Below are positions 1 to 57,992 of a DNA stretch of 57,992 nucleotides, one piece after another. The DNA lies in IMG/VR virus record IMGVR_UViG_3300031754_000006, positions 1-57,992 of that record. One strand, 5' to 3'. The notes beneath the pieces were generated by a model. It searched no databases. It had not been told where the DNA came from and worked only from the letters and a program-made list of their open reading frames with translations. Made by a program: the position numbers and the translations under genes. Origin of the DNA: a virus. Within the stretch, counting starts at the first letter, position 1. Each line of letters starts with the position of its first letter.

Positions 1-993
1 TGCCGCCCCCGTAGCCACAGCAATTGCCCCATCCAGGTGAACGATCCCGCTACGATCTAGCCAGTACCGGAGATGGTTTCCGGTATTGGTATAGCCAGAG
101 TTGAGCGTAAGATCGGCTGGGGTTGTCGTGCCGTTATCGACGTAGGTCTTATTAGCAGCATCAGTCCCGACGGTAGGAGTGGATACGCCTGTGACCTTAT
201 GTGAGTTAATCGGCAGATCGGCCGTAATGAATATCTTGGGCGTCGTGACTGCCAGATTGGCGATCTGAGTCGTGTTAATGCCGCTAGCCGCCACACCGAT
301 AACATTCGACGTGATCGAGAGCGTTGTGCCGTCCACGTCGTAAGCGTCGCCGATAACGCCCGTGGAACTGACCGTCAGGATCTTGGTGCTCCCAGGCAGC
401 GCCCCCGGCAGCGTCAACGCATAGTTAGCCGCCAGCGCGACAGGTACCCCGATCGTGACTGCGTTACCCGCCGATGCGCTCGGGTCCGTGAGCACCAGCG
501 GACCCGCCACCAGGGCCGCTACGAAGCCCGTAGACGCGTCAAAAGTGAACGTCTTGGGTCCCGAGGCGTACGTCACCGACGCAGGCGCTACGAGCCCGCC
601 TATGCTCCCAGGCGTCCCCGCCAGCGCCCCACTCGCCGTAATCCGTATCTGCGCCCCGTTGCCATCGACTACGTATGCGTCAACACCAGAGAATACGATC
701 TCATTAACGTCCGAGACGCCCAAGGAGCCCAAGCTGATGGGCGTATACCGTGTGCTCCGTAGGCTGATGGCGTTATTGCTGTTGAACGGGAGGTCGGCAT
801 TTATGCCTATCCCCGCCGGATGGATCTGCAGTCCCTTGCCTGCACTGTGGTCGTGCTGGTCTACCGTGCTAAAACCTTGGTTATACAATTCCCCCCAACT
901 AAGCCCAGGCGCCGCAATCCCAAACGCCAGTGTCTGGCTCGGGACCGGCAGCGTGATCGACATCGAAGCCGTAATGGGGTTAGGCGAGGCCAC
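1..993 (-). CDS. Tail fibre/appendage protein, 3' end cut by window edge
   Basis: Open for 331 codons from a GTG at 993-991 to the window edge. An AAGGGA Shine-Dalgarno lies about 6 nt before the GTG. The product is rich in Ser, Thr, Gly, Ala and Val with beta-strand periodicity and phrases common in phage fibres, such as LDRSGIVHLDG and TYVDNGTT near the cut. It starts 2 nt after the stop of the 67-aa gene upstream. The distal part is probably the segment at 57776-57992 at the other end of the window. The fibre role rests on composition and on its position in the tail block; receptor specificity cannot be read. Confidence 0.72.
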   Translation of the reverse strand, partial: MASPNPITASMSITLPVPSQTLAFGIAAPGLSWGELYNQGFSTVDQHDHSAGKGLQIHPAGIGINADLPFNSNNAISLRSTRYTPISLGSLGVSDVNEIVFSGVDAYVVDGNGAQIRITASGALAGTPGSIGGLVAPASVTYASGPKTFTFDASTGFVAALVAGPLVLTDPSASAGNAVTIGVPVALAANYALTLPGALPGSTKILTVSSTGVIGDAYDVDGTTLSITSNVIGVAASGINTTQIANLAVTTPKIFITADLPINSHKVTGVSTPTVGTDAANKTYVDNGTTTPADLTLNSGYTNTGNHLRYWLDRSGIVHLDGAIAVATGAA

Positions 994-995
994 GG

Positions 996-1199
996 TTATC
1001 CCTTCGGGGCTTCCGCCACTGCGTCGGGCACTACCGCCAGCGCAGGCGAAGACGCAACCGCAGGTGAATTAGTCAGCATGATCTCCGTCAGTCCCTCTAG
1101 CAGCCGCACACCTAGCGCCACCTCGGAATATGGACGCTGCATAAGATAGTTTAGGACAGCAGTCCGGACCTCTTCCGGCAGTGCATATGTCTTAGCCAA
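996..1199 (-). CDS. Small conserved-type phage protein (67 aa)
   Basis: The start is a TTG at 1199-1197 with AGGAG 6 nt upstream, overlapping the stop of the 538-aa gene by 8 nt, which suggests translational coupling. An ATG further upstream at 1271 would lie inside the previous gene. The peptide opens LAKTYALPEEVRTAVLNYL, a pattern I associate with small phage proteins carried next to tail-fibre genes; their function is unknown. The sequence predicts helices (PYSEVALGVRLLEGL) followed by an Ala/Pro-rich tail. Confidence 0.65.
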   Translation of the reverse strand: MAKTYALPEEVRTAVLNYLMQRPYSEVALGVRLLEGLTEIMLTNSPAVASSPALAVVPDAVAEAPKG

Positions 1200-2808
1200 T
1201 GTGTACTCCTGAGACGATATTAGAGCTAACGATCCCGCCCACGCCCACCAAACGCGCGCCATCAGTCGCAATAGAGAAAAAATCCTCTGTGGTGGTGCTG
1301 ACCGTAGCCCATGCCCCTACCCCATTCGCATTCGTGAACGTCCCCGCCGTGCCGTTCATGACGAATAGACTAGCGACCGAATCCCATACCGCCGAATCCG
1401 GCACCACACCGATCGCTGACTGCGTATTGTAGGTGAGCCCATCCGTCGATAGGATGGCATTACCCGATACGTCCGAGACGATGACCCGTGAGCCGTTCGT
1501 CACAAGCGAAGACCCGTCCAGGTTGGCCGGTGGCGTGTGCGCAGTCCAGGTCACTCCGGTAGGCGAGCTATAGATATTCCCCACCCCACTCGGGGCAATG
1601 ACGAACAGAGACAGCCCGGAGGCCCACACCGCGCCTGAGAATGCTCCGCTCCCGCTCGTAAGCCGTGCTGTCCAGGTTGCCCCGTCCGTAGACGTCCAGG
1701 TTTTCCCATTGCCATAGCCGGCTGCGACAAAAGTCGAGTTGCCCCATGCAATGGCTGCTGAGCCACTGCCGCCCGCACCCGGGCCCGCATGCGATGTCCA
1801 CGTAACGCCATCCGTGCTTGTCGCGCTGAGCCCGTTAGAGCTGGCCACAACCTCTCCACCGGCCACCAGAAGCGCCCCACTCCAGGCTAGGGACGTCCAG
1901 TTACCCGCAGGCATCGTGCGTGCCGTCCAGGTCACCCCATCCGGCGATGTCGCCGCTAGCCCATTCCCCGACCCATCTGTACCTATCGATACGAACAGGC
2001 TGAGGCTCGACGCCCAAACCACCGCGTTATACGTGTCAGCGCTCGTTCCAGGCATATTGTGATCTGCCCAGTAAGCGCTCGTATATGTAAATCCGTTGTG
2101 TAACGTTCCAGGCAGCGCCCCTGGATTCGTTACCACCACGTCCACCGCGCCCACCGTATGCGCTGGACTCGTTACCGCAATCGTGGTGCTAGTGATCGTC
2201 CCAGCCGTGGCTGCTGTACCTCCAAATGTAACCGTAGCTCCCGCTAGAAAATTAGTGCCCGTGATAGTGGTGGACGTACCACCTGCGATCGGCCCGTTAT
2301 TCGGCGACAGGCTGATCGGATTCGCAGTAGGCGCAGACGCATCGAACAGAATGGACGTCGTGGCTGGCGAGTTAGGCACCGGAAACTGATAAGGGAAGTA
2401 ATACAGTCCCGATCCGATCTCGGTAAACCCTGGCTGTGTCAGGCTCGCCAGCGTATTGAGGTCATCGTATAGCAAGAACTGCGGCGCAATCCCGATAGCC
2501 GCGTCCCCGAAATCCACCACTTCGCGGATCGCACCTGTATTCGTATTGATCGGCTGCGGAGTGACCACCAAAGGAATGCTTACACCGCCTGCAGTGACCT
2601 TTAGGACAACTCTGGTTGTCTGGGGCGAGCTGGACAGCGGAAAGTTGATATCGAAGTAATAGATCCCGTCCGCAACTTCATACACCACCGGCTGCGTCAG
2701 GCTTATAAGCGTGTCAAGGTCTTTGTATTGCAGGAACGTAGGCAGCAGACCCGTATTCATGGGCCCGAAATCCACCACCTGCCTACCCTGTGTGCGGAAT
2801 TGGACCAT
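1192..2808 (-). CDS. Virion protein with IPT/TIG domain and beta-propeller-like repeats
   Basis: 538 aa; its ATG overlaps the stop of the upstream gene (TAATG). Residues about 1-155 hold two related copies of a module (VVDFGPMNTGLLPTFLQY and VVDFGDAAIGIAPQFLLY). Residues about 160-245 look like an IPT/TIG Ig-like domain (SPNNGPIAGGTSTTITGTNF). The remainder is a series of repeats containing DGVTWT and similar Asp-box-like phrases, typical of BNR/sialidase-type propellers. It lies between the connector-type genes and the fibre, so it is most likely a surface or adhesion protein. No catalytic residues could be assigned. Confidence 0.7.
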   Translation of the reverse strand: MVQFRTQGRQVVDFGPMNTGLLPTFLQYKDLDTLISLTQPVVYEVADGIYYFDINFPLSSSPQTTRVVLKVTAGGVSIPLVVTPQPINTNTGAIREVVDFGDAAIGIAPQFLLYDDLNTLASLTQPGFTEIGSGLYYFPYQFPVPNSPATTSILFDASAPTANPISLSPNNGPIAGGTSTTITGTNFLAGATVTFGGTAATAGTITSTTIAVTSPAHTVGAVDVVVTNPGALPGTLHNGFTYTSAYWADHNMPGTSADTYNAVVWASSLSLFVSIGTDGSGNGLAATSPDGVTWTARTMPAGNWTSLAWSGALLVAGGEVVASSNGLSATSTDGVTWTSHAGPGAGGSGSAAIAWGNSTFVAAGYGNGKTWTSTDGATWTARLTSGSGAFSGAVWASGLSLFVIAPSGVGNIYSSPTGVTWTAHTPPANLDGSSLVTNGSRVIVSDVSGNAILSTDGLTYNTQSAIGVVPDSAVWDSVASLFVMNGTAGTFTNANGVGAWATVSTTTEDFFSIATDGARLVGVGGIVSSNIVSGVHIG

Positions 2809-3041
2809 TAGAACGTCGGCGCTGCGAACCCAGTGAGATAAAAAACCCCAAAGTCAGTCGTTACCTTCAAATATCCCGCCACAGTCCCCGAGGGCAGCGC
2901 CGTAACGAACGTGTCCGCATTCACAACCTGCTTAAACGCTGCTTCAATGACCGGAAACGCCCCTGACTGCACCTGCGTGATGTCCTTAGCCAGTCCAGGC
3001 ACGTCCTTAGCCACGCTTAATACACGCGGTAGCTTCTTCAC
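2808..3041 (-). CDS. Hypothetical small virion-region protein
   Basis: 77 aa. The chosen GTG at 3041 overlaps the upstream stop (GTGA) and has GGGAG 6 nt before it; a TTG two codons earlier would leave no spacing to that site. The sequence is amphipathic with a C-terminal hydrophobic stretch (FGVFYLTGFAAPTF). No family recognised. It sits between the connector candidate and the IPT-domain protein, with start and stop overlaps on both sides, so it belongs to the same translational unit. Confidence 0.6.
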   Translation of the reverse strand: MKKLPRVLSVAKDVPGLAKDITQVQSGAFPVIEAAFKQVVNADTFVTALPSGTVAGYLKVTTDFGVFYLTGFAAPTF

Positions 3042-3835
3042 GGCCAACTCCCACCGCCAAGACCGCCACCCCAGGGGCCGCCCTGCCCAAAAGCGCCATT
3101 ACCGGATGTCTCAGAGACCGTATTCGGCTCCCCCATATCCCGGTTCTGCGCTTCCTTCTCCAGCCGCTCCTTGATCTCCAGCTTCCGAGCTGCAAACAGC
3201 ATCGGATCCCGCTCTTGCTTGCCTAGGCACTTAATGCAGGCATCGATAATCACGTACTCAAGCCACCCGTTCCAGTCACTGGCCACATCTTGGTCGTTTA
3301 CCAGCGGCAGGAGTTTGGGTGCATACCGCATCTGAATCACCAAGCCAGCGCTTGGCGTGGGCGTAAACATGATGTTCGTACCCACATATGCATATCGCGG
3401 GTAGAAAAACGGGCTGCCGAAAGTCAAATAACCGGGATAGTTATACCGATTCTTCTCAGGCAGGTTGAACTTGCGCAGCGTGACCGGGCTAAACGGCGTC
3501 GCAAACGGCCCCTGTATGATCTCCACCAGCTGCCCCTTAAAGAACGCAGGGGCATTCACGTAGAGAAAGCCATCGGGCAACGGATACAGGTTGTCTGTAC
3601 CGTTGAGCGGTATCGTTGCCTGCGCTGTGTAGTAATCCTCGAAGCGCAGCGTGAGGAGCCCATACAGCTCAAAACGGCTCTGATTGATATACCGGGTCAG
3701 CTCAGAGTCAGAGATGTGCGGATCGTTCTCAATATCGCATTCTTGCCGCACGGTGGTTCGCAGGCTGATGAGCGTTTGAGGCCCACCAGCCTGCGAATAC
3801 ACCGGATCAGACGGGATGACAGCCGAGACTGTCAC
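3038..3835 (-). CDS. Putative head-tail connector/adaptor protein
   Basis: 265 aa, GTG start directly after the upstream TAA with an AAGGGGG site. Residues about 25-60 (TVRQECDIENDPHISDSEL, then RYINQSRFELYGLL) have the helical pattern of phage adaptor proteins that sit below the portal. A beta-rich centre and a helical C-terminal region (RKLEIKERLEKEAQNRD) follow, ending in a Gly/Trp tail (GGPWGGGLGGGSWP). Its place after the major capsid and before the tail genes supports a connector. The family call comes from pattern recognition and is moderately sure. Confidence 0.55.
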   Translation of the reverse strand: MTVSAVIPSDPVYSQAGGPQTLISLRTTVRQECDIENDPHISDSELTRYINQSRFELYGLLTLRFEDYYTAQATIPLNGTDNLYPLPDGFLYVNAPAFFKGQLVEIIQGPFATPFSPVTLRKFNLPEKNRYNYPGYLTFGSPFFYPRYAYVGTNIMFTPTPSAGLVIQMRYAPKLLPLVNDQDVASDWNGWLEYVIIDACIKCLGKQERDPMLFAARKLEIKERLEKEAQNRDMGEPNTVSETSGNGAFGQGGPWGGGLGGGSWP

Positions 3836-4327
3836 TTAGCCCCCTTGGCCGCCCTCGTCGCCGTCAGGCTCCCCGCCCGAATCAGCAATCATGAAAAACG
3901 CCTTGAGCGCCTGAGCCACCTTCTCTGCATTCCCGCCCTTCATGCCCATAGCTTCCATCACGCCCTGGGCGGCTACCTTCTCCTGCGGGCTGCACTCGTA
4001 GTCCTCTCCAGCCTCTCCGCCCTCTGCCATGGCCTGAGGCCCCTTGCTTGGCTTGGGAAGGGGGAACGGCACGTGTCCCCCCTGTGCGAGCGGCTGGTAG
4101 TCGAACGGGAAGCCCACAGTATCGTCCTCACCCGGTCCCACCGGGCTCGGAGCCCACTTCGGCCATGCATATCCGCCCCGGAATAGGGCCTGATAGTTAC
4201 TCGCCACCTTGCCGCCCCCAAACAGAGGCTGTGCATCGGTTGGCTTTGCACCCTCGTCGGTCAGGCCAGGGCGCTTCTGCACATAGCGGGGAGAGAGACC
4301 AAAGCCATTTGGATAAGATCGTGGCAT
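3836..4327 (-). CDS. Hypothetical virion protein with GG-type short motifs
   Basis: 163 aa, ATG preceded by AAGGAGATGCC. It lacks a clear globular family signature but carries four copies of a short Gly-Gly motif: LFGGGKV, LFRGGYA, LAQGGHV and MAEGGEA. Similar motifs occur in the internal virion proteins at 47229-47924 and 51991-53655. A C-terminal helical segment (SPQEKVAAQGVMEAMGM) is followed by an acidic Gly-rich end. The function is unknown; position in the head block suggests a head or connector component or an internal protein. Confidence 0.6.
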   Translation of the reverse strand: MPRSYPNGFGLSPRYVQKRPGLTDEGAKPTDAQPLFGGGKVASNYQALFRGGYAWPKWAPSPVGPGEDDTVGFPFDYQPLAQGGHVPFPLPKPSKGPQAMAEGGEAGEDYECSPQEKVAAQGVMEAMGMKGGNAEKVAQALKAFFMIADSGGEPDGDEGGQGG

Positions 4328-4336
4328 GGCATCTCC

Positions 4337-4777
4337 TTATACTGCGCCGGAATTGGCGAGCTGGAATCCGATGTGTGCGATTTCACCGTTAGCCGGATCT
4401 GCTGCCACTTGGGCCGTGTTCGCTGTCGCTGTAGGCCCGGTCAAGAGCAGTACGATCTGGCCGTTGGTATTGACCGTGTTGGATGCCACCGCGATCTGCG
4501 CCACCGTCGAGGGCGTATTAGCGCCCACCGCGAGCGTATTGAATACCCAGTTGATGTTGAGGAGTCGGGTATACGTCTCAGTGATGTTGATATTCCCTGC
4601 ATAGCCAAACTGCACGGTCCAGTTGCCAGCGCTGTTGCGTGTCACAGACAGGATACCGATCGAGTTGACCGCATCCAGCGTGATCGCACCAGCGGCGCCA
4701 ATCGTCGCTCTCATGTCAATGAAGCAGCGTTCCTTGACGAAGGAGCGCAACGCCCCATCCATCTGTCGGTTAGCCAT
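4337..4777 (-). CDS. Putative head decoration or accessory structural protein
   Basis: 146 aa with AAAGGAGATAATCCC before the ATG. The N-terminal segment is helical (DGALRSFVKERCFIDMRATI). The rest is beta-rich with regular Thr/Asn/Val strands (TRNSAGNWTVQFGYAGN). It is separated from the coat gene by only 26 nt and sits directly after it in transcription order, the usual place for a decoration or minor head protein. No specific family recognised. Confidence 0.5.
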   Translation of the reverse strand: MANRQMDGALRSFVKERCFIDMRATIGAAGAITLDAVNSIGILSVTRNSAGNWTVQFGYAGNINITETYTRLLNINWVFNTLAVGANTPSTVAQIAVASNTVNTNGQIVLLLTGPTATANTAQVAADPANGEIAHIGFQLANSGAV

Positions 4778-4803
4778 GGGATTATCTCCTTTCTGGCTGC
4801 CCG

Positions 4804-6075
4804 TTAGTTGGAGAGCTGCACGACTGCGTTATGGCCCGGAGAGTCCGAGACCATCATCCCGTATCCACCGATACGGATCTGCGTCGCGTCGTTCGACGGG
4901 TCACGTAGCTCCGTCATCCCGTCCAGCTCAGTCAGAATATGCGGCAGCGGCTTCATGGAGCCCAACGTCCAGCTGTCCGGGTCGAGCAGATAGATCAGCT
5001 TTCCGGGGCAGGAACGGTCCGCGAAGATGTTGATCTCTTCGTCCGCACCGTGAATGCGAATACCAGCGAACCCGATACCCGGCACATCGTCGTGCTCGTA
5101 GTTCACATATTCACGCTTCGAGCCAAGGGCCTTCTCCAGGGCGGCAAAGCTGGTGTGGTTGGTGATCGCCAGCTCCGGGTTACCGTCTTCACGGGCAACC
5201 AGGGCAGCCGCATCGATAATCGCCTCCTCAATGCTCTGCGCCGTCCCGTTCCACCGGATACCCGCCAGACGCGTCGGATCTGGAGACCTGTCCACGCCGT
5301 TGAACGCATCACCCGACGTCGGAGCAGTGAGCGGCAGCCAATCCTGGAGTCCGTTGATCGCCAGGTTGTTATCACCAGCCACACGGAAGAACAGCGTACC
5401 CGTCCAGCTGGTAGGCGTACCGGCCGATCCGGTGTACCCAGTAGCGCTCACCGTGACCGTGCTGGCCGCGCGGTCAACCGAGATCACGTAACCGTAGTTA
5501 GGCGAACCGATCGCCGAACCACCGTCCGTCGCTGCCGCCTCCAGCTTCTGCCCCTTCTCAAACTGCGTCACGGACAGCGGGTCCGAAAGGACGATCACGC
5601 CTGAGGTAATGGTCGCAGTCGTCTTCCCGATCGTGCCCGTGGAGCTGCGGAACAGTGCTCCAGCCCAACGGTTCTCAGCGGTCTTCATCCCGCCGTTCAT
5701 TTCCCGTTGGATCGCCTTCAGGAACGCGCCCGAATCGTTGCGGCTGGCCAGCTGCACCAGGTTAGTGATCGTGACCACCGCGTAGTCCTGCACCCACGGC
5801 ATGAAGAACTTGATGCCGGAGCTGGCAGTGATCTGCGCCAGCGCATTGGTGAAGTTGTGCGACGCCCCCTGCGGGTTGCCGTACACCACCGGGATCGGCA
5901 CGATCTCACCGGCCCAATCCTCCTCCTTGTGGATCATCGCCAGCCACTTATTGCGGCGATAAACCATGACCTTCACTTGCTGCGGGCCGTAATATTCCTT
6001 GAGAATGAACTGCAGCGCTGTGGCATTGCTTAGCCCCGACGCGTCCGGAAATGTATAAGACGGGAAAGTAGACAC
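4804..6075 (-). CDS. Major capsid protein (HK97-like fold)
   Basis: 423 aa, GTG start with GAGGTG 7 nt upstream. Features fitting a coat subunit: N-terminal arm, a basic helix (YYGPQQVKVMVYRRNKWLAM), a central segment (QLASRNDSGAFLKAIQREM) and a C-terminal domain including IFADRSCPGKLIYLLDPDSW and MTELRDPSNDATQIRIGGY. These resemble coats of podovirus-like phages. The order portal, scaffold, coat agrees. There is no N-terminal protease-processed extension and no separate prohead protease nearby, so maturation cleavage is not indicated. Confidence 0.85.
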   Translation of the reverse strand: MSTFPSYTFPDASGLSNATALQFILKEYYGPQQVKVMVYRRNKWLAMIHKEEDWAGEIVPIPVVYGNPQGASHNFTNALAQITASSGIKFFMPWVQDYAVVTITNLVQLASRNDSGAFLKAIQREMNGGMKTAENRWAGALFRSSTGTIGKTTATITSGVIVLSDPLSVTQFEKGQKLEAAATDGGSAIGSPNYGYVISVDRAASTVTVSATGYTGSAGTPTSWTGTLFFRVAGDNNLAINGLQDWLPLTAPTSGDAFNGVDRSPDPTRLAGIRWNGTAQSIEEAIIDAAALVAREDGNPELAITNHTSFAALEKALGSKREYVNYEHDDVPGIGFAGIRIHGADEEINIFADRSCPGKLIYLLDPDSWTLGSMKPLPHILTELDGMTELRDPSNDATQIRIGGYGMMVSDSPGHNAVVQLSN

Positions 6076-6096
6076 TTGAATGCACCTCTAGCGTTG

Positions 6097-6113
6097 CGTG
6101 CGGTATCCGCACG
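6097..6113 (-). promoter_or_regulatory. Hairpin in the leader of the coat gene
   Basis: A perfect 7-bp inverted repeat (CGTGCGG/CCGCACG) with a 3-nt loop lies 22 nt before the coat start, in the 150-nt gap after the 81-aa gene. No T run follows, so it is more likely an mRNA-stabilising or processing structure than a terminator. Nothing else was identified in the gap. Confidence 0.4.
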
Positions 6114-6225
6114 GTGAGCGACTGTGGAATGGCCGGATTACTCAGGCGCGGTCGCTTCTAAACGCTACAGACTGCCTTAGTGCCTACTGCTTATGTGGCG
6201 TTACGGTGCCTTCTCTTAACGTTAA

Positions 6226-6471
6226 TCAGGTCCCCGAACGGATATGCGGCGCTGCATTGCGGGCGCTGTTCTGTTGCTCCTGCGCCTCACGCACGGCCTT
6301 CTTGATCAGCTCCCGCTCCATGGCCCTCAGCGGCGCCAGCTCAGGCCACCAAGGCGACCCAAACGCTCTAATCCCTGCCTCAAAGGCTGCACGCCGTAGC
6401 TTGGACCTTGGGTCGTCTACGATCACTTCCTCTGGCTTCTCTATCCCCTGACTGAAGTCCAACTCGCTCAT
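6226..6471 (-). CDS. Hypothetical protein between scaffold and coat genes
   Basis: 81 aa, ATG start, charged and helical (ELAPLRAMERELIKKAVREA). No family recognised. Its position between the putative scaffold and the coat suggests a small assembly helper, but nothing in the sequence proves this. AAAGGG lies 12 nt upstream of the start, which is a weak site. Confidence 0.55.
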   Translation of the reverse strand: MSELDFSQGIEKPEEVIVDDPRSKLRRAAFEAGIRAFGSPWWPELAPLRAMERELIKKAVREAQEQQNSARNAAPHIRSGT

Positions 6472-6544
6472 AGACTAATGAATCCCTTTCGGCACTCGTC
6501 GGCTGGACAGTAAAGGCTGCGGCACGTGCTCGGGCTGTGAGCCT

Positions 6545-7606
6545 TCATCCCTGCCGCCTCTGCCTGAAGAGCCCTTCGATCTGCGCAGACACCCTGGCCC
6601 TCTTCTCTGCCTCTGTCTCGGGCCGCTGATTCAGCGTCTGCCCCGTCGAGGCTCCCATATTATTCTGCAGCGTCCTCACCGGAGGCGGTCGAACCATCGC
6701 CCTCTGCGACGGCGTCAGGCTCACCCCGAGCTGTGCCGCTACCTCTTGATCGCTCACCAGCTCCTGCGCATTCTTGATCAGCTGCGCCCTCACCGTGTCA
6801 GACGCTTCCTTTAGACTGATCCGTTTGCCCGTTGTCCGAAACTTATTGTCAATCTCTTCGAAGATCGCATCCACGCCACGATCCCCAGCCAGCCGAGTAA
6901 CTACCTTATACGTCGGGTCTGCCTGCAGAAACTCTGCGATCTCGCCCTTGAATTCCCGCACGGCAAATTCTGCCTCTTGCTGCTGATATGCCTGTGCCTC
7001 GCGCTGTTGAGCTTGCTGTCTCGCCTGCTCCCGCCGCGCCTCTTCGTCCCGCACCCGGTTAATCGCTTCCTGGTTGCGCCGGTTCGCCTCGTCCAGCTTG
7101 GCATCCACCGTAGCAGCCAGCTTCTGCTCCGGGGTCATTTGCTGGCCATTTAACATAAATTGCAGCGCGGACTCGGGGTTATACCCGTGCGCCCTAAGCA
7201 GCTCGTTTGGGTTCTGACGCCAGATCGCCCGCTGCTCCTCCTCCCGCCGGATGGCCTCCTCCCGGGCCGCTAGCGCCTCCTCCCGTCCCCTCGCCCTCGC
7301 CTCAGCTGCCCGAGCCTCCTGCAGCCTCATACGCGCTTGCTTGTCTTTCTGAGCCACCACCGCAAGCCGCCATGCCTCCTGCACCACCGGAGCGCCTTCC
7401 TGGCCCTCCTGCGGGGCTTCCTGCTGCTCGGGTGGAACCTGGGGCGCCTGCTGCTGCGGCATCCCCGGAATCGGTGCCGTGGGTGCATTCGGCCCCAGCG
7501 CCGGATCCCGAGTCGGTGTGTATGCGATCGGCGCACCCGCGCTGCCAGGCGTAGCCGCCGACCCATTCCTATTCGTTACTGCGATATTTCCTGACAGGGG
7601 GCTCAT
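6545..7606 (-). CDS. Putative capsid scaffolding protein
   Basis: 353 aa. The ATG at 7606 is chosen over one 8 codons earlier because GAAGGAGATCGG precedes it and it overlaps the upstream stop (ATGA). Residues about 20-70 are Pro/Gln-rich. Residues about 75-230 are a long highly charged coiled coil (ARAAEARARGREEALAAREE and EEARREQARQQAQQREAQAY). The C-terminal part contains FREL-like helical segments and a basic tail. Composition, length and location between portal and coat are those of podovirus scaffolds. Confidence 0.7.
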   Translation of the reverse strand: MSPLSGNIAVTNRNGSAATPGSAGAPIAYTPTRDPALGPNAPTAPIPGMPQQQAPQVPPEQQEAPQEGQEGAPVVQEAWRLAVVAQKDKQARMRLQEARAAEARARGREEALAAREEAIRREEEQRAIWRQNPNELLRAHGYNPESALQFMLNGQQMTPEQKLAATVDAKLDEANRRNQEAINRVRDEEARREQARQQAQQREAQAYQQQEAEFAVREFKGEIAEFLQADPTYKVVTRLAGDRGVDAIFEEIDNKFRTTGKRISLKEASDTVRAQLIKNAQELVSDQEVAAQLGVSLTPSQRAMVRPPPVRTLQNNMGASTGQTLNQRPETEAEKRARVSAQIEGLFRQRRQG

Positions 7607-7875
7607 CCGATCTCCTTCGCGAGCCTGCACAGCTCATGATGCGTTAAGTATGAATGGCACTCCGGACACGTCCCGATCCGCCGCATCACATGCACCACCG
7701 TCGGCCCGTTCCACTGGATATCCCGCAGCAGCTCCCGTAGCGCTTTAATCTTCATCGCTCCCGAGATATCCACAGGCGGGGCAGGGAATGACGGGAATTC
7801 TATGGTCGGTGCTGGACTCAGCTCCGGGTTCATGACCTTCTCAACCGGGGGACGTGCATCAGCTTTCTTTGCCAT
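7603..7875 (-). CDS. Small Cys/His protein upstream of scaffold
   Basis: 90 aa. The C-terminal third contains CPECHSYLTHHELC, a Cys-x2-Cys plus His/His/Cys cluster that could bind one zinc. The N-terminal half is Pro-rich and probably extended. It overlaps the scaffold gene by 4 nt and follows the portal gene by 9 nt, so it is co-translated with the head genes. Function unknown. Confidence 0.6.
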   Translation of the reverse strand: MAKKADARPPVEKVMNPELSPAPTIEFPSFPAPPVDISGAMKIKALRELLRDIQWNGPTVVHVMRRIGTCPECHSYLTHHELCRLAKEIG

Positions 7876-7884
7876 TGGTCTCTC

Positions 7885-9876
7885 CTAGGCTGCGGCTTGC
7901 GGCATCTGTGTTCCTGCCGGGGGCATAAGCTGACTCTGTGGCGGCGGTGCCGGCACGCCCTGCCCAGGCTGCAACGCGCCCTGCTGCGGAGGCGGAGCAG
8001 CGGCCGCTTGTGCCATCGCACTCATCCGCTGCACCTGCCCAAGCCAGCCCCTAAGCAGTTCCAGCGTCTTCTCTGGCATGTTATTGGCCGCCCCGACGCT
8101 GTACTCCTGGATACCCAGCTTCGAGGCCATCGCCAGGTTCATATATGGGTCAGGTATCTGCGCCTTGCCCGTATCGATCATGGCGTCTATCTGCTGCATG
8201 ATCCAGTCCTCAGCCGCCCCCATGAGCGTCTGCACTTGCTGCAGGTCCGGGAAATCAAGCAGCCGCTGCCCTGTTTGCGCATCCACAAACCCGGCCTTAA
8301 TCAGATCCTGGATCGTAGCAAGCTTGCCCTGCGGCGTACTCGGCAGAGACGAAACAGGCGAGCACTTGAGGATATACTCGTCCTCATCCAGCTTGACCGC
8401 TCCCCAGTCGATCGTACGCAGGAACTTAGCACCTGGCATCGAAGCAGCAGCCACAGGCGCGCGCAGCTGATACTTGCCTTCCCGTTCAAAGATGTCCCGC
8501 ACCACATCTATCTGCAGCGCAGTGACATCCATATGCCAGGCTTCGTACTGCTGCCCGGCATACTGAAACCCTTCGTTCTCTATGTCGTGATAGACCCGCT
8601 GCGCTTCGCCAGAGTCGAGCCCGGCCGGCTTCTGCCCCACGGCGGAGAGCTGACTCAACCGCGCAATTTCAAACGCCCTCGCCTTGATTTTCTCGAAGTG
8701 CTCGAAATACTGATCATTCATGGCCGGCGGAGTCAGGAATTGCGGCGTCATGCTCCCCTTAGGGACGTGTAGAATGGTGCCGATCTTGTCCTGAAAGTGC
8801 TGATCCGGCACCGTCCCATTCTCTACGGCGATCCTGAACGCAGCCATGAGCCGGAAAGCACGCTGAAACATTATCAGGAGATGGTTCATCTCCACTTGCG
8901 ACCCGATCAGCTCCTGCGCCAGGCTGATCCCATGCCACCCATATATGCTGGGCTTCCACCGGTAGACTGCAAACGGAAAGCGCTTCTTGCGGTACGGCTC
9001 CCTGAGTAGGACCGCGTTATCAATTACGATCGTGTGCCAGCCATCCTTGGTCGGCTCCCCGTTCGCATCTAGCCCGCTGGGCAAATGCCAGCTCTCTGCC
9101 ACTGCCACCGTATCCGCTACGTACTGGTAACTGCCTCCTAGCTCATCGCGGCTGGAGATATGGCACTGCCTGATCGCGTCTGCCTTCTCCGGGAATGCCT
9201 CTAGCAGCCGCTGCCGATCTATGTTCTTGATCCGATGCATCTGCGTCGGGCAGCCGTAGAACCCATCCACTTCATCCACATACAATTCACTGGGCATCAC
9301 CCGTTCTGTTACGACGCGTCCAGTAACTGGATCCTCGAATACGTGGACGATGCCTTCGTTCAGGATCAGCGCATCACGGAAGTTATCCGGGCCCCGCTCA
9401 TCCATCTTGCATTCGTAGGCCATCCCGTCTGCAAACTGCGTGAGCTTCTTGGCACGCCGCTGCTGCCGATAGTCCCCACCCTGCGTCAGGAACATCGGCC
9501 GGATCTTGTTCTTAGTGATCTTGCTGATCAGCGTATCCGCTACGATCGCAATAACGTTGTACGTCAGCCGTCCGGTCAGGCTCGGGTGGATCGTATGCAG
9601 CCGGTCATAGCTCGCACCGAATGCAGACCCTGGTATCATCCCGCCGTAGAGCCGTGCGCATACTTGCCGCTGCTGCTCGAAAGCCAACTGCATGCGCCGT
9701 ATGTGCTCAACCGTCGCCTTGACTGAGCCTGGTATCTCTTCCTCTTTGAGATCCCACCAGCGCGCAGACGGGAGCGGGCCGTCATAGTCGTTGCGCTTCT
9801 TGCCCTTCTCCACCATCTCGCCCAACGTGCCATTGCCCTTGACGCCCGTCCCCTTGTCCACCCGCTTAATCGCCAT
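7885..9876 (-). CDS. Portal protein
   Basis: 663 aa, within the range for podovirus-type portals. The N-terminal part contains YDRLHTIHPSLTGRLTYNVI and the basic KITKNKIRPMFLT. The central part has SELYVDEVDGFYGCPTQMHR followed by KRFPFAVYRWKPSIYGWHGI and a long helix-rich stretch (AQELIGSQVEMNHLLIMFQ), a typical portal core. The C-terminus is Pro/Gln-rich (residues about 615-663). It would form the dodecameric DNA channel bound by the terminase encoded just upstream. Confidence 0.88.
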   Translation of the reverse strand: MAIKRVDKGTGVKGNGTLGEMVEKGKKRNDYDGPLPSARWWDLKEEEIPGSVKATVEHIRRMQLAFEQQRQVCARLYGGMIPGSAFGASYDRLHTIHPSLTGRLTYNVIAIVADTLISKITKNKIRPMFLTQGGDYRQQRRAKKLTQFADGMAYECKMDERGPDNFRDALILNEGIVHVFEDPVTGRVVTERVMPSELYVDEVDGFYGCPTQMHRIKNIDRQRLLEAFPEKADAIRQCHISSRDELGGSYQYVADTVAVAESWHLPSGLDANGEPTKDGWHTIVIDNAVLLREPYRKKRFPFAVYRWKPSIYGWHGISLAQELIGSQVEMNHLLIMFQRAFRLMAAFRIAVENGTVPDQHFQDKIGTILHVPKGSMTPQFLTPPAMNDQYFEHFEKIKARAFEIARLSQLSAVGQKPAGLDSGEAQRVYHDIENEGFQYAGQQYEAWHMDVTALQIDVVRDIFEREGKYQLRAPVAAASMPGAKFLRTIDWGAVKLDEDEYILKCSPVSSLPSTPQGKLATIQDLIKAGFVDAQTGQRLLDFPDLQQVQTLMGAAEDWIMQQIDAMIDTGKAQIPDPYMNLAMASKLGIQEYSVGAANNMPEKTLELLRGWLGQVQRMSAMAQAAAAPPPQQGALQPGQGVPAPPPQSQLMPPAGTQMPQAAA

Positions 9877-9879
9877 GAC

Positions 9880-10104
9880 TTAGACTTCCTCTTCCTTCGG
9901 CACACCGCCCACTGAGTGGAACAGGATCTCTTCGTCGGAGGGGACGCCCTCCTCCATGGCCTTGGCTATATCAGCCATGACTTTGATATCCGGAGTTGTG
10001 GCCTGGGGCTCAAACTCCATTTCTAGCCCCGAACACACAATCCGCCTGATGCCATGCTTCCGGCAGATCGGCGCGAGCGCCTCGATAAGGTCCACGTCTG
10101 TCAC
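9880..10104 (-). CDS. Hypothetical small acidic protein
   Basis: 74 aa, GTG start overlapping the upstream stop (GTGA), with GGAG 8 nt before it. Contains CRKHGIRRIVCSGLEMEFE and an acidic C-terminus ending KEEEV. No family recognised. It is embedded between the zinc-ribbon gene and the portal with 3-4 nt junctions. Confidence 0.55.
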   Translation of the reverse strand: MTDVDLIEALAPICRKHGIRRIVCSGLEMEFEPQATTPDIKVMADIAKAMEEGVPSDEEILFHSVGGVPKEEEV

Positions 10105-10406
10105 CTCTTGATCTCCACTGAGACGCGTCCATCTGCATGGCGCTGGATGCTGGGATTCTTACGCCGCCCGCCGATGCTGCCCTTGCCGATCGTCTTGAGC
10201 TTGCGGGGCGTGTTATGCGTGCCGTTGGGCAGCGTCCACTTGTACGAGACGCCTCCCGCAGTCCGAAAGTTCATGGCCGCTGCGCTAGGCTGCCGCTCCA
10301 TGTCTGCGCCGCACCGACAGAGCACCAAGGCGTTGCGCTCGTCCACGCTGCGCACCATCTCCCAAGCGGAGTCACATGCAGGGCATTTGTATTCGTATAG
10401 AGGCAT
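10101..10406 (-). CDS. FmdB-type zinc-ribbon protein
   Basis: 101 aa. Opens MPLYEYKCPACDSAWEM and continues with CRCGADMERQPS, giving the Cys-x2-Cys...Cys-x-Cys zinc ribbon of the FmdB-like family. The C-terminal half is basic (RKLKTIGKGSIGGRRKNPS). In phages such proteins are frequent near terminase and portal genes; their role is not established. Start and stop overlap the neighbours. Confidence 0.75.
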   Translation of the reverse strand: MPLYEYKCPACDSAWEMVRSVDERNALVLCRCGADMERQPSAAAMNFRTAGGVSYKWTLPNGTHNTPRKLKTIGKGSIGGRRKNPSIQRHADGRVSVEIKR

Positions 10407-10768
10407 CAGCTCTCATCGCAGAGGCAGTCTTCCTCGCTGACCCAGCCGCTGTAATCGGGCTCAGGAGCCTTAAGCGACATGGCCGCGATGCCTGGACCGT
10501 CCTCAGCCCGCAGGGCCTTCACGAGGGCATTTCCGGGCGCTACAAGGTCCTTATACGTATGGCTCGTCTGGCCCTGGTCCTTGACCCACTGGGCAATGAT
10601 GAGCGCAGCTTCCCGCTCGCGGTCCTTGATCCACTGCTCCTGTGCCTTGGCCAGCGCCTGGCCGCTCACGTCACGGCTATAGTCCTGCGGCGCCTGATGG
10701 GCCACGACGATATGACCAGCCATGAATTGCTCTGCCGCTGTCAGGCTTGGATCGATCTTGAACTTCAT
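10406..10768 (-). CDS. Hypothetical protein downstream of terminase
   Basis: 120 aa. The start at 10768 has a good GGGAGG site; an ATG 12 codons earlier overlaps the terminase stop (TAATG) and is an alternative. The sequence is helical and charged (ALAKAQEQWIKDREREAAL) with an acidic Cys-containing end (SEEDCLCDES). No family recognised. Confidence 0.55.
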   Translation of the reverse strand: MKFKIDPSLTAAEQFMAGHIVVAHQAPQDYSRDVSGQALAKAQEQWIKDREREAALIIAQWVKDQGQTSHTYKDLVAPGNALVKALRAEDGPGIAAMSLKAPEPDYSGWVSEEDCLCDES

Positions 10769-10803
10769 AGGGTGCCTCCCTCTGCGCGTGTGATAGCCGG
10801 CCA

Positions 10804-12312
10804 TTACAGTTCAATGCCTCCGCCAAAGTCCCAGGCTCCGATACCCCAGGCGTCTGCATCCTTGTCGTGCTTCTTGGTCTGCACCTCTAGCTGCGTGCGT
10901 TCAAACATCTTCCGTGTCTCAGCTCGCGCCCACTCAGGCGTGCCTGCCCTGGGAGGCTGCACAGGGACAATGGACGTCCAGGCCAAGCACTCACGGTAGG
11001 CGTAGAGCACAGCATCCGCGATATCCGAGTGATACTTGTCCGAGACGACACGGCGCTCAGGGGTGCTCTTATCCCGGTCCCATTCAACAAGCATCGCGTC
11101 CCGAGCAAAGCGGCCCGAGCCCTTGGCCATGAGGTGGCTTGTTCTTAGGGCATCGTTCAGCAGCTCTATATGCGTCTGCTTCTCTGCCTTCTGTGCCGCC
11201 TGGACCGGAAGCTTATGACGGGCTGCTAACTCCTCGGCCACCTTCTTGCCCACGCCGCCCGTGTCCATCACCATGGCCCGAATCTTCTTGGGCCCCAGCC
11301 GCTCGTATATCTCACGCACCTTGGAGGCTAGAGACGTGATGTCTTGCTTGGTGGTGACGTATTCCTCAGTCAGCCAAGTGCGCGGGTCTGCATCGTTCCA
11401 AGCGAGCACCGCGATCGCGTCTGCATCGTCAAAGCCCACGTCGATACCGATGCAGTACCACCAGTTTCCGGTTAGCGTGACAGGCAGCGAGGCAAAGTCG
11501 TTTAGGGCCTCGCTGTAACGGAATACCAGGCTGTTGACGTCGTGGATCCAGCGGCCAAAGAATTCCCGCTGAATGCTGGGCTCGTCTACCGCAACGCCCC
11601 TGCGCCTAAGCACGTCACCCAGAACGGCTGTATGTGTCTTGCCGCCGTTCTTGATCGGGATCCAGGGGTTATCAAAGAACGTCCAGCCGTGATGTGACCA
11701 CTCGGGCGATTGGGTGCATTCGTAGAAGTAGCCGATAGGCACAGCGCCCGGGGTGCCGACTAGCCAGACAGCGCCGTCCAGGTCGATAAGGCTGGGCTCT
11801 ATGACTTGGTCTACCAGCTCTTGAAGCAGCTCGGAGAAGTTCTGAGCTTCGTCCACGATAACGATGCCGCACTTATGGCCGCGCCTCTTCTTGGTCTTCC
11901 GCTCGTCACCTGCGCCGTGGAGTATAACTACCGAGCCATTGGGCAAGCGCAGTGTCAGATCGGAATCGTTGGGCTTGCCACCTAGGTTATGAGTCCGATT
12001 CAAGTTCAGGATAGCGGGCCATACGATCTGCTTTGCGTCGGTGCGGTCCAGGGTCAGATACATGGATACGGACTCTGGCTTACGTAGGGCACTATCGACT
12101 AGGGCGAAGGCACAACCCATGGTTTTGCCTGCACGGCGGCTGCAGACGGCAGTTTTGTAGCGGGCGGAGTCTAAGACAAAGGACCGCTGCGGGCCGAACA
12201 GGAGCACGTCAGGATCGAGCGGAGAAGTGCCATCGCATTCGAGTATAGCGCGCTCTTGGGCTAGCTCTTGCTGGAGCTTATCCAGCCTGGCGGCTGTTGC
12301 TGAATAGCTCAC
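10804..12312 (-). CDS. terL: Terminase large subunit
   Basis: 502 aa. It is the packaging ATPase and nuclease that translocates DNA into the prohead. Walker A is CSRRAGKT (residues 57-64) and Walker B is VIVDEA (151-156). The C-terminal nuclease has IGIDVGFDDADAIAV (Asp291), MVMDTGG (Asp350) and SDKYHSDIADAVLYAY (Asp430/Asp433). The GTG start overlaps the stop of the upstream gene. All motifs are present and correctly spaced. Confidence 0.93.
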   Translation of the reverse strand: MSYSATAARLDKLQQELAQERAILECDGTSPLDPDVLLFGPQRSFVLDSARYKTAVCSRRAGKTMGCAFALVDSALRKPESVSMYLTLDRTDAKQIVWPAILNLNRTHNLGGKPNDSDLTLRLPNGSVVILHGAGDERKTKKRRGHKCGIVIVDEAQNFSELLQELVDQVIEPSLIDLDGAVWLVGTPGAVPIGYFYECTQSPEWSHHGWTFFDNPWIPIKNGGKTHTAVLGDVLRRRGVAVDEPSIQREFFGRWIHDVNSLVFRYSEALNDFASLPVTLTGNWWYCIGIDVGFDDADAIAVLAWNDADPRTWLTEEYVTTKQDITSLASKVREIYERLGPKKIRAMVMDTGGVGKKVAEELAARHKLPVQAAQKAEKQTHIELLNDALRTSHLMAKGSGRFARDAMLVEWDRDKSTPERRVVSDKYHSDIADAVLYAYRECLAWTSIVPVQPPRAGTPEWARAETRKMFERTQLEVQTKKHDKDADAWGIGAWDFGGGIEL

Positions 12313-12614
12313 GCTGGGACGAGGGCCTTATTTGTGCTGGGCGCGGCTACAGGCTGCATCTTCTGCATGCGGAGCTTGGCTAGCTCCTCCTCCATGAATG
12401 CGAGGCGGCGCTCTGTATCCATTTCCTGCATGAGCTGGGAGAGGCAGCGCAGGCCGTATATCCAAACACGGCCACGGTCAGGCTCGATCTTGCCGTGCTC
12501 GACCTTACGGCAAGCGCGGGCTAGGTTACGCTTAACGTCTTCCAGGGTCTGAAGGTTGCCATAGCGCCGTCTGGGCATGACAATCGATGTCTGGGCTGGA
12601 TCGTTAGATGGCAT
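12309..12614 (-). CDS. Hypothetical protein upstream of terL, small-terminase candidate
   Basis: 101 aa; it overlaps terL by 4 nt. A basic helical N-terminal half (LQTLEDVKRNLARACRKVEH) is followed by an oligomerisation-type helix (RRLAFMEEELAKLRMQKMQ). Size, helical content and coupling to terL would suit a small terminase subunit, but no defined family motif is visible. No strong Shine-Dalgarno lies before the start, so the start is uncertain. Confidence 0.5.
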   Translation of the reverse strand: MPSNDPAQTSIVMPRRRYGNLQTLEDVKRNLARACRKVEHGKIEPDRGRVWIYGLRCLSQLMQEMDTERRLAFMEEELAKLRMQKMQPVAAPSTNKALVPA

Positions 12615-12646
12615 CTCGGTTTATTGTGATTCGCGCTACAGATTAT

Positions 12647-12877
12647 CTAAAGGCCGCTCCTATATTCCTTGGCTGGCGGGCTACACTGTTGGTTAAGCTC
12701 GATGACCTTATCGCGGGTGCGGGTTTCGTTGCTCTCTGCCTCTGAGAGTTGAGAGCGACATTTGTTTAGCTCGACCTCAGCAAGGGCAAGATTATGGCGG
12801 AGCATGGCAGCGTTGCTCTTGGCTTCCTTCCATAGGGTCACGGCTGCGGCTAGCTCTTCGAATTGCTCGGGGGTCAT
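12647..12877 (-). CDS. Small coiled-coil protein
   Basis: 76 aa. The ATG at 12877 overlaps the upstream stop (ATGA), which decides the start over an ATG 25 codons earlier. The whole sequence is one predicted helix with heptad character (LRHNLALAEVELNKCRSQL, then SEAESNETRTRDKVIEL). Function unknown. Confidence 0.55.
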   Translation of the reverse strand: MTPEQFEELAAAVTLWKEAKSNAAMLRHNLALAEVELNKCRSQLSEAESNETRTRDKVIELNQQCSPPAKEYRSGL

Positions 12878-13146
12878 GCTTTGGCCGTGGGCTTGGAGGG
12901 CGGGGGCTGCGCTTGAGGCTTGGGTGCCTCTTCGATCTCTACATCGCAGCAAGAGATCTTGTGCCAGGGGACTAGAACGATCTTGGGCTTGCTGTATTCT
13001 GAGAAAGTCACCAAGAGGCCGTGGGTGCTGGCTTCGAGGGCGAGGGCATAGGGGAGGGTAGGGTTGGGGACGAGGGTCATGCCCATACGGCCTCCGAGCT
13101 TGTTAATGCCCTCGCTGAATGTAACGGCTGTGATCTTGAGGCTCAT
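12874..13146 (-). CDS. Hypothetical beta-rich protein
   Basis: 90 aa, start at 13146 overlapping the GNAT gene stop (ATGA). Strand-like segments (MSLKITAVTFSEGINKLGG, LLVTFSEYSKPKIVLVPWHK) are followed by a Pro/Lys tail. The phrase IVLVPWHKISCCDVE resembles small membrane-proximal or RNA-binding phage proteins of unknown role. No family assigned. Confidence 0.5.
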   Translation of the reverse strand: MSLKITAVTFSEGINKLGGRMGMTLVPNPTLPYALALEASTHGLLVTFSEYSKPKIVLVPWHKISCCDVEIEEAPKPQAQPPPSKPTAKA

Positions 13147-13682
13147 TGTGTCTCCATGATCATCCACCCATATGGATCGTGTTGGCTCAGGGGAAATTTC
13201 TCTTCCAACCCGAGCTTAGCGGGGCGCAGAATCACGCCGCCTTGACCGCGCTGAGCTTGGACCGTGAACCACGCCCGGGTTGGGTGCGTGATGGTCACCC
13301 CTGTTAGGTCTAGAGGTAGGCCAGAATGGGCAAGGAGCGCGCGAGCTACTCCCTCCTTGCGAAAGTGAGGCTTGACGTAGCACCAGTGGGCGGCTGGGAT
13401 CTGAGGCTCGAAAACGAAGTAGCCTAGGATCTCGTTTTCGTCGCCGGGCTCATGAGCTACGAGCACGTGGGAGCGGGCGAGCAGGGAGCGGATGATGCGC
13501 TCGTGGCCGCGTTTGTAGATGGGCCAACGGAGGCGGTTAGCCCAGGGGCTCTCTTGCCAGTGAGAGTTGGTCCAGGTTCCTAGAACGAAGTTCAGGTCGC
13601 CTGGGACGGCGGGGCGGATGTGGTGTGGCGCTGAAGGGATATGATGCGGCTCTGAATGGGTACGTGCGGCCTGCGCGGTCAT
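13143..13682 (-). CDS. GNAT-type acetyltransferase-like protein
   Basis: 179 aa. Shows an N-terminal IRPAVPGDLNFVL strand-helix, HVLVAHEPGDENEILGYFVF, and the acetyl-CoA binding motif A, YVKPHFRKEGVARALLAHSG (the R/QxxGxA/G loop). This is the usual GNAT order. The substrate is unknown; phage GNAT-like proteins are common near packaging genes. Its ribosome-binding site sits in the loop of a hairpin (13686-13708). Confidence 0.65.
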   Translation of the reverse strand: MTAQAARTHSEPHHIPSAPHHIRPAVPGDLNFVLGTWTNSHWQESPWANRLRWPIYKRGHERIIRSLLARSHVLVAHEPGDENEILGYFVFEPQIPAAHWCYVKPHFRKEGVARALLAHSGLPLDLTGVTITHPTRAWFTVQAQRGQGGVILRPAKLGLEEKFPLSQHDPYGWMIMETQ

Positions 13683-13685
13683 CGT

Positions 13686-13708
13686 CTCGGTAGCTCCTAC
13701 CTACCGAG
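13686..13708 (-). promoter_or_regulatory. Hairpin presenting the Shine-Dalgarno of the GNAT gene
   Basis: On the minus strand a perfect 8-bp stem (CTCGGTAG/CTACCGAG) encloses a 7-nt loop, GTAGGAG, that contains the AGGAG site. The ATG follows 3 nt after the stem. If folded, the site would be displayed in the loop and brought close to the start codon. Confidence 0.5.
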
Positions 13709-13718
13709 GGTTAGGCCC

Positions 13719-14231
13719 TTATCCGCCTCTAGGCATCACGCTGGAGGTCTTGGGCAGGGACGCCATGACACGGGCTGCGTTGATGGCTAGACGTATGCGC
13801 TTGATCGTTGTCGTGAGACGCATGGCTATCTGTTGGTTGGAGAGCCCCTGTGCGTGCAGGTTCAGGATATTGCGGTTCAGGATGGGGAGGCGGTCGAATT
13901 GGGGGGAGCATTGGAAGTGCTCCATGCGGCGGTAATACTCTGCGCGGTAGTCACTCACGCGCATCTGTCCTGGGGCCGGTTCGGGAACCTCGGGGGATAG
14001 CGAGGCGGCAGCCATCTCTAGGGACTTCGCATCCCCGTCGATACATACGGACTCGCCTTGACGGATATGCTTTGTAATGCGACCCCCCTGTATCAGTATC
14101 CGGGCGGGGCTGAAACTGAATCCGGCTATCACCCCGGCTTGACGTAGACTCTCAAGTGTATCAGCTAAGGTGTCTGGGGCAATGGCGCGTTCTAGGGGCT
14201 CTGCTTGGAGGACCATCACGCCGTTGCCCAT
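13719..14231 (-). CDS. Helix-turn-helix protein upstream of packaging genes
   Basis: 170 aa. The start at 14231 has GAGG before it; an ATG 22 codons earlier would run into a terminator hairpin. The C-terminal region, ILNLHAQGLSNQQIAMRLTT followed by IKRIRLAINAARVM, is a LuxR/sigma-like helix-turn-helix. The N-terminal half is mixed alpha/beta. It opens the transcription segment after the terminator at 14257-14311 and could be a late-gene regulator or a small terminase subunit. Confidence 0.6.
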   Translation of the reverse strand: MGNGVMVLQAEPLERAIAPDTLADTLESLRQAGVIAGFSFSPARILIQGGRITKHIRQGESVCIDGDAKSLEMAAASLSPEVPEPAPGQMRVSDYRAEYYRRMEHFQCSPQFDRLPILNRNILNLHAQGLSNQQIAMRLTTTIKRIRLAINAARVMASLPKTSSVMPRGG

Positions 14232-14256
14232 ATGCACCTCACTCGACACCCTGTGA

Positions 14257-14311
14257 CAAAAAGCCCCTGGCCAAGGGCTAGGCTGGTAGCCTAGCACCGT
14301 GGAAGGGGCTT
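14257..14311 (-). terminator. Rho-independent terminator (minus strand)
   Basis: Read on the minus strand, AAGCCCC pairs with GGGGCTT and is followed by further T residues (GGGGCTTTTT). An inner perfect hairpin (CTAGGCT-ACC-AGCCTAG) lies between the arms. It ends the transcript of the 150-aa gene and separates it from the helix-turn-helix gene. Confidence 0.6.
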
Positions 14312-14340
14312 GTCACGTGTAACGGGGGTGTGTGAGTGTC

Positions 14341-14793
14341 TTACGCCTGCGCCTGAACGGGCTGCTCGTCGGGCAGGGGCTGGCCGTCCGTGAAGACGGC
14401 ATTGAGCCCGAACCGAGCGACCACCTCAGCCTTATTCGCGCACTTCGTTGCCTCCAGGACAAAATCAGGCACGCGCTTTGCCTCCTGGCTGGCAGTCCAA
14501 ACGCTAACCTTTGCACTCGGACGGCTGCGCTTGCGCGGCGCCTTTGCGGTCGGCTTGGGCTGAGGCGAAAACGGCTTTGCCGTAGCCACGTGACCGTTAC
14601 TCGTGCCGTTGGTACCGTTGCTGGCCGCCTGAGGCGCGGAAGGCACGCCCTTAGTAATCAACTCGTGCAGCTCGGCCCCCAGCTCCTGCCGGAAGCGCTC
14701 CACGATTTCTGCCTGCACTGCCTGCGCCTTGACCACGATCGCCTTGAAATCGGCCACCAGCTCTGCGCGCGTCTTAATCAGCTTGTTCGCCAT
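14341..14793 (-). CDS. Putative nucleoid-associated-like DNA-binding protein
   Basis: 150 aa, start at 14793 with AAAGGAGAT upstream. Residues about 1-50 form a helical oligomerisation segment (RAELVADFKAIVVKAQAVQA). A Ser/Thr/Pro linker carries a strongly basic AT-hook-like stretch (KAPRKRSRPSAK). The C-terminal part includes EATKCANKAEVVARFGLNAV. This coil, basic linker and compact end recall H-NS-like proteins, but no family motif is certain. It is the first gene after the pentamer array and has its own promoter-like sequence. Confidence 0.5.
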   Translation of the reverse strand: MANKLIKTRAELVADFKAIVVKAQAVQAEIVERFRQELGAELHELITKGVPSAPQAASNGTNGTSNGHVATAKPFSPQPKPTAKAPRKRSRPSAKVSVWTASQEAKRVPDFVLEATKCANKAEVVARFGLNAVFTDGQPLPDEQPVQAQA

Positions 14794-14831
14794 TCGGGAT
14801 CTCCTTTGTTGGTTGTTAGACCCGAAGGCTA

Positions 14832-14859
14832 TGTATATACCGTCCATTGTATTTGTAAA
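14832..14859 (-). promoter_or_regulatory. Sigma70-like promoter
   Basis: On the minus strand TTTACA and TATACA are separated by 16 nt, close to the -35/-10 consensus. It lies between the hairpin that ends the array and the start of the 150-aa gene, giving a leader of about 35 nt with a good ribosome-binding site. Confidence 0.5.
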
Positions 14860-14895
14860 GCCCCTTACACATGTGCAGTACCATATGTAAGGGGC
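14860..14895 (-). other. Long hairpin at the 3' end of array 1
   Basis: A 10-bp perfect stem (GCCCCTTACA/TGTAAGGGGC) with a 16-nt loop. It follows the last pentamer of the array in the direction of transcription. On the minus strand CTTTAC follows the stem, a sequence also seen after the hairpin that follows array 2. It could be a terminator with a poor T tract, an RNA end-protecting structure or a processing site. Confidence 0.55.
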
Positions 14896-15295
14896 GCCTT
14901 GCTTTACTCGCCCTTGCACGTCCGCTCCGGGCCTTGCCTGCCTTGCCCATCCCCGCTTTACCACCCCTGACCTTGCCTGACCTCACCTGACCTTGCCTGC
15001 TGCGTTTAGCCTGTCCCTACCAAGCCAACCCAAGCCGGGCCAAGCCTGCTCTGCTACGCCTGTCCTTGCCCCTCCAGACCTTTCCTTACGCTGCCTGCCT
15101 TGCCTGCACTACCACGCCGATCCATGCCTAGCCGATCCGCGCCTTGCCTGCTCTGCCGTCCCGAGTTTGGCCGTTCCATTCTCGGCTCTGCCTGCATTGC
15201 CAGCCCTGTCCAAGCCTCTCCACTCACAGCCTCGCCTGCTTAGCCCAGCCTATCCGTACCTAACCGATCTCGACTTTGCCTGCCTTGCCCCACTG
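14896..15295 (-). repeat. Degenerate pentamer array 1 (NNNGG units with GCAGG hinges)
   Basis: About 400 nt without a gene. On the minus strand the sequence is a run of pentamers ending in GG. GCAGG occurs nine times, preceded by a 4-nt spacer (CTAA, CAAT, CAGA, CAAG and similar). In plus coordinates the hinges (CCTGC) are at 14937, 14996, 15045, 15094, 15103, 15147, 15191, 15235 and 15279. Distances are 59, 49, 49, 9, 44, 44, 44, 44, every one 5n+4. It begins right after the stop of the DUF433 gene and ends at a hairpin. Period 5 and stops in all frames exclude a protein-coding reading. Function unknown. Confidence 0.9.
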
Positions 15296-15502
15296 CTAGG
15301 GCTCACGGATCATCTGCATGGTTGTCCACGCTGCCAGTGAGCCTTCTATGTCTTCACGCGTCAGAGCCGGGTAATCCTCTAGGAGGGTTTCTATCGACTC
15401 TCCCTTGCGAAGCCTCCTGGCCACAAACTCCAAATGGATACGGGTCCCCTCAAAGACTGGCTCACCTCCCTGCACCTTCGGATTACATACTATCGCCTTC
15501 AT
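15296..15502 (-). CDS. DUF433-family antitoxin-like protein
   Basis: 68 aa, full length for the family. KVQGGEPVFEGTRIHLEFV and the C-terminal LTREDIEGSLAAWTTMQ helix are the signature of the DUF433 (VapB45-like) fold, a small winged helix-turn-helix usually paired with a PIN toxin. No PIN gene is next to it, so it is an orphan and may act as a regulator. Its stop codon forms the first bases of the array-1 leader. Confidence 0.75.
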   Translation of the reverse strand: MKAIVCNPKVQGGEPVFEGTRIHLEFVARRLRKGESIETLLEDYPALTREDIEGSLAAWTTMQMIREP

Positions 15503-15873
15503 TCGGTGTCTCCCAATTCCTCGATTGTTATCTCAGTGCGAGATGTTCCAGTAAATTTACCTCCTGGCCCATACTGTACGATCCAACGATCGTCTGTCCA
15601 AATAATACCGTTTAAGGCATCTTCCACGATCTTAATTAAGTTACTGAGATCCCCGAAATGTGGATGCCATGTGTCTAAGTCCATCCGATAGAATCTGGCA
15701 GTGAGGCGGAACGGTACGGCTTTGGCTGGCCCTCGGACTCCTGCATTTCTAGCCGCTGCCCTTACCCTGTCCATGAATATAGCAGCGAGGGGGTCTGTAT
15801 AGCTGTGCCTTGGTGCCCGTCGGGCGCGCTTCCATGGAATCGGTACTCCAGGCACAGTAAATGCGATTACCAT
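15499..15873 (-). CDS. rusA: RusA-family Holliday junction resolvase
   Basis: 124 aa, normal length. Has the N-terminal TVPGVPIPWKRARRA, the acidic DLDTWHPHFGDLSNLIKIVE active-site region and ALNGIIWTDDRWIVQ, the signature RusA order. It cuts four-way junctions during phage recombination or before packaging. The start overlaps the stop of the two-TM microprotein upstream, and its stop overlaps the DUF433 start. Confidence 0.88.
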   Translation of the reverse strand: MVIAFTVPGVPIPWKRARRAPRHSYTDPLAAIFMDRVRAAARNAGVRGPAKAVPFRLTARFYRMDLDTWHPHFGDLSNLIKIVEDALNGIIWTDDRWIVQYGPGGKFTGTSRTEITIEELGDTE

Positions 15874-16034
15874 GCAGAGGACGCCAGAAACAGAGCGGTC
15901 AAGAAGGCGGACAGCACCGACGCCGAGGCATGGACATCATGGTGCGTAAATGGTCCGGTCATGCAACCGATCGCAACCATGGCCAAGAGGAAGAAAAAGG
16001 CAGCGGCTAGAAATGCCCTAGGGTCGAGCATCAT
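15867..16034 (-). CDS. Small two-transmembrane protein (55 aa)
   Basis: The ATG at 16034 overlaps the stop of the upstream gene (ATGA), with GGAG 8 nt before it; the stop lies inside the RusA start region. Two hydrophobic segments, residues about 7-24 (AFLAAAFFFLLAMVAIGC) and 38-53 (ASVLSAFLTALFLASS), flank a short His-containing loop (THHDVH). Size and topology suit a holin-like or other small phage membrane protein. The fit into the overlapping gene chain supports it as a real gene. Confidence 0.6.
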   Translation of the reverse strand: MMLDPRAFLAAAFFFLLAMVAIGCMTGPFTHHDVHASASVLSAFLTALFLASSAW

Positions 16035-16276
16035 GGAATAGGCTCCAATGTCTCTGGATCCAGGGCCGGCTTACTGGATGCTTCCTTGATGGCCTCGGCT
16101 GCCCGAGCTTGGCTATCAAAGTCATCCCTGTGTGCCGGGACGGCTGAATGGGATATCGGCTTGCCGTCGGCATTATATGCCGTCTCGTAAAGCGCGTAGG
16201 TCCTAGTAACGAATCCCTCAGCTTTGTCGGCTATCAGATACCACCGGAAATCCCACCGCGTCGCTATCCGCTCCAT
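16031..16276 (-). CDS. Hypothetical protein (81 aa)
   Basis: Strong AAAGGAGGAACCGA site before the ATG. The sequence suggests a small beta-alpha fold (RWYLIADKAEGFVTRTYALY) with an acidic Pro-rich end. No family recognised. It overlaps the zinc-ribbon gene by 13 nt and the two-TM gene by 4 nt. Confidence 0.55.
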   Translation of the reverse strand: MERIATRWDFRWYLIADKAEGFVTRTYALYETAYNADGKPISHSAVPAHRDDFDSQARAAEAIKEASSKPALDPETLEPIP

Positions 16277-16467
16277 TCGGTTCCTCCTTTACCTCTTCCG
16301 CTTGGTATTATCCGACTACAGTTGGCCTTACATATCCACCATTCCTTACTAAGCCTCCGTGATTCTACCGGACGACCTCCACACTCAGGACAGCGCCCCC
16401 GTAGTACCCTCCAGAGCCTACCAACCCAATTGGTTCCGGGCCCCTTCGGCGAGCTGTTTTTAGCCAT
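16264..16467 (-). CDS. Zinc-ribbon microprotein
   Basis: 67 aa from the ATG at 16467 (a GTG one codon earlier is possible). GRCPECGGRPVESRR and ICKANCSR give two Cys pairs of a zinc ribbon, followed by a basic tail. It overlaps the methyltransferase stop (TGATG), so it is translationally coupled. Function unknown, possibly nucleic-acid binding. Confidence 0.6.
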   Translation of the reverse strand: MAKNSSPKGPGTNWVGRLWRVLRGRCPECGGRPVESRRLSKEWWICKANCSRIIPSGRGKGGTEWSG

Positions 16468-17408
16468 CACGCGGTTCCTCCGTTGTAATTCAGCAGCGGC
16501 GCATCACCCAAGATCCTATCACGTGCCATGGTCGCATATTCTGGGTTTAGCTCGATACCTATAAATGAACGGCCATGACGAGCAGCCACCATCCCTACAG
16601 TACCCGTGCCTGCGAAGGGGTCCAATACCATGGAGCCGGGCGCAGATCCTGCTAGGACACAGCGCTCTGCTAAGTCCCAAGGCATGGTAGCGAAGTGGGC
16701 GCCTGCGAATGGCTTAGCCGTTATCGTCCAGACGCTGCGCGCGTTGCGGCTCTCCTTAACCTCTGTGTCGTGCTGAGTGAACCCAAATGCGGTAGCACCA
16801 TAATCCCCCTTAGCTCCATTCTTGGCCGTATCCGGATCCGTTGCATAAACGATCCGGCCTGCATGTAACGATGGCTCCATGATCGCATCCGCGTCATAGA
16901 AGTAGGTTGCTGACTTAGTCAGTAGGAACACATATTCATGGGCCTTAGTTGGGCGGTCGGTGACTGATTCAGGCATCGGATTAGGCTTGTGCCAAATCAC
17001 ATCCGAGCGCAGCCACCATCCATCAGCCTGTAGCGCAAGAGCCACGCGCCAAGGGATACCGATCAAATCCTTTGGTTTGATGCCTTCGCCTTGTTTGGTC
17101 GGCAACCCCACCGCTCTATATGCCGTATCTTGTTTTCCGGCCCCACCACTATTAGCCGCCCCCGCATATGAATCCCCAAGGTTAAGCCAGACCACGCCGT
17201 CGGGGCGCAAGATACGCCGCACCTCACGGAATACTTCTACCATCCTGGCTACGTATTCCCCGGGCGTGGATTCCATTCCGAGCTGATCCGCGTGCCCGTA
17301 ATCCCGTAGCCCCCAGTAGGGCGGGCTCGTCACGCAGCACTGCACGACCTCATCGGGTAGAGTGCGCATCACAGCGAGGCAGTCACCTTCCAGGATTTTC
17401 CAGGTCAC
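16467..17408 (-). CDS. Orphan DNA methyltransferase, TSPPY type
   Basis: 313 aa from a GTG at 17408 preceded by AAGGGG; a longer reading would add 77 low-complexity residues and overlap a separate membrane-protein gene. Catalytic motif IV is VTSPPYWGLRDYG near residue 30. The AdoMet motif is DPFAGTGTVGMVAARHG near the C-terminus with FIGIELNPEY after it, the beta-class order. TSPPYW favours N4-cytosine methylation, though N6-adenine cannot be excluded. No restriction partner is adjacent, so protection against host restriction is likely. Confidence 0.85.
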   Translation of the reverse strand: MTWKILEGDCLAVMRTLPDEVVQCCVTSPPYWGLRDYGHADQLGMESTPGEYVARMVEVFREVRRILRPDGVVWLNLGDSYAGAANSGGAGKQDTAYRAVGLPTKQGEGIKPKDLIGIPWRVALALQADGWWLRSDVIWHKPNPMPESVTDRPTKAHEYVFLLTKSATYFYDADAIMEPSLHAGRIVYATDPDTAKNGAKGDYGATAFGFTQHDTEVKESRNARSVWTITAKPFAGAHFATMPWDLAERCVLAGSAPGSMVLDPFAGTGTVGMVAARHGRSFIGIELNPEYATMARDRILGDAPLLNYNGGTA

Positions 17409-17490
17409 GACACCCCTTCTGGAATCGCTCCTAGCGAACGGAAAGGGGTCGCCCTTGCGTTTTCTCCCCTCGGCTGTCCCGGAGTGGCGG

Positions 17491-17685
17491 CTACCACAGC
17501 CACCCCCCTTTTTCACGGGTCTGCACGACCCGACCGAGCACGCCGTAATCGGGGGGCCTTTTCGGGGGCAGCAGTTCCCGGATACGGGCCCGCAGCTTCC
17601 ACGCGGCCAAGCCGGCAGGGAATAGGAATAGCCCGGCAAAGAGCAGGGCCAGGGTCACAGCGCTGCGTAAGCCAGTACCGCGCAT
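17491..17685 (-). CDS. Small single-TM protein
   Basis: 64 aa (or 55 aa from a GTG at 17658 that overlaps the upstream stop). Hydrophobic residues about 9-28 (AVTLALLFAGLFLFPAGLAA) are followed by a basic cytoplasmic-type tail (WKLRARIRELLPPKRPPD). The start is uncertain because no convincing Shine-Dalgarno is close to the ATG. Function unknown. Confidence 0.5.
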   Translation of the reverse strand: MRGTGLRSAVTLALLFAGLFLFPAGLAAWKLRARIRELLPPKRPPDYGVLGRVVQTREKGGWLW

Positions 17686-17840
17686 ATCTCATCCGCCTCC
17701 GCTTGGCGTCGCTGCATATACATGGCTTCCGATTCGTATGCACGCCTTGTGCACAACTCCAAGGCGTTTTCCATGGCCTCCGCGCGCCCCCCTCCCCCAA
17801 GCCGGCGGATCTTCCAGGCCAGCGCTTCTTTAGCCTGCAT
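17655..17840 (-). CDS. Small helical protein
   Basis: 61 aa with a strong AAGGAGAAACGT site. Predicted entirely helical and Ala/Glu/Arg-rich (RAEAMENALELCTRRAYESE). No family recognised. It overlaps the following membrane-protein gene by up to 31 nt. Confidence 0.5.
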   Translation of the reverse strand: MQAKEALAWKIRRLGGGGRAEAMENALELCTRRAYESEAMYMQRRQAEADEICAVLAYAAL

Positions 17841-17850
17841 ACGTTTCTCC

Positions 17851-18126
17851 TTAAGGCTTTAGCTTAGACGTAAGAATCTCCTTCCACTTCTTATAGAATA
17901 CCCTCTCTGCTGCATCTTCTTCTCCTCTTCTCCACATGCTGTCTTCACTGTTTACGAAGGCATCTCGAATAGTCCTTCTTTCCCGGTGGTAGGTTATCCG
18001 TTCTTCTGGGCTCATGACGTTAATCAGTGGGCCCCACTTGAACCTTTCTTCTTCGTTAAGGCCGTTCCACCAGCTCTTTTGCTCTTCAGGGGTAATCGGG
18101 GGAGCCTCTTTTTTTTCTCTTGACAT
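17851..18126 (-). CDS. Hypothetical charged protein
   Basis: 91 aa with GAAGG before the ATG. Charged and Trp-rich helices (TPEEQKSWWNGLNEEERFKW, RVFYKKWKEILTSK). No family recognised. The 120 nt before it hold no convincing gene. Confidence 0.5.
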   Translation of the reverse strand: MSREKKEAPPITPEEQKSWWNGLNEEERFKWGPLINVMSPEERITYHRERRTIRDAFVNSEDSMWRRGEEDAAERVFYKKWKEILTSKLKP

Positions 18127-18248
18127 ATGGTTCCTTCAGTTGTCTTCTTCTGGTGCGCTCTCACGCGGCTGCACGGGATCCAAGACCGGTCTCCGACAAT
18201 TTTCTTAGAAACCTTTTCCGGCCTCCGTAGGCGATCGGTGCTCAGGGC

Positions 18249-18395
18249 CTAGACGGAAAACAAGAACGGGTAATCGGAAATCGGATCTGTTCCGAAGTCC
18301 CAGTCTTTGGGGCGGGGGTCGGTGTTATACAGGGGTTCGCCGATCACTGTTTCGTCTCTCGGATCTTTTTGGAGAAGTGTATCAACCGTCCTCAT
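18249..18395 (-). CDS. Hypothetical short peptide
   Basis: 48 aa from the ATG at 18395, which lies inside the end of the upstream gene; a longer 66-aa reading has a His/Thr-rich extension that looks like out-of-frame sequence. Acidic (DPRDETVIGEPLYNTDPRPK). No family and only a weak ribosome-binding site. Confidence 0.35.
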   Translation of the reverse strand: MRTVDTLLQKDPRDETVIGEPLYNTDPRPKDWDFGTDPISDYPFLFSV

Positions 18396-18564
18396 ACTCT
18401 GAGTCCGTGTGGTGATACTCAGGGTCCGTGTAGGGTGCGGGTGGTGCATTTGGGGGAGGGCCCGGTAGGGGCATAGGTCGGGCCAGCTCCTTTGCGCGCG
18501 TTACGATCTTTTTCAGTTTGAGCCTGTAAACTGTGATCTTGGCTTGGATCTGTTCTTCTGTCAT
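18382..18564 (-). CDS. Hypothetical short helical protein
   Basis: 60 aa from the ATG at 18564; a GTG 13 codons earlier (18603) would translate through the paired operator-like palindromes. TEEQIQAKITVYRLKLKKIV is a basic helix, followed by a Pro-rich and acidic tail. Neither start has a good Shine-Dalgarno. It directly follows the operator-like repeats, so it may be a regulated first gene. Confidence 0.4.
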   Translation of the reverse strand: MTEEQIQAKITVYRLKLKKIVTRAKELARPMPLPGPPPNAPPAPYTDPEYHHTDSEYEDG

Positions 18565-18570
18565 GGGGTA

Positions 18571-18602
18571 TGCAAACTTTGCATAGTTGTGCAAACTTTG
18601 CA
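18571..18602. promoter_or_regulatory. Paired 13-bp operator-like palindromes
   Basis: TGCAAACTTTGCA occurs twice exactly, at 18571-18583 and 18590-18602. Each copy is a perfect dyad around a central base. The centres are 19 bp apart, close to two helical turns, as expected for two repressor dimers bound side by side. The site lies between a methyltransferase stop and the next start. Confidence 0.6.
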
Positions 18603-18618
18603 CAATCGCTAGGTGCGG

Positions 18619-20007
18619 CTAGAACAGTGCCAGCTGATTAACATCCCTTTCGGGCTGCTCTAGACTTCCAATGTCTCGGCTGCGGGGCGCGTTCAGGGCC
18701 AAGTCAATGCGCCGCTCAGCGATGGCCGCGTAACCCGCGTCTCTGTCGATCCCGATGAAGTTGAAGCCGCACCGCACCGCTGCGCATCCGGTAGTGCCCG
18801 ATCCGAGGAACGGATCCAGCACCGTGCCTCCGGATGGCGTGACGAGCTTACAGAGCCATTCCATGAGCGCGATGGGCTTGACGGTCGGATGGACGTTGCG
18901 CGCTCCGCCGTTGCGTCCTGCGCCAGCGCGAGGGGAGTTGGATCCAAGCGTGCCCGGGGGCGTGTCGGTATTGATAACCCCAGGCTCGACATCCCAGAGC
19001 CCCGCGTCCCTCTCTCCACGGCTGGGCTTGGCCACGTAACGGAAGACGGGAAAGAATCGGGAGGCACCGCCGGAGTCGCCACCACCTACGCCAGATCTGG
19101 TGCCATATTTGCCGTAGATGCCAGCAGTGGTATCGCTAGGCGCGTTAGCGCTTGGGATGCCGCTCGTCAGCTCCCCGCTCTGCTCGTTCAGTTCCCGCAC
19201 CGGGCAGCCGCGCATGCACTCGCGACCGCACTCCGGATCATGGGTGAAGATGAGGTTAGGGGGCCAGCGGCCGGCGGAAGGATCCCACCCGGGCGGCAGA
19301 CCGCCACCCACGGAACCGCCGACATATGCATCCTTGGAGAATCCTCGTTCCCCGCCCGATCGCCTGGCGAGCGCCGCTAGGTCTTCACCGGGCGCCGTCC
19401 CTACCCTGCACGCCTCAATGTTCAGCCCCCCCGTCCCGTAGGCGAGCACGTTCGCGGCCACCGTCCCGATGAGCGGGCGCCTGGCGAGCACGATCGGCTC
19501 CCGGGCGGGCTTGAGAGCGGTGCCCCATCCGTCGTAGGCGGTAGCCGGGGCGGTAGCCGGGGCGTGCACGGTGGCGCCCAGGATGGAGTTTCCGCCATGC
19601 GTGCACGCCGAGCCACCGGGACAGGTACCTCCACGCTGTGGCCCGATGACCTGCCGCTCGGCTCCGAGCGCATCATCGATCGCCTTCGAGACGTTCAGGC
19701 TCTTGGGGAAGCCCGAGCCGAACACCCAGTCGATCGAGTCCCGGATCTCGAAGCCCGCATCCTCGATGGCGCACGCCATGCGGTGATATGTCCGCGGGCC
19801 GCCGAAAGCCAAGAGATGGCCTCCAGGCTTGAGCACGCGCAAAACCTCCCGCCACATCTCAACCGAATAAGCGATCCCGCTTGCATCCCAACTCTTGCCC
19901 ATGAATCCAAGTTCATAGGGGGGATCAGTTACTACCGAATCAACTGAGGCATCAGGCATCGCCCTCATAGCCGCGATGCAGTCGGATACGATAATCCGAT
20001 GGCTCAC
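18619..20007 (-). CDS. Orphan DNA methyltransferase, DPPY type
   Basis: 462 aa, GTG start overlapping the upstream stop. Motif IV, VVTDPPYELGFMGKSWD, is near residue 28. The AdoMet motif, TVLDPFLGSGTTGCAAV, followed by FIGIDRDAGYAAIAERRI, is near the C-terminus, the beta-class arrangement typical of N6-adenine enzymes. A Gly-rich insert of roughly 200 residues lies between, containing CGRECMRGCPVRELNEQSGE. HPTVKPIALMEWLCKLV is also typical. No restriction enzyme is nearby. Confidence 0.85.
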   Translation of the reverse strand: MSHRIIVSDCIAAMRAMPDASVDSVVTDPPYELGFMGKSWDASGIAYSVEMWREVLRVLKPGGHLLAFGGPRTYHRMACAIEDAGFEIRDSIDWVFGSGFPKSLNVSKAIDDALGAERQVIGPQRGGTCPGGSACTHGGNSILGATVHAPATAPATAYDGWGTALKPAREPIVLARRPLIGTVAANVLAYGTGGLNIEACRVGTAPGEDLAALARRSGGERGFSKDAYVGGSVGGGLPPGWDPSAGRWPPNLIFTHDPECGRECMRGCPVRELNEQSGELTSGIPSANAPSDTTAGIYGKYGTRSGVGGGDSGGASRFFPVFRYVAKPSRGERDAGLWDVEPGVINTDTPPGTLGSNSPRAGAGRNGGARNVHPTVKPIALMEWLCKLVTPSGGTVLDPFLGSGTTGCAAVRCGFNFIGIDRDAGYAAIAERRIDLALNAPRSRDIGSLEQPERDVNQLALF

Positions 20008-20222
20008 TCCTGCACCTTAGTCAGGCGGATAGGGGTAACTGGAGCTAGGTGCATGGCTGAGTCCAGGAGCGCATGAGCAGCGTCTAAGCGCTCTTGGGCT
20101 GCGGCTTGTGCCTCCCGTGCCTCTTGGCGGACATCTAGGGCAGCCAGGTATATGCGTAGGGCGACGTTGATAGTTAAGAGCGCTACGGCTACCCCCATCC
20201 ATGCCACGGCTGCCCATATCAT
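20004..20222 (-). CDS. Single-TM coiled-coil protein, spanin-like topology
   Basis: 72 aa from the ATG at 20222, which overlaps the upstream stop (ATGA). An N-terminal hydrophobic segment (AAVAWMGVAVALLTINVALR) precedes a helical periplasm-type segment (DVRQEAREAQAAAQERLDAA). The topology matches an inner-membrane spanin subunit, but it lies far from the other lysis-type genes, so the role is open. Confidence 0.5.
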   Translation of the reverse strand: MIWAAVAWMGVAVALLTINVALRIYLAALDVRQEAREAQAAAQERLDAAHALLDSAMHLAPVTPIRLTKVQE

Positions 20223-20410
20223 TCGTCTCCCCCGCTCGCTGCCCTGGTAGCCCAAAACGTTTCTAGAGCGGCGTTAAGATGGCGGACGATATCCGGGCCG
20301 CAGCCTTCTTGCTCTAGATGCTTGGCCATGCCCTGGGGGGAATAGAGCCTATCGCAAATGCCGCACCTCAGGGCACGTATGGGCTCGGGAGTTGTGGGTT
20401 GCTCTGGCAT
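20219..20410 (-). CDS. Small zinc-finger protein
   Basis: 63 aa. CGICDRLYSPQGMAKHLEQE then GC forms a Cys-x2-Cys...His...Cys finger, followed by an amphipathic helix. Probably nucleic-acid binding. It overlaps the next gene by 4 nt. Confidence 0.6.
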   Translation of the reverse strand: MPEQPTTPEPIRALRCGICDRLYSPQGMAKHLEQEGCGPDIVRHLNAALETFWATRAASGGDE

Positions 20411-20416
20411 AGAAGT

Positions 20417-20444
20417 GCCGGGCTTCTTGCGCGCCTAGCCCGGC
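20417..20444. other. GC-rich hairpin between vWA and zinc-finger genes
   Basis: Perfect 7-bp stem GCCGGGC/GCCCGGC with a 14-nt loop between the vWA stop and the next start. No T run follows, so it may attenuate rather than end transcription, or protect the upstream mRNA. Confidence 0.4.
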
Positions 20445-20461
20445 TTAGGTGTGGTTCGCGA

Positions 20462-21109
20462 TTACTTGGTATTGGCGATCACCTGCTGCTCCTCAGGTGT
20501 GAAATCGCAGTTAACACTCTGGCCGCCCATGCGTGAGCGCATCACACTGGCATTGAGGGTGGCATATGTAGCCGAGACGCCACGCGGCGTGCCGTTGTAG
20601 CTCGCTGCACTCTGCCCCGAGATGCCCATGGATGTGGCCGTGGCGATGGCATCCTGATTGGCCCCCAGGAACACGAATTCCCAGTTGTAGGCTTCCTGTT
20701 GGTGCTTGATCATCTCGAAGATGCGGGCCCGCGTAAATTCCCGAGACGCATTCTCCATGCCATCCGTCTGGATCAAGAATATCACTTTACTCGGCCGCTG
20801 GGATTCGTCCATGAAGCCCAGATTGGTTCCCAGCGCATTGATCGTGCGTCCGATGGCATCGAGCAGCGCAGTGTTATTCCTGGGCACGTAATTGGCCCTG
20901 GTGCGCTTGGCGATATTGGCGATCGGCACGCGCTCGTAAATCACTTCGTATTCATCGTCAAACTGCGCCAGGCCCACGGTACAGGTTCCTGGCCCCTTGC
21001 TCTGCTCCTCCATGAACGTGTTTAGCCCTCCGATCACGTCATCGCGGATGCCCTCCATGGAACCTGAGCGGTCTAGTACGATCTGGATATGCGTATAGTC
21101 TGCCTTCAT
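20462..21109 (-). CDS. von Willebrand factor A domain protein
   Basis: 215 aa, essentially one vWA domain. The start at 21109 has AAAGGAGTAACC; an upstream ATG adds 30 low-complexity residues. The MIDAS metal site is present: VLDRSGSM near residue 12, a conserved Thr in PRNNTALLDAIGR, and IQTDGMENAS. Such domains mediate metal-dependent protein interaction. It is transcribed right after the Cro/CI-like repressor and could belong to the repressor transcript. Its partner is not evident. Confidence 0.8.
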   Translation of the reverse strand: MKADYTHIQIVLDRSGSMEGIRDDVIGGLNTFMEEQSKGPGTCTVGLAQFDDEYEVIYERVPIANIAKRTRANYVPRNNTALLDAIGRTINALGTNLGFMDESQRPSKVIFLIQTDGMENASREFTRARIFEMIKHQQEAYNWEFVFLGANQDAIATATSMGISGQSAASYNGTPRGVSATYATLNASVMRSRMGGQSVNCDFTPEEQQVIANTK

Positions 21110-21137
21110 GTAGGTTACTCCTTTCGGGTGCTGCGGG

Positions 21138-21404
21138 TTAAGACGCGTGGGCGGCGGGGCAGAGCTGGTGTGCCTGGATCCTCTCAAGCGGCGCCGCATA
21201 GGCCCAACTCCAGCTAGGCACCTTGCCGCCCGTTTGAGCCTCTATGCGTACCGCTAGGGCCAGGCCGGGGTTACGTGTCCCCGTGCAAGCTCGCATTATC
21301 TGGGTTCGATGTGCGCCTACGTGGGCGGCGAAATGCGTATAATCTTGCTGGGTTGACTTGAGGTAGGCAGCGAGGAGCCTAGGGCCTGGGTGGGGGTTGG
21401 TCAT
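21138..21404 (-). CDS. Cro/CI-type helix-turn-helix repressor
   Basis: 88 aa. Helices LLAAYLKSTQQDYTHFAAHV and GAHRTQIMRACTGTRNPGLA form an XRE-type helix-turn-helix, with the recognition helix in the second part. It is the first gene of the minus arm, facing the plus arm across a 121-nt regulatory region, so it probably controls the divergent switch. No peptidase domain, so it is Cro-like rather than LexA-like. Confidence 0.7.
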   Translation of the reverse strand: MTNPHPGPRLLAAYLKSTQQDYTHFAAHVGAHRTQIMRACTGTRNPGLALAVRIEAQTGGKVPSWSWAYAAPLERIQAHQLCPAAHAS

Positions 21405-21525
21405 AGCCTCCCATTCTTGACATTAGGGTCAGAGGGTGTCAAGCCACACGCGAGCCGCTTGACGCGCGCCCGTGCTCCGTGACACAGTGCTCTTAGTTAC
21501 TCGCTGTACCTGGGAGACACCGAGT
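21405..21525. promoter_or_regulatory. Divergent control region
   Basis: Holds an inverted repeat CTTGACA (21416-21422) / TGTCAAG (21437-21443), arms 14 nt apart, a likely operator. On the minus strand TTGACA (21442-21437) and AAGAAT (21418-21413) are 18 nt apart, a plausible promoter for the repressor overlapping that operator. A third TTGAC lies at 21459. The plus-strand promoter is not clear to me. Confidence 0.55.
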
Positions 21526-21915
21526 ATGAAGACACCGAATGCAGTAACTACCGCGACGGAAGCGAAGCACACGTCGGGGCCGCGCAGGGTCGTGGAGACC
21601 TCCGCTGGTGACGTTCTCCTTTGGGTGGAAGTCCGACCGGGCACGTACCAGCTCGATGCCGAGCATGGCTTGTGGGACGCGAAGGGCCGCGGAGTCGGGG
21701 GACACGCCCGCATCCTTCATACCCCCGGGTGCTTTGCGGTCAGCATCTTTGCCACTCGCAATGGCCAGACGTATGGCGCGATCCCGCGCTCTACGGAGTA
21801 CACCACTCTGGATGAGGCGATGAGCGCGGGCGAGCGGGGCCTCGAGGCCCAGCGCAAGCGGTACACCAAGAAGTACGGCGCCGCCCTCGCCCTCGCCCGC
21901 GCCCGGGGTGAGTAG
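21526..21915 (+). CDS. First gene of the early arm, hypothetical
   Basis: 129 aa; the ATG at 21526 has GGGAG before it and is preferred to an upstream TTG-type start. Strand-rich middle (AGDVLLWVEVRPGTYQLDAE) and a basic helical end (GLEAQRKRYTKKYGAALALA). No family recognised. As the first early gene opposite the repressor it could be a host-takeover or regulatory protein, but that is position-based only. Confidence 0.55.
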   Translation: MKTPNAVTTATEAKHTSGPRRVVETSAGDVLLWVEVRPGTYQLDAEHGLWDAKGRGVGGHARILHTPGCFAVSIFATRNGQTYGAIPRSTEYTTLDEAMSAGERGLEAQRKRYTKKYGAALALARARGE

Positions 21916-21917
21916 CC

Positions 21918-22163
21918 ATGAATTACCGCCCATACATATCACAGCCTCGTAAGCCGTCCCGCAAAGCCCTCCGTAAACGGGGGGCTAGCGTGGCACGGAA
22001 GGCCCGGGCCACGACACAGTCACGAGATAGCCGCGCCCGCGCTGCCGCTGCCGATGGGGACATGTCCGCTGCTCCTCCTCCCCGCTGTCACTGCGGGGCC
22101 ATGAAGCTCACCGATGCGACCTGGACCAAGCACGGCCGTCTATCCTGTCCGGAGCAGCCATGA
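21918..22163 (+). CDS. Small basic Cys/His protein
   Basis: 81 aa. A strongly basic N-terminal half (RKPSRKALRKRGASVARKAR) and a C-terminal CHCGAMKLTDATWTKHGRL then SC, consistent with one zinc site. Likely nucleic-acid binding. It follows the first early gene by 2 nt. Confidence 0.55.
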   Translation: MNYRPYISQPRKPSRKALRKRGASVARKARATTQSRDSRARAAAADGDMSAAPPPRCHCGAMKLTDATWTKHGRLSCPEQP

Positions 22164-22351
22164 GCCCCGGCACCGCCGAAGAGCAGCGCGCGGCATTCCT
22201 GCTGCAGCTCGCCCGCCTCCCCGAACACCTCCGGGTTATCGCAGCCCGTAATTACGTTCGAGTCACCTGTAATGACCATGACCAGCGGCCCAAGCTAGTA
22301 ACCGCCATTCTCGAAAAGGTCCGCAATCTGGACCTGAAAGGATTACCATGA
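22160..22351 (+). CDS. Hypothetical small protein
   Basis: 63 aa with 4-nt overlaps at both ends. Helical (AEEQRAAFLLQLARLPEHLR). No family recognised. Confidence 0.5.
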   Translation: MSPGTAEEQRAAFLLQLARLPEHLRVIAARNYVRVTCNDHDQRPKLVTAILEKVRNLDLKGLP

Positions 22352-22731
22352 GCACCAAGAAAATCGATAAGAGCCTCAAGGCGTGCGCCCAGAAAATGCT
22401 GGATACCGTGGCGCTGCACCTGATCATGCAGGGCGAGCGGTCCATGTCCAATAGAATGGACTGTCAGTATTACGGGCCGTATGGCCTGAAGTGTGCCATT
22501 GGCGCGCTCATTCCCAAGCGGCTGTATAAGCACTCGATGGAGGGCTTAAATGCTCAAACGCTAATCAAGGAATACCCTGCCGTTAGTGATTATCTGGGAG
22601 GTGATACCTTCCTGCCGCTGTTGAGTGACCTCCAGGATCTACACGACCGCACAAAGCCTGAAACATGGGCAGATGGCCTGCAAGATGTGGCGCGGCGCCA
22701 TGATCTGCGCGCTCCCAAGTGTAAGCCATGA
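22348..22731 (+). CDS. Hypothetical early phage protein of a recurring family
   Basis: 127 aa. Contains CQYYGPYGLKCAIGALIPKR and FLPLLSDLQDLHDRTKPETW, a combination I associate with a common uncharacterised phage family (G-x-x-C-A-x-G-x-L-I-P, then L-x-x-x-HD). No catalytic site is evident. Function unknown. Confidence 0.6.
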   Translation: MSTKKIDKSLKACAQKMLDTVALHLIMQGERSMSNRMDCQYYGPYGLKCAIGALIPKRLYKHSMEGLNAQTLIKEYPAVSDYLGGDTFLPLLSDLQDLHDRTKPETWADGLQDVARRHDLRAPKCKP

Positions 22732-22994
22732 AGCTGGAGACCATCCAGGCCATCTGCGAGGTGGCCAACGAAGCCGAGGCCCATGCTGTCCTGGACAGCT
22801 ACTGGAACGACCTCCAGTGCCTCGGGGGCCGTGTGCTGCCCCCTGCCTTTGGCCGCCCTGAGTGGCGAGTGCAAGTCTTCTTCCCGGCCGAGGGCGTGCC
22901 CAAGGAGCTGCCCCTCCCTGCCGGTGTAACCCGCCTCACCATCCCTGCCGCCCTGCGGCGCATCTACGGAATCTTGGAGGTCGTGTGTCCGTGA
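22728..22994 (+). CDS. Hypothetical protein (88 aa)
   Basis: Overlaps the upstream stop by 4 nt. Mixed alpha/beta with a hydrophobic centre (GRPEWRVQVFFPAEGVPKEL). No family recognised. Its end overlaps the start of the first Cys/His microprotein. Confidence 0.5.
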   Translation: MKLETIQAICEVANEAEAHAVLDSYWNDLQCLGGRVLPPAFGRPEWRVQVFFPAEGVPKELPLPAGVTRLTIPAALRRIYGILEVVCP

Positions 22995-23206
22995 GCGAGC
23001 CCAGCAAATTCGATATGTGCGTCTGCGGCTGGACTCGGGTGCAGCACTGCGCCAAGGAGCCCCATCCCTGCTCGCACACGGTCTGTCGCTGTAAGGGATT
23101 CACACTCGCAAAGGGCAGTAATTACGATCTTACCGTCACTGGCGCGGTACGCAATAACCGCGACCTAGAAAATGCATCCTATCACACGCACGGCGGCTAT
23201 CACTAA
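22985..23206 (+). CDS. Cys/His microprotein, paralog 1
   Basis: 73 aa from a GTG at 22985 (GGAGG 4 nt upstream; a GTG at 22991 overlapping the previous stop is an alternative). FDMCVCGWTRVQHCAKEPHP followed by CSHTVCRCKGF gives the pattern C-x-C-G-W-x-R-x-Q-H-C-x4-P-H-x-C-x-H-x2-C-x-C, enough ligands for two zinc ions. Four more members lie at 25776-26870. The C-terminal half is His/Asn-rich and unlike the others. Function unknown. Confidence 0.65.
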   Translation: MSVSEPSKFDMCVCGWTRVQHCAKEPHPCSHTVCRCKGFTLAKGSNYDLTVTGAVRNNRDLENASYHTHGGYH

Positions 23207-23623
23207 ATGGATCGCCCTCTTCACTTCGACCGCCAGGGGAATCCCCTAGAAACCCTGGAGTGGGCCCGGCTCTTCGAGGACCGCGATGGCCGCATTGTAT
23301 CCCAGGTGGAGCTGCCCAATGGCAAATGGGTATCCACCGTATGGATTGGCACGGGTATGGGCTACGGCGACAGTCGTCCGCTCATCTTCGAGACCATGGT
23401 TTTTCCCACTGCGATCGGAGGCAGAGACCTAGACTGTGAGCGATATGCAACCGAGGCTGAAGCTTTAGCTGGCCACGCCGAGATGGTCAAGAAATGGAGA
23501 GTGCGCCCTAACAAACGCCTCAAGAAGCGCGTACGGGCTAAGAAGATCGGACGCCAGAGAGAAGACGCCCATAAGACGCACAGGCAGATGTATGCCTGGT
23601 ATCGAAAGCGCGGCGGCACTTAA
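23207..23623 (+). CDS. Hypothetical early phage protein of a recurring family
   Basis: 138 aa. WVSTVWIGTGMGYGDSRPLI, FETMVF and DCERYATEAEALAGHAEM form a pattern I recognise from uncharacterised proteins in many actinophage-like and other phages. The C-terminal part is strongly basic (RPNKRLKKRVRAKKIGRQRE). Function unknown. Confidence 0.65.
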   Translation: MDRPLHFDRQGNPLETLEWARLFEDRDGRIVSQVELPNGKWVSTVWIGTGMGYGDSRPLIFETMVFPTAIGGRDLDCERYATEAEALAGHAEMVKKWRVRPNKRLKKRVRAKKIGRQREDAHKTHRQMYAWYRKRGGT

Positions 23624-23661
23624 CACCGCAGCACACACCAATTGCAAAAGGAAGAAACCCA

Positions 23662-24369
23662 ATGGCATTCGCAGCTAAGCAAAAGGTCGAGATTACTCCC
23701 CCCAATCTCCAGCTAGTCAAGTTCCGGATCATCGGCACTAGTCCACTCGTCCAAAACAAGTTCAGCAGCCGCGCCCTGGAGGCCATGGCCGCCGATCAGC
23801 GCCTCGGCTCCGCCGCCGTGAAGCGCAAGAAGCGCGAGCCCAAGGACTTCGACCTGGCCGTCAAGGAGGCCACCCACTACGCCGATGCCGGCTGGTGCGG
23901 CCTCCCGGCCTCGGCCTTCCGCACGGGCCTCATCTCCACTTGCCGCCTCCTGGGTTTTCCGATGACTTTGGCCAAATTATCGGTATTTGTCGTCGCCGAT
24001 GGCTACGAGCGCGACAGATTCGGAGTGACGCCACTCGTCCGGATCACCAAGGGCAAGCCCGAGCGCACTGACTTTGCCGTGCGCAACGCCACGGGCGTAG
24101 CCGATATCCGCCCCCGCCCCATGTGGCCCGAAGGCTGGGAGGCGGTCATCTCCATTCGCTTCGACGCTGATCAGTTCACCGTGCAGGACGTGACCAACCT
24201 GCTATCCCGCATGGGCGAGCAGGTGGGGATCGGCGCGGGGCGGCACGACTCCAAGGACTCGGCCGGCATGGGCTGGGGCTGCTTCCGGATCGCCGATACC
24301 GTGGGCGGGGAGGCGCCTACCAAGAAGACCAGGGCGCCCAAGGAAGCAGTACAGGAGGAGGTTGGCTAA
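23662..24369 (+). CDS. Conserved-type phage protein with Gly-rich C-terminal signature
   Basis: 235 aa. Begins with a strand-rich segment (LQLVKFRIIGTSPLVQNKFS). The middle includes GLPASAFRTGLISTCRLLGF. Near the C-terminus is RMGEQVGIGAGRHDSKDSAG followed by MGWGCFRI. The order of a TSPL-type strand, a central helical region and a terminal Gly-rich loop is reminiscent of RAMP/Cas7-like RNA-binding folds, but this is a weak resemblance and no Cas neighbour exists. It is followed directly by the 157-aa gene and array 2. Confidence 0.55.
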   Translation: MAFAAKQKVEITPPNLQLVKFRIIGTSPLVQNKFSSRALEAMAADQRLGSAAVKRKKREPKDFDLAVKEATHYADAGWCGLPASAFRTGLISTCRLLGFPMTLAKLSVFVVADGYERDRFGVTPLVRITKGKPERTDFAVRNATGVADIRPRPMWPEGWEAVISIRFDADQFTVQDVTNLLSRMGEQVGIGAGRHDSKDSAGMGWGCFRIADTVGGEAPTKKTRAPKEAVQEEVG

Positions 24370-24843
24370 ATGCCAAGCGCAGCAGCCAAGCGGCTCAAGC
24401 GGGCCCGTACCCAGTCCATCCATGATGAGCTGGCCAACCTTTACCGATTGCATGGAGGTCTCAAGCCCGACGTGATCGTTGCCTGGGCTAAGAATAACCC
24501 TGCCAGCATCCTGCATTCTAAGTTTACGTGGGATGACAGTGAGGCTGCCAAGTCTTACCGCCTTTGGCAGGCGCGGCAGATTATCACAGAAGTAGAGGTG
24601 CAATACCCGGACGGCCATATACGGCGTGTGTATGTTTCGCCGATGGAGTCTCGCGGCACCCGAGGATATGCGACCTTGGTTGACGTTTTGTCCGATGAGG
24701 AGCGGCGAATTCAATATCTGCAACAGGCATATTCTGAGCTGGAGCGCACCGCCGCAAAATATCAGGACCTTGTGGAATTTGCTGGAGTCCGCAGGGCGAT
24801 TCGGGCTGCCGGCAGGAAACTGCCGAAGGCCAACAAGGAGTAG
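24370..24843 (+). CDS. Hypothetical early phage protein of a recurring family
   Basis: 157 aa, starting directly after the upstream stop. LANLYRLHGGLKPDVIVAWA, HSKFTWDDSEAAKSYRLWQA and DVLSDEERRIQYLQQAYSEL form a helical pattern found in many phage proteins of unknown function. The basic C-terminus (AIRAAGRKLPKANKE) suggests nucleic-acid contact. Its TAG stop is the first codon of the array-2 leader. Confidence 0.6.
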   Translation: MPSAAAKRLKRARTQSIHDELANLYRLHGGLKPDVIVAWAKNNPASILHSKFTWDDSEAAKSYRLWQARQIITEVEVQYPDGHIRRVYVSPMESRGTRGYATLVDVLSDEERRIQYLQQAYSELERTAAKYQDLVEFAGVRRAIRAAGRKLPKANKE

Positions 24844-25680
24844 CAGTAGGGGCAAGGTTGAGCTGCGCAGGCTAGGCGCGGAGAAGTCTGGTGAGGACGA
24901 GTGTGGAGCAGCGCGGTCGGGTTAGGCCAAGCAGGCGAGGAATGGACCGGTAACGAGAGGCAGAGATAAGCATGGCAGGTGGAGCAAGGACGTGTAAAGC
25001 CCGGGGCGGGCTGGCACGGCAGGCTGAACCTGGATAGGGTGGGCGAGGTGTGGTCGAGCCTGGACAAGCAGGCGTAGCATCGTACGGGTCGGCAAGGATA
25101 GGCGAGGCCAAGCAGGCCGGGAGTGGTAAGGCTCGCAAGGGCAGGGCTGCGCTGCGCGCGGAAGAGCAGGCAGAGCTAGGATTTGTACGGCATGGAGAGG
25201 CCCGGAGAAGCAAAGCAGGCAAGGAGCGGTAAGGGTCGGAGCCGTTAGGCAGAGCAGGCTTGGCTCGGGTCGGCTTGGGCAGGGTCGGAGCGGCTGGGCA
25301 ATTCAATGCAGGTTAAGCGTGGTGAAGCAGAGGGAGGCAAGGACTGGAACGGGATGGCTGAGCAATGCAGGCACGGACAGGTGAGGTATGGCACGGCACG
25401 GCACGCTAGGGCAAAGCAGGCACGGACAGGACCGGTAAGGTATGGAGCGGCACGTCGAGGCAAAGCAGGTCGAGCTTGGACCGGGATGGCGCGGTCAGGT
25501 GAAGCGTGGCGGGGCCAGGTCTGGCAGGCGTAGCAAGCAGTAAAGGGCAAGGCCAGGAGTGGACGCGATAGGCCAGGTGCAGCAGGCGCGGATCGGCAAA
25601 GCAGAGTGCGGGTCGGACGAGCACGGCAGGCGCGGATAGGTAAGGAAGAGGTCGGCGAGGGGAAGCACAGCAGGCTAAGG
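24844..25680 (+). repeat. Degenerate pentamer array 2 (NNNGG units with GCAGG hinges)
   Basis: About 840 nt without a gene. Pentamers ending in GG follow one another; the last G is almost invariant. The hinge, a 4-nt spacer (CAAA, CAAT, CACG, CCAA and similar) plus GCAGG, recurs at 24867, 24931, 24975, 25019, 25068, 25112, 25166, 25215, 25254, 25308, 25367, 25416, 25465, 25524, 25582, 25626 and 25670. Intervals are 64, 44, 44, 49, 44, 54, 49, 39, 54, 59, 49, 49, 59, 58, 44, 44: all 5n+4 except 58, which contains a second 4-nt step. Two further GCAGG occurrences (25141, 25279) are not preceded by a spacer. Same architecture and polarity relative to transcription as array 1. Function unknown. 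Confidence 0.9.
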
Positions 25681-25683
25681 AAT

Positions 25684-25709
25684 CCGTCAGCGCAATTGTG
25701 CATTGACGG
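25684..25709. promoter_or_regulatory. Nested palindrome after array 2
   Basis: Outer arms CCGTCA/TGACGG enclose GCGCAATTGTGC, itself a near-perfect palindrome centred on AATT. It lies immediately after the last pentamers and before a longer hairpin. It could be a protein-binding site or part of an RNA 3' structure. Confidence 0.45.
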
Positions 25710-25712
25710 CCA

Positions 25713-25755
25713 GGGGAGTCCGTAAACGACGATATCGCCCCGTAGCGGACTCCCC
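25713..25755 (+). other. Long hairpin at the 3' end of array 2
   Basis: Perfect 10-bp stem GGGGAGTCCG/CGGACTCCCC with a 23-nt loop. GCTTTAC follows the stem; CTTTAC also follows the hairpin after array 1. The next start codon is 20 nt downstream, so it could also shape the leader of the Cys/His microprotein cluster. No T run, so a simple terminator is unlikely. Confidence 0.55.
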
Positions 25756-25775
25756 GCTTTACCAGGAAGAAACCG

Positions 25776-26048
25776 ATGGCAGATAAAAAGCTTACCCCCT
25801 TCGATATGTGCGAGTGCGGTTGGACGCGCGTCCAGCACTGCGCCAGGGCTCCGCATCGGTGTACGCACCCGGGATGCTATTGCGTGGCGTTCAAGCTCTC
25901 TTCTGAGCCTGAACTTGACCGGCTGGATGAAGCCATCCGCACCACAAAGGCCCTGGCGCGGGCGCGGTTCTTTCCTGGGCTCGGACTGCGCGCAGATAGT
26001 ATCGATTACTTCATCAAGTGCGGTATTGAGCCCCTGGAGGAAAGCTAG
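25776..26048 (+). CDS. Cys/His microprotein, paralog 2
   Basis: 90 aa with AGGAAG before the ATG. FDMCECGWTRVQHCARAPHR then CTHPGCYCVAF gives the full C-x-C-G...H-C...H-x-C-x-H-x3-C-x-C pattern (the spacing varies by one residue among the copies). The acidic/helical tail (ELDRLDEAIRTTKALARARF, then FPGLGLRADS) matches the tail of paralog 3 in part. First gene after array 2. Confidence 0.65.
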   Translation: MADKKLTPFDMCECGWTRVQHCARAPHRCTHPGCYCVAFKLSSEPELDRLDEAIRTTKALARARFFPGLGLRADSIDYFIKCGIEPLEES

Positions 26049-26050
26049 CC

Positions 26051-26305
26051 ATGGCCGAAAGCCCATTTGATATGTGTCTCTGTGGCTGGAGCAGGATCCA
26101 GCACTGCGCTACCCCTCCGCATCCCTGCACACATGAGCGCTGTTGGTGTAAGGCATTTTGCTTCGCCCCCAATCACCCCCCCAAAGTTTCGGCTATCAAG
26201 GATGAGATGGATATGGCAGGCGCCAGGTTTTTTGACAGGTTTGGGTTGTACAGCGCTCCAGACGCAAAAACGCTGATCGCGCAAGGATTTACGCCTAAAG
26301 ACTAA
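26051..26305 (+). CDS. Cys/His microprotein, paralog 3
   Basis: 84 aa, GGAGGAAAGC upstream, 2 nt after paralog 2. FDMCLCGWSRIQHCATPPHP and CTHERCWCKAF repeat the family pattern. The tail (DMAGARFFDRFGLYSAPDAK) resembles the tail of paralog 2 (ARFFPGLGLRADS), indicating a duplication of the whole gene. Confidence 0.65.
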   Translation: MAESPFDMCLCGWSRIQHCATPPHPCTHERCWCKAFCFAPNHPPKVSAIKDEMDMAGARFFDRFGLYSAPDAKTLIAQGFTPKD

Positions 26306-26307
26306 TC

Positions 26308-26351
26308 AACTTGCCGCCCCTTTCCCAGGGGGGTGGCCCGGGTGGCAGGTT
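26308..26351 (+). other. RNA hairpin between paralogs 3 and 4
   Basis: AACTTGCCGCCC pairs with GGGTGGCAGGTT over 12 bp if two G-U wobbles are allowed, directly after the stop of paralog 3. A GC-rich inner pairing is also possible. No T run. Probably a processing or stabilising structure. Confidence 0.4.
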
Positions 26352-26404
26352 AATTCCTCCGGATGACGCCTGCTGCCCGGTTTTACCTACGGAGTAACCG
26401 AACG

Positions 26405-26674
26405 ATGAGCAAAGATCGCAAAGACACCGATGACCCGAGGGCATCCGATCTGTGCGCCGTGTGTCTGGGATCAGCCGACAATAACGGCGCCCCCAGGTGG
26501 CGTCACTGCGCCAAGCCTCCCCATAAGTGCAGCGTTTGTGACGTATGCCCAGGATTCCAGTACGGCGGCCGAGCACAGGCTATCCATCGCGCGCGGTGGG
26601 CCGAACACGTAGAGCATTACGTGGAGAAGGGCCATCCCCGCGAACAGGTCGAGTTGGCCATCAAAGGTGAATAA
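26405..26674 (+). CDS. Cys/His microprotein, paralog 4 (divergent)
   Basis: 89 aa; the start at 26405 has CGGAG upstream. DLCAVCLGSADNNGAPRWRH followed by CAKPPHKCSVCDVCPGF keeps the Cys pairs, the HCA-x2-PH core and the terminal Cys pair, with a longer first loop. The C-terminal part is helical (WAEHVEHYVEKGHPREQVEL). Confidence 0.6.
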   Translation: MSKDRKDTDDPRASDLCAVCLGSADNNGAPRWRHCAKPPHKCSVCDVCPGFQYGGRAQAIHRARWAEHVEHYVEKGHPREQVELAIKGE

Positions 26675-26675
26675 C

Positions 26676-26870
26676 ATGCGCCTATCTGAGACCAAGCCGG
26701 AAGACGATCCCGGGCTGGCCATGCCAAAGGGGCAGGAGCCCCACAAAACGGACGTTTGTGAGTGTACCGGCTTTAGGGATGAGCACTGCCTAGAAAAACC
26801 ACATCCGTGTCCTTGTGGCTGTAAGGCATTTAGATTTAGATCGAGATGGATAACCTTTGAAGGTGAGTGA
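26676..26870 (+). CDS. Cys/His microprotein, paralog 5 (divergent)
   Basis: 64 aa from the ATG at 26676 with AAAGGTG upstream. DVCECTGFRDEHCLEKPHPC followed by PCGCKAFRF retains the C-x-C, H-C, P-H-x-C and C-x-C elements in a shorter frame. The acidic N-terminal segment is unrelated to the other members. Confidence 0.6.
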   Translation: MRLSETKPEDDPGLAMPKGQEPHKTDVCECTGFRDEHCLEKPHPCPCGCKAFRFRSRWITFEGE

Positions 26871-26873
26871 ATT

Positions 26874-27200
26874 ATGACTAAAAAGTATATGACCGAAGCC
26901 GAGGCCCGAGAGAAGGGCAAGAGCCTTGCCGAGCGGTTCAAGAAGGCCGCTGCTGAGGCTGCTGCCGAGGGCGACGAAGACGTGGGCGATGTCCTGGCTG
27001 ACCTGGGAGAGCTGACTACAGCTGTGGTCGAGAAACGCATGCCGGGCAAGCTCAAGAGCACTCGCGTAGGCGTTATGTCCGTGAAAATGGAGGAAGGGGA
27101 GGCGGATACCGCGCACGACCCGAGCACCTGCCTCAAGTGCCAGAAGATGGCGGCTGAGCTGCTGAGCCCGGGTGGCATCCCGGCCATGGGTAAGGCATGA
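26874..27200 (+). CDS. Hypothetical helical protein
   Basis: 108 aa. Ala/Glu/Lys-rich N-terminal helix (EAREKGKSLAERFKKAAAEA) and a Cys-x2-Cys (STCLKCQKMAAELL). No family recognised. It overlaps the Gam-like gene by 4 nt. Confidence 0.5.
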   Translation: MTKKYMTEAEAREKGKSLAERFKKAAAEAAAEGDEDVGDVLADLGELTTAVVEKRMPGKLKSTRVGVMSVKMEEGEADTAHDPSTCLKCQKMAAELLSPGGIPAMGKA

Positions 27201-27745
27201 GTGACGAACAGGCAGCGGCATATGAGGACGACGAGCGGCCCGAGGTTAAGGGCCCGTGGCGCATCCAAAGCCTAGCCGATCTAGATTGGGCCCTGGAGCG
27301 GCTAGGCGCCTTGGAGGCTGAACGGGTAAGCGTCATCGCTCAAGGCGAGGCCGCCTGCAAACGCATCTGGGACCGGGCCGACGTTCTCACCGAACGACTC
27401 GGACGCGGGGCTGCATTCTTCGAGGCCAAGATCGAGGAGTACGCGCAAGGCAATAAAGATGCGCTCCTGGGCGGAGGCAAGCGCAAGAGTCGAGACGTTC
27501 TGTTTGGCCGCGTAGGTTGGCGGGAGCATCCGGGGCATATCCATGTGACCGACGAAGCAGCTTTAAAGAAATGGCTAGCCGCCCAAGAGAATGAATCTCT
27601 TTACCGGACAAAGATCGTCCCGAAGATGTTTGAGCTAAATCAGCTGTATGATGCAGACGGCACTATCCCTCCCGGCTGTGAATACAAGGCCGCCGAGGAC
27701 GTGTTTTACATAGATCCCAAGCCGCTTGAGGAGGAGCCGAAATGA
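27197..27745 (+). CDS. Mu Gam-like host-nuclease inhibitor
   Basis: 182 aa, normal for the family. LADLDWALERLGALEAERVS and the long antiparallel helices around GRGAAFFEAKIEEYAQGNKD, then DVLFGRVGWREHPG and ALKKWLAAQENESLYRTKIV, follow the Mu Gam plan. The family binds double-stranded DNA ends as a Ku-like dimer and blocks exonucleases. It sits just before the ERF annealing gene, as expected for a phage recombination module. Confidence 0.8.
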   Translation: MSDEQAAAYEDDERPEVKGPWRIQSLADLDWALERLGALEAERVSVIAQGEAACKRIWDRADVLTERLGRGAAFFEAKIEEYAQGNKDALLGGGKRKSRDVLFGRVGWREHPGHIHVTDEAALKKWLAAQENESLYRTKIVPKMFELNQLYDADGTIPPGCEYKAAEDVFYIDPKPLEEEPK

Positions 27746-28212
27746 CCCTTGAGCAGTTCATGGAGCGCGTCTCACCCGAGCCCAATACCGGCTGTTGGTT
27801 ATGGACTGCAGCCATGGCGGGGAACGGCTATCCAATGGCTTGGCATGATGGCAAAGTACGGCTTGCTACTAGGATTAGCCTGATGTTGCATGGGCGCGCC
27901 CCAAGGGATGCCAAGGAATGCGCAATGCACCGTTGCGATACACCCCTCTGTGTAAATCCGAGTCATCTGTTTCTTGGTACGCAGCTAGATAACATCCGCG
28001 ACATGGACGCAAAGGGGCGGCGGGGTTACGCGCATGTTTATGGCGAGCGCCAAGGACTGTCGAAACTCACCGAGGCTCAGGTGCGTGAGATCCGCGCTCT
28101 TAGTGCTGCGGGCTGGACGCAAATCGCTCTTGGGCTCAGATATGGCATAGATAATTCAACCGTTGCTCAGATCGTTCATCGCAGGACATGGCGTCACCTT
28201 CCATCGGAGTAA
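27742..28212 (+). CDS. HNH endonuclease with C-terminal helix-turn-helix
   Basis: 156 aa. [12 protein letters not shown] opens the domain; the HNH core is HRCDTPLCVNPSHLFLGTQ with the zinc-binding Cys residues. The C-terminal part (LTEAQVREIRALSAAGWTQI) is a helix-turn-helix of the type found in free-standing homing nucleases. It sits between the Gam-like and ERF genes and may be a mobile insertion. A second relative is at 33559. Confidence 0.8.
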   Translation: MTLEQFMERVSPEPNTGCWLWTAAMAGNGYPMAWHDGKVRLATRISLMLHGRAPRDAKECAMHRCDTPLCVNPSHLFLGTQLDNIRDMDAKGRRGYAHVYGERQGLSKLTEAQVREIRALSAAGWTQIALGLRYGIDNSTVAQIVHRRTWRHLPSE

Positions 28213-28216
28213 CCCA

Positions 28217-28966
28217 ATGAAGACTTCTGACTCTATGGGTAACATTTCCGCCGCACTCGCGAAGGCTCAGAACGGTTTCGCGGCTATCCCTAAGACTAAA
28301 ACGGCTACTATCCGCAGCGACAAGGGTAATTATGCATATGCATATGCCGACCTTGCCGATCTCATCGCTGCCATTACTCCGGAGTTGACCAAAAATGAGA
28401 TCGCTGCCGTTCAGTCCGTTAGCTCGGACGGTCCACGCGTGACCGTGATTACCCGGCTGGTGCACTCATCCGGGGAATGGCTGGAATCCGCGCCGTTCAG
28501 CGTCCAAGCCGATTCCGCCCGCCCCCAAGCCCTGGGCAGCGCCACGACCTACGCACGGCGGTATTCACTCGGGGCCCTCTTGAACGTGGCACCCGAAAGT
28601 GACGACGACGGACGGGCGGCCCAGATGAAGCAGGCTGCACGACCTCCAAAGGCCCCCGTAAGCCCTCCAGCTGCCCCTAGGAGCGCTCCGGACCCGCTCG
28701 AAGGCGTCCAGCCCTCACCTGCCCAGAAAAACGGCGCTAAGGCCCTCGTAGACGCTGCCGGTAATGCCGGCCCCATGGTCACAGGTGTAGCCCCTGCTGT
28801 CTTGGCCAAAAGGCTGGCACAGGGCCGCACTTCCGAGCAGCAGCTGGAATACTTGCAGGCCAAGATCGGCCGCACGGTCTCTAATCTTTTTAAGCTGACC
28901 GCCGAAGAGCGGGAGATCATCGCCCTGGCCCTGGATGAGGACGAAAATCCATTGCCTTTAGACTAA
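28217..28966 (+). CDS. erf: ERF-family single-strand annealing protein
   Basis: 249 aa; the start at 28217 has GGAGTAACCCA. ISAALAKAQNGFAAIPKTKT, YAYAYADLADLIAAITPELT, GPRVTVITRLVHSSGEW and SATTYARRYSLGALLNVAPE form the ERF domain (residues about 8-135). A Pro/Ala linker and a basic helical C-terminal part follow. It anneals homologous strands during phage recombination and circularisation and acts with Gam and RusA. Confidence 0.88.
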   Translation: MKTSDSMGNISAALAKAQNGFAAIPKTKTATIRSDKGNYAYAYADLADLIAAITPELTKNEIAAVQSVSSDGPRVTVITRLVHSSGEWLESAPFSVQADSARPQALGSATTYARRYSLGALLNVAPESDDDGRAAQMKQAARPPKAPVSPPAAPRSAPDPLEGVQPSPAQKNGAKALVDAAGNAGPMVTGVAPAVLAKRLAQGRTSEQQLEYLQAKIGRTVSNLFKLTAEEREIIALALDEDENPLPLD

Positions 28967-29041
28967 CCGCGTGACGCTTGACGCGGGTACTGGCCGTGGA
29001 GTACAACGCTCGCGGTTTTAGGTTTTCCTGGGAGAAACCGA

Positions 29042-30229
29042 ATGAAGGTCCTACTGATCGCAAAGCCCCCCATGGGGGATAAGGTAGCCGATGCGCTGCG
29101 CGCCCTCGGAGTAGACCTCGACTACAAACGAGGCATCTCCGAGCATGCCATGGCGAGCGCGGTACGGCCTGGCGTTCAGTGGGTCTTGGCCATGAATACC
29201 GAAGGCCAGGGCGTGGCCATCAAGGAGCGCGCCCGAAAATGCCAGGCCCGCTTTGTCTCCATTCCTCCCAGCTGGACCTTCACCGAAAGAAAGCTGCAGG
29301 AAGAGCACTTCTTTGCTGCCTTGACCGTCGAGCACACGCGGCAAGAGCGGGACGCCAAGCTCATCGGCGGCCAGGGCAACGGGCTGACTTATCGCCCCTT
29401 CGAGAATCTGGCTGCGCCCGAGCCTGAGCCTTCTGAGGAATTCATCGAAGCTGCGGCGGACGAGTTGGAGAATGTCCCGGCAAAGGTTGAAACCATCGAA
29501 GTCACGGTCACTGACGTTTCGCCCCCGCAGCCAGTCCCACCCATTCCTCGGCCGGTCACTCCGCCGAGACTGCAGCACCCACCAATTGCAGTCCCCAAGG
29601 AGTCACCGAAGATGCCTGCACCCTCCACTGAAGGGCTTAGCCATGCTGAGTTACTGAAATCCCCTAACAAGCGCATCCGCGAAGGAGCCGAAAAGCGCCA
29701 ATTCCTGATCGCTCTCTTCGACGCCGTCCCGGGCTATCCCCCCAACGATGCCCAGAAGATGGTTGAGAAGCGATGGCATAGCGGGATCTCTGCCTCCGAG
29801 CTGTACTACATCCGCCGCCTTCGAGCCGAAATGGCTGGGGTTGAAGTCACTACCTACCCCACCAAGCAAGTAGCCAACCGGGGAACACCCTCCCTGAACG
29901 AACAGCATGAGCGCTCCATGAATCACGCCAAGCGCGCATCCGATGCCATTCCCCGGGGCTCTCTAGCTCACTTGGCCAATGGCTCGGTCAAGCCAACGAA
30001 GCCCTTCAAGATGCCCCCGCCGCCCTCGGCCGCTCCCGAGGAATCCGCCGAGCCCGAGACCGTCTTAGCCGACGGCGGTAGCCTGCCACCGGACGTCGAG
30101 GCGGCAGCCGAGTTGCTGGCCAAGGCCATGCGTGACGCCAACCTCCTGGGCTGGATCACCGTCAAGCCCGGAGAATACGAGGCGGAGATCCAGGTCATGC
30201 GTAAGCTGGCCATCAAGTCCAAGGTATGA
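29042..30229 (+). CDS. Multidomain early protein, Rossmann-like N-terminal domain
   Basis: 395 aa, GGGAGAAACCG upstream. Residues about 1-90 (MKVLLIAKPPMGDKVADALR, GVQWVLAMNTEGQGVAIKER) alternate strand and helix, similar to the DUF2325 plan. Residues about 125-200 are Pro/Glu-rich. Residues about 210-270 form a helical module (RQFLIALFDAVPGYPPNDAQ), and the last 60 residues are another helical module. It precedes and overlaps the AAA+ gene, so the two may act together. Function unknown. Confidence 0.5.
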   Translation: MKVLLIAKPPMGDKVADALRALGVDLDYKRGISEHAMASAVRPGVQWVLAMNTEGQGVAIKERARKCQARFVSIPPSWTFTERKLQEEHFFAALTVEHTRQERDAKLIGGQGNGLTYRPFENLAAPEPEPSEEFIEAAADELENVPAKVETIEVTVTDVSPPQPVPPIPRPVTPPRLQHPPIAVPKESPKMPAPSTEGLSHAELLKSPNKRIREGAEKRQFLIALFDAVPGYPPNDAQKMVEKRWHSGISASELYYIRRLRAEMAGVEVTTYPTKQVANRGTPSLNEQHERSMNHAKRASDAIPRGSLAHLANGSVKPTKPFKMPPPPSAAPEESAEPETVLADGGSLPPDVEAAAELLAKAMRDANLLGWITVKPGEYEAEIQVMRKLAIKSKV

Positions 30230-31818
30230 TCATGGCCCCTCAGTGCGCCATCAAGAAATGCCGCAAGCCCGCGCGGCGCAATAAAAAGGGTAACTATTGC
30301 TGGGACCACTACCACTCAGACGGATGGCTGCCGTGTGATGGTGCCGGCGATGATTGTCCAGTCCACAGAGATCCGATCGTTGTCCGACCTCGAAGCAACC
30401 AAAGGGAGCCCGTAATGACAGAAGAGCAGAAGTTGATCACTGAAATGCGACAGAAGTTGGAGCAGCAGAAGGCCATTATCGACCGCCTCACCGAGGTCCC
30501 GCAGCGCGTGGGCGTCGTCCTGCGCTCTCGTGAAGACTCCACGATGTTGGCCCTCGGCTCCGAGATCGTCCACTCCAAAGCCAAGCTTCCTAAGGACCTC
30601 GCCCCCGGCACCTTCTTCTCCGTTCCGCCCGAGACCGGCGGTATCGGCGACGAGATCGAGCCCATGGCCCTCGGCTCCGTTCAGGCCGTGACCAAAGTCC
30701 TGCCTGATGGCTTCCTGGAGATCGGCGAGGATTTCTCTTCGTCTGTCATCCTGGCCTCGCCGCGCATGGGCAAGGTGAAGGTGGGGGACCGCGTCGTCTG
30801 CGATCGAGGCAACTTTATCGCCGTCAAGAACCTTGGCCCGGCCACCAAGGGCTATTCTGTGCCCGAGGATGAAATCAGCATCACCTGGGCTGACGTCGGC
30901 GGCCTGGAGGAGGCCAAGCAACAGCTCCGCGAAGCAATCGAGCTGCCCGTGAAAAACCCCGAGCTGTTCAAGAAGTACAAGCAAGCTCCGATGAAGGGCG
31001 TGCTTCTGTACGGCCCCCCGGGCGTGGGTAAGACCCTGCTTGCCAAGGCGTCCGTCAATGCCCTGGCCAAGCTCCACGGCAAAGAAGCCATGGGCTCGGG
31101 CTTCATCTACGTCAAGGGTCCCGAGATCCTGTCCAAGTTTGTGGGCGAATCTGAGGCCACTATCCGGGGTCTCTTCCACCGCGCCCGCGAGCACTTCGAG
31201 CGGCATGCTTTCCCCGCTATCATCTTCATCGATGAGGCAGACGCTATCCTCGGCCGCCGTGGCATGGGCATTTCCTCGGATATCGATCGCACGATCGTGC
31301 CTCAATTCCTCTCCGAGATGGATGGCCTGGAGTCCAAGGGAGCGCCTATCATGCTCCTCTCCACCAACCGTCCCGATTCCCTCGATCCCGCTGTGGTCCG
31401 CGATGGCCGTATCGACCGCAAGATCGAGATCACCCGGCCCAAGCCGAAGGATGCCCTGGCCATCTTCAAGATCCATCTCAAGGGCCGCCCGGTGGCGGAA
31501 AGCGGTCTGCCCGAGCACGCCACGACCGAGTTTTTCTGCGATACCAAGGTCGTGGCCAAGGTCTCCTGTACCGACGGGAGCACGCACAACCTGAACCTGG
31601 CCCACATTATCAACGGCGCCATGATTGCAGGAACGGTCAACCGGGCCACCTCTCTTGCCATGCAGCGCGAACTAGACGGCGGAAAGGCAGCCGGGCTCTG
31701 CAAGGATGACCTTTCGCAGGCCATCAAGGAGGCCACACACCAGGCCAAGCGGCTGGACCTCGACGATGACGTGAAAGCCCTCGTCCAGGGCAGGGAAGTG
31801 GTGCAGATCGCAGCCTAA
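30226..31818 (+). CDS. AAA+ ATPase of the proteasomal ATPase (Mpa/ARC/PAN) type
   Basis: 530 aa. Order of parts: a Cys/His N-terminal extension (residues 7-47), a coiled coil (64-93), an OB-like beta domain (95-205) and one AAA+ module. Walker A is GPPGVGKT (263-270), Walker B IIFIDE (332-337), arginine finger region VRDGRID (391-397). KGPEILSKFVGESE and SSDIDRTIVPQFLSEMDGLE are very close to Mpa/ARC. An internal ATG at codon 64 has its own AAAGGGAG site, so a shorter form without the zinc extension is likely. The C-terminus (VVQIAA) lacks the HbYX docking tail. Probably an unfoldase acting on host or phage proteins. Confidence 0.85.
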   Translation: MIMAPQCAIKKCRKPARRNKKGNYCWDHYHSDGWLPCDGAGDDCPVHRDPIVVRPRSNQREPVMTEEQKLITEMRQKLEQQKAIIDRLTEVPQRVGVVLRSREDSTMLALGSEIVHSKAKLPKDLAPGTFFSVPPETGGIGDEIEPMALGSVQAVTKVLPDGFLEIGEDFSSSVILASPRMGKVKVGDRVVCDRGNFIAVKNLGPATKGYSVPEDEISITWADVGGLEEAKQQLREAIELPVKNPELFKKYKQAPMKGVLLYGPPGVGKTLLAKASVNALAKLHGKEAMGSGFIYVKGPEILSKFVGESEATIRGLFHRAREHFERHAFPAIIFIDEADAILGRRGMGISSDIDRTIVPQFLSEMDGLESKGAPIMLLSTNRPDSLDPAVVRDGRIDRKIEITRPKPKDALAIFKIHLKGRPVAESGLPEHATTEFFCDTKVVAKVSCTDGSTHNLNLAHIINGAMIAGTVNRATSLAMQRELDGGKAAGLCKDDLSQAIKEATHQAKRLDLDDDVKALVQGREVVQIAA

Positions 31819-31827
31819 CGATTCACG

Positions 31828-31901
31828 ACCCATGTAGCTCAACGGTAAAGCCCAGCCCGCCTTCAAGCTGGAGACTGCGGGTTCAAGTCCCGCCGTGGGC
31901 C
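31828..31901 (+). tRNA. tRNA-like gene with an enlarged anticodon loop
   Basis: Acceptor ACCCATG pairs with CGTGGGC except for an A-C mismatch at 1-72. The D-arm region is TAGCTCAACGGTAAAGC and the T-arm GCGGG-TTCAAGT-CCCGC is perfect. The anticodon stem CCAGC/GCTGG encloses ten nucleotides (CCGCCTTCAA) instead of seven, and base 26 seems missing. It resembles bacterial tRNA-Gly elsewhere. The isotype cannot be assigned; TCA and TTC are possible readings. It may be a degenerate or specialised tRNA. Confidence 0.6.
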
Positions 31902-31940
31902 CTTCACACGCAACACGCGGCGCATTTAAGGAGGCACCAA

Positions 31941-32129
31941 ATGCAGGAGCAAAAGCCCAAGAAGAAGAAGATCGGCCCCATGGGAGAGAAGATCCCCGAG
32001 TTTAAGGAGGTCGAAGCTCCCCAGGTGGATGACGTGATCGAAAAGGCCAAGAAGGCAGAGGCGGAGGCCAAAGCTGAAAAGGAGAAGCAGAAGAGCAAGA
32101 CCGACGGCCTGTGGTGCGGCTTCTGTTAG
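31941..32129 (+). CDS. Small Lys/Glu-rich protein
   Basis: 62 aa with AAGGAGGCACC upstream. A highly charged helix (KAKKAEAEAKAEKEKQKSKT) ends in DGLWCGFC. The terminal Cys-x2-Cys on a charged helix is unusual; perhaps a metal or redox site. No family recognised. Confidence 0.5.
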   Translation: MQEQKPKKKKIGPMGEKIPEFKEVEAPQVDDVIEKAKKAEAEAKAEKEKQKSKTDGLWCGFC

Positions 32130-32133
32130 CCCA

Positions 32134-32433
32134 ATGGCCCACGACCTGTACACGCTGCTGATTCTGTCTATGGCTGGAGGGGTGATCACGGTCACGGTCA
32201 CCCGCTCCAGCCTATTCGAGCCCATTCGCTCTTGGGGAGCTGGGCGCAGTGAATTGCTAGGGGCCCTGCTCAGCTGCCCGTACTGTTTTGGGCATTGGGT
32301 GGGGCTGCTACTGGCTCCCCTCGATTCCATGGTCAATCTGTTGGGCTATTTTGTCTCGGCCCTGGCCATCACCTGGGGCTCCGTTATCTGCGGAGCCATT
32401 GTGTTTAATGCAGCCAAGCTGATGAAGGAGTGA
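32134..32433 (+). CDS. DUF1360-type membrane protein
   Basis: 99 aa with two or three hydrophobic segments (YTLLILSMAGGVITVTVTR; MVNLLGYFVSALAITWGSVI). LLSCPYCFGHWVGLLLA between them is the DUF1360 signature Cys-x2-Cys. Family members occur in phages and Bacillus; their role is unknown. Confidence 0.65.
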   Translation: MAHDLYTLLILSMAGGVITVTVTRSSLFEPIRSWGAGRSELLGALLSCPYCFGHWVGLLLAPLDSMVNLLGYFVSALAITWGSVICGAIVFNAAKLMKE

Positions 32434-32436
32434 CCC

Positions 32437-32745
32437 GTGAAGACCAGCCAAGTCCCGGCCGTGCCGTGCCACGGATGCGGCAATGATAACGACATGGCCA
32501 GCCATGAGACCGCTACGCCTAAGCCCGGGGACCTGGCCCTCTGCTATTACTGCGGCAGTATTAGTAAGTATACCGATACCCTGGGCAAGGCGCCGTTGTC
32601 AGATAGAGAGCTGTTGCTGTTGCAGCCGGAAGAGCAAGCAGACTTGATGCTGCGCAAGGCCAGAATACGGAGCATGTGGAAGGCGCGCGGCTTCAAGGAC
32701 GGAGTAGGTAAACCCTCGAAGGAACCTAAGGATCCAAAAGCATGA
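32437..32745 (+). CDS. Zinc-ribbon protein
   Basis: 102 aa, GTG start after GAAGGAG. CHGCGNDND and CYYCGSISKY form two Cys-x2-Cys knuckles of a zinc ribbon. The C-terminal half is a charged helix. No family assigned. Confidence 0.55.
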   Translation: MKTSQVPAVPCHGCGNDNDMASHETATPKPGDLALCYYCGSISKYTDTLGKAPLSDRELLLLQPEEQADLMLRKARIRSMWKARGFKDGVGKPSKEPKDPKA

Positions 32746-33104
32746 GAGCTGCAGCCGTGAAGGGCACCAAGTCGTGTCGGCCGTATGGTGATGGTAGCGG
32801 CCCGTATCAAATCGCGTGGGACGGAGAGCGATGGCTCTGCAGCACTAAAGGCTGCGGCGCGTCCGCTATCGCGCACTCAAGTTTAACCAACCCAGATAAT
32901 TGGGGGGGCTACGCATGTACTACACACCGGCACAACAGTAAGGCCCCAATCACCATCCCACTCCAGCCACCTGACCCGCTCAAGGACCACACAAAGGCCA
33001 CCGAAACGGCCGCCGTAGGCGTGCGCACGGATACGAGTTGTTACGTCTGTGGGCGCGGGCATGGCGGGGGCCGCTGCCCTTATGCCAAGGGACGCTTTAA
33101 GTGA
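32742..33104 (+). CDS. Cys/His-rich protein
   Basis: 120 aa. WLCSTKGCGASAIAH and ACTTHRHN resemble a zinc site; the C-terminus CYVCGRGHGGGRCPYAKGRF resembles a zinc knuckle. It overlaps neighbours by 4 nt. Probably nucleic-acid binding. Confidence 0.5.
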   Translation: MRAAAVKGTKSCRPYGDGSGPYQIAWDGERWLCSTKGCGASAIAHSSLTNPDNWGGYACTTHRHNSKAPITIPLQPPDPLKDHTKATETAAVGVRTDTSCYVCGRGHGGGRCPYAKGRFK

Positions 33105-33562
33105 AACTCTCGGCAGCCATGGCCCGCCGGCTTGAAAAAGACCTCATCCGGCGGGGCTGTGCTGACCTAGCCGACAAGTATTTGACGCAGCGGCGCAGCG
33201 CTAAGCCCAAGAGCAAGCGACCGAGCCAGATCGCCAAGGCTGTCAAGGAGGCCACGAAGAGAGCTAAATGGCGCGACATCCGCAGCCTGGTGATTGCGCG
33301 TGTCCACAGAGAGCGGCAAGGGCTTTGCGAATTCCTGTGCGGTCAACCAGCGGATGACCCGCACCATATAATTAGTGGATCTGGCAAGAAGCGCCTTTTT
33401 GAAGCACCGGAAACAGTGGCTGGAATTTGTCGGCTTTGCCATCGTGCCTATGAAAAGGCCGACATTGAAACACTAGAGCGCGCCGCATTATGGGCCTCAT
33501 CACATGGGTTTGGGGCCGCGTTAAAGGAAATTCGCTATAGACTATCAAGGGGCGCGCGATGA
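33101..33562 (+). CDS. HNH nuclease (recombination type)
   Basis: 153 aa. A basic N-terminal helix region ([20 protein letters not shown]) is followed by [20 protein letters not shown] and [20 protein letters not shown], a zinc-stabilised HNH site. No insertion-type helix-turn-helix, so it is probably a resident DNA-processing enzyme rather than a homing nuclease. Confidence 0.7.
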
Positions 33563-34140
33563 TTACTGCTGCCGATCTTTATCCGGTCAAGCGCTCAAGG
33601 ATGGGCCCGGCACCACAAAGCCTGGCAGACCGCTTTTGGCGTCATGTCTCACCAGAGCCTAATACGGGTTGCTGGCTATGGACAGGAGTGGTTGACAGAA
33701 AAGGATATGGCTGGACGACATGCATTAGTGCTGCTGCCCCCAACAGAAGAAAACGAAAGCGGGCGACCGCTACGCATGTATCGTTATTGCTGCATGGCAT
33801 AGAAATTCCGTCTAGAATGATGGCCTGTCATCATTGCGATAATCCATCCTGCGTAAATCCAGCCCACCTATTCGTGGGGACTCAGGCCGACAACCTGAGG
33901 GATGCTGCTCGCAAAGGCCGCATGTCCCCACAGACCCATCCGGAGCGATATCGTGTACCACATCCTACCGCACGTGGTCCACGAGTAAGTCCAAGGCCAT
34001 GCAAAACATGTCAACAGCCTACACGGTTAATGCACGGTGGCGAATGCCATGCATGTCATCAGTATCGATGGAATAATGGTATAGCTAGGCCAGCGGCTCT
34101 TATAGCAAGATATCTGGCCATGCAAAGGGAGAAACCATGA
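33559..34140 (+). CDS. HNH endonuclease, relative of the one at 27742
   Basis: 193 aa. [35 protein letters not shown] and [12 protein letters not shown] match the nuclease at 27742 almost phrase by phrase. The C-terminal region instead carries [20 protein letters not shown], an extra zinc finger for DNA targeting. Likely a free-standing homing-type nuclease. Confidence 0.78.
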
Positions 34141-34388
34141 GCAGCCAGAAGAAGTATCAACCCACCCCCGTACAGGCGGGCTCGGTTATCAGCGAGGCGA
34201 CCGACCGTCAAAAGGCTAGGTCTATCGTCCTGGACATTTTCCTAGACTCCACAAACAGCCTCATGCTGAAAATGGCGGCGGATATCGAGGCAGAAAAGGA
34301 TCCAGAGATGGTCCACTGCCTTGTGCTCGTCATGAATGAGGTGGAGAAGCTGCGCACCCAAATCGCAGCCCTGGGGGATGCATCATGA
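34137..34388 (+). CDS. Hypothetical small protein
   Basis: 83 aa, 4-nt overlaps at both ends. Helical and acidic ([20 protein letters not shown]). No family recognised. Confidence 0.5.
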
Positions 34389-35134
34389 GCCACACGCCCG
34401 AACAGTTAGCTGACCTCCTGGTCATGATCGAAGCTGCGGCCCCAGTGGAGGGCAGCTATGAACGGCTGGCCCTGGACCGCAAGGAATGCCTAATGCTCGG
34501 AGAGGCCATCCAAAGCCTTCGGCAAGACGCCATCGCAGCTGGGGGCCAGGTACAGGAGGCCCACGAAGCGTTATCCCGCATGGAGGCGCAGCTCGCGGCC
34601 GAGCGGCAGAGGGCGAAGGAGCTGGAGGCGTCCTGCGACATCTGGGAACGCGGGTGTCACGAGCGCCGGGTGGAGCGCGACCAGGCCCTGGAGCGCGCCA
34701 ATGCCGCCGAGGCCCAGGTGCGCGAGCTGCAGGAGGATCTGGAGGGCCGCCAGCTGGAGCGCAACGCTATCGAAGCTGCACTCGACGGAGAGGTCGACAC
34801 TTCGCTTGAGCCACATAACCCCCTCGTGCGCCGAATCAGGGACCTGGCGATCTGCTACCGGGAAACGGCCGCCGCCCTCCATGGAGATCCCTCGGCCGCC
34901 CCGCCGCCAACCCCTCCGATGACCGACGCTCAGCGCGTGGTCCTGCTCGGCGAGCTGGACAAGTACCGTGCCGGCGTCCTGGAGGAAGCAGCGCGGCTGG
35001 CTGACGTGGCGTTGGTCGGATGCTGCGCGGACCGGCCCGAGGGACTCTGTTACTGCTGCGCGAACGCCAAGAGGCTTGCCGATGGCATCCGCGCTCTGGC
35101 CAACCGTTCCACGGAGGCACGCTGCGATGGCTGA
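34385..35134 (+). CDS. Coiled-coil protein with Cys-rich end
   Basis: 249 aa. Residues about 40-145 form a long coiled coil (AHEALSRMEAQLAAERQRAK, ANAAEAQVRELQEDLEGRQL). Near the C-terminus, VGCCADRPEGLCYCCANAKR is a dense Cys cluster. Similar coil-plus-Cys proteins are common in phage early regions with no known role. Confidence 0.5.
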   Translation: MSHTPEQLADLLVMIEAAAPVEGSYERLALDRKECLMLGEAIQSLRQDAIAAGGQVQEAHEALSRMEAQLAAERQRAKELEASCDIWERGCHERRVERDQALERANAAEAQVRELQEDLEGRQLERNAIEAALDGEVDTSLEPHNPLVRRIRDLAICYRETAAALHGDPSAAPPPTPPMTDAQRVVLLGELDKYRAGVLEEAARLADVALVGCCADRPEGLCYCCANAKRLADGIRALANRSTEARCDG

Positions 35135-35732
35135 TCCCGAATTCGAGCAGGCTCGCGCTGCACTGCGAGACCTTGACCGGCTCATGACCGTGGGCAGGGA
35201 AGAGGAAGCGGTCCTCCAGTTCATGGCGATAGTTTCGGCCGGGAAGCCGGACCCGCGAGAGGACATCGCGCGCATCCTGGATGACGTAGGGCACAGGGCC
35301 GCAGCGGCCATCGTTCGGGCCCTGGTGTCCTCTGCCGACCTGGAGGCCGCCCCGCCCCCGGGTGCGCCAGCCCCCCAGGAGACGCGGCCGGCCCAAGCCC
35401 ACTGCCATGGCTGCTTGGACACTCGGGACGTTCCCGGCGGCTGCCAAGGCGTGCCGACGACGATCCTCCTCAGCGAACTGCGCCCGGCCGCCTCCCCGGA
35501 TGCGCCAGCGACGCGTGAGCTGAGCCCGGATGAGTGCGACCCTGAAATCTATCGCGATGGAACGGCCGCCGCGATCCTGCCGATCGACAAGGAGACGGCT
35601 CAATACCTCTGCCGAGAACTGAACGCCTCTACTGGCTGGCGGTGGGATTGGAATTTTGCGGCCGGACGTGTTGTGTTGCGATTCCTACGCCCGGCCCCCT
35701 CCGCCTCTACGGCCCAGGAGCGCGAGTCATGA
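35127..35732 (+). CDS. Hypothetical early protein
   Basis: 201 aa from the ATG at 35127 with GGAGGCACG. Helical N-terminal half (EQARAALRDLDRLMTVGREE), a Pro-rich middle with CHGCLDTRDVPGGC, and an alpha/beta end (TGWRWDWNFAAGRVVLRFLR). No family recognised. Confidence 0.5.
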   Translation: MADPEFEQARAALRDLDRLMTVGREEEAVLQFMAIVSAGKPDPREDIARILDDVGHRAAAAIVRALVSSADLEAAPPPGAPAPQETRPAQAHCHGCLDTRDVPGGCQGVPTTILLSELRPAASPDAPATRELSPDECDPEIYRDGTAAAILPIDKETAQYLCRELNASTGWRWDWNFAAGRVVLRFLRPAPSASTAQERES

Positions 35733-36193
35733 GCGCTAAGCCAATGTACATCGCCCTGAGGGATCTGATGACCGCCTACGAGCGGATCGTCCGATCGAAC
35801 TGCACCACCCCGGAACAGCTCGAAGCGAAGCCCTGGCGATGCGCCGAGTATGTGCAGGCGGAGGACTCGATCCGCGAGTGGTGGCTGCGCCGCGCCGACT
35901 CCGAGCCCGATTTCGATTCCTGCCTGAACTGCGGGCGGATCGTCCTCGCCGGCAAGTGCTGCGATGCGCCGCGCTTCCCCGCCCCCCGCCCCTCGGGAGA
36001 GACGGCCGAGCCCACGCGCGAGCTGGACCGAGAAAACGGAACCGGCTGCTTCCGATGCGGCTGCCCGATCGTTTGGCCGTGGGCTGTGCCTGGCCACCCC
36101 GACGCGAGGTTCTGCGGCGTGGGGTGCCATGACGCATTCACCCGCGCCGCCGCGCCCGCCGGGCCTTCGGGAGGGGAGGCGAGAAAGCAATGA
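35729..36193 (+). CDS. Cys-rich zinc-binding protein
   Basis: 154 aa from the ATG at 35729 (ATGA overlap). CLNCGRIVLAGKCCDAPRF and CFRCGCPIVWPW plus FCGVGCHDAFTR give two zinc clusters. Helical N-terminal half. Function unknown. Confidence 0.55.
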   Translation: MSAKPMYIALRDLMTAYERIVRSNCTTPEQLEAKPWRCAEYVQAEDSIREWWLRRADSEPDFDSCLNCGRIVLAGKCCDAPRFPAPRPSGETAEPTRELDRENGTGCFRCGCPIVWPWAVPGHPDARFCGVGCHDAFTRAAAPAGPSGGEARKQ

Positions 36194-36459
36194 AGGGTCG
36201 CGATATGCGCTGTCCAGAATGCGGCAAAGGCTTTCCGGACGTCATCCCGGATTATGACCTGGATGAGGATACCGCCCACCTAGCTTGGTCGGGGCTAGCC
36301 TCGTCCCACATGATCGAGGAATGCGAGGGCGGACATATCGTCTGGATTAACAGCACGCTCCGGGACGGTAAAGTTCAGCACGAATTCAAGGTGAGCGCGA
36401 AGAATCGCCATGAGCGCAGACGACCCAACCAAGGTGGAGATAGCCCAGGCCCTCTGTGA
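36190..36459 (+). CDS. Small zinc-ribbon-like protein
   Basis: 89 aa. MRCPECGKGFPDVIPDY opens with a Cys-x2-Cys knuckle; CEGGHIVW later could complete a site. Overlaps the next gene by 50 nt, so one of the two ends may be different from what is given. Confidence 0.5.
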   Translation: MKGRDMRCPECGKGFPDVIPDYDLDEDTAHLAWSGLASSHMIEECEGGHIVWINSTLRDGKVQHEFKVSAKNRHERRRPNQGGDSPGPL

Positions 36460-36667
36460 GGCCATCGGGTCCTTCGCAGCCAAGGAAATGATCGTCGGCT
36501 ACGATTTCGCCATCCTGATCTATTCTCCCCCCGATCCTGGATCCCCCGCCTCCGGAGTCATCGCCATGGCTACCGATTCCGGCCGGGAGGCTATTATCAA
36601 TGTCCTCACCGTACTAAAGTCCCGTCTAGAAACTAAACCGAACGGGACGGGAGAATACAAACAATGA
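36410..36667 (+). CDS. Hypothetical small protein
   Basis: 85 aa starting inside the previous gene without a strong ribosome-binding site. Alpha/beta look (EMIVGYDFAILIYSPPDPGS, SGREAIINVLTVLKSRLE). No family recognised. Confidence 0.45.
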   Translation: MSADDPTKVEIAQALCEAIGSFAAKEMIVGYDFAILIYSPPDPGSPASGVIAMATDSGREAIINVLTVLKSRLETKPNGTGEYKQ

Positions 36668-36699
36668 CCTAGGCGCGGCTTACCGCCGCAGGAGGTCAC

Positions 36700-36936
36700 A
36701 TGTCCCGGTCACTGAGAAGGCACCATAACGCCCGAGTATTGGCAAAGTATCGCGAGGCAGCAAAAGGTATGTCGAGCCATGGGATGGATCCGCAGCGGCG
36801 CCAGAAATTCATTGAACGCACGGCGCGACAGCTTAGGAGCTATCACCATAGCTGCAGCTGGTGCCGGCATCCAGATGGCGCCTACAACCGCCGCCACACT
36901 GTCCAAGAAACACGCCGCGAGCTGTCTGAGTCTTAA
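36700..36936 (+). CDS. Small basic protein
   Basis: 78 aa with GCAGGAGGTCAC before the ATG. Strongly basic N-terminus (RSLRRHHNARVLAKYREAAK) and CSWCRHPDG. Likely nucleic-acid binding; no family recognised. Confidence 0.5.
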   Translation: MSRSLRRHHNARVLAKYREAAKGMSSHGMDPQRRQKFIERTARQLRSYHHSCSWCRHPDGAYNRRHTVQETRRELSES

Positions 36937-36955
36937 CCACCAACGGAGCCACCAT

Positions 36956-38008
36956 ATGCGTATACTGCTATTCTTCGCGGCCCTCTTCCCTGCCCTCGCT
37001 TTCGCCAATCCGCAACCATTCGGACCGATCTACGGTCCATGCCCGATGGGCAGTAAGCCCTATCAAAGCATGGGGTCGAATCTCCAGACTTGTCAGTGGG
37101 TCTATCCAGGCGCGCCACGCGGAAAGGTTCTCTCGACTTGCATCAAAGAGGTGCCCTCAGGGCAGTGGACCCCTATGGTAGCCTCGTCATGCACTCCTGG
37201 CGTGGCAGCCACGAGCGCTGGCTATCCATGGGACGGGTATCAGGTCGTAGCCACCGCGCAGCTCCCGATCCGTGGGCAGGGCTTGCCCGGCTATTCCTTC
37301 GGATGCTTCACCGTGCCCGGCTACCTACCCAGCGACTATGGAGGCCAGGTCTTTTTTATATTCGGGGAGTCGCTTGAGTCTGCCACCTGGATCTTTCAGC
37401 CCGTGGTCGGGTGCTATCTGCAAACCGATGACCGCCACCCGACACTAGGCTGCTACATCGAATCCTGGAAAGCTAACTTTGGGGCTATCCGTGAAATCTC
37501 GACACCGATCCTAATTCACGGATTCGATCAGGTCTGCGGATGGGTGGCGGCCTCTAACTGTCACGCCGCTACGGGTATCTGCGACATGTGGCAGGTGACG
37601 ACCCGCGACATGACCACTGGACAACAGACCGTGCTCAACACGAATTCTGTAAACCTCTCCGGTGCTCCGGAGGTCGTCAACCTCGCCGTGGGCGCAGCGC
37701 TGGAGTCCTACAACGTCCCCGGGGACTCAACGAACGGAGTGAATTGCAGCGTTAACTACCCAGACAGTGGGAATATGCACATCAACTTTACTGAGGTGAG
37801 CATCTACGCCTGGATCGGTGACGCTTACAACACAAACGGCCAGCAAGTGTATACCTCCGCCGCGATGAATATCATCCCCTCCGATTGGAACATCACATAT
37901 CCTCTCCTTAGTACGACGGGTGATGTGTATTGCCATCCTGGGATCACAGTCTCTGGGCTGGACTCCTCGGGTGCTGAGGGCTTCACGCTTACCACCCATT
38001 ACCCGTAG
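36956..38008 (+). CDS. Exported Cys-rich protein
   Basis: 350 aa from the ATG at 36956 with CGGAG upstream. Residues 1-17 (MRILLFFAALFPALAFA) are a Sec signal peptide with an AFA cleavage site. The mature part is beta-rich with many Cys residues probably in disulfides (YGPCPMGSKPYQSMGSNLQT, GYSFGCFTVPGYLPSDYGG, WVAASNCHAATGICDMW). No family recognised. An early-arm protein exported by the host; may alter the cell surface. Confidence 0.6.
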   Translation: MRILLFFAALFPALAFANPQPFGPIYGPCPMGSKPYQSMGSNLQTCQWVYPGAPRGKVLSTCIKEVPSGQWTPMVASSCTPGVAATSAGYPWDGYQVVATAQLPIRGQGLPGYSFGCFTVPGYLPSDYGGQVFFIFGESLESATWIFQPVVGCYLQTDDRHPTLGCYIESWKANFGAIREISTPILIHGFDQVCGWVAASNCHAATGICDMWQVTTRDMTTGQQTVLNTNSVNLSGAPEVVNLAVGAALESYNVPGDSTNGVNCSVNYPDSGNMHINFTEVSIYAWIGDAYNTNGQQVYTSAAMNIIPSDWNITYPLLSTTGDVYCHPGITVSGLDSSGAEGFTLTTHYP

Positions 38009-38019
38009 AGAGAACAATC

Positions 38020-38526
38020 ATGCGCGCAACTCTCATGGCGTTGATTCTGCTCTTCGCAGCGTGCAGCGCCGCGCAGCCTGAAACCGGAATCGACTGCGAA
38101 CCGATGAGCGTAGCCCTATCGGGCGGCCAGGGTGCGACTTGCCGCAATGTAGCCCCGTTGTGCCCGCCCGTCATATGCGTGGACGAAACAGGCACGCCCG
38201 TCTGCAACGGCGCAATGGCACAGTGCCCGCCGATCGGCACGACGCCCGTCTATATCATTTCCGCTGGCGGAACTCCTGATTGGGTGCCCGAGCGGCTGAC
38301 AGACGGCGGATATAACTATGAGTGCATGGCTCCAGTGTGCGGCCACCCCGGGTGTCCGACGGAGCCACGGCTACCGTTGGATCATGGGGGCCATCCCTGC
38401 GGCGAATGCCTCTACAAGCTCACTCCCCATTCATATCCATTGCCAGATCCTGTTGATTGCCTCTGCCCATGCGGTAACCCGAATGCATGCAACCCCACCG
38501 ATGGCGGCACTGGGACCTGTCCCTAA
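38020..38526 (+). CDS. Cys-rich lipoprotein
   Basis: 168 aa. MRATLMALILLFAACSAAQ is a lipoprotein signal with Cys15 as the lipid site. The mature part has many Cys and Pro residues (VAPLCPPVICVDETGTPVCN; CGHPGCPTEPRLPLDHGGHP). It follows the exported 350-aa protein by 11 nt and is the last gene before the terminator. Could be a surface-exclusion factor; no direct evidence. Confidence 0.6.
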   Translation: MRATLMALILLFAACSAAQPETGIDCEPMSVALSGGQGATCRNVAPLCPPVICVDETGTPVCNGAMAQCPPIGTTPVYIISAGGTPDWVPERLTDGGYNYECMAPVCGHPGCPTEPRLPLDHGGHPCGECLYKLTPHSYPLPDPVDCLCPCGNPNACNPTDGGTGTCP

Positions 38527-38593
38527 CTCAGGCTTGCACAAACGCAGGCTCCCTGCTAGACTCTTCCCGTTGCCTCCGCCTCCCATGCTAGGT

Positions 38594-38623
38594 GCCCCCC
38601 AGTCCGCGCTGGGGGGCTTTTTT
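38594..38623 (+). terminator. Rho-independent terminator of the plus arm
   Basis: Perfect 9-bp stem GCCCCCCAG/CTGGGGGGC, 6-nt loop, then six T residues. It lies 67 nt after the last plus-arm gene. The minus-arm holin-like gene ends at 38622, so the convergent arms meet here. Confidence 0.92.
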
Positions 38624-39023
38624 AATGCCGCATGTAGGTTAAAAACGCCAGTATTGCCATCACAATCACCTGCACGACCCCGAAGCCAGCGCCTAGCATC
38701 CAGATGCGCCCGTCTAAATTGGCTTGCTTGGCGATGACGCTGTTGATTGCTGCAGTAAGGGCCGTATGGGTGGTCGCAACGGCTTGGGCATCGGCAAACT
38801 TCATGGCCTGCTCCCGGAGCTGATCTCGGAACTGGTTCATGCCCTCCAGTCTTGCCTCCACCGCCCGTTCAGCCTTATTGATGGCGATCTCATTCGCGTT
38901 GAAACGCTGCTCGATAATCTCACGCACATTCCGATCTTGACTCTCCATGGTGTGACGCAGATCGGAGAGTAGGGCCGTGAGGTAGTCCCGAAGTGGGATA
39001 GCGAAATGCGTGATATCGTCCAC
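38622..39023 (-). CDS. Holin/haemolysin-like membrane protein
   Basis: 133 aa, GTG start with GGGGAGG. A helical domain (TMESQDRNVREIIEQRFNAN, ERAVEARLEGMNQFRDQLRE) ends in one hydrophobic segment at residues about 108-130 (MLGAGFGVVQVIVMAILAFL). A coil with a C-terminal anchor resembles XhlA-type lysis proteins. It is the last gene of the minus arm, next to other small membrane proteins. Confidence 0.55.
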   Translation of the reverse strand: MDDITHFAIPLRDYLTALLSDLRHTMESQDRNVREIIEQRFNANEIAINKAERAVEARLEGMNQFRDQLREQAMKFADAQAVATTHTALTAAINSVIAKQANLDGRIWMLGAGFGVVQVIVMAILAFLTYMRH

Positions 39024-39110
39024 CGCGCGCCTCCCCGGCCATCGCCAATTTCAGTTTACGCCCCGCTTTGTTCCTGACACAACCAGTGCGATAAGCGCAC
39101 CCTAGAATGC

Positions 39111-39212
39111 ATGATCTGGTGGCTTATTGCTGGGGCCATCCTGGTTGTGGGCATGTGGTTCCTTATAGGGCCACCCACTAACCATAAGGGTCCTACTGCT
39201 CGCACTCCCTGA
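39111..39212 (+). CDS. Possible 33-aa single-TM peptide
   Basis: MIWWLIAGAILVVGMWFLIG followed by a short basic tail, on the plus strand in a 169-nt gap between minus-strand membrane genes. It has no good Shine-Dalgarno and overlaps the end of the minus gene by 20 nt. The hydrophobic reading may be chance. Confidence 0.25.
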   Translation: MIWWLIAGAILVVGMWFLIGPPTNHKGPTARTP

Positions 39213-39462
39213 TCTGATCTTTCAGGCAGATCCGGTAAATGTTCCTCCCGGCTGCCTCTAAGCGCTCTTTGTCCTCCTCGCGCTGAGTTTTGATAATATC
39301 CAATTGTGTCCGTAATGGCGCTACCTTCTCTTCCGCCGCCATGGCCGCAATCGATACGATCTCACCCTTCACTGCCAACAGGACCGCTCCTACCCCAGCA
39401 ATGATGAGCAGGAAGCCCCAGACGATACGCCCTGTCTTGTTCAGCGGCCCGGTGTCCGGCAT
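39193..39462 (-). CDS. Single-TM coiled-coil protein, inner-spanin candidate
   Basis: 89 aa. A hydrophobic segment at residues about 13-32 (IVWGFLLIIAGVGAVLLAV) precedes a coiled coil (KVAPLRTQLDIIKTQREEDK) and two Cys near the end. It has the topology of an Rz-type inner-membrane spanin and lies in a group of small membrane proteins. No embedded outer lipoprotein was found. Confidence 0.5.
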   Translation of the reverse strand: MPDTGPLNKTGRIVWGFLLIIAGVGAVLLAVKGEIVSIAAMAAEEKVAPLRTQLDIIKTQREEDKERLEAAGRNIYRICLKDQIRECEQ

Positions 39463-39466
39463 GCCC

Positions 39467-40144
39467 CTACTGTGTCACGCCTGCGATTTTTAGGAGATTC
39501 AGGGACGTGAAAATGTAAGCGTTCTTGCCCGAGTCAAAAACTGTTGTGTCCCCGATGAGCCGGCCCCCGATTCCGAGGTCCAGGTAGCCAGCCAGGATGC
39601 TCACGATGACGCTGAGAGCGCCCCCCTGATCGCCTGGCGTCGTCGCTAGCGAGCCGTAGAGCCCTACCCCGAGCTGAGATAGCCCCGTCCCGTAGACGAG
39701 CACCACGCCCACGCCAGGGTCCACCGCAGCGCTCACCGTGCCTGAGAAGCTAAGCCTCGCCAGGGACATGGTGAGCCCCGGGCAGAGCAAGCCGCCCCCA
39801 ACGGGCACGCAGGTGCTAGTATCGATCGGGACAGGCGGAGTGTCTGCATACTTGCCAGTGGCCGTCTTGGGAGGGGCCTGCAGGTAGTGGTGCTCGATCA
39901 TGACCGGAGCAGCCCGCGCAAGACCTGGCAGCGCACAGAGCAACAGCAGCGGCGCTACCTTGGCGATCGGGGCTGGAACATGGCCATCCTTCGCTGCCGC
40001 TCCCAAGGCCAACACCACCGCAGCCACCACATGCCATGCTGCGCCAGTCTGCCCATTCAGGTACGCTGCAACCTCTACTGCCACAGCGCCAAACAGCCCG
40101 ATAAGCGTAGTGACGATGTTTCCCAGCACTGCCTGCTTAATCAT
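39467..40144 (-). CDS. Membrane protein of the lysis region
   Basis: 225 aa, CTAGGAGGCACC before the ATG. Two N-terminal hydrophobic segments (IVTTLIGLFGAVAVEVAAYL; WHVVAAVVLALGAAA) suggest a holin-like start. A further hydrophobic stretch (KVAPLLLLCALPGLARA) looks like an internal signal peptide with an ARA site, followed by a beta-rich domain with regular Gly/Leu strands. Possibly a fusion of a holin-like and an exported protein. Confidence 0.5.
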   Translation of the reverse strand: MIKQAVLGNIVTTLIGLFGAVAVEVAAYLNGQTGAAWHVVAAVVLALGAAAKDGHVPAPIAKVAPLLLLCALPGLARAAPVMIEHHYLQAPPKTATGKYADTPPVPIDTSTCVPVGGGLLCPGLTMSLARLSFSGTVSAAVDPGVGVVLVYGTGLSQLGVGLYGSLATTPGDQGGALSVIVSILAGYLDLGIGGRLIGDTTVFDSGKNAYIFTSLNLLKIAGVTQ

Positions 40145-40152
40145 GGTGCCTC

Positions 40153-42894
40153 CTAGCCTACGGGTTGACTGTCAGCCTTCAGATTAAACAGTGCCACACG
40201 GACGGCCTGCCCGTAAGGAGTGGGAAGTGTCAGGGCATTATCAGTGAAGAGATCCGGACTCCAGCTCGGGCTAAGTGACCATGCGGTCCAGCCACAGACC
40301 GGATGCAGGCTGCCTAGACTGGGCTCGATAAGCGCCTTGAGTGGCGTAGCCGAAGAGGCATCCCACCATGTCTTAGTCGAATCCGTGGGATTGGTATCGT
40401 CCCCCCACTCGGTCATAAAGATGGCCTGCCCCGAGGCTAGCCCTTGAGTGATCTGCTGCTGATTCGAGGTGAAGGCTTCGTATTGGCTCCGGTACTGATG
40501 CAGCGTATATGCGATATTAGTCCCCGTGAGCGGACTAGCCGTGGCCTCCCCCACCCAAGCACTGAAAAACGGCGGAGGCACCAAGATCACGTTATTAGCA
40601 GTGGCGCGGATGGTATTCACAACGCCTTGAATCACCGGCTTCTGTGCTGCCCAAGAGCCCGGACCTCCTGAAATCCCGTCTACGTCACAGCTCTCATTCC
40701 ACAGCTCGAAAAGGACCTGAGGATCGTTCGCCCACTGGCTTTGCGCCATGAGCGTCCAGAAGGCGGTTAGCCGCGCGCTCATGAGCGGATGGTGCGCCGG
40801 GCCGAAGTCGAAGTTGCAAATGATGACGTAAAGCCCAGCGGCTTTTGCGGCTGTAATAGCCGGATCCATGACCTTCGATTTCCAGTCTTGGAAGTTGGCA
40901 AGGGCCTGGGCTGGCGTGTAATCCGGCGAGTCATACTGCCAGGACACAAGACCATCCACTAGATACTGCTGCCCGTCATCCGTAATAGGCGTAAGCGCCT
41001 GGAGCGGCGTTGTACCGCTCGTCCCAAACTCTCCGATATACAGCCACACGTTGCCGAAGATATCGGTTGAGCTGCCTGCTGCCTGCGTCGGCCCGCCGCT
41101 CCAGCTCGGATTAGTAGGTACAGGGCCCGGGGTAGCAGGAACAGCCGTACACTGGTAAACGTGGCTCCCAGCATTCGGATCCCAGGCTGAGACCACATCC
41201 CCAACGATATAGGCTCCCGGATTCCATGCTTGACCGCGATCGGCTCTCCACTTCCGCTGGATTACCCGGTAGCGATTCCCTCCCGCCGTGGCAATCTCCT
41301 GGGTCGCATAATTCGTGCTCGGTTGCCATGCCGGGAACGCGATCGTATCCGGCATCGCATAAGGCACATTTTCAACGGTATAGAGCCTCGTCGGATCCGT
41401 GCAGGGGAAGCGTTCAAAGCAGAGACGAATAGCCGTTGAATTCCACGGCTGCCCCTGCCCGTCCACTTGAACCGCGCGCTTTACATAGTCCGTAATCGAC
41501 ACCGGCAGATATGTGCCCGGATTGGCCTTATCTCCATACACCATACCCATGCCCTGGCTGGAGACGCCGCGCAGAATTACCCGATTGCCTAACGTATCGT
41601 TCAAGGCACTGCCATTCACGTGCAGCGCGGGGCGCACGCCTGGAGTAGGCGTAGGCGGCGAAGGCACCGGAGGAACAGGAACCGGAGGCGTGGAGCTGGG
41701 TTCCGCGTACCGCCAGACACCAGCCAAATAGCAACCCGCCACGACAACGGCCAGCCCATCCGGCCCGGTAGTAACCGCCGCCTGCTTCCACCCGTTTGTC
41801 ATTCCGGCTGGAGCGGTAACCTTGGTCCAGGCCGTGTCATTGGTGCGGCTAGCAACTTGGAGGCATGGATCTCCAGCCGTGGTGACTGCCGAGCCCATGG
41901 AGGAATACAGGAAAGCAGGGGTTGCAACGACACCGTTGGAGTTGATCGTGGAAACGCGGGTCCAAGTCAGGCCACCATCAGCCGTCTTGAAGATACCTGC
42001 TGCCCCGTTCTTATCGACACCGCCGATCTGAGCCACAAGCGGGCTCTCCCAGGCTAGCTGTGAGCTGCCATGGAAATGCTCAATCGTGGCGACCTGTACC
42101 CACATATTCCCTGAATCAGTGGTGTGCCAGATGCCCTCGGTATTGCCATTCCACTGAGCTACAGTAAGCCAAGTTGACCGACTGCCCGGCACAAAGTAGG
42201 GATAAAGGCTCGTCCCAATCCCGGCCGGCACAGGCACCGTGCGCCACGTCTTGGCACCGTCTAGGCTCTCCGAGATGCCGGGGAATCCGTGCATGCCGCA
42301 CAGGATGTGAGTCGCATCGGCCGGGTCAATGGCGTAGCTATAAACATCGTTTTGGAAATAGCTGTTTCCGCTGGCCGCCAGCGCCGTTGCATTGTTTACC
42401 TTGTAGGCGGCCCATGAAACACCGCCGTCCAGGCTCACGATCGCGCCTACTGCGGCATTCCCAGCCGCAGTAAACAGCATCGGTGGTCCGCTCGGGTTCG
42501 CCGGATTCGTGGCGATGGCAAGTGCCCATGGCTTCCCGGCTGTGACGAGACTACCGCCTGTGCCCGTGTTGATCGGCCCCTGGAAGCTCTGCGCTGTATC
42601 AGTCGATTTCCAGATACCCTGATGCGCTACGCCCATATAGACGTCAGTGGGCCGCGCTGGATCAACCACTAGCGGCAATTCACCGTAATTATCATTTCCG
42701 AATGCTCCCGCCGTGAGGTTAATGCCTGGCGGCGTGACATTAACCCACACTCCCGCCGCAGGCACCGGAATTGGCACCGGGGGAATCGGCGGGGGTGTGG
42801 GAGGCACCGCAGCGGTCACCACCACGCTTGCGGAATAAGTTCCGGGTGTGGCGCCAGGAATTTGGAGATTGACTACTACGGTTGGGTCGGCCAT
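40153..42894 (-). CDS. Tail-spike-like glycosidase: BNR propeller plus GH5-type domain
   Basis: 913 aa. A Pro-rich N-terminus and residues about 50-400 hold Asp-box repeats (SLDGGVSWAAY, SLDGAKTWRTV, TTDSGNMW, TADGGLTWTRV) of a sialidase/sortilin-type propeller. A Pro linker follows. The rest is a (beta/alpha)8-type glycoside hydrolase, family 5-like, with QVLFELWNES (acid/base Glu734) and IFMTEWGDD (nucleophile Glu829). An inserted region with NRYRVIQRKW resembles a small carbohydrate-binding module. Probably degrades a host capsule or exopolysaccharide. Confidence 0.8.
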   Translation of the reverse strand: MADPTVVVNLQIPGATPGTYSASVVVTAAVPPTPPPIPPVPIPVPAAGVWVNVTPPGINLTAGAFGNDNYGELPLVVDPARPTDVYMGVAHQGIWKSTDTAQSFQGPINTGTGGSLVTAGKPWALAIATNPANPSGPPMLFTAAGNAAVGAIVSLDGGVSWAAYKVNNATALAASGNSYFQNDVYSYAIDPADATHILCGMHGFPGISESLDGAKTWRTVPVPAGIGTSLYPYFVPGSRSTWLTVAQWNGNTEGIWHTTDSGNMWVQVATIEHFHGSSQLAWESPLVAQIGGVDKNGAAGIFKTADGGLTWTRVSTINSNGVVATPAFLYSSMGSAVTTAGDPCLQVASRTNDTAWTKVTAPAGMTNGWKQAAVTTGPDGLAVVVAGCYLAGVWRYAEPSSTPPVPVPPVPSPPTPTPGVRPALHVNGSALNDTLGNRVILRGVSSQGMGMVYGDKANPGTYLPVSITDYVKRAVQVDGQGQPWNSTAIRLCFERFPCTDPTRLYTVENVPYAMPDTIAFPAWQPSTNYATQEIATAGGNRYRVIQRKWRADRGQAWNPGAYIVGDVVSAWDPNAGSHVYQCTAVPATPGPVPTNPSWSGGPTQAAGSSTDIFGNVWLYIGEFGTSGTTPLQALTPITDDGQQYLVDGLVSWQYDSPDYTPAQALANFQDWKSKVMDPAITAAKAAGLYVIICNFDFGPAHHPLMSARLTAFWTLMAQSQWANDPQVLFELWNESCDVDGISGGPGSWAAQKPVIQGVVNTIRATANNVILVPPPFFSAWVGEATASPLTGTNIAYTLHQYRSQYEAFTSNQQQITQGLASGQAIFMTEWGDDTNPTDSTKTWWDASSATPLKALIEPSLGSLHPVCGWTAWSLSPSWSPDLFTDNALTLPTPYGQAVRVALFNLKADSQPVG

Positions 42895-42900
42895 AGGGGG

Positions 42901-43719
42901 TTAGGCCCCCTTGGTCTCATATGGCGAGTAGGGCTGTGACAGACGCTGCATATCAGCCACCAGCGCAGCCTGATCGAAGTTAGACGGCGACAGCCCGTTC
43001 GCTCCGATCCAGTTATCGCTCGTCACAACGTAATTAACATTGGTATAGGTCTTCCAAAAGCCCCAGGTCATCCACTGGAGGCCCTGCCAAGTCGTACAGG
43101 CGATCCCCTTCGCCACGTTGTAGCCCACGATAAAGACGCAGTGACCGCCCCAGGAACCGGGGGCACCTTCGCCAACGGGGCCACCAGAAGGCACCGCCCA
43201 CGGCCCATTAAAAGTCTGAAGTTGGGCAGAGACAGGCAGATTGAGGCAACAGATAAAGCCGCCATACATCGTGGTGGCCACCTCCGCCTGCATGCGATCG
43301 GGATCGATATACGCAAACCCGTCGCACTTATTGCCGCCGATTCCGGTATTGAGCCAGTACGAGAGAAGCTGTAGCGGATCGGTACCGAGATCGGTAAGAG
43401 GATTAGTAGGATCATAGCCACCCACCACCTCATAGGCATCCAGGATCGCCGAGTAAGGCAACTCAACCGGATTCTTTGTGAGCGTCGACCACGTGAGCAC
43501 GCCGTTGCCTACAGCAGCCTCGACGCAATCGCCGATCGAGCCCTGTCCCGAGTTGTGATAGTCGGGATAAGTGATCCCGTAGGTATTATCGATCTCGAAT
43601 GGAGGCAGCGGCAGTCCTCCGGGAAGGTTGGTTTTCAGGTACTTAGTAAAATGCGGCACCCTCGGATCGTGGGTGATCGGACGCTTCAGCATCTTCACGG
43701 TGCGGAAATCAAAGGGCAT
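42901..43719 (-). CDS. Papain-like cysteine peptidase domain protein
   Basis: 272 aa, AGGATAAATCC upstream. HNSGQGSIGDCVEAAVGNG holds Gln59 and Cys65 with the six-residue spacing of the C1 family, and GSWGGHCVFIVGYN holds His193. The usual Asn-Ser-Trp-Gly is replaced by TWQGLQWMTWGFW, so the Asn is missing and activity is uncertain. It may process a virion protein, act on host surface protein, or be a non-catalytic relative. Confidence 0.6.
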   Translation of the reverse strand: MPFDFRTVKMLKRPITHDPRVPHFTKYLKTNLPGGLPLPPFEIDNTYGITYPDYHNSGQGSIGDCVEAAVGNGVLTWSTLTKNPVELPYSAILDAYEVVGGYDPTNPLTDLGTDPLQLLSYWLNTGIGGNKCDGFAYIDPDRMQAEVATTMYGGFICCLNLPVSAQLQTFNGPWAVPSGGPVGEGAPGSWGGHCVFIVGYNVAKGIACTTWQGLQWMTWGFWKTYTNVNYVVTSDNWIGANGLSPSNFDQAALVADMQRLSQPYSPYETKGA

Positions 43720-43728
43720 GGATTTATC

Positions 43729-44055
43729 CTAAAGAGACACAACCGGGTTGAATGAAGCTACCGCCGCAGGGAGCGCTACAAAGAACTGAATATGATTCGT
43801 AACCGTGCCGTTGACCCCAGGCCCGGCGATATCGACCCTGCATGGCCCTGCAACTCCCAGCACTGTCACTGTCGCAGAAAGGCCATCGCCCGCCGCCACC
43901 ACAGACATCACGGTAGGCTGAGTCACGGACCAGACCGGCGCTTGCGTGGGCGTAGCTGCTCCACCGCCAGGGCCAACCGGATTTAAGTTAATGACAAACG
44001 GCGCCTGAGTTGTAGTGATAATGACCGGTGCATTAGTAGTCTGCGTTAATGCCAT
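43729..44055 (-). CDS. Ig-like beta-sandwich protein
   Basis: 108 aa, GAGGG upstream. PVWSVTQPTVMSVVAAGDGL followed by SATVTVLGVAGPCRVDIAG is the pattern of bacterial Ig-like domains on phage surfaces. The N-terminal part is Thr/Pro-rich. Located among the fibres; likely a head or tail decoration. Confidence 0.6.
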   Translation of the reverse strand: MALTQTTNAPVIITTTQAPFVINLNPVGPGGGAATPTQAPVWSVTQPTVMSVVAAGDGLSATVTVLGVAGPCRVDIAGPGVNGTVTNHIQFFVALPAAVASFNPVVSL

Positions 44056-44064
44056 AAGGGCCCT

Positions 44065-45078
44065 CTAGGCCACATAGGTAAGCACTACGATCCCGTCTGA
44101 ACCGGCTTTCCCTGCTCCGCCGGCTGCTCCATTGCCACCGCCGGCACCACCGCCACCGCCGCCACCGCCACCGCCACCGCCGACGCCGCCTGTTCCAACA
44201 CCGACGCTTGAAGCGCCTGCAATGCCATTGCCTCCCGAATTACCCCCGTTGCCTCCCTTATTGCCGCGCCCGGCATTAGCAGCAGGGACGCTGCTTGTCA
44301 GGTCAACTTGATAAATCTGCGGAATCGATGCAGTACCTCCAGGGGAACCCGCCCCACCGCCGCCCTGCGTGCTTGAATTTCCGTTCCCGCCGTTACCAGA
44401 GGCCCCTACAAGACGAGTGCCCGTACCAAACGCCCACCCCGCTAACGCTTCGTCCGCATTAGCTGTTGTGCCGCTCCCGTTACCACCAGCCGTTGTGCCC
44501 CCACCACCACCAGCGACAGAAGCTGTAACTGTTGCGGTATCCTGCATATCGTAGGCTGGCGGCAATGCGACCGTCGCTGCGGCTGCTGCTCCACCAACAC
44601 CAGCCGAGCCTACTGCCCCAGCCGTCCCCAAGAGGCCCCCTGCTCCGCCAATGCCACCGGTCTGGCTCGCATTCGTACCGGCAGCAGCAATCACGTTGAC
44701 GCTATCGCTCGCGCCAACGATAGACGAAACACCACCAGCACTTCCTGCGGTACCATTAGCCCCCGCCGCACCATTGGCCCCGCCCGCACCACCCGCTCCC
44801 ACCGTAATGGTATAGCTATTGCCAGGCGTAACATTCAAAATACACATGCGTGCGGCGACCGATTGGCCAGCAGAACCACCTGACCCCCCCCCGCCACCTC
44901 CGCCGGCCGCTGCAGCCCCAGCACCGCCTCCCGCGCCACCACCGCCCCCGCCAGCACCAGGACGGATCGTAGCGTGTACCGTAGTAATTCCTCCAGGTGC
45001 CACCCACGTATAAGGTGAACCTGAGGGAATAAATACCTGCCGTGTCAACGTCGGAGTAGGAGCGAAAAGCGGAGCCAT
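44065..45078 (-). CDS. Glycine-rich tail protein
   Basis: 337 aa, of which a large part is Gly (runs such as GAGGGGGGAGGGAG). It starts with a beta-type domain (TRQVFIPSGSPYTWVAPGGI), keeps regular GxGG stretches suited to polyglycine-II packing, and ends DGIVVLTYVA. This is the Gly-rich domain plan seen in phage adhesins. Its start overlaps the repeat-fibre stop. Confidence 0.7.
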   Translation of the reverse strand: MAPLFAPTPTLTRQVFIPSGSPYTWVAPGGITTVHATIRPGAGGGGGGAGGGAGAAAAGGGGGGGSGGSAGQSVAARMCILNVTPGNSYTITVGAGGAGGANGAAGANGTAGSAGGVSSIVGASDSVNVIAAAGTNASQTGGIGGAGGLLGTAGAVGSAGVGGAAAAATVALPPAYDMQDTATVTASVAGGGGGTTAGGNGSGTTANADEALAGWAFGTGTRLVGASGNGGNGNSSTQGGGGAGSPGGTASIPQIYQVDLTSSVPAANAGRGNKGGNGGNSGGNGIAGASSVGVGTGGVGGGGGGGGGGGGAGGGNGAAGGAGKAGSDGIVVLTYVA

Positions 45079-47225
45079 TATGTAAACTCCGTTACGATCG
45101 CATTGCCATTGGCGGCCACCCAGATCGCGTTTATGGCCCCCGTATAGCCGAAGGGCACCTCATAATAGGAGGGCACCGCTCCAGCTGCATTCATGGCCAC
45201 CGTATAGGCCGAGCTAGACGCTGTAGCTCCCATGTTAATATAGGCAATCGACGTGGAACTATTAATGATTGTAGCCCCCTTGCGCGCCGTATTGGAGGCC
45301 AGGATCGCTGTACTAGAAGTGGCGGCAGCCGTGCTCGTAACCGTGCCCGTCGGAGCCCGAATATTGCGAACCCGCAGATAACCGGCCAAATCGACCGAGA
45401 CCAAAACCTGATCGCCTTCGGTATCGGTAGGGTCGGCGGCATTCGCAAGCGCCGGGATCACTCCCACCTGCGTTGCAGCTGGCGCCGCGTTATTATTTGT
45501 CAGGTTGCCAGCCACTGTACGAGTACCAGTCCCGCTATTGGCTGTCACCGTTCCGGTGACTGTAATCGTGGCAGCCGATGCATCGACCCGAAGCGCTCCA
45601 CCTGTAGTCAGTGAGAGCGGCGAAGTCTGGGCAGTCGTATATGTCGGGGCTGCCGTGGTCACAGCGCCGAGCGTAAGGCCACCGCTCTGCCCAGACGTTG
45701 TAGACCCCTGCGCTACCTGTAGCCCAGTGACCGAGGCATTGAGCGCCAAGCTACCCGATGTGCCGATATTGGCTGTGACCGTGCCCGATACTGGCTGCGT
45801 CGTACCGGATGCATCAGTACGCAGAGCCCCCGCCGTTGTCAGTGATAGGGGACTGCTCTGCGCAGTCGTATAGGTGGGCGCAGCCGTTGTGACTGCACCC
45901 AGGACGAGATCACCCTTCTGCCCTGAAGTAGTTGAGCCTTGCGCGATCTGGAGGCCCGTCACGCTGGCATCAAGCGCCAGAGAACCCGATGTCCCTATAT
46001 TAGCAGTGACAGTCCCGCTAACGGGCTGCGTACTGCCTGAGGCATCCGTACGTAATGCCCCCGCAGTCGTAAGGCTTAGAGGCGATGTCTGCGCGGTGGT
46101 GTAAGTTGGTGCAGCGGTAGTCACCGCCCCCTGAATAAGGGGCCCCGTCTCGCCTGAAGTTGTCGATCCCTGGGCGCTGTTGAGTTTGGCGACAGTCGCA
46201 TCTAAGGCAAGCGTGCCTGCCGTACCGATATTCGCCGTCACTGTCCCAGACACAGGCTGCGTCGATGCCGAAGCATCCGTACGCAACGCGCCTGCCGTGG
46301 TGAGAGACAAGGGCGATGTCTGAGCCGTGGTATACGTCGGCGCAGCCGTAGTAACCGCACCCTGCACCAACGGGCCAGTTTCACCTGACGTCGTGGATCC
46401 TTGTGCGCTATTCAGCTTTGCAACCGTCGCGTCCAGCGCCAAGGAACCCGACGTCCCGATATTCGCCGTGACCGTGCCAGATGTGACAGTCACTGCCGGG
46501 CTGTTGGTGACAATGGTGCGCGTATTCCCTGAAAGATCCAGGGAGCTAAGCACCATATCCCCTTCTGTGTAGGTCGGGGCAGCCGCATTAGCGATACCGA
46601 CCAAGGCACCGATGTTATTCGTGCCCGGAGCTGCGGCGTTGTTAGTCTTATTGCCAGTAACGACTCCGCCGCCGCCACCTCCGCCCGACGTGCGCAGGTT
46701 GCCAGCGAGATCCGTAGACAACAGGACCTGATCGCCCTCCGTATACGTAGGAGCTGCCGCATTCGCAATCGCAGGCAGGACACCTAGGTTATTATTACTC
46801 GGAGCGGCGTTGTTATTGGTTAGCGTGCCAGTGACCGCCCCACCACCCCCACCGCCTCCGCTGCCAGGCAGCATGGATGCTGCTGCGGTGGCCACAATGA
46901 ACCCTTGCGCCGTGCCGCTCGTATAAGCAGAAACACGGACCCTGACTTGCTGCACCCCACCCATCACGCTGATACCAATCTCAGTCGCGGAGTTGGGGTT
47001 CGTCAGGATCAGCGATGACGATTGAGTGCCTGTGACATCGATAAACTTAGTTGCTACCCAGGTAGTACCATTGTCGATCGAGGTCTCGGGCGTCAGTGTC
47101 GCAGCGAGCGTGCCGGCAGCAAGATGGAATCCGCAGCCATATCGGCCAGCCAGGATGATATTGACAGTGGCATTAGCAGCCCCGAGGATTCCAGTTGCAC
47201 CGATGAGATTATTGTCGGAGTACAT
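45078..47225 (-). CDS. Tail fibre with 77-residue tandem repeats
   Basis: 715 aa. An N-terminal beta domain (residues about 1-120) is followed by Gly-rich hinges and paired TYTEGDQVLLSTDLAGNLRT units. Then come four tandem 77-residue repeats, each with GTVTANIGTSGSLALDA, AQGSTTSG, GAVTTAAPTYTTAQ and PLSLTTAGALRTDAS. The repeats are nearly identical as protein but much less so as DNA. The C-terminal domain is beta-rich (AYTVAMNAAGAVPSYYEVPF). Confidence 0.78.
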   Translation of the reverse strand: MYSDNNLIGATGILGAANATVNIILAGRYGCGFHLAAGTLAATLTPETSIDNGTTWVATKFIDVTGTQSSSLILTNPNSATEIGISVMGGVQQVRVRVSAYTSGTAQGFIVATAAASMLPGSGGGGGGGAVTGTLTNNNAAPSNNNLGVLPAIANAAAPTYTEGDQVLLSTDLAGNLRTSGGGGGGGVVTGNKTNNAAAPGTNNIGALVGIANAAAPTYTEGDMVLSSLDLSGNTRTIVTNSPAVTVTSGTVTANIGTSGSLALDATVAKLNSAQGSTTSGETGPLVQGAVTTAAPTYTTAQTSPLSLTTAGALRTDASASTQPVSGTVTANIGTAGTLALDATVAKLNSAQGSTTSGETGPLIQGAVTTAAPTYTTAQTSPLSLTTAGALRTDASGSTQPVSGTVTANIGTSGSLALDASVTGLQIAQGSTTSGQKGDLVLGAVTTAAPTYTTAQSSPLSLTTAGALRTDASGTTQPVSGTVTANIGTSGSLALNASVTGLQVAQGSTTSGQSGGLTLGAVTTAAPTYTTAQTSPLSLTTGGALRVDASAATITVTGTVTANSGTGTRTVAGNLTNNNAAPAATQVGVIPALANAADPTDTEGDQVLVSVDLAGYLRVRNIRAPTGTVTSTAAATSSTAILASNTARKGATIINSSTSIAYINMGATASSSAYTVAMNAAGAVPSYYEVPFGYTGAINAIWVAANGNAIVTEFT
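45560..46490. repeat. Four 231-bp coding tandem repeats
   Basis: Encodes the 77-residue fibre repeats. The same phrase recurs at about 231-bp steps (for example near 45775, 46006 and 46237). Third positions differ widely between copies, which should limit recombination between them. Confidence 0.75.
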
Positions 47226-47228
47226 GTA

Positions 47229-47924
47229 TTAGCCCCGACGCCCGAAAGCGCCCTTTCGCATCATGCGCTTGCGGCCCAAGTAATCCGCTAGGCCGCCTTC
47301 TGCGAAGCGCGAGCCCTCTGGGACGCCCTCCTCATAGTTGTAGTTGTCGCTTTCGGTAGACGGATGCACCTCACGTCCCCTAGGCGCCTCGCTCTGCCAA
47401 CCACGATGTACCATGCGCTCTGTCCTGCGCATGCCATCGTTTGCATACCGGCGCTCTTCCTCGAATTCCGGGCGGTCGTCGGCGTCGTCATAACCCCGCT
47501 CACCACGAATCGGGATCGGCGGATCGTCTACCGTGCCGCCGTAAGCGTAATTACTCGCCTGCTGCTCGGGCGGAGGCGGGCGAGGCTGCTTATCTTCATC
47601 GTCAGTGGTCACCCGAGGGCGGTCACGTCGCAGACTAGCAGTCGCGTTTTCGTAATAGTCCTGGTTACGCTCTTGGCGTTCTGACTCGTGCCGCTCTTCG
47701 GGTGATGTTCCGGAGCTGTCTACCTCACCACCATCCGCATAATGGTGCATCCCGCAGCCTGGGCAACGCACCACGCCTCCCATGGCCTTATGATCCACCT
47801 TTTCAGGAAGATCCATTCCCTTAGAAGCGCGGTCGAATTCATGAACCGTATCCGCCGAGATACCCGCACGTCGGGCAGCAGGCGAATGGAAGAAGCGCCG
47901 TTGGGCATCTGAGTGGAATGGCAC
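47229..47924 (-). CDS. Charged virion-region protein with GG-type motifs
   Basis: 231 aa. Opens MPFHSDAQRRFFHSPAARRA, a common start of small phage proteins. CPGCGMHHYADGGEV has a Cys pair. YADGGEV, YAYGGTV and FAEGGLA are copies of the motif shared with other virion proteins. The rest is highly charged and likely disordered. Next to the ejection-protein genes; role unknown. Confidence 0.55.
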   Translation of the reverse strand: MPFHSDAQRRFFHSPAARRAGISADTVHEFDRASKGMDLPEKVDHKAMGGVVRCPGCGMHHYADGGEVDSSGTSPEERHESERQERNQDYYENATASLRRDRPRVTTDDEDKQPRPPPPEQQASNYAYGGTVDDPPIPIRGERGYDDADDRPEFEEERRYANDGMRRTERMVHRGWQSEAPRGREVHPSTESDNYNYEEGVPEGSRFAEGGLADYLGRKRMMRKGAFGRRG

Positions 47925-47948
47925 GATATTGCTCCTACTTATAGGGGT

Positions 47949-50309
47949 TCAAGCCCCATGCTCTAAACGGGTATTCACACCCTGTGTGGATGTAGACAAA
48001 CGCTGCCCAAATTCCGTATCCACTTCCCTCGGCATCCCAGGCGTACCTTGCGCTTGTGGCCCCTCGGCCGGCGCATTTGCATAGGTCACCTGCGCTGCTA
48101 GAATCGCCTGCGGCGTCATCGCATGCTCCAGTGGCATTCCCAAGAAGCTCGCTATCCGAAGGCGCAGGGAATAAGGTACAGGTTCCCCTGCCGATACCTT
48201 GGCCGTGAGCTTGTCTAAGACCTGGGCTTGGGCCTGCACATGCAACTTCGGATAGAGCGCCTGGCTTGTCTCCATATGTTCCTGCGTAAGCGTGCCAGCC
48301 GCCAAATGCTGCAGCACCGCCACCGGACCATGCTCCGCAATCTCATGGTGCCTATTATATACCGCTAGCTCCGTTGCACTGGGCTTGAACGGCGGATCGA
48401 ACATGAGCTTTTGTGGCGCCTGCGGCAGCTTAGAGGCTAAATGCTGCACCACCTGCCCAGCGAATTGCGTTGCGGCCTGTGCCGTGGCCGGCGCATGCGT
48501 CTTGAGCGGCGCGAGGTGATTCGATAAGTCCTCTGCAAACTTGTCCAGATTGGAATTGTACGTGTTGATATTGGCCGAGACTTTCGGATAATCGTCCTGC
48601 GTCACAGCCGCTGCTGCATGGCCTGCGATGGCGCCCCCAGCATGGCCGAAGAGGTTGGTTACCCCGTCGGTCAGGGCGTTGCTGTTCCTGGCTGTGAGTG
48701 CAAGCAGCTTCCGCTGTGCAGCCGTGGCCGCCCACCCGATCGCGCCAGCCGAATGCTCCCGAGCTACATGCATTCCGATCGCTGACAGGCCACCGCCGAC
48801 AGCTCCATGCGCCACCGCTCCCGCCAGGCCAGACATGATCTCAGTAAGGGAAGCAAAGTTATTGCCGACATGCCCTAACATCCCTTCTTCAGAGAGCTGC
48901 TGAGCAACCGATCCCACTTGATACCGCCGGTTGGCAGCTTTCCACGCATCGGACGAGAGTCCCGAGTCCTCTAGGCCCTGATTAATGTGGTCGGATAGCA
49001 GCGAGCGGAAATCGTGCAGCGCGTCTTTCATCTTGTTAGCCATCGGGTCTGCCGTCCCCCGTAGGCCGTATATCTCTGCGCTCACCTGCTTCCGAATCTC
49101 GTGCAGATCCTTAAAGCCTAGCGTGTCTTTACCAAACGATCCGGGCTTGCCGTATTTCTCTGCGTAGCCATCCAAGACATCGCCGAAAGATTTAGCCGCA
49201 GCCTGGTCAAGCGGGTTATCCGCCAAGGGCTGCAGGATTTCCTCCCTGGCCCTACCTAGAACGTCCCCAATAGATGGGGGCTTTGACGAGGGCGACGCAT
49301 CGGCAGCGTCTAGAATCCTGCCCATCTCGTCGCCTGCCTCTTCCCGATAGGCTTGGGCGAGGTCATACGTCTTTTCAGGCGTGGACAGCGGGCCCACTAA
49401 TCCCGCATCTCCCATTTCTTGGCCGATCTTGGTCAAATCCTCCTGGCCGATCTGCTTACTCAGCCGGCGGATAATGCCTTTCCTGCCTCCAGGCCCCGCC
49501 GCTGCCTTTAGATTGCGCTCTCCCGCCGTGCGTCCAAGCCAGTCCGCTGCCTTCTCACCCAAACTGTCCGGAATCAGTTCCGCCAACCCTTTGGTAGCTC
49601 CTCCGAGCGCACCCCCAAACAGGGCACCAGTCCCAAGCTCAGAGGCAGCGTGCTCCCAGGTCATCTGCGGGTCACCTAGGAGCGCCTTCTCCGTCACATC
49701 CGGGGCGGCATACGCAGCGCCCTCCACCGCTCCAGCGGCCAGCGTGGGCGCGATACGGCCGATCGCACCAGGCAGCCCCATGCCCTCTACGAGCGCCTTG
49801 GTGCCCTGCCCTGCCTTCGCAATGAGCGCAGGCGCCGTGTACTGCGCCGCACGGCTTAGAAGCCCTGGCGCTGCTTCTGCGGCCTCTGCGGCCCCTGCCT
49901 CCCCGGCTGCCAGCGGCGCATCCGCGCCTCCGGTAGCGATGAGCGGCGCCGCGATGCCTAGGATCGTCCCCGCCCCGTGCGGTACGGGTTGGTACTTTTG
50001 GCGTGCCTCGACTCTCTCTCGGGTCGTGATCCCTGTTGCGACCTCGGCAGGCGTGAAGAGCCCACCCGTGATCGCATTCGCCGCACCCTCTCCAAAGGCA
50101 GCCAGCCCCTGGCCTACGCCCTGCGCGCCCTGCTGCAGGGCCATTTCATGCATCTGCGCAGGGCTGGGCGGCTTAAACCCTTGCTGCATCGCTCGCGGAT
50201 AATCTCCCTCGGGGACGCGGACTAGCTCGCCCTGCGGATTAACCAGCGGCACCATTCCAGCATCAGGGCCAGGAGTTACCGGGGCTGGGGCTTGTGGAGC
50301 GTCAGCCAT
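47949..50309 (-). CDS. Large internal virion (ejection) protein candidate A
   Basis: 786 aa, Ala/Gly-rich. Residues about 50-240 contain hydrophobic helices (GTILGIAAPLIATGG, ELGTGALFGGALGGATKGL) of the kind found in podovirus ejection proteins that form a channel. Residues about 250-480 are helical and charged. Another hydrophobic Gly-rich part follows (ASLTEIMSGLAGAVAHGAVG). Head-to-tail with two other large proteins by TAATG-like junctions. Confidence 0.6.
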   Translation of the reverse strand: MADAPQAPAPVTPGPDAGMVPLVNPQGELVRVPEGDYPRAMQQGFKPPSPAQMHEMALQQGAQGVGQGLAAFGEGAANAITGGLFTPAEVATGITTRERVEARQKYQPVPHGAGTILGIAAPLIATGGADAPLAAGEAGAAEAAEAAPGLLSRAAQYTAPALIAKAGQGTKALVEGMGLPGAIGRIAPTLAAGAVEGAAYAAPDVTEKALLGDPQMTWEHAASELGTGALFGGALGGATKGLAELIPDSLGEKAADWLGRTAGERNLKAAAGPGGRKGIIRRLSKQIGQEDLTKIGQEMGDAGLVGPLSTPEKTYDLAQAYREEAGDEMGRILDAADASPSSKPPSIGDVLGRAREEILQPLADNPLDQAAAKSFGDVLDGYAEKYGKPGSFGKDTLGFKDLHEIRKQVSAEIYGLRGTADPMANKMKDALHDFRSLLSDHINQGLEDSGLSSDAWKAANRRYQVGSVAQQLSEEGMLGHVGNNFASLTEIMSGLAGAVAHGAVGGGLSAIGMHVAREHSAGAIGWAATAAQRKLLALTARNSNALTDGVTNLFGHAGGAIAGHAAAAVTQDDYPKVSANINTYNSNLDKFAEDLSNHLAPLKTHAPATAQAATQFAGQVVQHLASKLPQAPQKLMFDPPFKPSATELAVYNRHHEIAEHGPVAVLQHLAAGTLTQEHMETSQALYPKLHVQAQAQVLDKLTAKVSAGEPVPYSLRLRIASFLGMPLEHAMTPQAILAAQVTYANAPAEGPQAQGTPGMPREVDTEFGQRLSTSTQGVNTRLEHGA

Positions 50310-51991
50310 TAATTTACCGGGAGCTGCAAAACAGGCATGGCCGAGGGGTGCAGACCCGTGGCTTCGTAAATGCCATTTGTCCGCTCATGCATCAGCCGAC
50401 GGATAGGCTCGAATGACGCCCCACCACGCACAAAGGCATCAAACTTGGACGGCATAACCTTCTCCAAGTTATCGCTCATCTCCTTATCCGGCTGCTTGAG
50501 CCCATGCATCAGGGCCCACTGCTGCACCAAGTCAGAACGGTATTTCGTGTACTGATTCGCCGCATTACTTCCCGGCATCCCTACAGAGCTTTTACGCAGC
50601 GAGTCCAGTTGCCCCAGAATGGCGTTAGCACTCCGGGCAGCAGTCAGCATGGGCGCATATGTGTTCTTATCGTCATTCGTAAACACGAGATAAGGCGTTC
50701 CCCCCGGGCCGATAACCGTGCGATTGGCCTTATCCTGCTGTGCCTCGATCGCAAACTTCAGGGGGTTAGTCGGATCTGAGCCATGCGGCGGGGCAGCGCG
50801 CGAGGGCAAATATCCCTCTTGCATCTGATTGCCCATCACCTGGCCCATCATCCGCTGCGTCCAGCCCATCTGATACCGCTGCCAGTCATTTTGATACTTA
50901 GCGTTAATCAGATTCGAAAAGATATTGTATGCACCCAACTTAAGCTGAGAGCTGTACTGTTCCGCTGCTGCCTTGGCTGCTGGGCCCATCGACCGCTGAG
51001 CCTCTAGGTTTATCTGCCCCGCCAGGGTAGACATCACCACGCCGCGCGCATACTGCGCAGCATCGTTGATATTGTGATACCTCTGGTATCCGTAAGAGAC
51101 TAGGTTCTCCTCCTTGCCCAGCTGTGCCTTCTGCGCGTCGATATCCCGATCGATGTTCCGCTGTAGGAACTGCGCAGCCAGGTTAGGGCCGCCCGTAAGC
51201 CCGGATCCGATACCGCTCAGAATCAGCCCCAACCCCGTAGCGACTTGGGAAGCCGTACTCTTATCGTGCCAAAACTGATTAGGATCTATTTTGGCGTCCT
51301 GCACATTCTGCACATGCTGATCAATAAATGCCTGCGCGCCCTTTAAGTCCTGCTGCCGCTGAGCTTCCATACTCCGCGCCGTATCCAGCGCTTCCTGGAT
51401 ATGCGGGACCGTGCGCTCAGACTGTTCCGCTGCCGTCGCTGCGGCTAGACTCGCTCCCGCTATTCCTTCCTGTAGGCCGCTCGTAACTTGCTTCTGCAGC
51501 GCTCCATAATTCGGAGCTGCAGGCATCGGAGGAAATAATCCCGGCCCTTGGCCTTGTCCCTGCCCAGCTGGCGGTGGAGGCGGCTGCCCGGCATCGGGGG
51601 GCGGCCCTGCCTCTGGTGGCGGAGGCTGCTCAAATGGTGAGGCCGATGCAGCAGGCGCCGCTAACCCGAGCTGGTGCGAAACCGTGTCCAGACTCGGCAT
51701 TGGAGTCTGTACGTCCGCCTGCGGCTGCTCGGTTGCGCTTGGGTCGATTCCAGGCACAGACGGATACTTGAGATCTGCATATTTCAGCGACCGCTCAGAC
51801 TCCGGATCGCCTTCGGCTAACGCCTGCCGCAACGGCTCAGATGGCGTCCCTCCGGCCAAATGCTGGACCTTGGGCAGACTCCTAATCTGCTGATGCGTTG
51901 ACAGTCCAATCGATCCCTTCGGCACGCGCAGGGTTACCCCGCTCGGATGCAGGAGGTGGAACGATTCCTGATCTTCTCCCGCGAGGTGCAT
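50309..51991 (-). CDS. Large internal virion protein candidate B
   Basis: 560 aa. Residues about 130-170 are Pro-rich. A central helical part (AALQKQ-type coil, SERTVPHIQEALDTARSMEA) is followed by a hydrophobic segment (VATGLGLILSGIGSGLTGG) and more helices (NIDRDIDAQKAQLGKEENLV). Its place between candidates A and C fits an ejection complex. No enzymatic domain found. Confidence 0.55.
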   Translation of the reverse strand: MHLAGEDQESFHLLHPSGVTLRVPKGSIGLSTHQQIRSLPKVQHLAGGTPSEPLRQALAEGDPESERSLKYADLKYPSVPGIDPSATEQPQADVQTPMPSLDTVSHQLGLAAPAASASPFEQPPPPEAGPPPDAGQPPPPPAGQGQGQGPGLFPPMPAAPNYGALQKQVTSGLQEGIAGASLAAATAAEQSERTVPHIQEALDTARSMEAQRQQDLKGAQAFIDQHVQNVQDAKIDPNQFWHDKSTASQVATGLGLILSGIGSGLTGGPNLAAQFLQRNIDRDIDAQKAQLGKEENLVSYGYQRYHNINDAAQYARGVVMSTLAGQINLEAQRSMGPAAKAAAEQYSSQLKLGAYNIFSNLINAKYQNDWQRYQMGWTQRMMGQVMGNQMQEGYLPSRAAPPHGSDPTNPLKFAIEAQQDKANRTVIGPGGTPYLVFTNDDKNTYAPMLTAARSANAILGQLDSLRKSSVGMPGSNAANQYTKYRSDLVQQWALMHGLKQPDKEMSDNLEKVMPSKFDAFVRGGASFEPIRRLMHERTNGIYEATGLHPSAMPVLQLPVN

Positions 51992-53655
51992 TAATCCGCC
52001 GCTGAATAGGTGGGTTTTTCAACCCGGGTGATCCGCTTGCGATGCCTATCTGAACCCACTCCGCGCGCCGTCCGGATCTTTGTCCGTTCCTCTTCATCGG
52101 TCTTGACGAGATCCGTCGCCTCTACGATTCCGCCCTCGCTGTAATCCTTGAGCTGGCTAAACTGCTTGCGCTCATTCTCATTCACAGCCGGGCCTTGATG
52201 CGCAGTAAACCAGCCCTTAACCTTATCCACCACGCTGCCCGTGGATGGCTGCGGAGGAGGGGGCGGCGGTGGTGGGGTTGGCGTCTCTCCACCCTCTGCA
52301 TAGCCCCGGGCTCTGATAACTCGGCTGTATCCGCCGCCACTGCGCTGCATCAAGTGTTGCACAAAATCGTGGGACTTCTTGGCTGCATCCGGACTCTGGG
52401 CAATGGACCGAGGAATAACGATTTCCCCGGGGCTAAGCATGGCTGGGACTTTATCGTTTTTCTTCGAGTCCCCCTTAACCGATGCTTCTCCTGGCACCCC
52501 ACCGTCAGCGGTAAAGATGCTGCCTCCATTGGCCATCATAGGAGAGGCTGCCCCTGAACCTGCCAGGTGCATCTGAGCAAACCGATTATATGCGCCGGCA
52601 GGGTTGCCCTGCATCATGGCGTTGCCCATCTGCTCCAGGCCCGCCCCAGCTCGCTGCTGCACCGTGCTCGGGCTCGTCCCATTGCGCATGATGGCCGCAG
52701 GATCCAGCGGCTGGTTAATTCCCAGCATCTTGCTGGAGAGCTGGCCAGCGGCGGGATCTGACCCTGAGCCATACATTGCATTTGGAGGCGGCCCCTGCAG
52801 CTTTCCAGGGCTGATATTCGCAGTGGGCGGCTTGAGATAAGACGAGTCCAGCCCAGCCATATACATATGCAGCGGGGATGTCCCGCCCTGCGGCTGCGGA
52901 TTTATGTCTGGCACAGGCGCATCAGGCGTACCGTCGGCATACCCTGGAATCACGCCACCTGCGGCCTTTCCGAGCCCAGCCGCTGCGCCCGCGCCCTGGA
53001 ATATACCCCCCAGGATACCCGCGCCCGCTGCTGAGTCCTGCGACGAAAGACCCGCCGCGATCTGCTGCGCTCCCAACTGATTCGCTGCATTCTGCGCCGC
53101 TGTCTGCTGATTCAGCTGGTTTTGCTGCCCCTGCAAGCCACCCGCTGTTCCGATAAGACCCGTGGCCGCTTGCTGCCCAGCGATATTCTGCCCTGCCTGC
53201 TGCCCTAGAATCCCACCTAACTGGGACTGCGCTGCCAGCATCTGCTGTGCTCTCAGCGTTGCAGCCTGCCCAGCCGCCTGTTGATTGTTCTCCGCTCCGA
53301 TATTGGCCCCCATCTTGGCAGCCAAAGCCGGATTTATCCCGCGTGTGCTCGCGATCTGCCCCTGCGCCTGGTTGTTATTCGCCGCAGTGGTCTGCTGCAA
53401 CTGCGCCAGGGCCGGATTAGGGCCGCCGCCATTGGCCTGCGCAGTCAGCATCTGTCCCAAGGCGCTTTCTTGATTCTGTATGCCCTGGTTAGCGCCTAAT
53501 CCCTGCGCCGCATAATTCTGCGCTGCGCCGATCGTATTCGCGTACTGCGTCGGGTCAACCTGAAACTTGCTCTGAGGCGCAGCGGCAGCGGCCTGGCCTG
53601 CGTTGTAATTGCCGCTCGCTGCGCCACCGCCTAGCAGACTCACCAGCGGGCCCAT
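51991..53655 (-). CDS. Large internal virion protein candidate C
   Basis: 554 aa. Residues about 1-240 are extremely Ala/Gln/Asn-rich helices (GQQNQLNQQTAAQNAANQLG). A GG-motif region follows: MANGGSI, YAEGGETP, YSEGGIV. Near the middle, GDSKKNDKVPAMLSPGEIVI with IPRSIAQSPDAAKKSHDFVQ is a compact module seen in many phage internal proteins. Role inferred from position and composition only. Confidence 0.55.
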   Translation of the reverse strand: MGPLVSLLGGGAASGNYNAGQAAAAAPQSKFQVDPTQYANTIGAAQNYAAQGLGANQGIQNQESALGQMLTAQANGGGPNPALAQLQQTTAANNNQAQGQIASTRGINPALAAKMGANIGAENNQQAAGQAATLRAQQMLAAQSQLGGILGQQAGQNIAGQQAATGLIGTAGGLQGQQNQLNQQTAAQNAANQLGAQQIAAGLSSQDSAAGAGILGGIFQGAGAAAGLGKAAGGVIPGYADGTPDAPVPDINPQPQGGTSPLHMYMAGLDSSYLKPPTANISPGKLQGPPPNAMYGSGSDPAAGQLSSKMLGINQPLDPAAIMRNGTSPSTVQQRAGAGLEQMGNAMMQGNPAGAYNRFAQMHLAGSGAASPMMANGGSIFTADGGVPGEASVKGDSKKNDKVPAMLSPGEIVIPRSIAQSPDAAKKSHDFVQHLMQRSGGGYSRVIRARGYAEGGETPTPPPPPPPPQPSTGSVVDKVKGWFTAHQGPAVNENERKQFSQLKDYSEGGIVEATDLVKTDEEERTKIRTARGVGSDRHRKRITRVEKPTYSAAD

Positions 53656-54029
53656 TATGTAACCTCTTTCAGCATCACCCGGAACATTCCATTATCCGTG
53701 AAGCCGAGCCGGCGGGTGATCTTTGTCAGGCTTCTTGACGTCATGGCCGCAATGATGTGCTTAACCCCGTCTTCCTTAGCCCGGTCCGTGAGCCACTGGA
53801 TCGCGTCCTCAATAGCGCGATACCGCGCAAAAAGCGGCGCCTCGGGATTCGTTACGAACAGATCCATATGCGCTACTCCATAGGCGTCCGTTCGATACAG
53901 AAACCCCGCCGCTATTCCAGGCTCGATCGCTCCATATGACGGCACCATTTCAGCAGTCATATCGGTTTGCCCGTGCGCTCTATGCCAAGCGTTGATGGTC
54001 GGTAGGTCGCTTGCGAGGAAATCCCGCAT
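53655..54029 (-). CDS. GNAT-like protein in the virion block
   Basis: 124 aa. RDFLASDLPTINAWHRAHGQ, GIAAGFLYRTDAYGVAHMDL and LTKITRRLGFTDNGMFRVML follow the GNAT order, but the acetyl-CoA loop is not clearly conserved. Such proteins between nozzle and ejection genes are common; function unknown. Start overlaps candidate C by 1 nt. Confidence 0.55.
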   Translation of the reverse strand: MRDFLASDLPTINAWHRAHGQTDMTAEMVPSYGAIEPGIAAGFLYRTDAYGVAHMDLFVTNPEAPLFARYRAIEDAIQWLTDRAKEDGVKHIIAAMTSRSLTKITRRLGFTDNGMFRVMLKEVT

Positions 54030-54050
54030 AACCTACGAGGGATAAGCCCC

Positions 54051-56996
54051 TTATATTGAGCGGTTGGCTGGTACCTTGTGCGTCCCACGGTCAACCCCTG
54101 CCAAAAACGTGATCGCAGAGAGGCTAAAGCCCTCTCCATATGTCGGGCCCACTTGCTGCTCCTGGATCGTGATCTGAACGCTGGCGCACCGCTGGCGAGC
54201 CAACTTGATCGTAAACTCGTAAGGCGGGTAGGCACCGCCGCCCGGGTTGTCCGTGTCAAACGTGGTTGTATCGAAAATCGGCTGCGGGCCCATGACTGTC
54301 AGCGCGTCCACCCGCTCGGTCTGTATTGTTCCCGGATTATCATCCACAGCCACTGACACAGTCAGGATGTGTGGGCTCCGGTAGTCACCCCGGAGGTTGA
54401 ACCGCCAGACCCGCTGTACCCCGCTGATGCCGGCGAAGCTCAGCCACGACGTTGTCAGCCCGATCAGGATGGGCTCCCCAACGTCCGTAAACAGCCCTGG
54501 CGTCTGCTGCCGGATCGACCCCGTGGGTTGTACGTAGGTCAAGAGCCCTTCGAACACCGTAGCGTCTGCTGCGTTGTGCGCGGTCCATACCGCCCACTTG
54601 CCTACGTAGTAATCAAAGGCCAGCGCTACACCCGTATCGAGTGTGAAGATGACTCGGCGGCTATTGGGCTCCAACCGGGCCGCTGTGACATTGGCCGCGT
54701 TGAATGCTTCGACGGGAGCGCCGATGTAGTTCACGCTAAGATCACGCCCGAGCAGGTAGATCCCCTTAGCGCTTTGGAACATCACTCCGTTGGGGATCAG
54801 CACCAGGCTGCGGGGATTCGCACAGCCCACGTCAGACGGAATGTGGTAGGCATTGGAGTAATCGCTATTCGTCCCGTTCGGTGCTGGCCCATCGCCCACC
54901 GCGTACCGCAGCCGGTCCTTAGCGAACAGGATCAGCTTATCGTCCATCTCGATACTGCACGTCAGCGCGCCCCCGTCCTGCTCCACTGCTTGGAATAGCT
55001 GCTGCGGGTTGAATTCAACGGGGTTCCCTGGCACCAGCGCCTTTGAAAAAATCCACTGAAACGGATTCTCCGCCGGGATAATCACTGCGCGGTTACGATA
55101 CCGGGAAATATGCAGCGGGGCAGGAGCCGGAAGGTTCTCCACCTCGGAAAGGTTGTTATCCGGATTCGTGTACGGCTGCGCATTTCCGATCAGCGTTGCG
55201 TCCCCGATATTCTCTGTAAACGATACCGTGTCCACCGTCGGATCGTTCAGGAGCGGCGTACTGATCGGCGTGACCCTGAAAAAGTTAGTCTGATTCGCGA
55301 TCGTCCGATAGATGGCAATAACGATCGGTGTCTTCTTCTCTGTGAGTCGCAACGTCGGCACCGTATATGACCAGTGCGCCGTTGTGGTCGTTACGAACGT
55401 CGCCACCGGGGACGGCGCAGACTGATGCACCTGCCCATAATTATCCATCCATTCGTAGACCGCAAAAGCCTGGTATGTGCCATTGAATGGACCGCCGATG
55501 TCACCTGAGAAGGCCAGCGGCTCAGGGAACAGGTTAAATCCGTGCTCACAGACTTGGGCCCCATCATACATATACAGAATGCCTCCCGTGATCTGGAGGT
55601 CATCCGACAGTTCTAGCGCGTATTGCCGCCTGGTAAAATCCCAGGTCGCGCCTTGCACTCCAGCCTGTGTGAAGACATTCCCGCCCACCGACGTCAGCCG
55701 GTCAGTCTGCAGATACGCCATGCTGAATACGCCAGGGCTAACCGTATTCGCCTCAGGTAAGAGCGATGCACGCGCGGTCAGCCCTCCGCCGACCCCAGGC
55801 GCCACCTTGCCCACTACCGTGGTAGCAAGCGCGCCTGAACCGGAAAACAGGAAGTACGTGCGTTGTAGCGGGCTGTCATAGGCCACCAACACATGCACTC
55901 GGCCCAAATAATAAAACGGCTTGGACGCGAGCCCTACGCTCCGCACCAACACGCCCAGCCCCGAGACCATACCCCCCACAGTGACTGTCGCTGTCTTGAT
56001 TAGGTTATTGTATGTCTGGCTCCCCGTGGCTTCGTAATAGATCGTGGCCGTGGTTGTGGTCGGTGCGATTCCGGTAATGTTCCGTATCGCCCCAGGAGAG
56101 CCGTCCACAGTGGTAGGCGCCAGGAGTGGTCCCAAAGCAAACGTAAAGGCCGCAACCATCACGCTGCCGCCTGAGACCGCGTAAGCCACCCACACGTTGT
56201 GGGACGGATCTCCGAAAATGCTGATAGCTAGCGGCACCGCCGTAATAAGCTGCGCCTCTGCACCCGCTACCAGGCTGGATGACAGTGACGTAACCGCTAT
56301 CTTGCCGCCTGACGTTGCATAGGCCAGAAACAGCGTTCCACTGATTAGCTCTGCGTCAAATACAGCCGGCGACGTCGCCGGATCGATCGCCAGGTCCACA
56401 GGCGCCAGCGGCGCCATCGGCGATACCACTGGGATAGCAATGAAGCGCAGATGGCTTAGGCTCGTATCCTGATACAGGATTACGATGTAGTTACCTAGAG
56501 CGAATGGCTTGGGCCGTAGCGCATTCGCGGCCACCAGCGCGCCACTCACGATCGGCTGCTGCGTTACGTTATCGAAGATCGAGTAACGCGAAATAGTAGA
56601 GCCACTTTCGGCCGATTCGTATGTATATACCGTGAGTCCGGCAGGATGTACGGCCATATCCGGCGAAGTCTGGCTGTAAGCATTGCGGACCGCTGGCTGC
56701 ACACTCAGAGACAGTGACTCCCACACACCCTTATCTGTAAGCGTGCCCGAATTCTGGCTGTAGGCGAATGCTTCCTTAGGTGTACCCAGGAAGAGCTGAG
56801 ACTTGTACGCCGTCAACAGCGCCCCGGAATCAGCCGCCGTTAGCTCGGAATACCCATAGCGCTTACGAAACTTAGGATATTCGTCAAGTCTTACATTCTG
56901 CAGCAGAGTCGTATCGCCCTTGAGCAGCCAGCGCGGGTCTGTCTTGGTCTGGAGCCCCGAAAAGGCTACGGGTATCACTTGGCCCTGGAGTGCCAC
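54051..56996 (-). CDS. Tail nozzle/tubular-like protein
   Basis: 981 aa, GTG start with GGGATAA. The N-terminal phrase GLQTKTDPRWLLKGDTTLLQ then RLDEYPKFRKRYGYSEL is typical of podovirus nozzle-type proteins. The remainder is beta-rich with repeated propeller-like strands; RNRAVIIPAENPFQWIFSKA, FNPQQLFQAVEQDGGALTCS and KLILFAKDRLRYAVGDGPAP belong to the core. It lies between the ejection proteins and the tail fibre. Confidence 0.72.
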   Translation of the reverse strand: MALQGQVIPVAFSGLQTKTDPRWLLKGDTTLLQNVRLDEYPKFRKRYGYSELTAADSGALLTAYKSQLFLGTPKEAFAYSQNSGTLTDKGVWESLSLSVQPAVRNAYSQTSPDMAVHPAGLTVYTYESAESGSTISRYSIFDNVTQQPIVSGALVAANALRPKPFALGNYIVILYQDTSLSHLRFIAIPVVSPMAPLAPVDLAIDPATSPAVFDAELISGTLFLAYATSGGKIAVTSLSSSLVAGAEAQLITAVPLAISIFGDPSHNVWVAYAVSGGSVMVAAFTFALGPLLAPTTVDGSPGAIRNITGIAPTTTTATIYYEATGSQTYNNLIKTATVTVGGMVSGLGVLVRSVGLASKPFYYLGRVHVLVAYDSPLQRTYFLFSGSGALATTVVGKVAPGVGGGLTARASLLPEANTVSPGVFSMAYLQTDRLTSVGGNVFTQAGVQGATWDFTRRQYALELSDDLQITGGILYMYDGAQVCEHGFNLFPEPLAFSGDIGGPFNGTYQAFAVYEWMDNYGQVHQSAPSPVATFVTTTTAHWSYTVPTLRLTEKKTPIVIAIYRTIANQTNFFRVTPISTPLLNDPTVDTVSFTENIGDATLIGNAQPYTNPDNNLSEVENLPAPAPLHISRYRNRAVIIPAENPFQWIFSKALVPGNPVEFNPQQLFQAVEQDGGALTCSIEMDDKLILFAKDRLRYAVGDGPAPNGTNSDYSNAYHIPSDVGCANPRSLVLIPNGVMFQSAKGIYLLGRDLSVNYIGAPVEAFNAANVTAARLEPNSRRVIFTLDTGVALAFDYYVGKWAVWTAHNAADATVFEGLLTYVQPTGSIRQQTPGLFTDVGEPILIGLTTSWLSFAGISGVQRVWRFNLRGDYRSPHILTVSVAVDDNPGTIQTERVDALTVMGPQPIFDTTTFDTDNPGGGAYPPYEFTIKLARQRCASVQITIQEQQVGPTYGEGFSLSAITFLAGVDRGTHKVPANRSI

Positions 56997-57045
56997 TTAT
57001 CCCACCCCTTGCCAGGCCAACATATCCGGTGCTAGATATGTGGCC

Positions 57046-57252
57046 ATGAAGAGACCACGCGCAGTCGAATTCGAAGATGTAGATGGCTTAGAGCCTGACC
57101 GGCAAGACCTCCTAGACAGCACACGCAGCATGATATCGCCCGGGCAAAAGCTGTTGCTCATGGCGGTTCTAGGTGTTCTCTGTGTCGTCTGCCCTCCACT
57201 CGGGATAGGCGGGATTATCTTCTGCCTGTTCGTTAAGGAGCAGCGGCTATGA
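57046..57252 (+). CDS. Small single-TM protein of a plus-strand cassette
   Basis: 68 aa; the start lacks a strong ribosome-binding site. Acidic N-terminal half (VEFEDVDGLEPDRQDLLDST) and a C-terminal hydrophobic segment (LLLMAVLGVLCVVCPPLGIG). It overlaps the next gene by 4 nt. Opposite in strand to its surroundings, so it is part of a moron-like pair. Confidence 0.5.
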   Translation: MKRPRAVEFEDVDGLEPDRQDLLDSTRSMISPGQKLLLMAVLGVLCVVCPPLGIGGIIFCLFVKEQRL

Positions 57253-57779
57253 GGGCCATTACCGGATTTCTCGTTATGGCCTGCATCGCGTGTGGCCCGC
57301 CGAATTGGCAGTGCGATTCGGACAGCTTCTGCATCGACGGTGTGCCAACTCACGGGATCCCCGCTGAGATGCAAACCGAAGTAACCCGTGCGGCCTATAC
57401 ACGCCTGATCCAGGCGAGCCTTACGTATTGGGGTGGCACCCGAGCAGCGCTTGACGGATACCGGATCATCTTCCGCCAAGATGCCGCGAATAACTTCGCT
57501 TGTAATACCGCTCAGACGAAGGGCTGCATGGGCCTCACGGACGAAAACACCCGCACGATCACCATTGAGCTGTTTTCTGACATCACCTCTTGCCCCGAAT
57601 TCGCCATGCTCCCGCATGAGATTGGGCACGTCGTGCTTTACGATATCAACCATACCGACCCGCGCTGGGACACTTTCCAGACCATCACGGCCGCGCTGAT
57701 CGCCCCCGAGACTCCAGGCTGCGAAGCCTTGGCGCCGCAGATCGGCTATCTCAATAATGCAGTTCATCCAGCGCATTAG
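57249..57779 (+). CDS. Lipoprotein zinc metallopeptidase
   Basis: 176 aa. MRAITGFLVMACIACG is a lipoprotein-type signal peptide (lipid Cys15). LPHEIGHVVLYDINHTD (His123, Glu124, His127) is a zincin active site, and several Cys residues probably form disulfides. It is on the plus strand inside the minus-strand late block and its stop overlaps the fibre stop by 4 nt. It might be a surface protease affecting superinfection or host shedding; this is inference. Confidence 0.75.
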   Translation: MRAITGFLVMACIACGPPNWQCDSDSFCIDGVPTHGIPAEMQTEVTRAAYTRLIQASLTYWGGTRAALDGYRIIFRQDAANNFACNTAQTKGCMGLTDENTRTITIELFSDITSCPEFAMLPHEIGHVVLYDINHTDPRWDTFQTITAALIAPETPGCEALAPQIGYLNNAVHPAH

Positions 57780-57992
57780 AAGGTCGCGAAGGTCACGCCG
57801 CTAAATATGACAGTCGCCCCATTGGCCAAGGCATTGCCGAGGATATCCAGCCCACCGCCGATATCCATGAGCCCGCTAGTCGCTATAGTCAGACTCGTAA
57901 ACTTCTTCTCTAAGCTGCTGCCATCGCTCGTAAGTAGGATATAGTTTTGCGCCAGGGCCGCGACCGGGCGGAAACCGACAGGAAGCGTGCCG
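57776..57992 (-). CDS. C-terminal part of the tail fibre, 5' end cut by window edge
   Basis: 71 codons to a TAA at 57778-57776. GTLPVGFRPVAALAQNYILL at the start is a phrase typical of fibre ends (GTLPxGFRP), and ITSGLMD-type strands follow. The left edge of the window ends in LDGAIAVATGAA, which such a phrase normally follows. The two pieces are therefore probably one gene, although a direct join leaves the frame off by one base. Confidence 0.65.
   Translation of the reverse strand, partial: GTLPVGFRPVAALAQNYILLTSDGSSLEKKFTSLTIATSGLMDIGGGLDILGNALANGATVIFSGVTFATF

Follow-up and report, generated by a model that had tools for sequence, protein, structure and literature searches.

Why should one short word recur on a single strand of a phage genome at intervals that always fall one nucleotide short of a multiple of five? 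The question is raised by a 57,992-nt stretch of viral DNA (hereafter the window), in which the motif GCAGG, here called the hinge, occurs nine times on the minus strand in what we term array 1. Our answer, which we hold with a probability of roughly 0.9, is that array 1 is a putative vrRNA guide array of a phage VIPR system, in which the units would be separate guides and the hinge their punctuation. VIPR (Viral Interference Programmable Repeat), posted in April 2026 as a proposed CRISPR ancestor, is described in the main text of its report as combining the Vipr protein with vrRNAs of GGY/NN pentamers that read DNA with one skipped base, as acting between phages and as comprising seven types (PMC13142463). 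A literature search for VIPR by name found nothing beyond that report. The system itself is already known; added here are a test of the hinge and a remote array in the same dialect. The grammar, the family of arrays, gene linkage, the predicted fold and the shared dialect were computed here, as were, at the family level, the decoding rule and the hinge boundary.

Register and extent of the two arrays

On the minus strand, 5' to 3', the first bases of the nine hinges lie at 15283, 15239, 15195, 15151, 15107, 15098, 15049, 15000 and 14941. A rerun of the modulo-5 test gave spacings of 44, 44, 44, 44, 9, 49, 49 and 59 nt, all 4 modulo 5 as the initial annotation had stated (8/8; chance 0.2^8=2.6e-6). 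Outside the arrays, GCAGG pairs of the window at spacings of up to 100 nt show no such preference (4/16 on the plus strand, 11/52 on the minus strand). The rule had been said to hold without exception, which is true of array 1 but in the second array (array 2, the putative main vrRNA array; 24843-25679, plus strand, 19 model hinges) literally covers 15 of 18 spacings. Two exceptions measure 25 nt: the GCAGG at 25279 is an ordinary in-phase pentamer, and that at 25141 spans two pentamers according to the model. The third, of 58 nt, resolves into 9+49 via a degenerate GCAAG hinge.

A Viterbi grammar model, whose emission values were set by hand, placed array 1 at 14897-15292 (minus strand), a wider extent than the 14937-15283 under which it had been detected. 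Array 1 scored 205 bits and array 2 392 bits. The window, dinucleotide-shuffled 50 times, reached at most 24.7 bits, and array 1 and array 2, shuffled 200 times each, at most 32.6 and 28.9 bits, which upholds the claim that one grammar is common to both beyond chance. Since the 4-nt step at hinges is built into the model, its own hinge spacings constitute no further test. The model left no off-register base in the 63 + 134 pentamers of the window, compared with 105 per 5,481 and 181 per 3,938 in family samples.

The proposed composition of the unit, a hinge plus a variable count of pentamers, was recovered here and in many related arrays. In transcript order, array 1 carries 2 NN dinucleotides, then 8, 8, 8, 8, 1, 9, 9 and 11 between hinges, then 8; units of the window arrays mostly hold 8-12 NN, slightly short of the published 9-16 repeats. 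Over the whole set (2,052 units) the mode is 9 NN, and a second group of 1-3 NN lies between close hinges, for which reason a double hinge, not a guide, is the likeliest identity of the 9-nt "superunit" in array 1. Nor is 9 nt the minimum, as had been supposed: related arrays contain 4-nt spacings (GCAGGCAGG) at nearly the frequency of 9-nt ones (43 versus 45). The pentamer comparison that had been suggested for detecting an exchange of units between the two arrays was negative: the longest run in common was 3 NN, a length typical of 200 shuffles. Two adjacent array 2 units (25362-25469) are about 80% alike, with a tandem period of 49, a possible local duplication.

A widespread array family linked to vipr

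The grammar, GGC at each 5 nt with two free letters and interspersed 4-nt steps, is widespread in IMG/VR, where CNNGG-type blocks slip by -1 in register at GGC-A-GGC. The pattern GCAGGC..GG(...GG)x4 retrieved at least 120 stretches, and 104/120 among the matches listed contain arrays of at least 60 bits. A stricter pattern applied to a collection of 84,980 species genomes returned 60 stretches, 38 of them with at least 60 bits, including actinobacteria (Mycobacterium szulgai) and MAGs of Planctomycetota and Verrucomicrobia. The spacer of the 4-nt step is A in 338/352 cases among the matches listed, at loci picked by a GCAGG-containing pattern, and in 394/440 cases, counted inside model-found segments, at 80 loci picked by the Vipr protein only.

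Array 2 stands at the end of a gene module. The vipr gene (23662-24369, plus strand) encodes a putative RAMP-fold protein of 235 aa and is followed by a conserved vap-like gene (24370-24843, plus strand; 157 aa, mostly helical; phrog_15946, of unknown function), at whose stop codon array 2 begins. A search for relatives of the vap-like protein with a solved structure found none. Across 143 array loci, of which the window is one, two ORF families occur in 79 loci each and the next commonest in 11; at least one of the two is present in 105 loci, with the nearest array on the same strand in 105/105 and an array start between -40 and +20 nt from the stop of such an ORF in 75/105, all of these locus counts being rough because some "family B" ORFs are vipr in the wrong frame (seen in L042 and L048; L numbers denote fetched loci). 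At 260 fetched loci, 160 match the gene at 23662-24369 and 111 that at 24370-24843, and any other window ORF is matched at 7 at most; as only these two genes recur, the module sits in otherwise dissimilar phages (loci having been chosen by array or Vipr). An array of at least 40 bits lies beside Vipr in 78/80 loci and in 69/79 of a second set in which L264-L284 were retained. At Vipr-centered loci, 194/196 arrays have the orientation of vipr and 175 lie downstream.

The identity of Vipr comes from its family. A profile of 61 sequences, with a glycine-rich loop and invariant G185, G189, R194 and G206, matches PDB 36pp_D, annotated as "SUSP1 Vipr protein" (E=2.6e-13), a match that belongs to the profile and that the window sequence by itself falls short of. 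Because the RAMP-fold family profile matches 36pp, we regard the array 2 module as a VIPR locus. In Foldseek, the AlphaFold2 model of the window protein (pLDDT 90.2) was closest to chains from Csm complexes of type III (best E=4.9e-6, TM about 0.5); a chain named Csm3, 5yjd, also appeared among the matches. In Pfam, PHROGs and PADLOC, vipr has no name (phrog_4652, unknown function; a weak DruF match, E=0.02). The periodicity had first suggested TRAP-like, CsrA-sponge, G-quadruplex, Rho-site and iteron readings, which were set aside once the linked genes and the match to 36pp were known.

Directly after array 2 (25776-26870, plus strand) come genes for several small Cys-rich proteins, and a single such protein is encoded before vipr (22862-23206); three have CxCGWxRxQHCAxxPHxCxHxxCxC in common and two are looser. 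Pfam, PHROG and PADLOC searches with the one at 25776-26048 found no match.

Decoding with one skipped base

Guide reading was examined across the family by cutting arrays of at least 40 bits into inter-hinge NN strings and comparing these with the complete set of fetched loci after masking of the arrays (3.7 Mb). Loci L264-L284, fetched by window-guide patterns, were excluded from the seed and score counts because they match by construction, and a complexity filter and more loci were used, a TC-repeat array in L096 having inflated the unfiltered test. The L096 stretch in question (5650-5714) is array-like, with NN all TC, and matches simple repeats. Exact 7-NN seeds numbered 346 with one skipped base and 155, 156, 151 and 169 with skips of 0, 2, 3 and 4; controls at skip 1 gave 148-219 (six shuffles of NN order), 206 (reversed order) and 137 (flipped letters). 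At scores of at least 16/17/18, skip 1 yielded 39/16/11 distinct guides and skips 0 and 2-6 yielded 8-11/0-2/0-1; at 18 or more the single control guide came from skip 0 and none from skips 2-6. The fetched loci include related copies (such as L022/L088 and L187/L188), an effect that counting distinct guides lessens rather than removes.

The skipped base coincides with codon position 3 in 13/16 of the best matches (score of at least 17; P=1e-4 if independent, an approximate value because each site was assigned the longest ORF covering it, whatever the frame, and a single L310 unit supplies two of the 16). Three of these 16 targets lie in vipr. Ten other best-target ORFs were scanned, and eight have a PHROG match (ParB-like/methyltransferase, ParB-like, Cas4-domain exonuclease, excisionase, integrase, tape measure, major head and a weak DNA-binding regulator) and two have none. 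At scores of at least 16, vipr and vap-like genes receive 8/39 matches and account for 8.4% of the DNA in a data set that is vipr-enriched by design. The L010 guide fits a vipr motif of three phages in which the synonymous skip bases differ, with one NN mismatched in L048. This guide, from a short array (L010:7762-7829), fits the conserved vipr motif DMARVETGQ and is perhaps a generalist anti-VIPR guide.

Decoding with a 1-nt skip is thus supported at the level of the family, not for the guides of the window. For the latter, five units compared with IMG/VR gave 34 matches and no convincing target; the best, V13 to L279 (21/22 nt), falls in no clear gene, and by a rough estimate chance allows it.

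The hinge as a probable guide boundary

If guides ran through the hinge, about 150 straddling matches would be expected at the true spacing, by arithmetic from the seed counts. The 2,481 seeds that straddle a hinge showed no enrichment at any scorable spacing from -1 to 8 (45-72 matches; skip-2 control, 41-75), and because of this the 5n+4 hinge acts like a boundary between guides. Past the hinge, nine comparisons, each covering 30-40 letters, gave matching fractions of 0.10-0.41, roughly chance, with two slightly above it (14/34 and 13/32). Among 36 good matches with a mapped upstream hinge, 20 start at the first NN and 10 at the second, which alone proves little because control skips also often begin at 0. 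The 5n+4 spacing seems, then, to mark the end of one guide and the start of the next.

The most serious competitor to this interpretation is that vrRNAs overlap, the mature RNA passing the hinge, whose sole effect would be to offset overlapping guides in register. Arrays of this kind are named in PMC13142463 ("staggered arrays with overlapping vrRNAs"), and the hinge CA likewise fits the L010 targets; target matches nevertheless stop at hinges, both in the past-hinge letters and in the unenriched straddling seeds. We give overlap a substantial chance, somewhat short of even, since the straddling test addresses pairing rather than RNA ends and the RNA itself may still overlap. Overlap is compatible with most of our reading of array 1 as a punctuated guide array.

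Under that reading, the minus-strand transcript of array 1 would be a string of guides. In each of them a conserved G-rich scaffold, here HNNRG, would recur every 5 nt and be gripped by Vipr subunits, and each pentamer would base-pair with DNA through its two NN letters, with a single target base left out between successive dinucleotides. The GGC-A-GGC hinge would shift the 5-nt register by -1, and the inter-hinge unit would be a separate guide because such a shift stops the Vipr filament and the guide from continuing in phase. Strong hairpins follow each whole array, and none lies inside the arrays at unit ends. Directly 3' of array 1 is a hairpin with a 14-bp stem, then UUUAC (14860-14895, minus strand; -25.9 kcal/mol, z -5.2), and directly 3' of array 2 are two hairpins, the second then followed by GCUUUAC (25679-25755, plus strand; -39.8 kcal/mol, z -5.0).

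A remote array in the dialect of array 2

Array 1 and vipr are 8.4 kb apart and on opposite strands. Such an arrangement is rare (in flanks not exceeding 10 kb, 4/196 arrays are more than 2.5 kb off or oriented against vipr), and a search of the window with Vipr relatives found no significant second vipr-like place. The array begins 3 nt past the stop codon of a DUF433 gene (15296-15502, minus strand; Pfam PF04255, 63.7 bits, cut-off 23.6), upstream of which is a codirectional gene for a RusA-like resolvase (15499-15873, minus strand; PF05866, phrog_140). Scans near array 1 gave no terminator-like site and one promoter-like match, not above shuffles. Two neighboring DNA methyltransferase genes (16467-17639 and 18619-20007, minus strand; phrog_67) are close by.

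What connects the two arrays is their dialect. Window repeats follow HNNRG and depart from YNNGG, with Y at 0.64-0.67, G at position 4 at 0.74-0.79 and G at position 5 at 0.96-0.97. A occupies position 1 at 0.25 in either array and position 4 at 0.16 in array 1 and 0.19 in array 2, compared with medians of 0.04 and 0.00 over 322 arrays of at least 20 pentamers. Only the two window arrays of these 322 combine A of at least 0.2 at position 1 with at least 0.1 at position 4. As HNNRG is common to both and found in none of the 320 others, the sequences suggest a single reader, one Vipr lineage serving both arrays. Array 1 would be transcribed and processed, and its RNA would probably be bound and served in trans by the Vipr of array 2.

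A remote location, the opposite strand and more A than usual at positions 1 and 4 are also what a dead or decaying relic, unread by any Vipr, might display. We consider this improbable: the window pentamers hold no off-register base, a strong hairpin follows array 1, and the same drift is seen in array 2, with position-4 A raised as well in the close Vipr relatives L184, L186, L187 and L188 (not L185; L187 and L188 appear to hold one and the same array). A protein-coding, structural or simple-repeat feature, or chance, is very improbable, for although most of array 1 is covered by a 115-aa plus-strand ORF, a 5-nt repeat does not stay in frame, shuffle scores never come near those of the real arrays, and the Vipr linkage and the decoding contradict all four.

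Relation to known systems

The window shares with VIPR a phage-borne RAMP protein, a short neighboring gene and arrays of GGY/NN pentamers and, at the family level rather than for its own guides, 1-nt-skip decoding, a wobble bias and targets in other phages, vipr genes included. Among the defining features of VIPR, a Vipr with a glycine-rich loop is found here by the 61-sequence profile, not by the single sequence; the 9-16 YNNGG repeats are present in window DNA with a relaxed consensus and slightly short units; and carriage by a phage or provirus is indicated by terminase, portal, major head and baseplate hub matches in this virus record. Other defining features of VIPR are an adjacent accessory gene (vap1-6), a conserved structured 3' tail behind the repeats, and a vrRNA that is expressed and co-purifies with Vipr. 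BLAST against a phage collection gave no match for a window half and one protein, and two 27-base matches (E=0.8) for array 2. VIPR type II has separate tailed vrRNAs, whereas here a continuous array is punctuated by GGC-A-GGC; the relaxed HNNRG dialect and the presence of a second array, remote (8.4 kb) and in the opposite orientation, are further differences.

In type III CRISPR-Cas, the Csm backbone forms a filament along the guide RNA that leaves positions periodically unpaired, to which Vipr can be likened. The RAMP fold with its G-rich loop is a feature in common with class 1 CRISPR-Cas, where the period is 6 nt instead of the 5 nt seen here. The window has no array of near-identical repeats, and no Cas match was found among seven of its proteins in Pfam and five in PADLOC. 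TIGR-Tas also comprises an array of guide units and occurs in phages, as here, but has a different protein and contiguous spacers.

By analogy with the function reported for VIPR (PMC13142463), array 1 may contribute to silencing rival mobile elements. The main text of that report describes hammerhead-interspersed and single-vrRNA kinds as confirmed by sequencing, and in it we found neither the word "hinge" nor a -1 rule. If its "staggered arrays" are punctuated arrays, which is our assumption, these lie outside the kinds that its main text presents as confirmed by RNA sequencing. We give even odds to a broader proposal, namely that the GGC-A-GGC slip is a general punctuation code of such arrays, breaking the Vipr register so that one transcript carries many independent guides, and that the dialect co-evolves with Vipr, so that one Vipr serves distant arrays. 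A start and stop rule for guides would let anyone decode punctuated arrays into targets, and the hinge rule offers a concrete test of how a RAMP filament of 5-nt pitch ends.

Some minor observations concern the wider data set and the rest of the window. The array at L172:2225-2568 (Cohnella rhizosphaerae) packs 25 model hinges into 344 nt, a density well beyond that of guide arrays, and is perhaps something else. An Rfam scan matched tRNA solely; a tRNA-like gene lies at 31828-31902 (plus strand), its anticodon call undetermined. The protein encoded at 27742-28212 (plus strand) resembles, in its motif, an HNH-type endonuclease.

What the first reader, a model, noticed from the sequence alone, without database searches (positions are those of the whole stretch)
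22985..26870. Five-member family of Cys/His microproteins around array 2
Genes at 22985, 25776, 26051, 26405 and 26676 encode 64-90 aa proteins with the plan C-x-C-G-W-x-R-x-Q-H-C-x4-P-H-x-C-x-H-x2-C-x-C, variably eroded in the last two. Four lie in tandem straight after array 2. Such an expansion in a compact phage genome suggests diversification under host pressure, for example inhibitors of different host targets or RNA binders acting with the array transcript.
Basis: partly seen in the sequence, partly recalled or inferred. Interest (0 to 1): 0.7.

Follow-up and report, generated by a model that had tools for sequence, protein, structure and literature searches.

The report
Five duplicated phage zinc-type microprotein genes
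An uncultured phage carries five small cysteine- and histidine-rich genes that arose by old duplications; they look like an unusual, so far unique version of a very common but uncharacterised kind of phage mini-protein that probably binds zinc, and they are not tied to the neighbouring DNA repeat array.

Summary
The five-member family is real: all share eight invariant Cys/His in the plan C-x-C-x3-R-x2-H-C-x3-P-H-x-C-x(2-4)-C-x(1-2)-C-x2-F (member D has a longer first part). Cores of the three closest members show purifying selection at near-saturated synonymous change, so the duplications are old. The exact motif occurs four times in the window and nowhere in 2.9 million IMG/VR contigs; no Pfam, NCBIfam or PDB family matches. 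The window family has Trp for the post-CG His and adds a Cys and a His. The link to the pentamer array is not supported: 22 of 25 relatives of the array-side gene and three cultured phages have the array without the family, and 0 of 120 generic-motif loci has an array. Best explanation: lineage-specific, duplicated variant of a common zinc-stabilised accessory microprotein, probably protein-binding. Zinc and function are inferred; RNA binding with the array is disfavoured, multi-target host inhibition unproven.

The parts
22991..23206 (+). CH_A, 71 aa, Cys/His microprotein (GTG start overlapping the upstream stop; alternative GTG at 22985)
25776..26048 (+). CH_B, 90 aa, Cys/His core plus C-terminal tail; best match to the generic CxCGH profile
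26051..26305 (+). CH_C, 84 aa, Cys/His core plus C-terminal tail like CH_B
26405..26674 (+). CH_D, 89 aa, variant with C-x2-C, insertion in the first part, C-x2-C-x2-C end
26676..26870 (+). CH_E, 64 aa, variant without CGW, C-x2-C-x-C end
24845..25690 (.). period-5 GG-rich array (array 2): neighbour, not part of the family
25713..25755 (+). hairpin with perfect 10-bp arms between array 2 and the ribosome-binding site of CH_B
26313..26380 (+). double hairpin between CH_C and CH_D (z -3.3)

Best explanation
The five genes are old duplicates, within one phage lineage, of a small accessory protein whose core is folded around metal, most likely two zinc ions held by C,C,H,C,H,C,C,C. The core is a variant (Trp in place of the His after C-x-C-G, with an added Cys after the second His and an added Pro-His) of a very common, unnamed phage motif C-x-C-G-H-x4-H-xn-C-x(2-4)-C-x-C-x2-F, which occurs as tiny stand-alone proteins and as part of larger phage ORFs. 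It most likely works as a zinc-stabilised protein-interaction module made early in infection, the copies differing in loops and tails and so perhaps in partner. Shown: gene family, motif, purifying selection, register match to the generic motif, absence of coupling to the array. Inferred: zinc, early expression, protein binding, different partners.
For: Five aligned ORFs with eight invariant C/H. The generic motif is natural: of 120 pattern matches 106 are in frame and open, 86 of 106 have His at the unspecified position after CG and 63 the unspecified first Cys. Profile-profile match of the family (A1) to the generic set (A4): E 8e-7, ligand columns in register; score 28.7 against a best of 18.8 in 200 column-permuted controls. 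The generic profile ranks CH_B first of 1144 window ORFs, E 1.2e-5. Generic motif found in Brocalys gp56 (among HTH, WhiB and RecA-like genes) and ODay gp115, both 'hypothetical protein', and inside ORFs matching portal/protease, terminase, NUDIX, PolA and HTH families. AF2 with generic rows reached mean pLDDT 81.9 for CH_B. pN 0.18-0.23 against pS 0.63-0.89 in the A, B, C cores. Near-neutral charge.
Against: The generic set was fetched with a pattern that fixes seven of the shared positions, so the profile score is inflated; only CH_B passes a strict threshold when members are scored singly. The His after CG, present in most generic members, is missing in all five. Only one of five AF2 models was confident (62-69 for the rest) and no solved or predicted fold matches. 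No functional data; no convincing promoter.
Confidence: 0.5

Rival explanations
1. Inhibitors of several host targets, diversified under host pressure.
For: Five divergent copies in one phage genome; placed beside the recombination genes Gam and Erf; variable tails.
Against: Core under purifying selection; no close homologue to show rapid turnover; no match to a described family in the libraries searched.
Confidence: 0.25
2. RNA or DNA binders acting with the array transcript or array DNA.
For: Four genes lie directly after array 2; Cys/His knuckles often bind nucleic acid (general knowledge).
Against: Array conserved without the family in 22 of 25 relatives and three cultured phages; generic motif without any array in 120 loci; no family member near array 1; near-neutral proteins.
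Confidence: 0.07
3. Metallothionein-like metal buffers, amplified for dosage.
For: Many Cys/His in 30 residues; the C-x-H-x2-C-x-C end in A-C resembles the end of bacterial SmtA-type metallothioneins (from memory); gene amplification is typical of metallothioneins (general knowledge).
Against: No Pfam or NCBIfam match at E up to 10; conserved R, P, F (and W, Q in three) and exactly eight invariant ligands suggest a defined fold; variable tails are not needed for buffering.
Confidence: 0.1

Closest known systems
Unnamed phage CxCGH motif proteins, e.g. Mycobacterium phage Brocalys gp56 (YP_009303895.1), Gordonia phage ODay gp115 (QSL99858.1); PHROG 17060 touches both
   Same: Size, C-x-C-G-x5-H spacing, C-x(2-4)-C-x-C-x2-F end; in Brocalys a neighbourhood of regulator and recombination genes
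   Different: Window family has Trp (or neither) for the His after CG, an extra Cys after the second His, a conserved Pro-His-x-Cys, and five paralogues; no generic locus examined has such a cluster
FAM221A/B (PF14753), eukaryotic, function unknown to me
   Same: Six of 48 generic phage segments match weakly (best E 0.004)
   Different: No match to the window family itself; below curated cut-offs
Bacterial metallothioneins (SmtA type)
   Same: Cys/His density, C-x-H-x2-C-x-C end in three members (recalled)
   Different: No profile match; different ligand number and spacing
RING/cross-brace and zinc-ribbon domains
   Same: Eight ligands in four pairs could hold two zinc ions
   Different: Pairs are C-x-C, H-C, H-x-C, C-x-C instead of C-x2-C knuckles; no sequence or fold match

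Membership tests
Phage CxCGH motif class (defined here) | C-x-C-G at the start of the core | tested here: inconclusive
   Met in A, B, C; E has C-x-C without G; D has C-x2-C
Phage CxCGH motif class (defined here) | His directly after C-x-C-G (86 of 106 pattern matches) | tested here: not met
   Trp in A, B, C; absent in D, E. Hence filed as a variant resembling the class, not as a plain member
Phage CxCGH motif class (defined here) | His seven residues after the second core Cys, and C-x(2-4)-C-x-C-x2-F end | tested here: met
   Same spacing in A, B, C, E; D deviates (C-x2-C-x2-C-x2-F)
Phage CxCGH motif class (defined here) | profile similarity beyond composition | tested here: met
   hhalign E 8e-7; score 28.7 against 18.8, best of 200 permutations; caveat of a pattern-chosen set
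Bacterial metallothionein | match to a curated family model | tested here: not met
   No Pfam or NCBIfam match at E up to 10
Array-associated RNA-binding system | co-occurrence of family and pentamer array | tested here: not met
   Array without family in 22 of 25 relatives and three cultured phages; generic motif without array in 120 loci
Zinc-binding domain | zinc bound by the invariant Cys/His | not testable with these tools
   Only inferred from eight invariant ligand-type residues

The most novel reading that the evidence does not exclude
A phage-specific two-zinc microfold with a C,C,H,C,H,C,C,C ligand set, expanded into five paralogues with different tails that each bind a different host protein, derived from a large uncharacterised class of phage CxCGH microproteins.
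Probability: 0.2. Interest if true: 0.65.

Novelty: new variant of a known kind. Interest (0 to 1): 0.38.

Why it matters
It links an apparently orphan paralogue family to a motif that recurs in many phages under 'hypothetical protein' and matches no curated family above cut-off. If the class is a zinc-held interaction module, one structure and one set of pull-downs would inform a large number of small phage genes; the five-copy genome is a natural comparison set for which residues set the fold and which set the partner.

Tried and rejected
Related loci by degenerate peptide patterns in viral and GTDB contigs: none confirmed. Exact motif in IMG/VR: none. Half-motif: three hits, one unrelated sequence. 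GTDB motif scan: four hits, not credible. Klebsiella phage KMI hits: antisense to a virion gene, rejected. CGW version of the generic pattern: 17 hits, judged spurious. tblastn in plasmids and phages: nothing. Family in 25 relatives by phrog_4652 and 3 by terminase: absent; one terminase relative has only the first half of the generic motif. AF2 of CH_C with the family alone: useless. PDB and BFVD fold searches: nothing significant. FAM221 model on the window: no match. Literature searches: nothing relevant.

Full report
Observation. The window is a whole 57,992-base virus record. Five + strand ORFs at 22991 (or 22985), 25776, 26051, 26405 and 26676 align with 13 invariant columns, among them C, C, H, C, H, C, C, C. 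A profile of the five finds only these five in the window, E 1e-39 to 1e-15, and the DNA pattern of the motif matches four times with 0.00 expected. All have plausible ribosome-binding sites; the first most likely starts at GTG 22991. In cores A, B, C the proportion of nonsynonymous change is 0.18-0.23 against 0.63-0.89 for synonymous change: real, selected genes from old duplications. B, C and D also carry a C-terminal tail, with recognisable similarity between B and C.

Distribution. There is no Pfam, NCBIfam or PDB relative and only weak PHROG leads, the best phrog_17060, E 0.0095. The exact motif is absent from IMG/VR and has no credible hit in GTDB contigs. The tools may leave out near copies of the window's own genome, so 'unique' means unique in what was searched.

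Relation to a wider motif. Prompted by memory of similar phage proteins, I scanned IMG/VR for C-G-x5-H-xn-C-x(2-4)-C-x-C-x2-F. The same scan with Trp fixed after CG gave 17 matches, none convincing. The window family aligns to the class with the shared ligand columns in register (hhalign E 8e-7; score 28.7 against a best of 18.8 for 200 column permutations), and a profile of the class ranks CH_B first in the window, E 1.2e-5. Because the pattern fixed seven of the shared positions, these numbers overstate the independent evidence. Some class members also hit phrog_17060, the same family as the weak hit of CH_A. Cultured examples are Brocalys gp56, 51 aa, next to HTH, WhiB and RecA-like genes, and ODay gp115. 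The motif is also part of longer ORFs matching portal/protease, terminase, NUDIX, PolA and HTH families. The class itself matches no NCBIfam model and only weakly Pfam FAM221 (6 of 48, best E 0.004). Alignment with the class gave one confident AF2 model of CH_B (81.9; the other four 62-69); CH_C with the family alone gave 45.7, but the two runs differ in the query as well as in depth. No fold match was found.

The array. Period-5 arrays lie at about 14831-15323 and 24845-25690. Among 25 IMG/VR relatives of the gene at 23662 (phrog_4652), 22 have such an array, and so do the same regions of cyanophage Cy-LDV1, Brocalys and ODay; none of the 25 records carries the window family, and the motif pattern found no CGW form in the three cultured phages. 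None of 120 loci of the generic motif has such an array in 1.04 Mb. The array goes with the phrog_4652/phrog_15946 pair, not with the Cys/His genes; adjacency in the window is best taken as an accident of gene order. Two hairpins flank genes of the group and may shape its expression.

Mechanism. Shown: family, motif, selection, register match, no coupling with the array. Inferred: two zinc ions, from eight invariant ligand-type residues in four pairs; loss of the His after CG compensated by the extra Cys and Pro-His; protein binding, from neutral charge, small size and the presence of the motif within larger ORFs; different partners, from different tails. I hold a zinc-stabilised early interaction module as most likely (0.5), multi-target host inhibition 0.25, metallothionein-like buffering 0.1 and array binding 0.07.

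Noticed in passing
24845-25690; L013-L037, L176-L178: A GG-rich period-5 array next to the phrog_4652/phrog_15946 gene pair is conserved in 22 of 25 IMG/VR relatives and in Cy-LDV1, Brocalys and ODay, phages of cyanobacteria and actinobacteria; it deserves its own study.
   Followed up: partly
14831-15323: Array 1, same period, with no Cys/His family member near it.
   Followed up: partly
25713-25755 and 26313-26380: Strong hairpins before CH_B and between CH_C and CH_D, not scored as terminators.
   Followed up: partly
31828-31902: tRNA-like gene with a two-base anticodon call by ARAGORN; the Rfam tRNA model also matches (40.7 bits).
   Followed up: no
16467-17639 and 18619-20007, minus strand: Two genes matching the same phage DNA methyltransferase family, phrog_67.
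   Followed up: no
L039-L158: Widespread phage motif CxCGHx4H...CxCxxF, stand-alone and inside larger ORFs, with no curated family above cut-off; weak resemblance to eukaryotic FAM221.
   Followed up: partly

What the first reader, a model, noticed from the sequence alone, without database searches (positions are those of the whole stretch)
24867..25674. Phase rule: hinges are spaced 5n+4 in array 2
GCAGG hinges preceded by a 4-nt spacer (often CAAA/CAAT) recur at intervals 64, 44, 44, 49, 44, 54, 49, 39, 54, 59, 49, 49, 59, 58, 44, 44. Fifteen of sixteen equal 4 modulo 5. Each superunit is therefore GCAGG, a variable number of NNNGG units, then one 4-nt unit that resets the register. Number of pentamers varies but the one-base slip does not, which points to a reader that recognises modules and a joint, rather than to a fixed-length unit.
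Basis: seen in the sequence. Interest (0 to 1): 0.85.

Follow-up and report, generated by a model that had tools for sequence, protein, structure and literature searches.

The report
Phage guide-RNA array with 4-base punctuation
This phage carries next to a CRISPR-like (Cas7-type) protein gene a long row of short guide sequences built from five-base modules, each guide closed by the fixed four-base mark CAGG that shifts the rhythm by one base; it is a member of the newly described VIPR family, in which phages use such guides to silence rival phages.

Summary
The phase rule is real. A second array (15297-14897, - strand) obeys it 8 of 8. In 59 arrays from 46 vipr-linked loci, found by protein, 306 of 340 register slips are 4-mers and 271 of those are CAGG. 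The gene before the array (23662-24369) is a Cas7/Csm3-like RAMP, a relative of the experimentally studied Vipr protein of phage SUSP1. Vipr relatives in other phages and genomes have same-strand arrays in 43 of 52 loci (0 of 52 on the other strand) and a conserved partner gene in 46 of 52. This is the VIPR system of a 2026 preprint (PMC13142463): vrRNAs of YNNGG repeats whose NN pairs read DNA with a one-base skip. CAGG is best read as guide-to-guide punctuation. One guide of relative Mycobacterium phage Quico matches 19 of 20 nt in the Che8 tape-measure gene under that rule, skipping wobble bases. No certain target was found for the window's own guides.

The parts
23662..24369 (+). vipr-like gene: 235-aa Cas7/Csm3-like RAMP protein with G-rich loop GIGAGRHDSKDSAGMGWGCF
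   Evidence: AlphaFold model pLDDT 80; Foldseek PDB hits are Csm3/Cas7 RAMP subunits, E 4e-6 to 1e-4; profile match to SUSP1 Vipr, E 2.8e-6 in a pairwise comparison; alignment A1
24370..24843 (+). conserved partner gene (157 aa, phrog_15946), candidate vipr-accessory protein (vap) of this clade
   Evidence: phrog_15946 E 1.3e-18; homologue near vipr in 46 of 52 loci; no match to SUSP1 vap1
24848..25680 (+). array 2: about 16 head-to-tail guides of NNN(G/A)G pentamers, 7-12 pentamers each, separated by CAGG
24867..24871 (+). first hinge GCAGG; the other guide-bounding hinges start at 24931, 24975, 25019, 25068, 25112, 25166, 25215, 25254, 25308, 25367, 25416, 25465, 25524, 25582, 25626, 25670
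25670..25674 (+). last hinge, closing the array (17 hinges bracket 16 guides)
25685..25755 (+). two strong hairpins directly after the array, terminator-like but without a T run
   Evidence: -36.8 kcal/mol, z -4.25; the T-run terminator scan did not list it
14897..15297 (-). array 1: second array of the same make, about 8 guides, 9.5 kb away on the other strand, with no vipr of its own beside it
14859..14897 (-). hairpin GGCGCCCCTTACA...TGTAAGGGGC after array 1 (seen in the sequence, not folded)

Best explanation
The array is a set of guide RNAs (vrRNAs) of a VIPR system, laid out head to tail. The vipr gene beside it makes a Cas7-like RAMP subunit; one subunit binds one pentamer, gripping the constant (G/A)G plus next base and presenting the two variable bases. 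Subunits stack along a guide, and the exposed dinucleotides pair with DNA of a rival phage in steps of three bases, skipping one base each step, so as to repress it. CAGG is punctuation: it ends one guide and starts the next, and because it is one base short it throws the pentamer register off, so that a filament laid on one guide cannot run on into the next. The pentamer just before CAGG is a near-constant handle that does not pair. Shown here: the repeat grammar, the hinge and its spread, the RAMP fold, the linkage of gene and array, variability confined to bases 2-3 of each module, and one natural target under the skip rule in a relative. Taken from the preprint: RNA expression, binding and repression (measured in the SUSP1 and P. 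fulva systems). Inferred: one subunit per pentamer, the role of the hinge as boundary, and the rival-silencing role in this phage.
For: RAMP fold: the first 50 Foldseek PDB hits are Csm3/Cas7-type CRISPR subunits or chains containing them; G-loop conserved across 22 homologues; homology to SUSP1 Vipr over the C-terminal 55 columns, and SUSP1 itself carries YNNGG arrays beside that gene. Linkage: same-strand array within about 2 kb in 43 of 52 vipr loci, opposite strand 0 of 52; partner gene in 46 of 52. Code-like variation: entropy 1.93 and 1.98 bits at bases 2 and 3 against 1.28, 0.86, 0.60 at bases 1, 4, 5. Hinge: 306 of 340 slips are 4-mers, 271 of them CAGG; hinge-to-hinge length peaks at 8-11 modules; only the module before the hinge is clearly conserved within arrays at bases 2-3 (identity 0.54-0.57, against 0.35-0.41 in the one before it and 0.22-0.34 elsewhere). 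Target: Quico guide AA TT AT TT TT AT GC CC TC (AT) matches 19 of 20 nt in Che8 gp14 (9469-13035) at 10431-10460, skip bases on codon third positions; skip rules 0, 2 and 3 give no comparable match for any of 27 guides; order-shuffled versions never exceed score 15 against 18. Quico's own allele at that site matches only 14 of 20.
Against: No convincing target for the window's own guides: one 20-nt exact match (guide at 25469-25523 to L148:5166-5195) is near chance level, is not wobble-aligned, and no other window guide hits that contig; two other window guides gave nothing and a fourth gave one AT-rich sequence present in two contigs, at chance level. The single strong target lies in a phage whose Vipr is only 30% identical. 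No expression data. The structured 3' tail of SUSP1 vrRNAs was not seen here. The window's modules are looser (base 1: C 45%, A 23%, T 20%; base 4: G 69%, A 23%) than YNNGG.
Confidence: 0.87

Rival explanations
1. The array is a protein-binding DNA region (iteron- or centromere-like) whose 5-bp modules present half-turn-spaced sites on double-stranded DNA, with CAGG as a phasing spacer.
For: Tandem short modules and a noncoding position between genes.
Against: Average spacing including hinges is about 4.9 bp, so the phase drifts away from, not towards, a 10.5-bp turn; arrays lie on the same strand as vipr in 43 loci and on the opposite strand in none, as expected for RNA and not for DNA sites; bases 2-3 are near-random; the adjacent protein is an RNA-binding RAMP by fold.
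Confidence: 0.05
2. CAGG hinges are not guide borders but internal joints: each mature vrRNA spans two or more superunits (staggered, overlapping guides), the slip resetting register inside one RNA.
For: [quoted passage not shown] S18, not readable here), and SUSP1 vrRNAs are about 100 nt, longer than most superunits here.
Against: Guide length between hinges (7-13 modules, mode 10) fits the 9-16 repeats of a complete vrRNA; the Quico-Che8 match covers the nine modules between hinges and stops at the pre-hinge module; the pre-hinge modules are the conserved ones.
Confidence: 0.2
3. A decaying microsatellite: replication slippage of a GGNNN unit without function.
For: Some near-duplicate superunits (25367 and 25416) show duplication by recombination.
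Against: Two variable bases are near-random while the other three and a 4-nt hinge are kept across phyla; slippage would give identical neighbours and 0 mod 5 intervals.
Confidence: 0.01
4. The G-rich modules titrate a host RNA-binding protein such as CsrA (GGA motifs) or bind a TRAP-like ring (NAGNN repeats at 5-nt spacing).
For: Five-nucleotide spacing resembles TRAP sites (own knowledge).
Against: The base after GG is C more often than A; no Rfam match; a RAMP gene, not a CsrA or TRAP gene, is linked across loci.
Confidence: 0.02

Closest known systems
VIPR systems (Viral Interference Programmable Repeat; PMC13142463), as a whole
   Same: Cas7-like Vipr protein, tandem 5-nt repeats with two hypervariable bases, phage location, small accessory gene, arrays flanking vipr; in a relative, a one-base-skip target in a rival phage.
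   Different: Here guides are packed head to tail with an invariant CAGG hinge and a one-base register slip; module consensus is looser; partner gene is not detectably related to SUSP1 vap1; a second array lies 9.5 kb away on the other strand.
VIPR type II of Escherichia phage SUSP1
   Same: RAMP gene plus small gene plus YNNGG arrays; C-terminal G-loop region alignable.
   Different: SUSP1 vrRNAs are separate units of about 11-16 repeats each followed by a conserved non-repeat tail (preprint); no CAGG hinge.
VIPR 'staggered arrays with overlapping vrRNAs' (preprint fig. S18, not readable here)
   Same: Possibly the same architecture: register-shifted neighbouring guides.
   Different: Cannot be compared; the main text gives no hinge motif.
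Class 1 CRISPR-Cas arrays and Cas7/Csm3
   Same: RAMP fold; guides bracketed by a constant element; variable stretch carries the target information.
   Different: No identical long repeats with spacers; constant element is 4-9 nt; the code is interleaved rather than contiguous.

Membership tests
VIPR (PMC13142463) | Vipr: minimal RAMP with G-loop | tested here: met
   Foldseek Csm3/Cas7 hits, G-loop alignment, profile match to SUSP1 Vipr
VIPR (PMC13142463) | noncoding array of alternating GGY/NN (YNNGG) motifs beside vipr | tested here: met
   same-strand arrays in 43 of 52 loci; column entropies; the window itself is looser, NNN(G/A)G; the preprint allows 'a related consensus'
VIPR (PMC13142463) | 9-16 repeats per vrRNA | tested here: inconclusive
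   mostly 7-13 modules between hinges, mode 10; RNA ends unknown
VIPR (PMC13142463) | NN dinucleotides match DNA targets with a one-base skip, mostly on wobble positions | tested here: inconclusive
   Met once in relative Quico against Che8; not shown for the window's guides
VIPR (PMC13142463) | small accessory gene (vap) beside vipr | tested here: met
   phrog_15946 gene in 46 of 52 loci; not related to SUSP1 vap1 by profile, so which vap class it is stays open
VIPR (PMC13142463) | Vipr binds the vrRNA and represses the target | not testable with these tools
   needs experiment
VIPR type II (SUSP1 clade) | invariable structured 3' tail after the repeats of each vrRNA | tested here: not met
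   guides follow one another with only CAGG between them; array RNA as a whole not more structured than shuffles, z -0.76
CRISPR-Cas | identical repeats of 21-40 nt with spacers | tested here: not met
   no such direct repeats in the array
CRISPR-Cas | adaptation genes cas1/cas2 beside the array | not tested
   not searched for specifically

The most novel reading that the evidence does not exclude
CAGG is an RNA punctuation mark read through the RAMP filament itself: a module one base short stops subunit stacking and sets guide length, so a single transcript holds many guides without repeats, tails or ribozymes. This would be a distinct VIPR architecture with guide borders made by a frameshift in a protein-RNA register.
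Probability: 0.4. Interest if true: 0.8.

Novelty: new member of a known kind. Interest (0 to 1): 0.62.

Why it matters
It gives a compact grammar (CAGG plus n modules) by which guides of this VIPR branch can be parsed automatically, so that targets can be decoded at scale. It places the system in cultured phages (Mycobacterium Cheoctovirus such as Quico, Saal, Brocalys; Gordonia phages UmaThurman, ODay, Pipp) that can be tested in standard laboratory hosts, and offers one concrete prediction: Quico silences the tape-measure gene of Che8-type rivals while sparing its own allele. How guides are delimited without repeats or tails becomes directly testable.

Tried and rejected
Rfam and phage BLAST with the array: nothing useful. 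Target search among sibling phages and array-bearing contigs: no match above control skip rules. Exact scans of IMG/VR with window guides: none; one near-chance hit; one AT-rich sequence in two contigs, at chance level. Conserved mycobacteriophage guide AT TC AT GC TT AG AT TG GC: no mycobacteriophage target. Bradyrhizobium genus and Azohydromonas family genomes for one guide each: none. Gordonia UmaThurman guide to Che8 gp57 (8 modules): judged a low-complexity coincidence, the site is a tandem repeat. Dinucleotide usage of guides against codon positions 1-2: best of the six frames by correlation (r 0.54) but no better than uniform by KL distance, so not used as support. Reversed sequence as a null for array detection: unusable because GG is its own mirror. 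Self-targets of the window guides in the window: none perfect.

Full report
WHAT IS IN THE SEQUENCE. The window is a whole IMG/VR virus record of 57,992 bases. On its + strand, 24848-25680 is a run of pentamers ending in GG or AG. A segmentation that allows 4-mers reads it as 5-mers NNN(G/A)G interrupted by the tetramer CAGG. GCAGG occurs 19 times; 15 of 18 raw intervals are 4 mod 5, P 1.4e-8. Simulated unslipped arrays give mostly 0 mod 5 and a quarter as many GCAGGs. A second array, 15297-14897 on the - strand, gives 8 of 8.

NEIGHBOURHOOD. Array 2 follows two genes on the same strand: a 235-aa protein (23662-24369) and a 157-aa protein (24370-24843), and is followed by two strong hairpins. 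The first protein has no Pfam match and belongs to phrog_4652. Its AlphaFold model (pLDDT 80) matches Cas7/Csm3 subunits of type III and VII CRISPR complexes in the PDB (best E 4e-6; the first 50 hits are RAMP subunits or RAMP-containing chains). The alignment of 22 homologues keeps a glycine-rich loop G(V/I)GxGRxDSxxSxGxGWGxF.

RELATIVES. Homologues were found by protein, independently of the repeat: 25 IMG/VR loci, 23 loci in genomes from many phyla, and named phages, namely Cyanophage Cy-LDV1, 25 Mycobacterium records (Cheoctovirus in those opened) and 5 Gordonia records. In 43 of 52 loci examined an array lies on the same strand within about 2 kb, in none on the opposite strand; a homologue of the second protein is present in 46 of 52. 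Across 59 arrays, 306 of 340 register slips are 4-mers and 271 are CAGG. Bases 2 and 3 of the module are near-random, bases 1, 4 and 5 constrained; only the module before the hinge is clearly conserved at bases 2-3 within an array. A separate pattern scan returned at least 119 further IMG/VR stretches with CAGG-(NNNRG)8-CAGG; these were chosen by pattern and are not used for the statistics.

KNOWN SYSTEM. A literature search found a 2026 preprint, PMC13142463: VIPR systems, in which a phage-encoded RAMP, Vipr, uses vrRNAs of 9-16 YNNGG repeats; the NN pairs recognise DNA with a one-base skip, mostly on codon third positions; targets are mostly rival phages and satellites; seven types exist, some with 'staggered arrays with overlapping vrRNAs'. 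SUSP1, its model phage, was read here: its 200-aa RAMP gene and YNNGG arrays lie together, and the profile of our family matches that protein over the C-terminal 55 columns (E 2.8e-6). SUSP1 guides are separate and carry a non-repeat tail; the hinge is absent. The 157-aa partner is not detectably related to SUSP1 vap1.

TARGET TEST. 27 guides of Mycobacterium and Gordonia phages were compared with 25 phage genomes (about 1.3 Mb) under skips of 0-3 bases. Under skip 1 the best score is 18 (nine consecutive perfect modules): Quico guide AA TT AT TT TT AT GC CC TC, in Che8 gp14, which I take to be the tape-measure gene from its length and position (the record calls it hypothetical). The tenth, pre-hinge module matches one of two bases. 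Skipped bases fall on codon third positions (computed from the gene start, 9469). Other skips reach at most 15; 400 order-shuffled versions reach at most 15. Quico's own allele matches 14 of 20. Two other IMG/VR contigs carry the same peptide and differ from Che8 within the matched stretch only at skipped bases, though this follows partly from how they were found. This is one hit; it shows the code in a distant relative (30% identical Vipr), not in the window.

WINDOW TARGETS. Four window guides were searched in IMG/VR. Results are at chance level; the best (L148) matches 21 of 22 nt but roughly 0.1-0.3 such hits are expected by chance (own estimate), and the skip bases are not on the wobble positions of the ORF listed there. 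A window target is therefore not shown.

READING OF THE HINGE. Facts: constant CAGG, one base short; near-constant module before it; mostly 7-13 modules between hinges; the match ends at the pre-hinge module in the one good target. Inference: CAGG plus the pre-hinge module is a short handle that delimits guides, and the missing base prevents the subunit filament from continuing. The rival that one vrRNA spans several superunits remains open (0.2).

VERDICT. The thing is a VIPR-type guide array, a new member of a known (very recent) kind; the hinge grammar is not described in the preprint's main text, but may be in its supplement, which could not be read here.

Noticed in passing
window 22985-23110, 25795-25900, 26060-26170, 26430-26560, 26750-26840 (+): Five small neighbouring proteins share a Cys/His pattern such as FDMCxCGWxRxQHCAxxPHPCxHxxCxCKxF and look like tandem paralogues of a zinc-binding protein around the VIPR locus (read by eye).
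   Followed up: no
window 15297-15502 (-): The gene directly before array 1 encodes a protein that reads like a DUF433 antitoxin (GGEPVFEGTRIHLEFVARRLRKGESIETLLEDYPALTREDI); judged by eye.
   Followed up: no
window 31828-31902 (+): One tRNA gene whose anticodon ARAGORN cannot assign (anticodon given as 'tc').
   Followed up: no
window 27197-27745 and 27742-28212 (+): Mu Gam-like end-protection protein followed by an HNH endonuclease (phrog matches).
   Followed up: no
L150, L178-L181 (Mycobacterium phages Brocalys, ByChance, Donkeykong, Saal, Quico), upstream of vipr: Closely related phages share the last short segment and one conserved guide (AT TC AT GC TT AG AT TG GC) but have gained, lost or swapped other guides, a natural record of guide turnover.
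   Followed up: partly
L124 and L127 arrays: Close relatives of the window's system use ACAAGGCAGG joints without a net register slip beside normal CAGG hinges.
   Followed up: no
L141 arrays: Arrays whose modules are mostly CNNAG rather than CNNGG, hinged by CAAAGCAGG, suggesting a Vipr with changed module preference.
   Followed up: no
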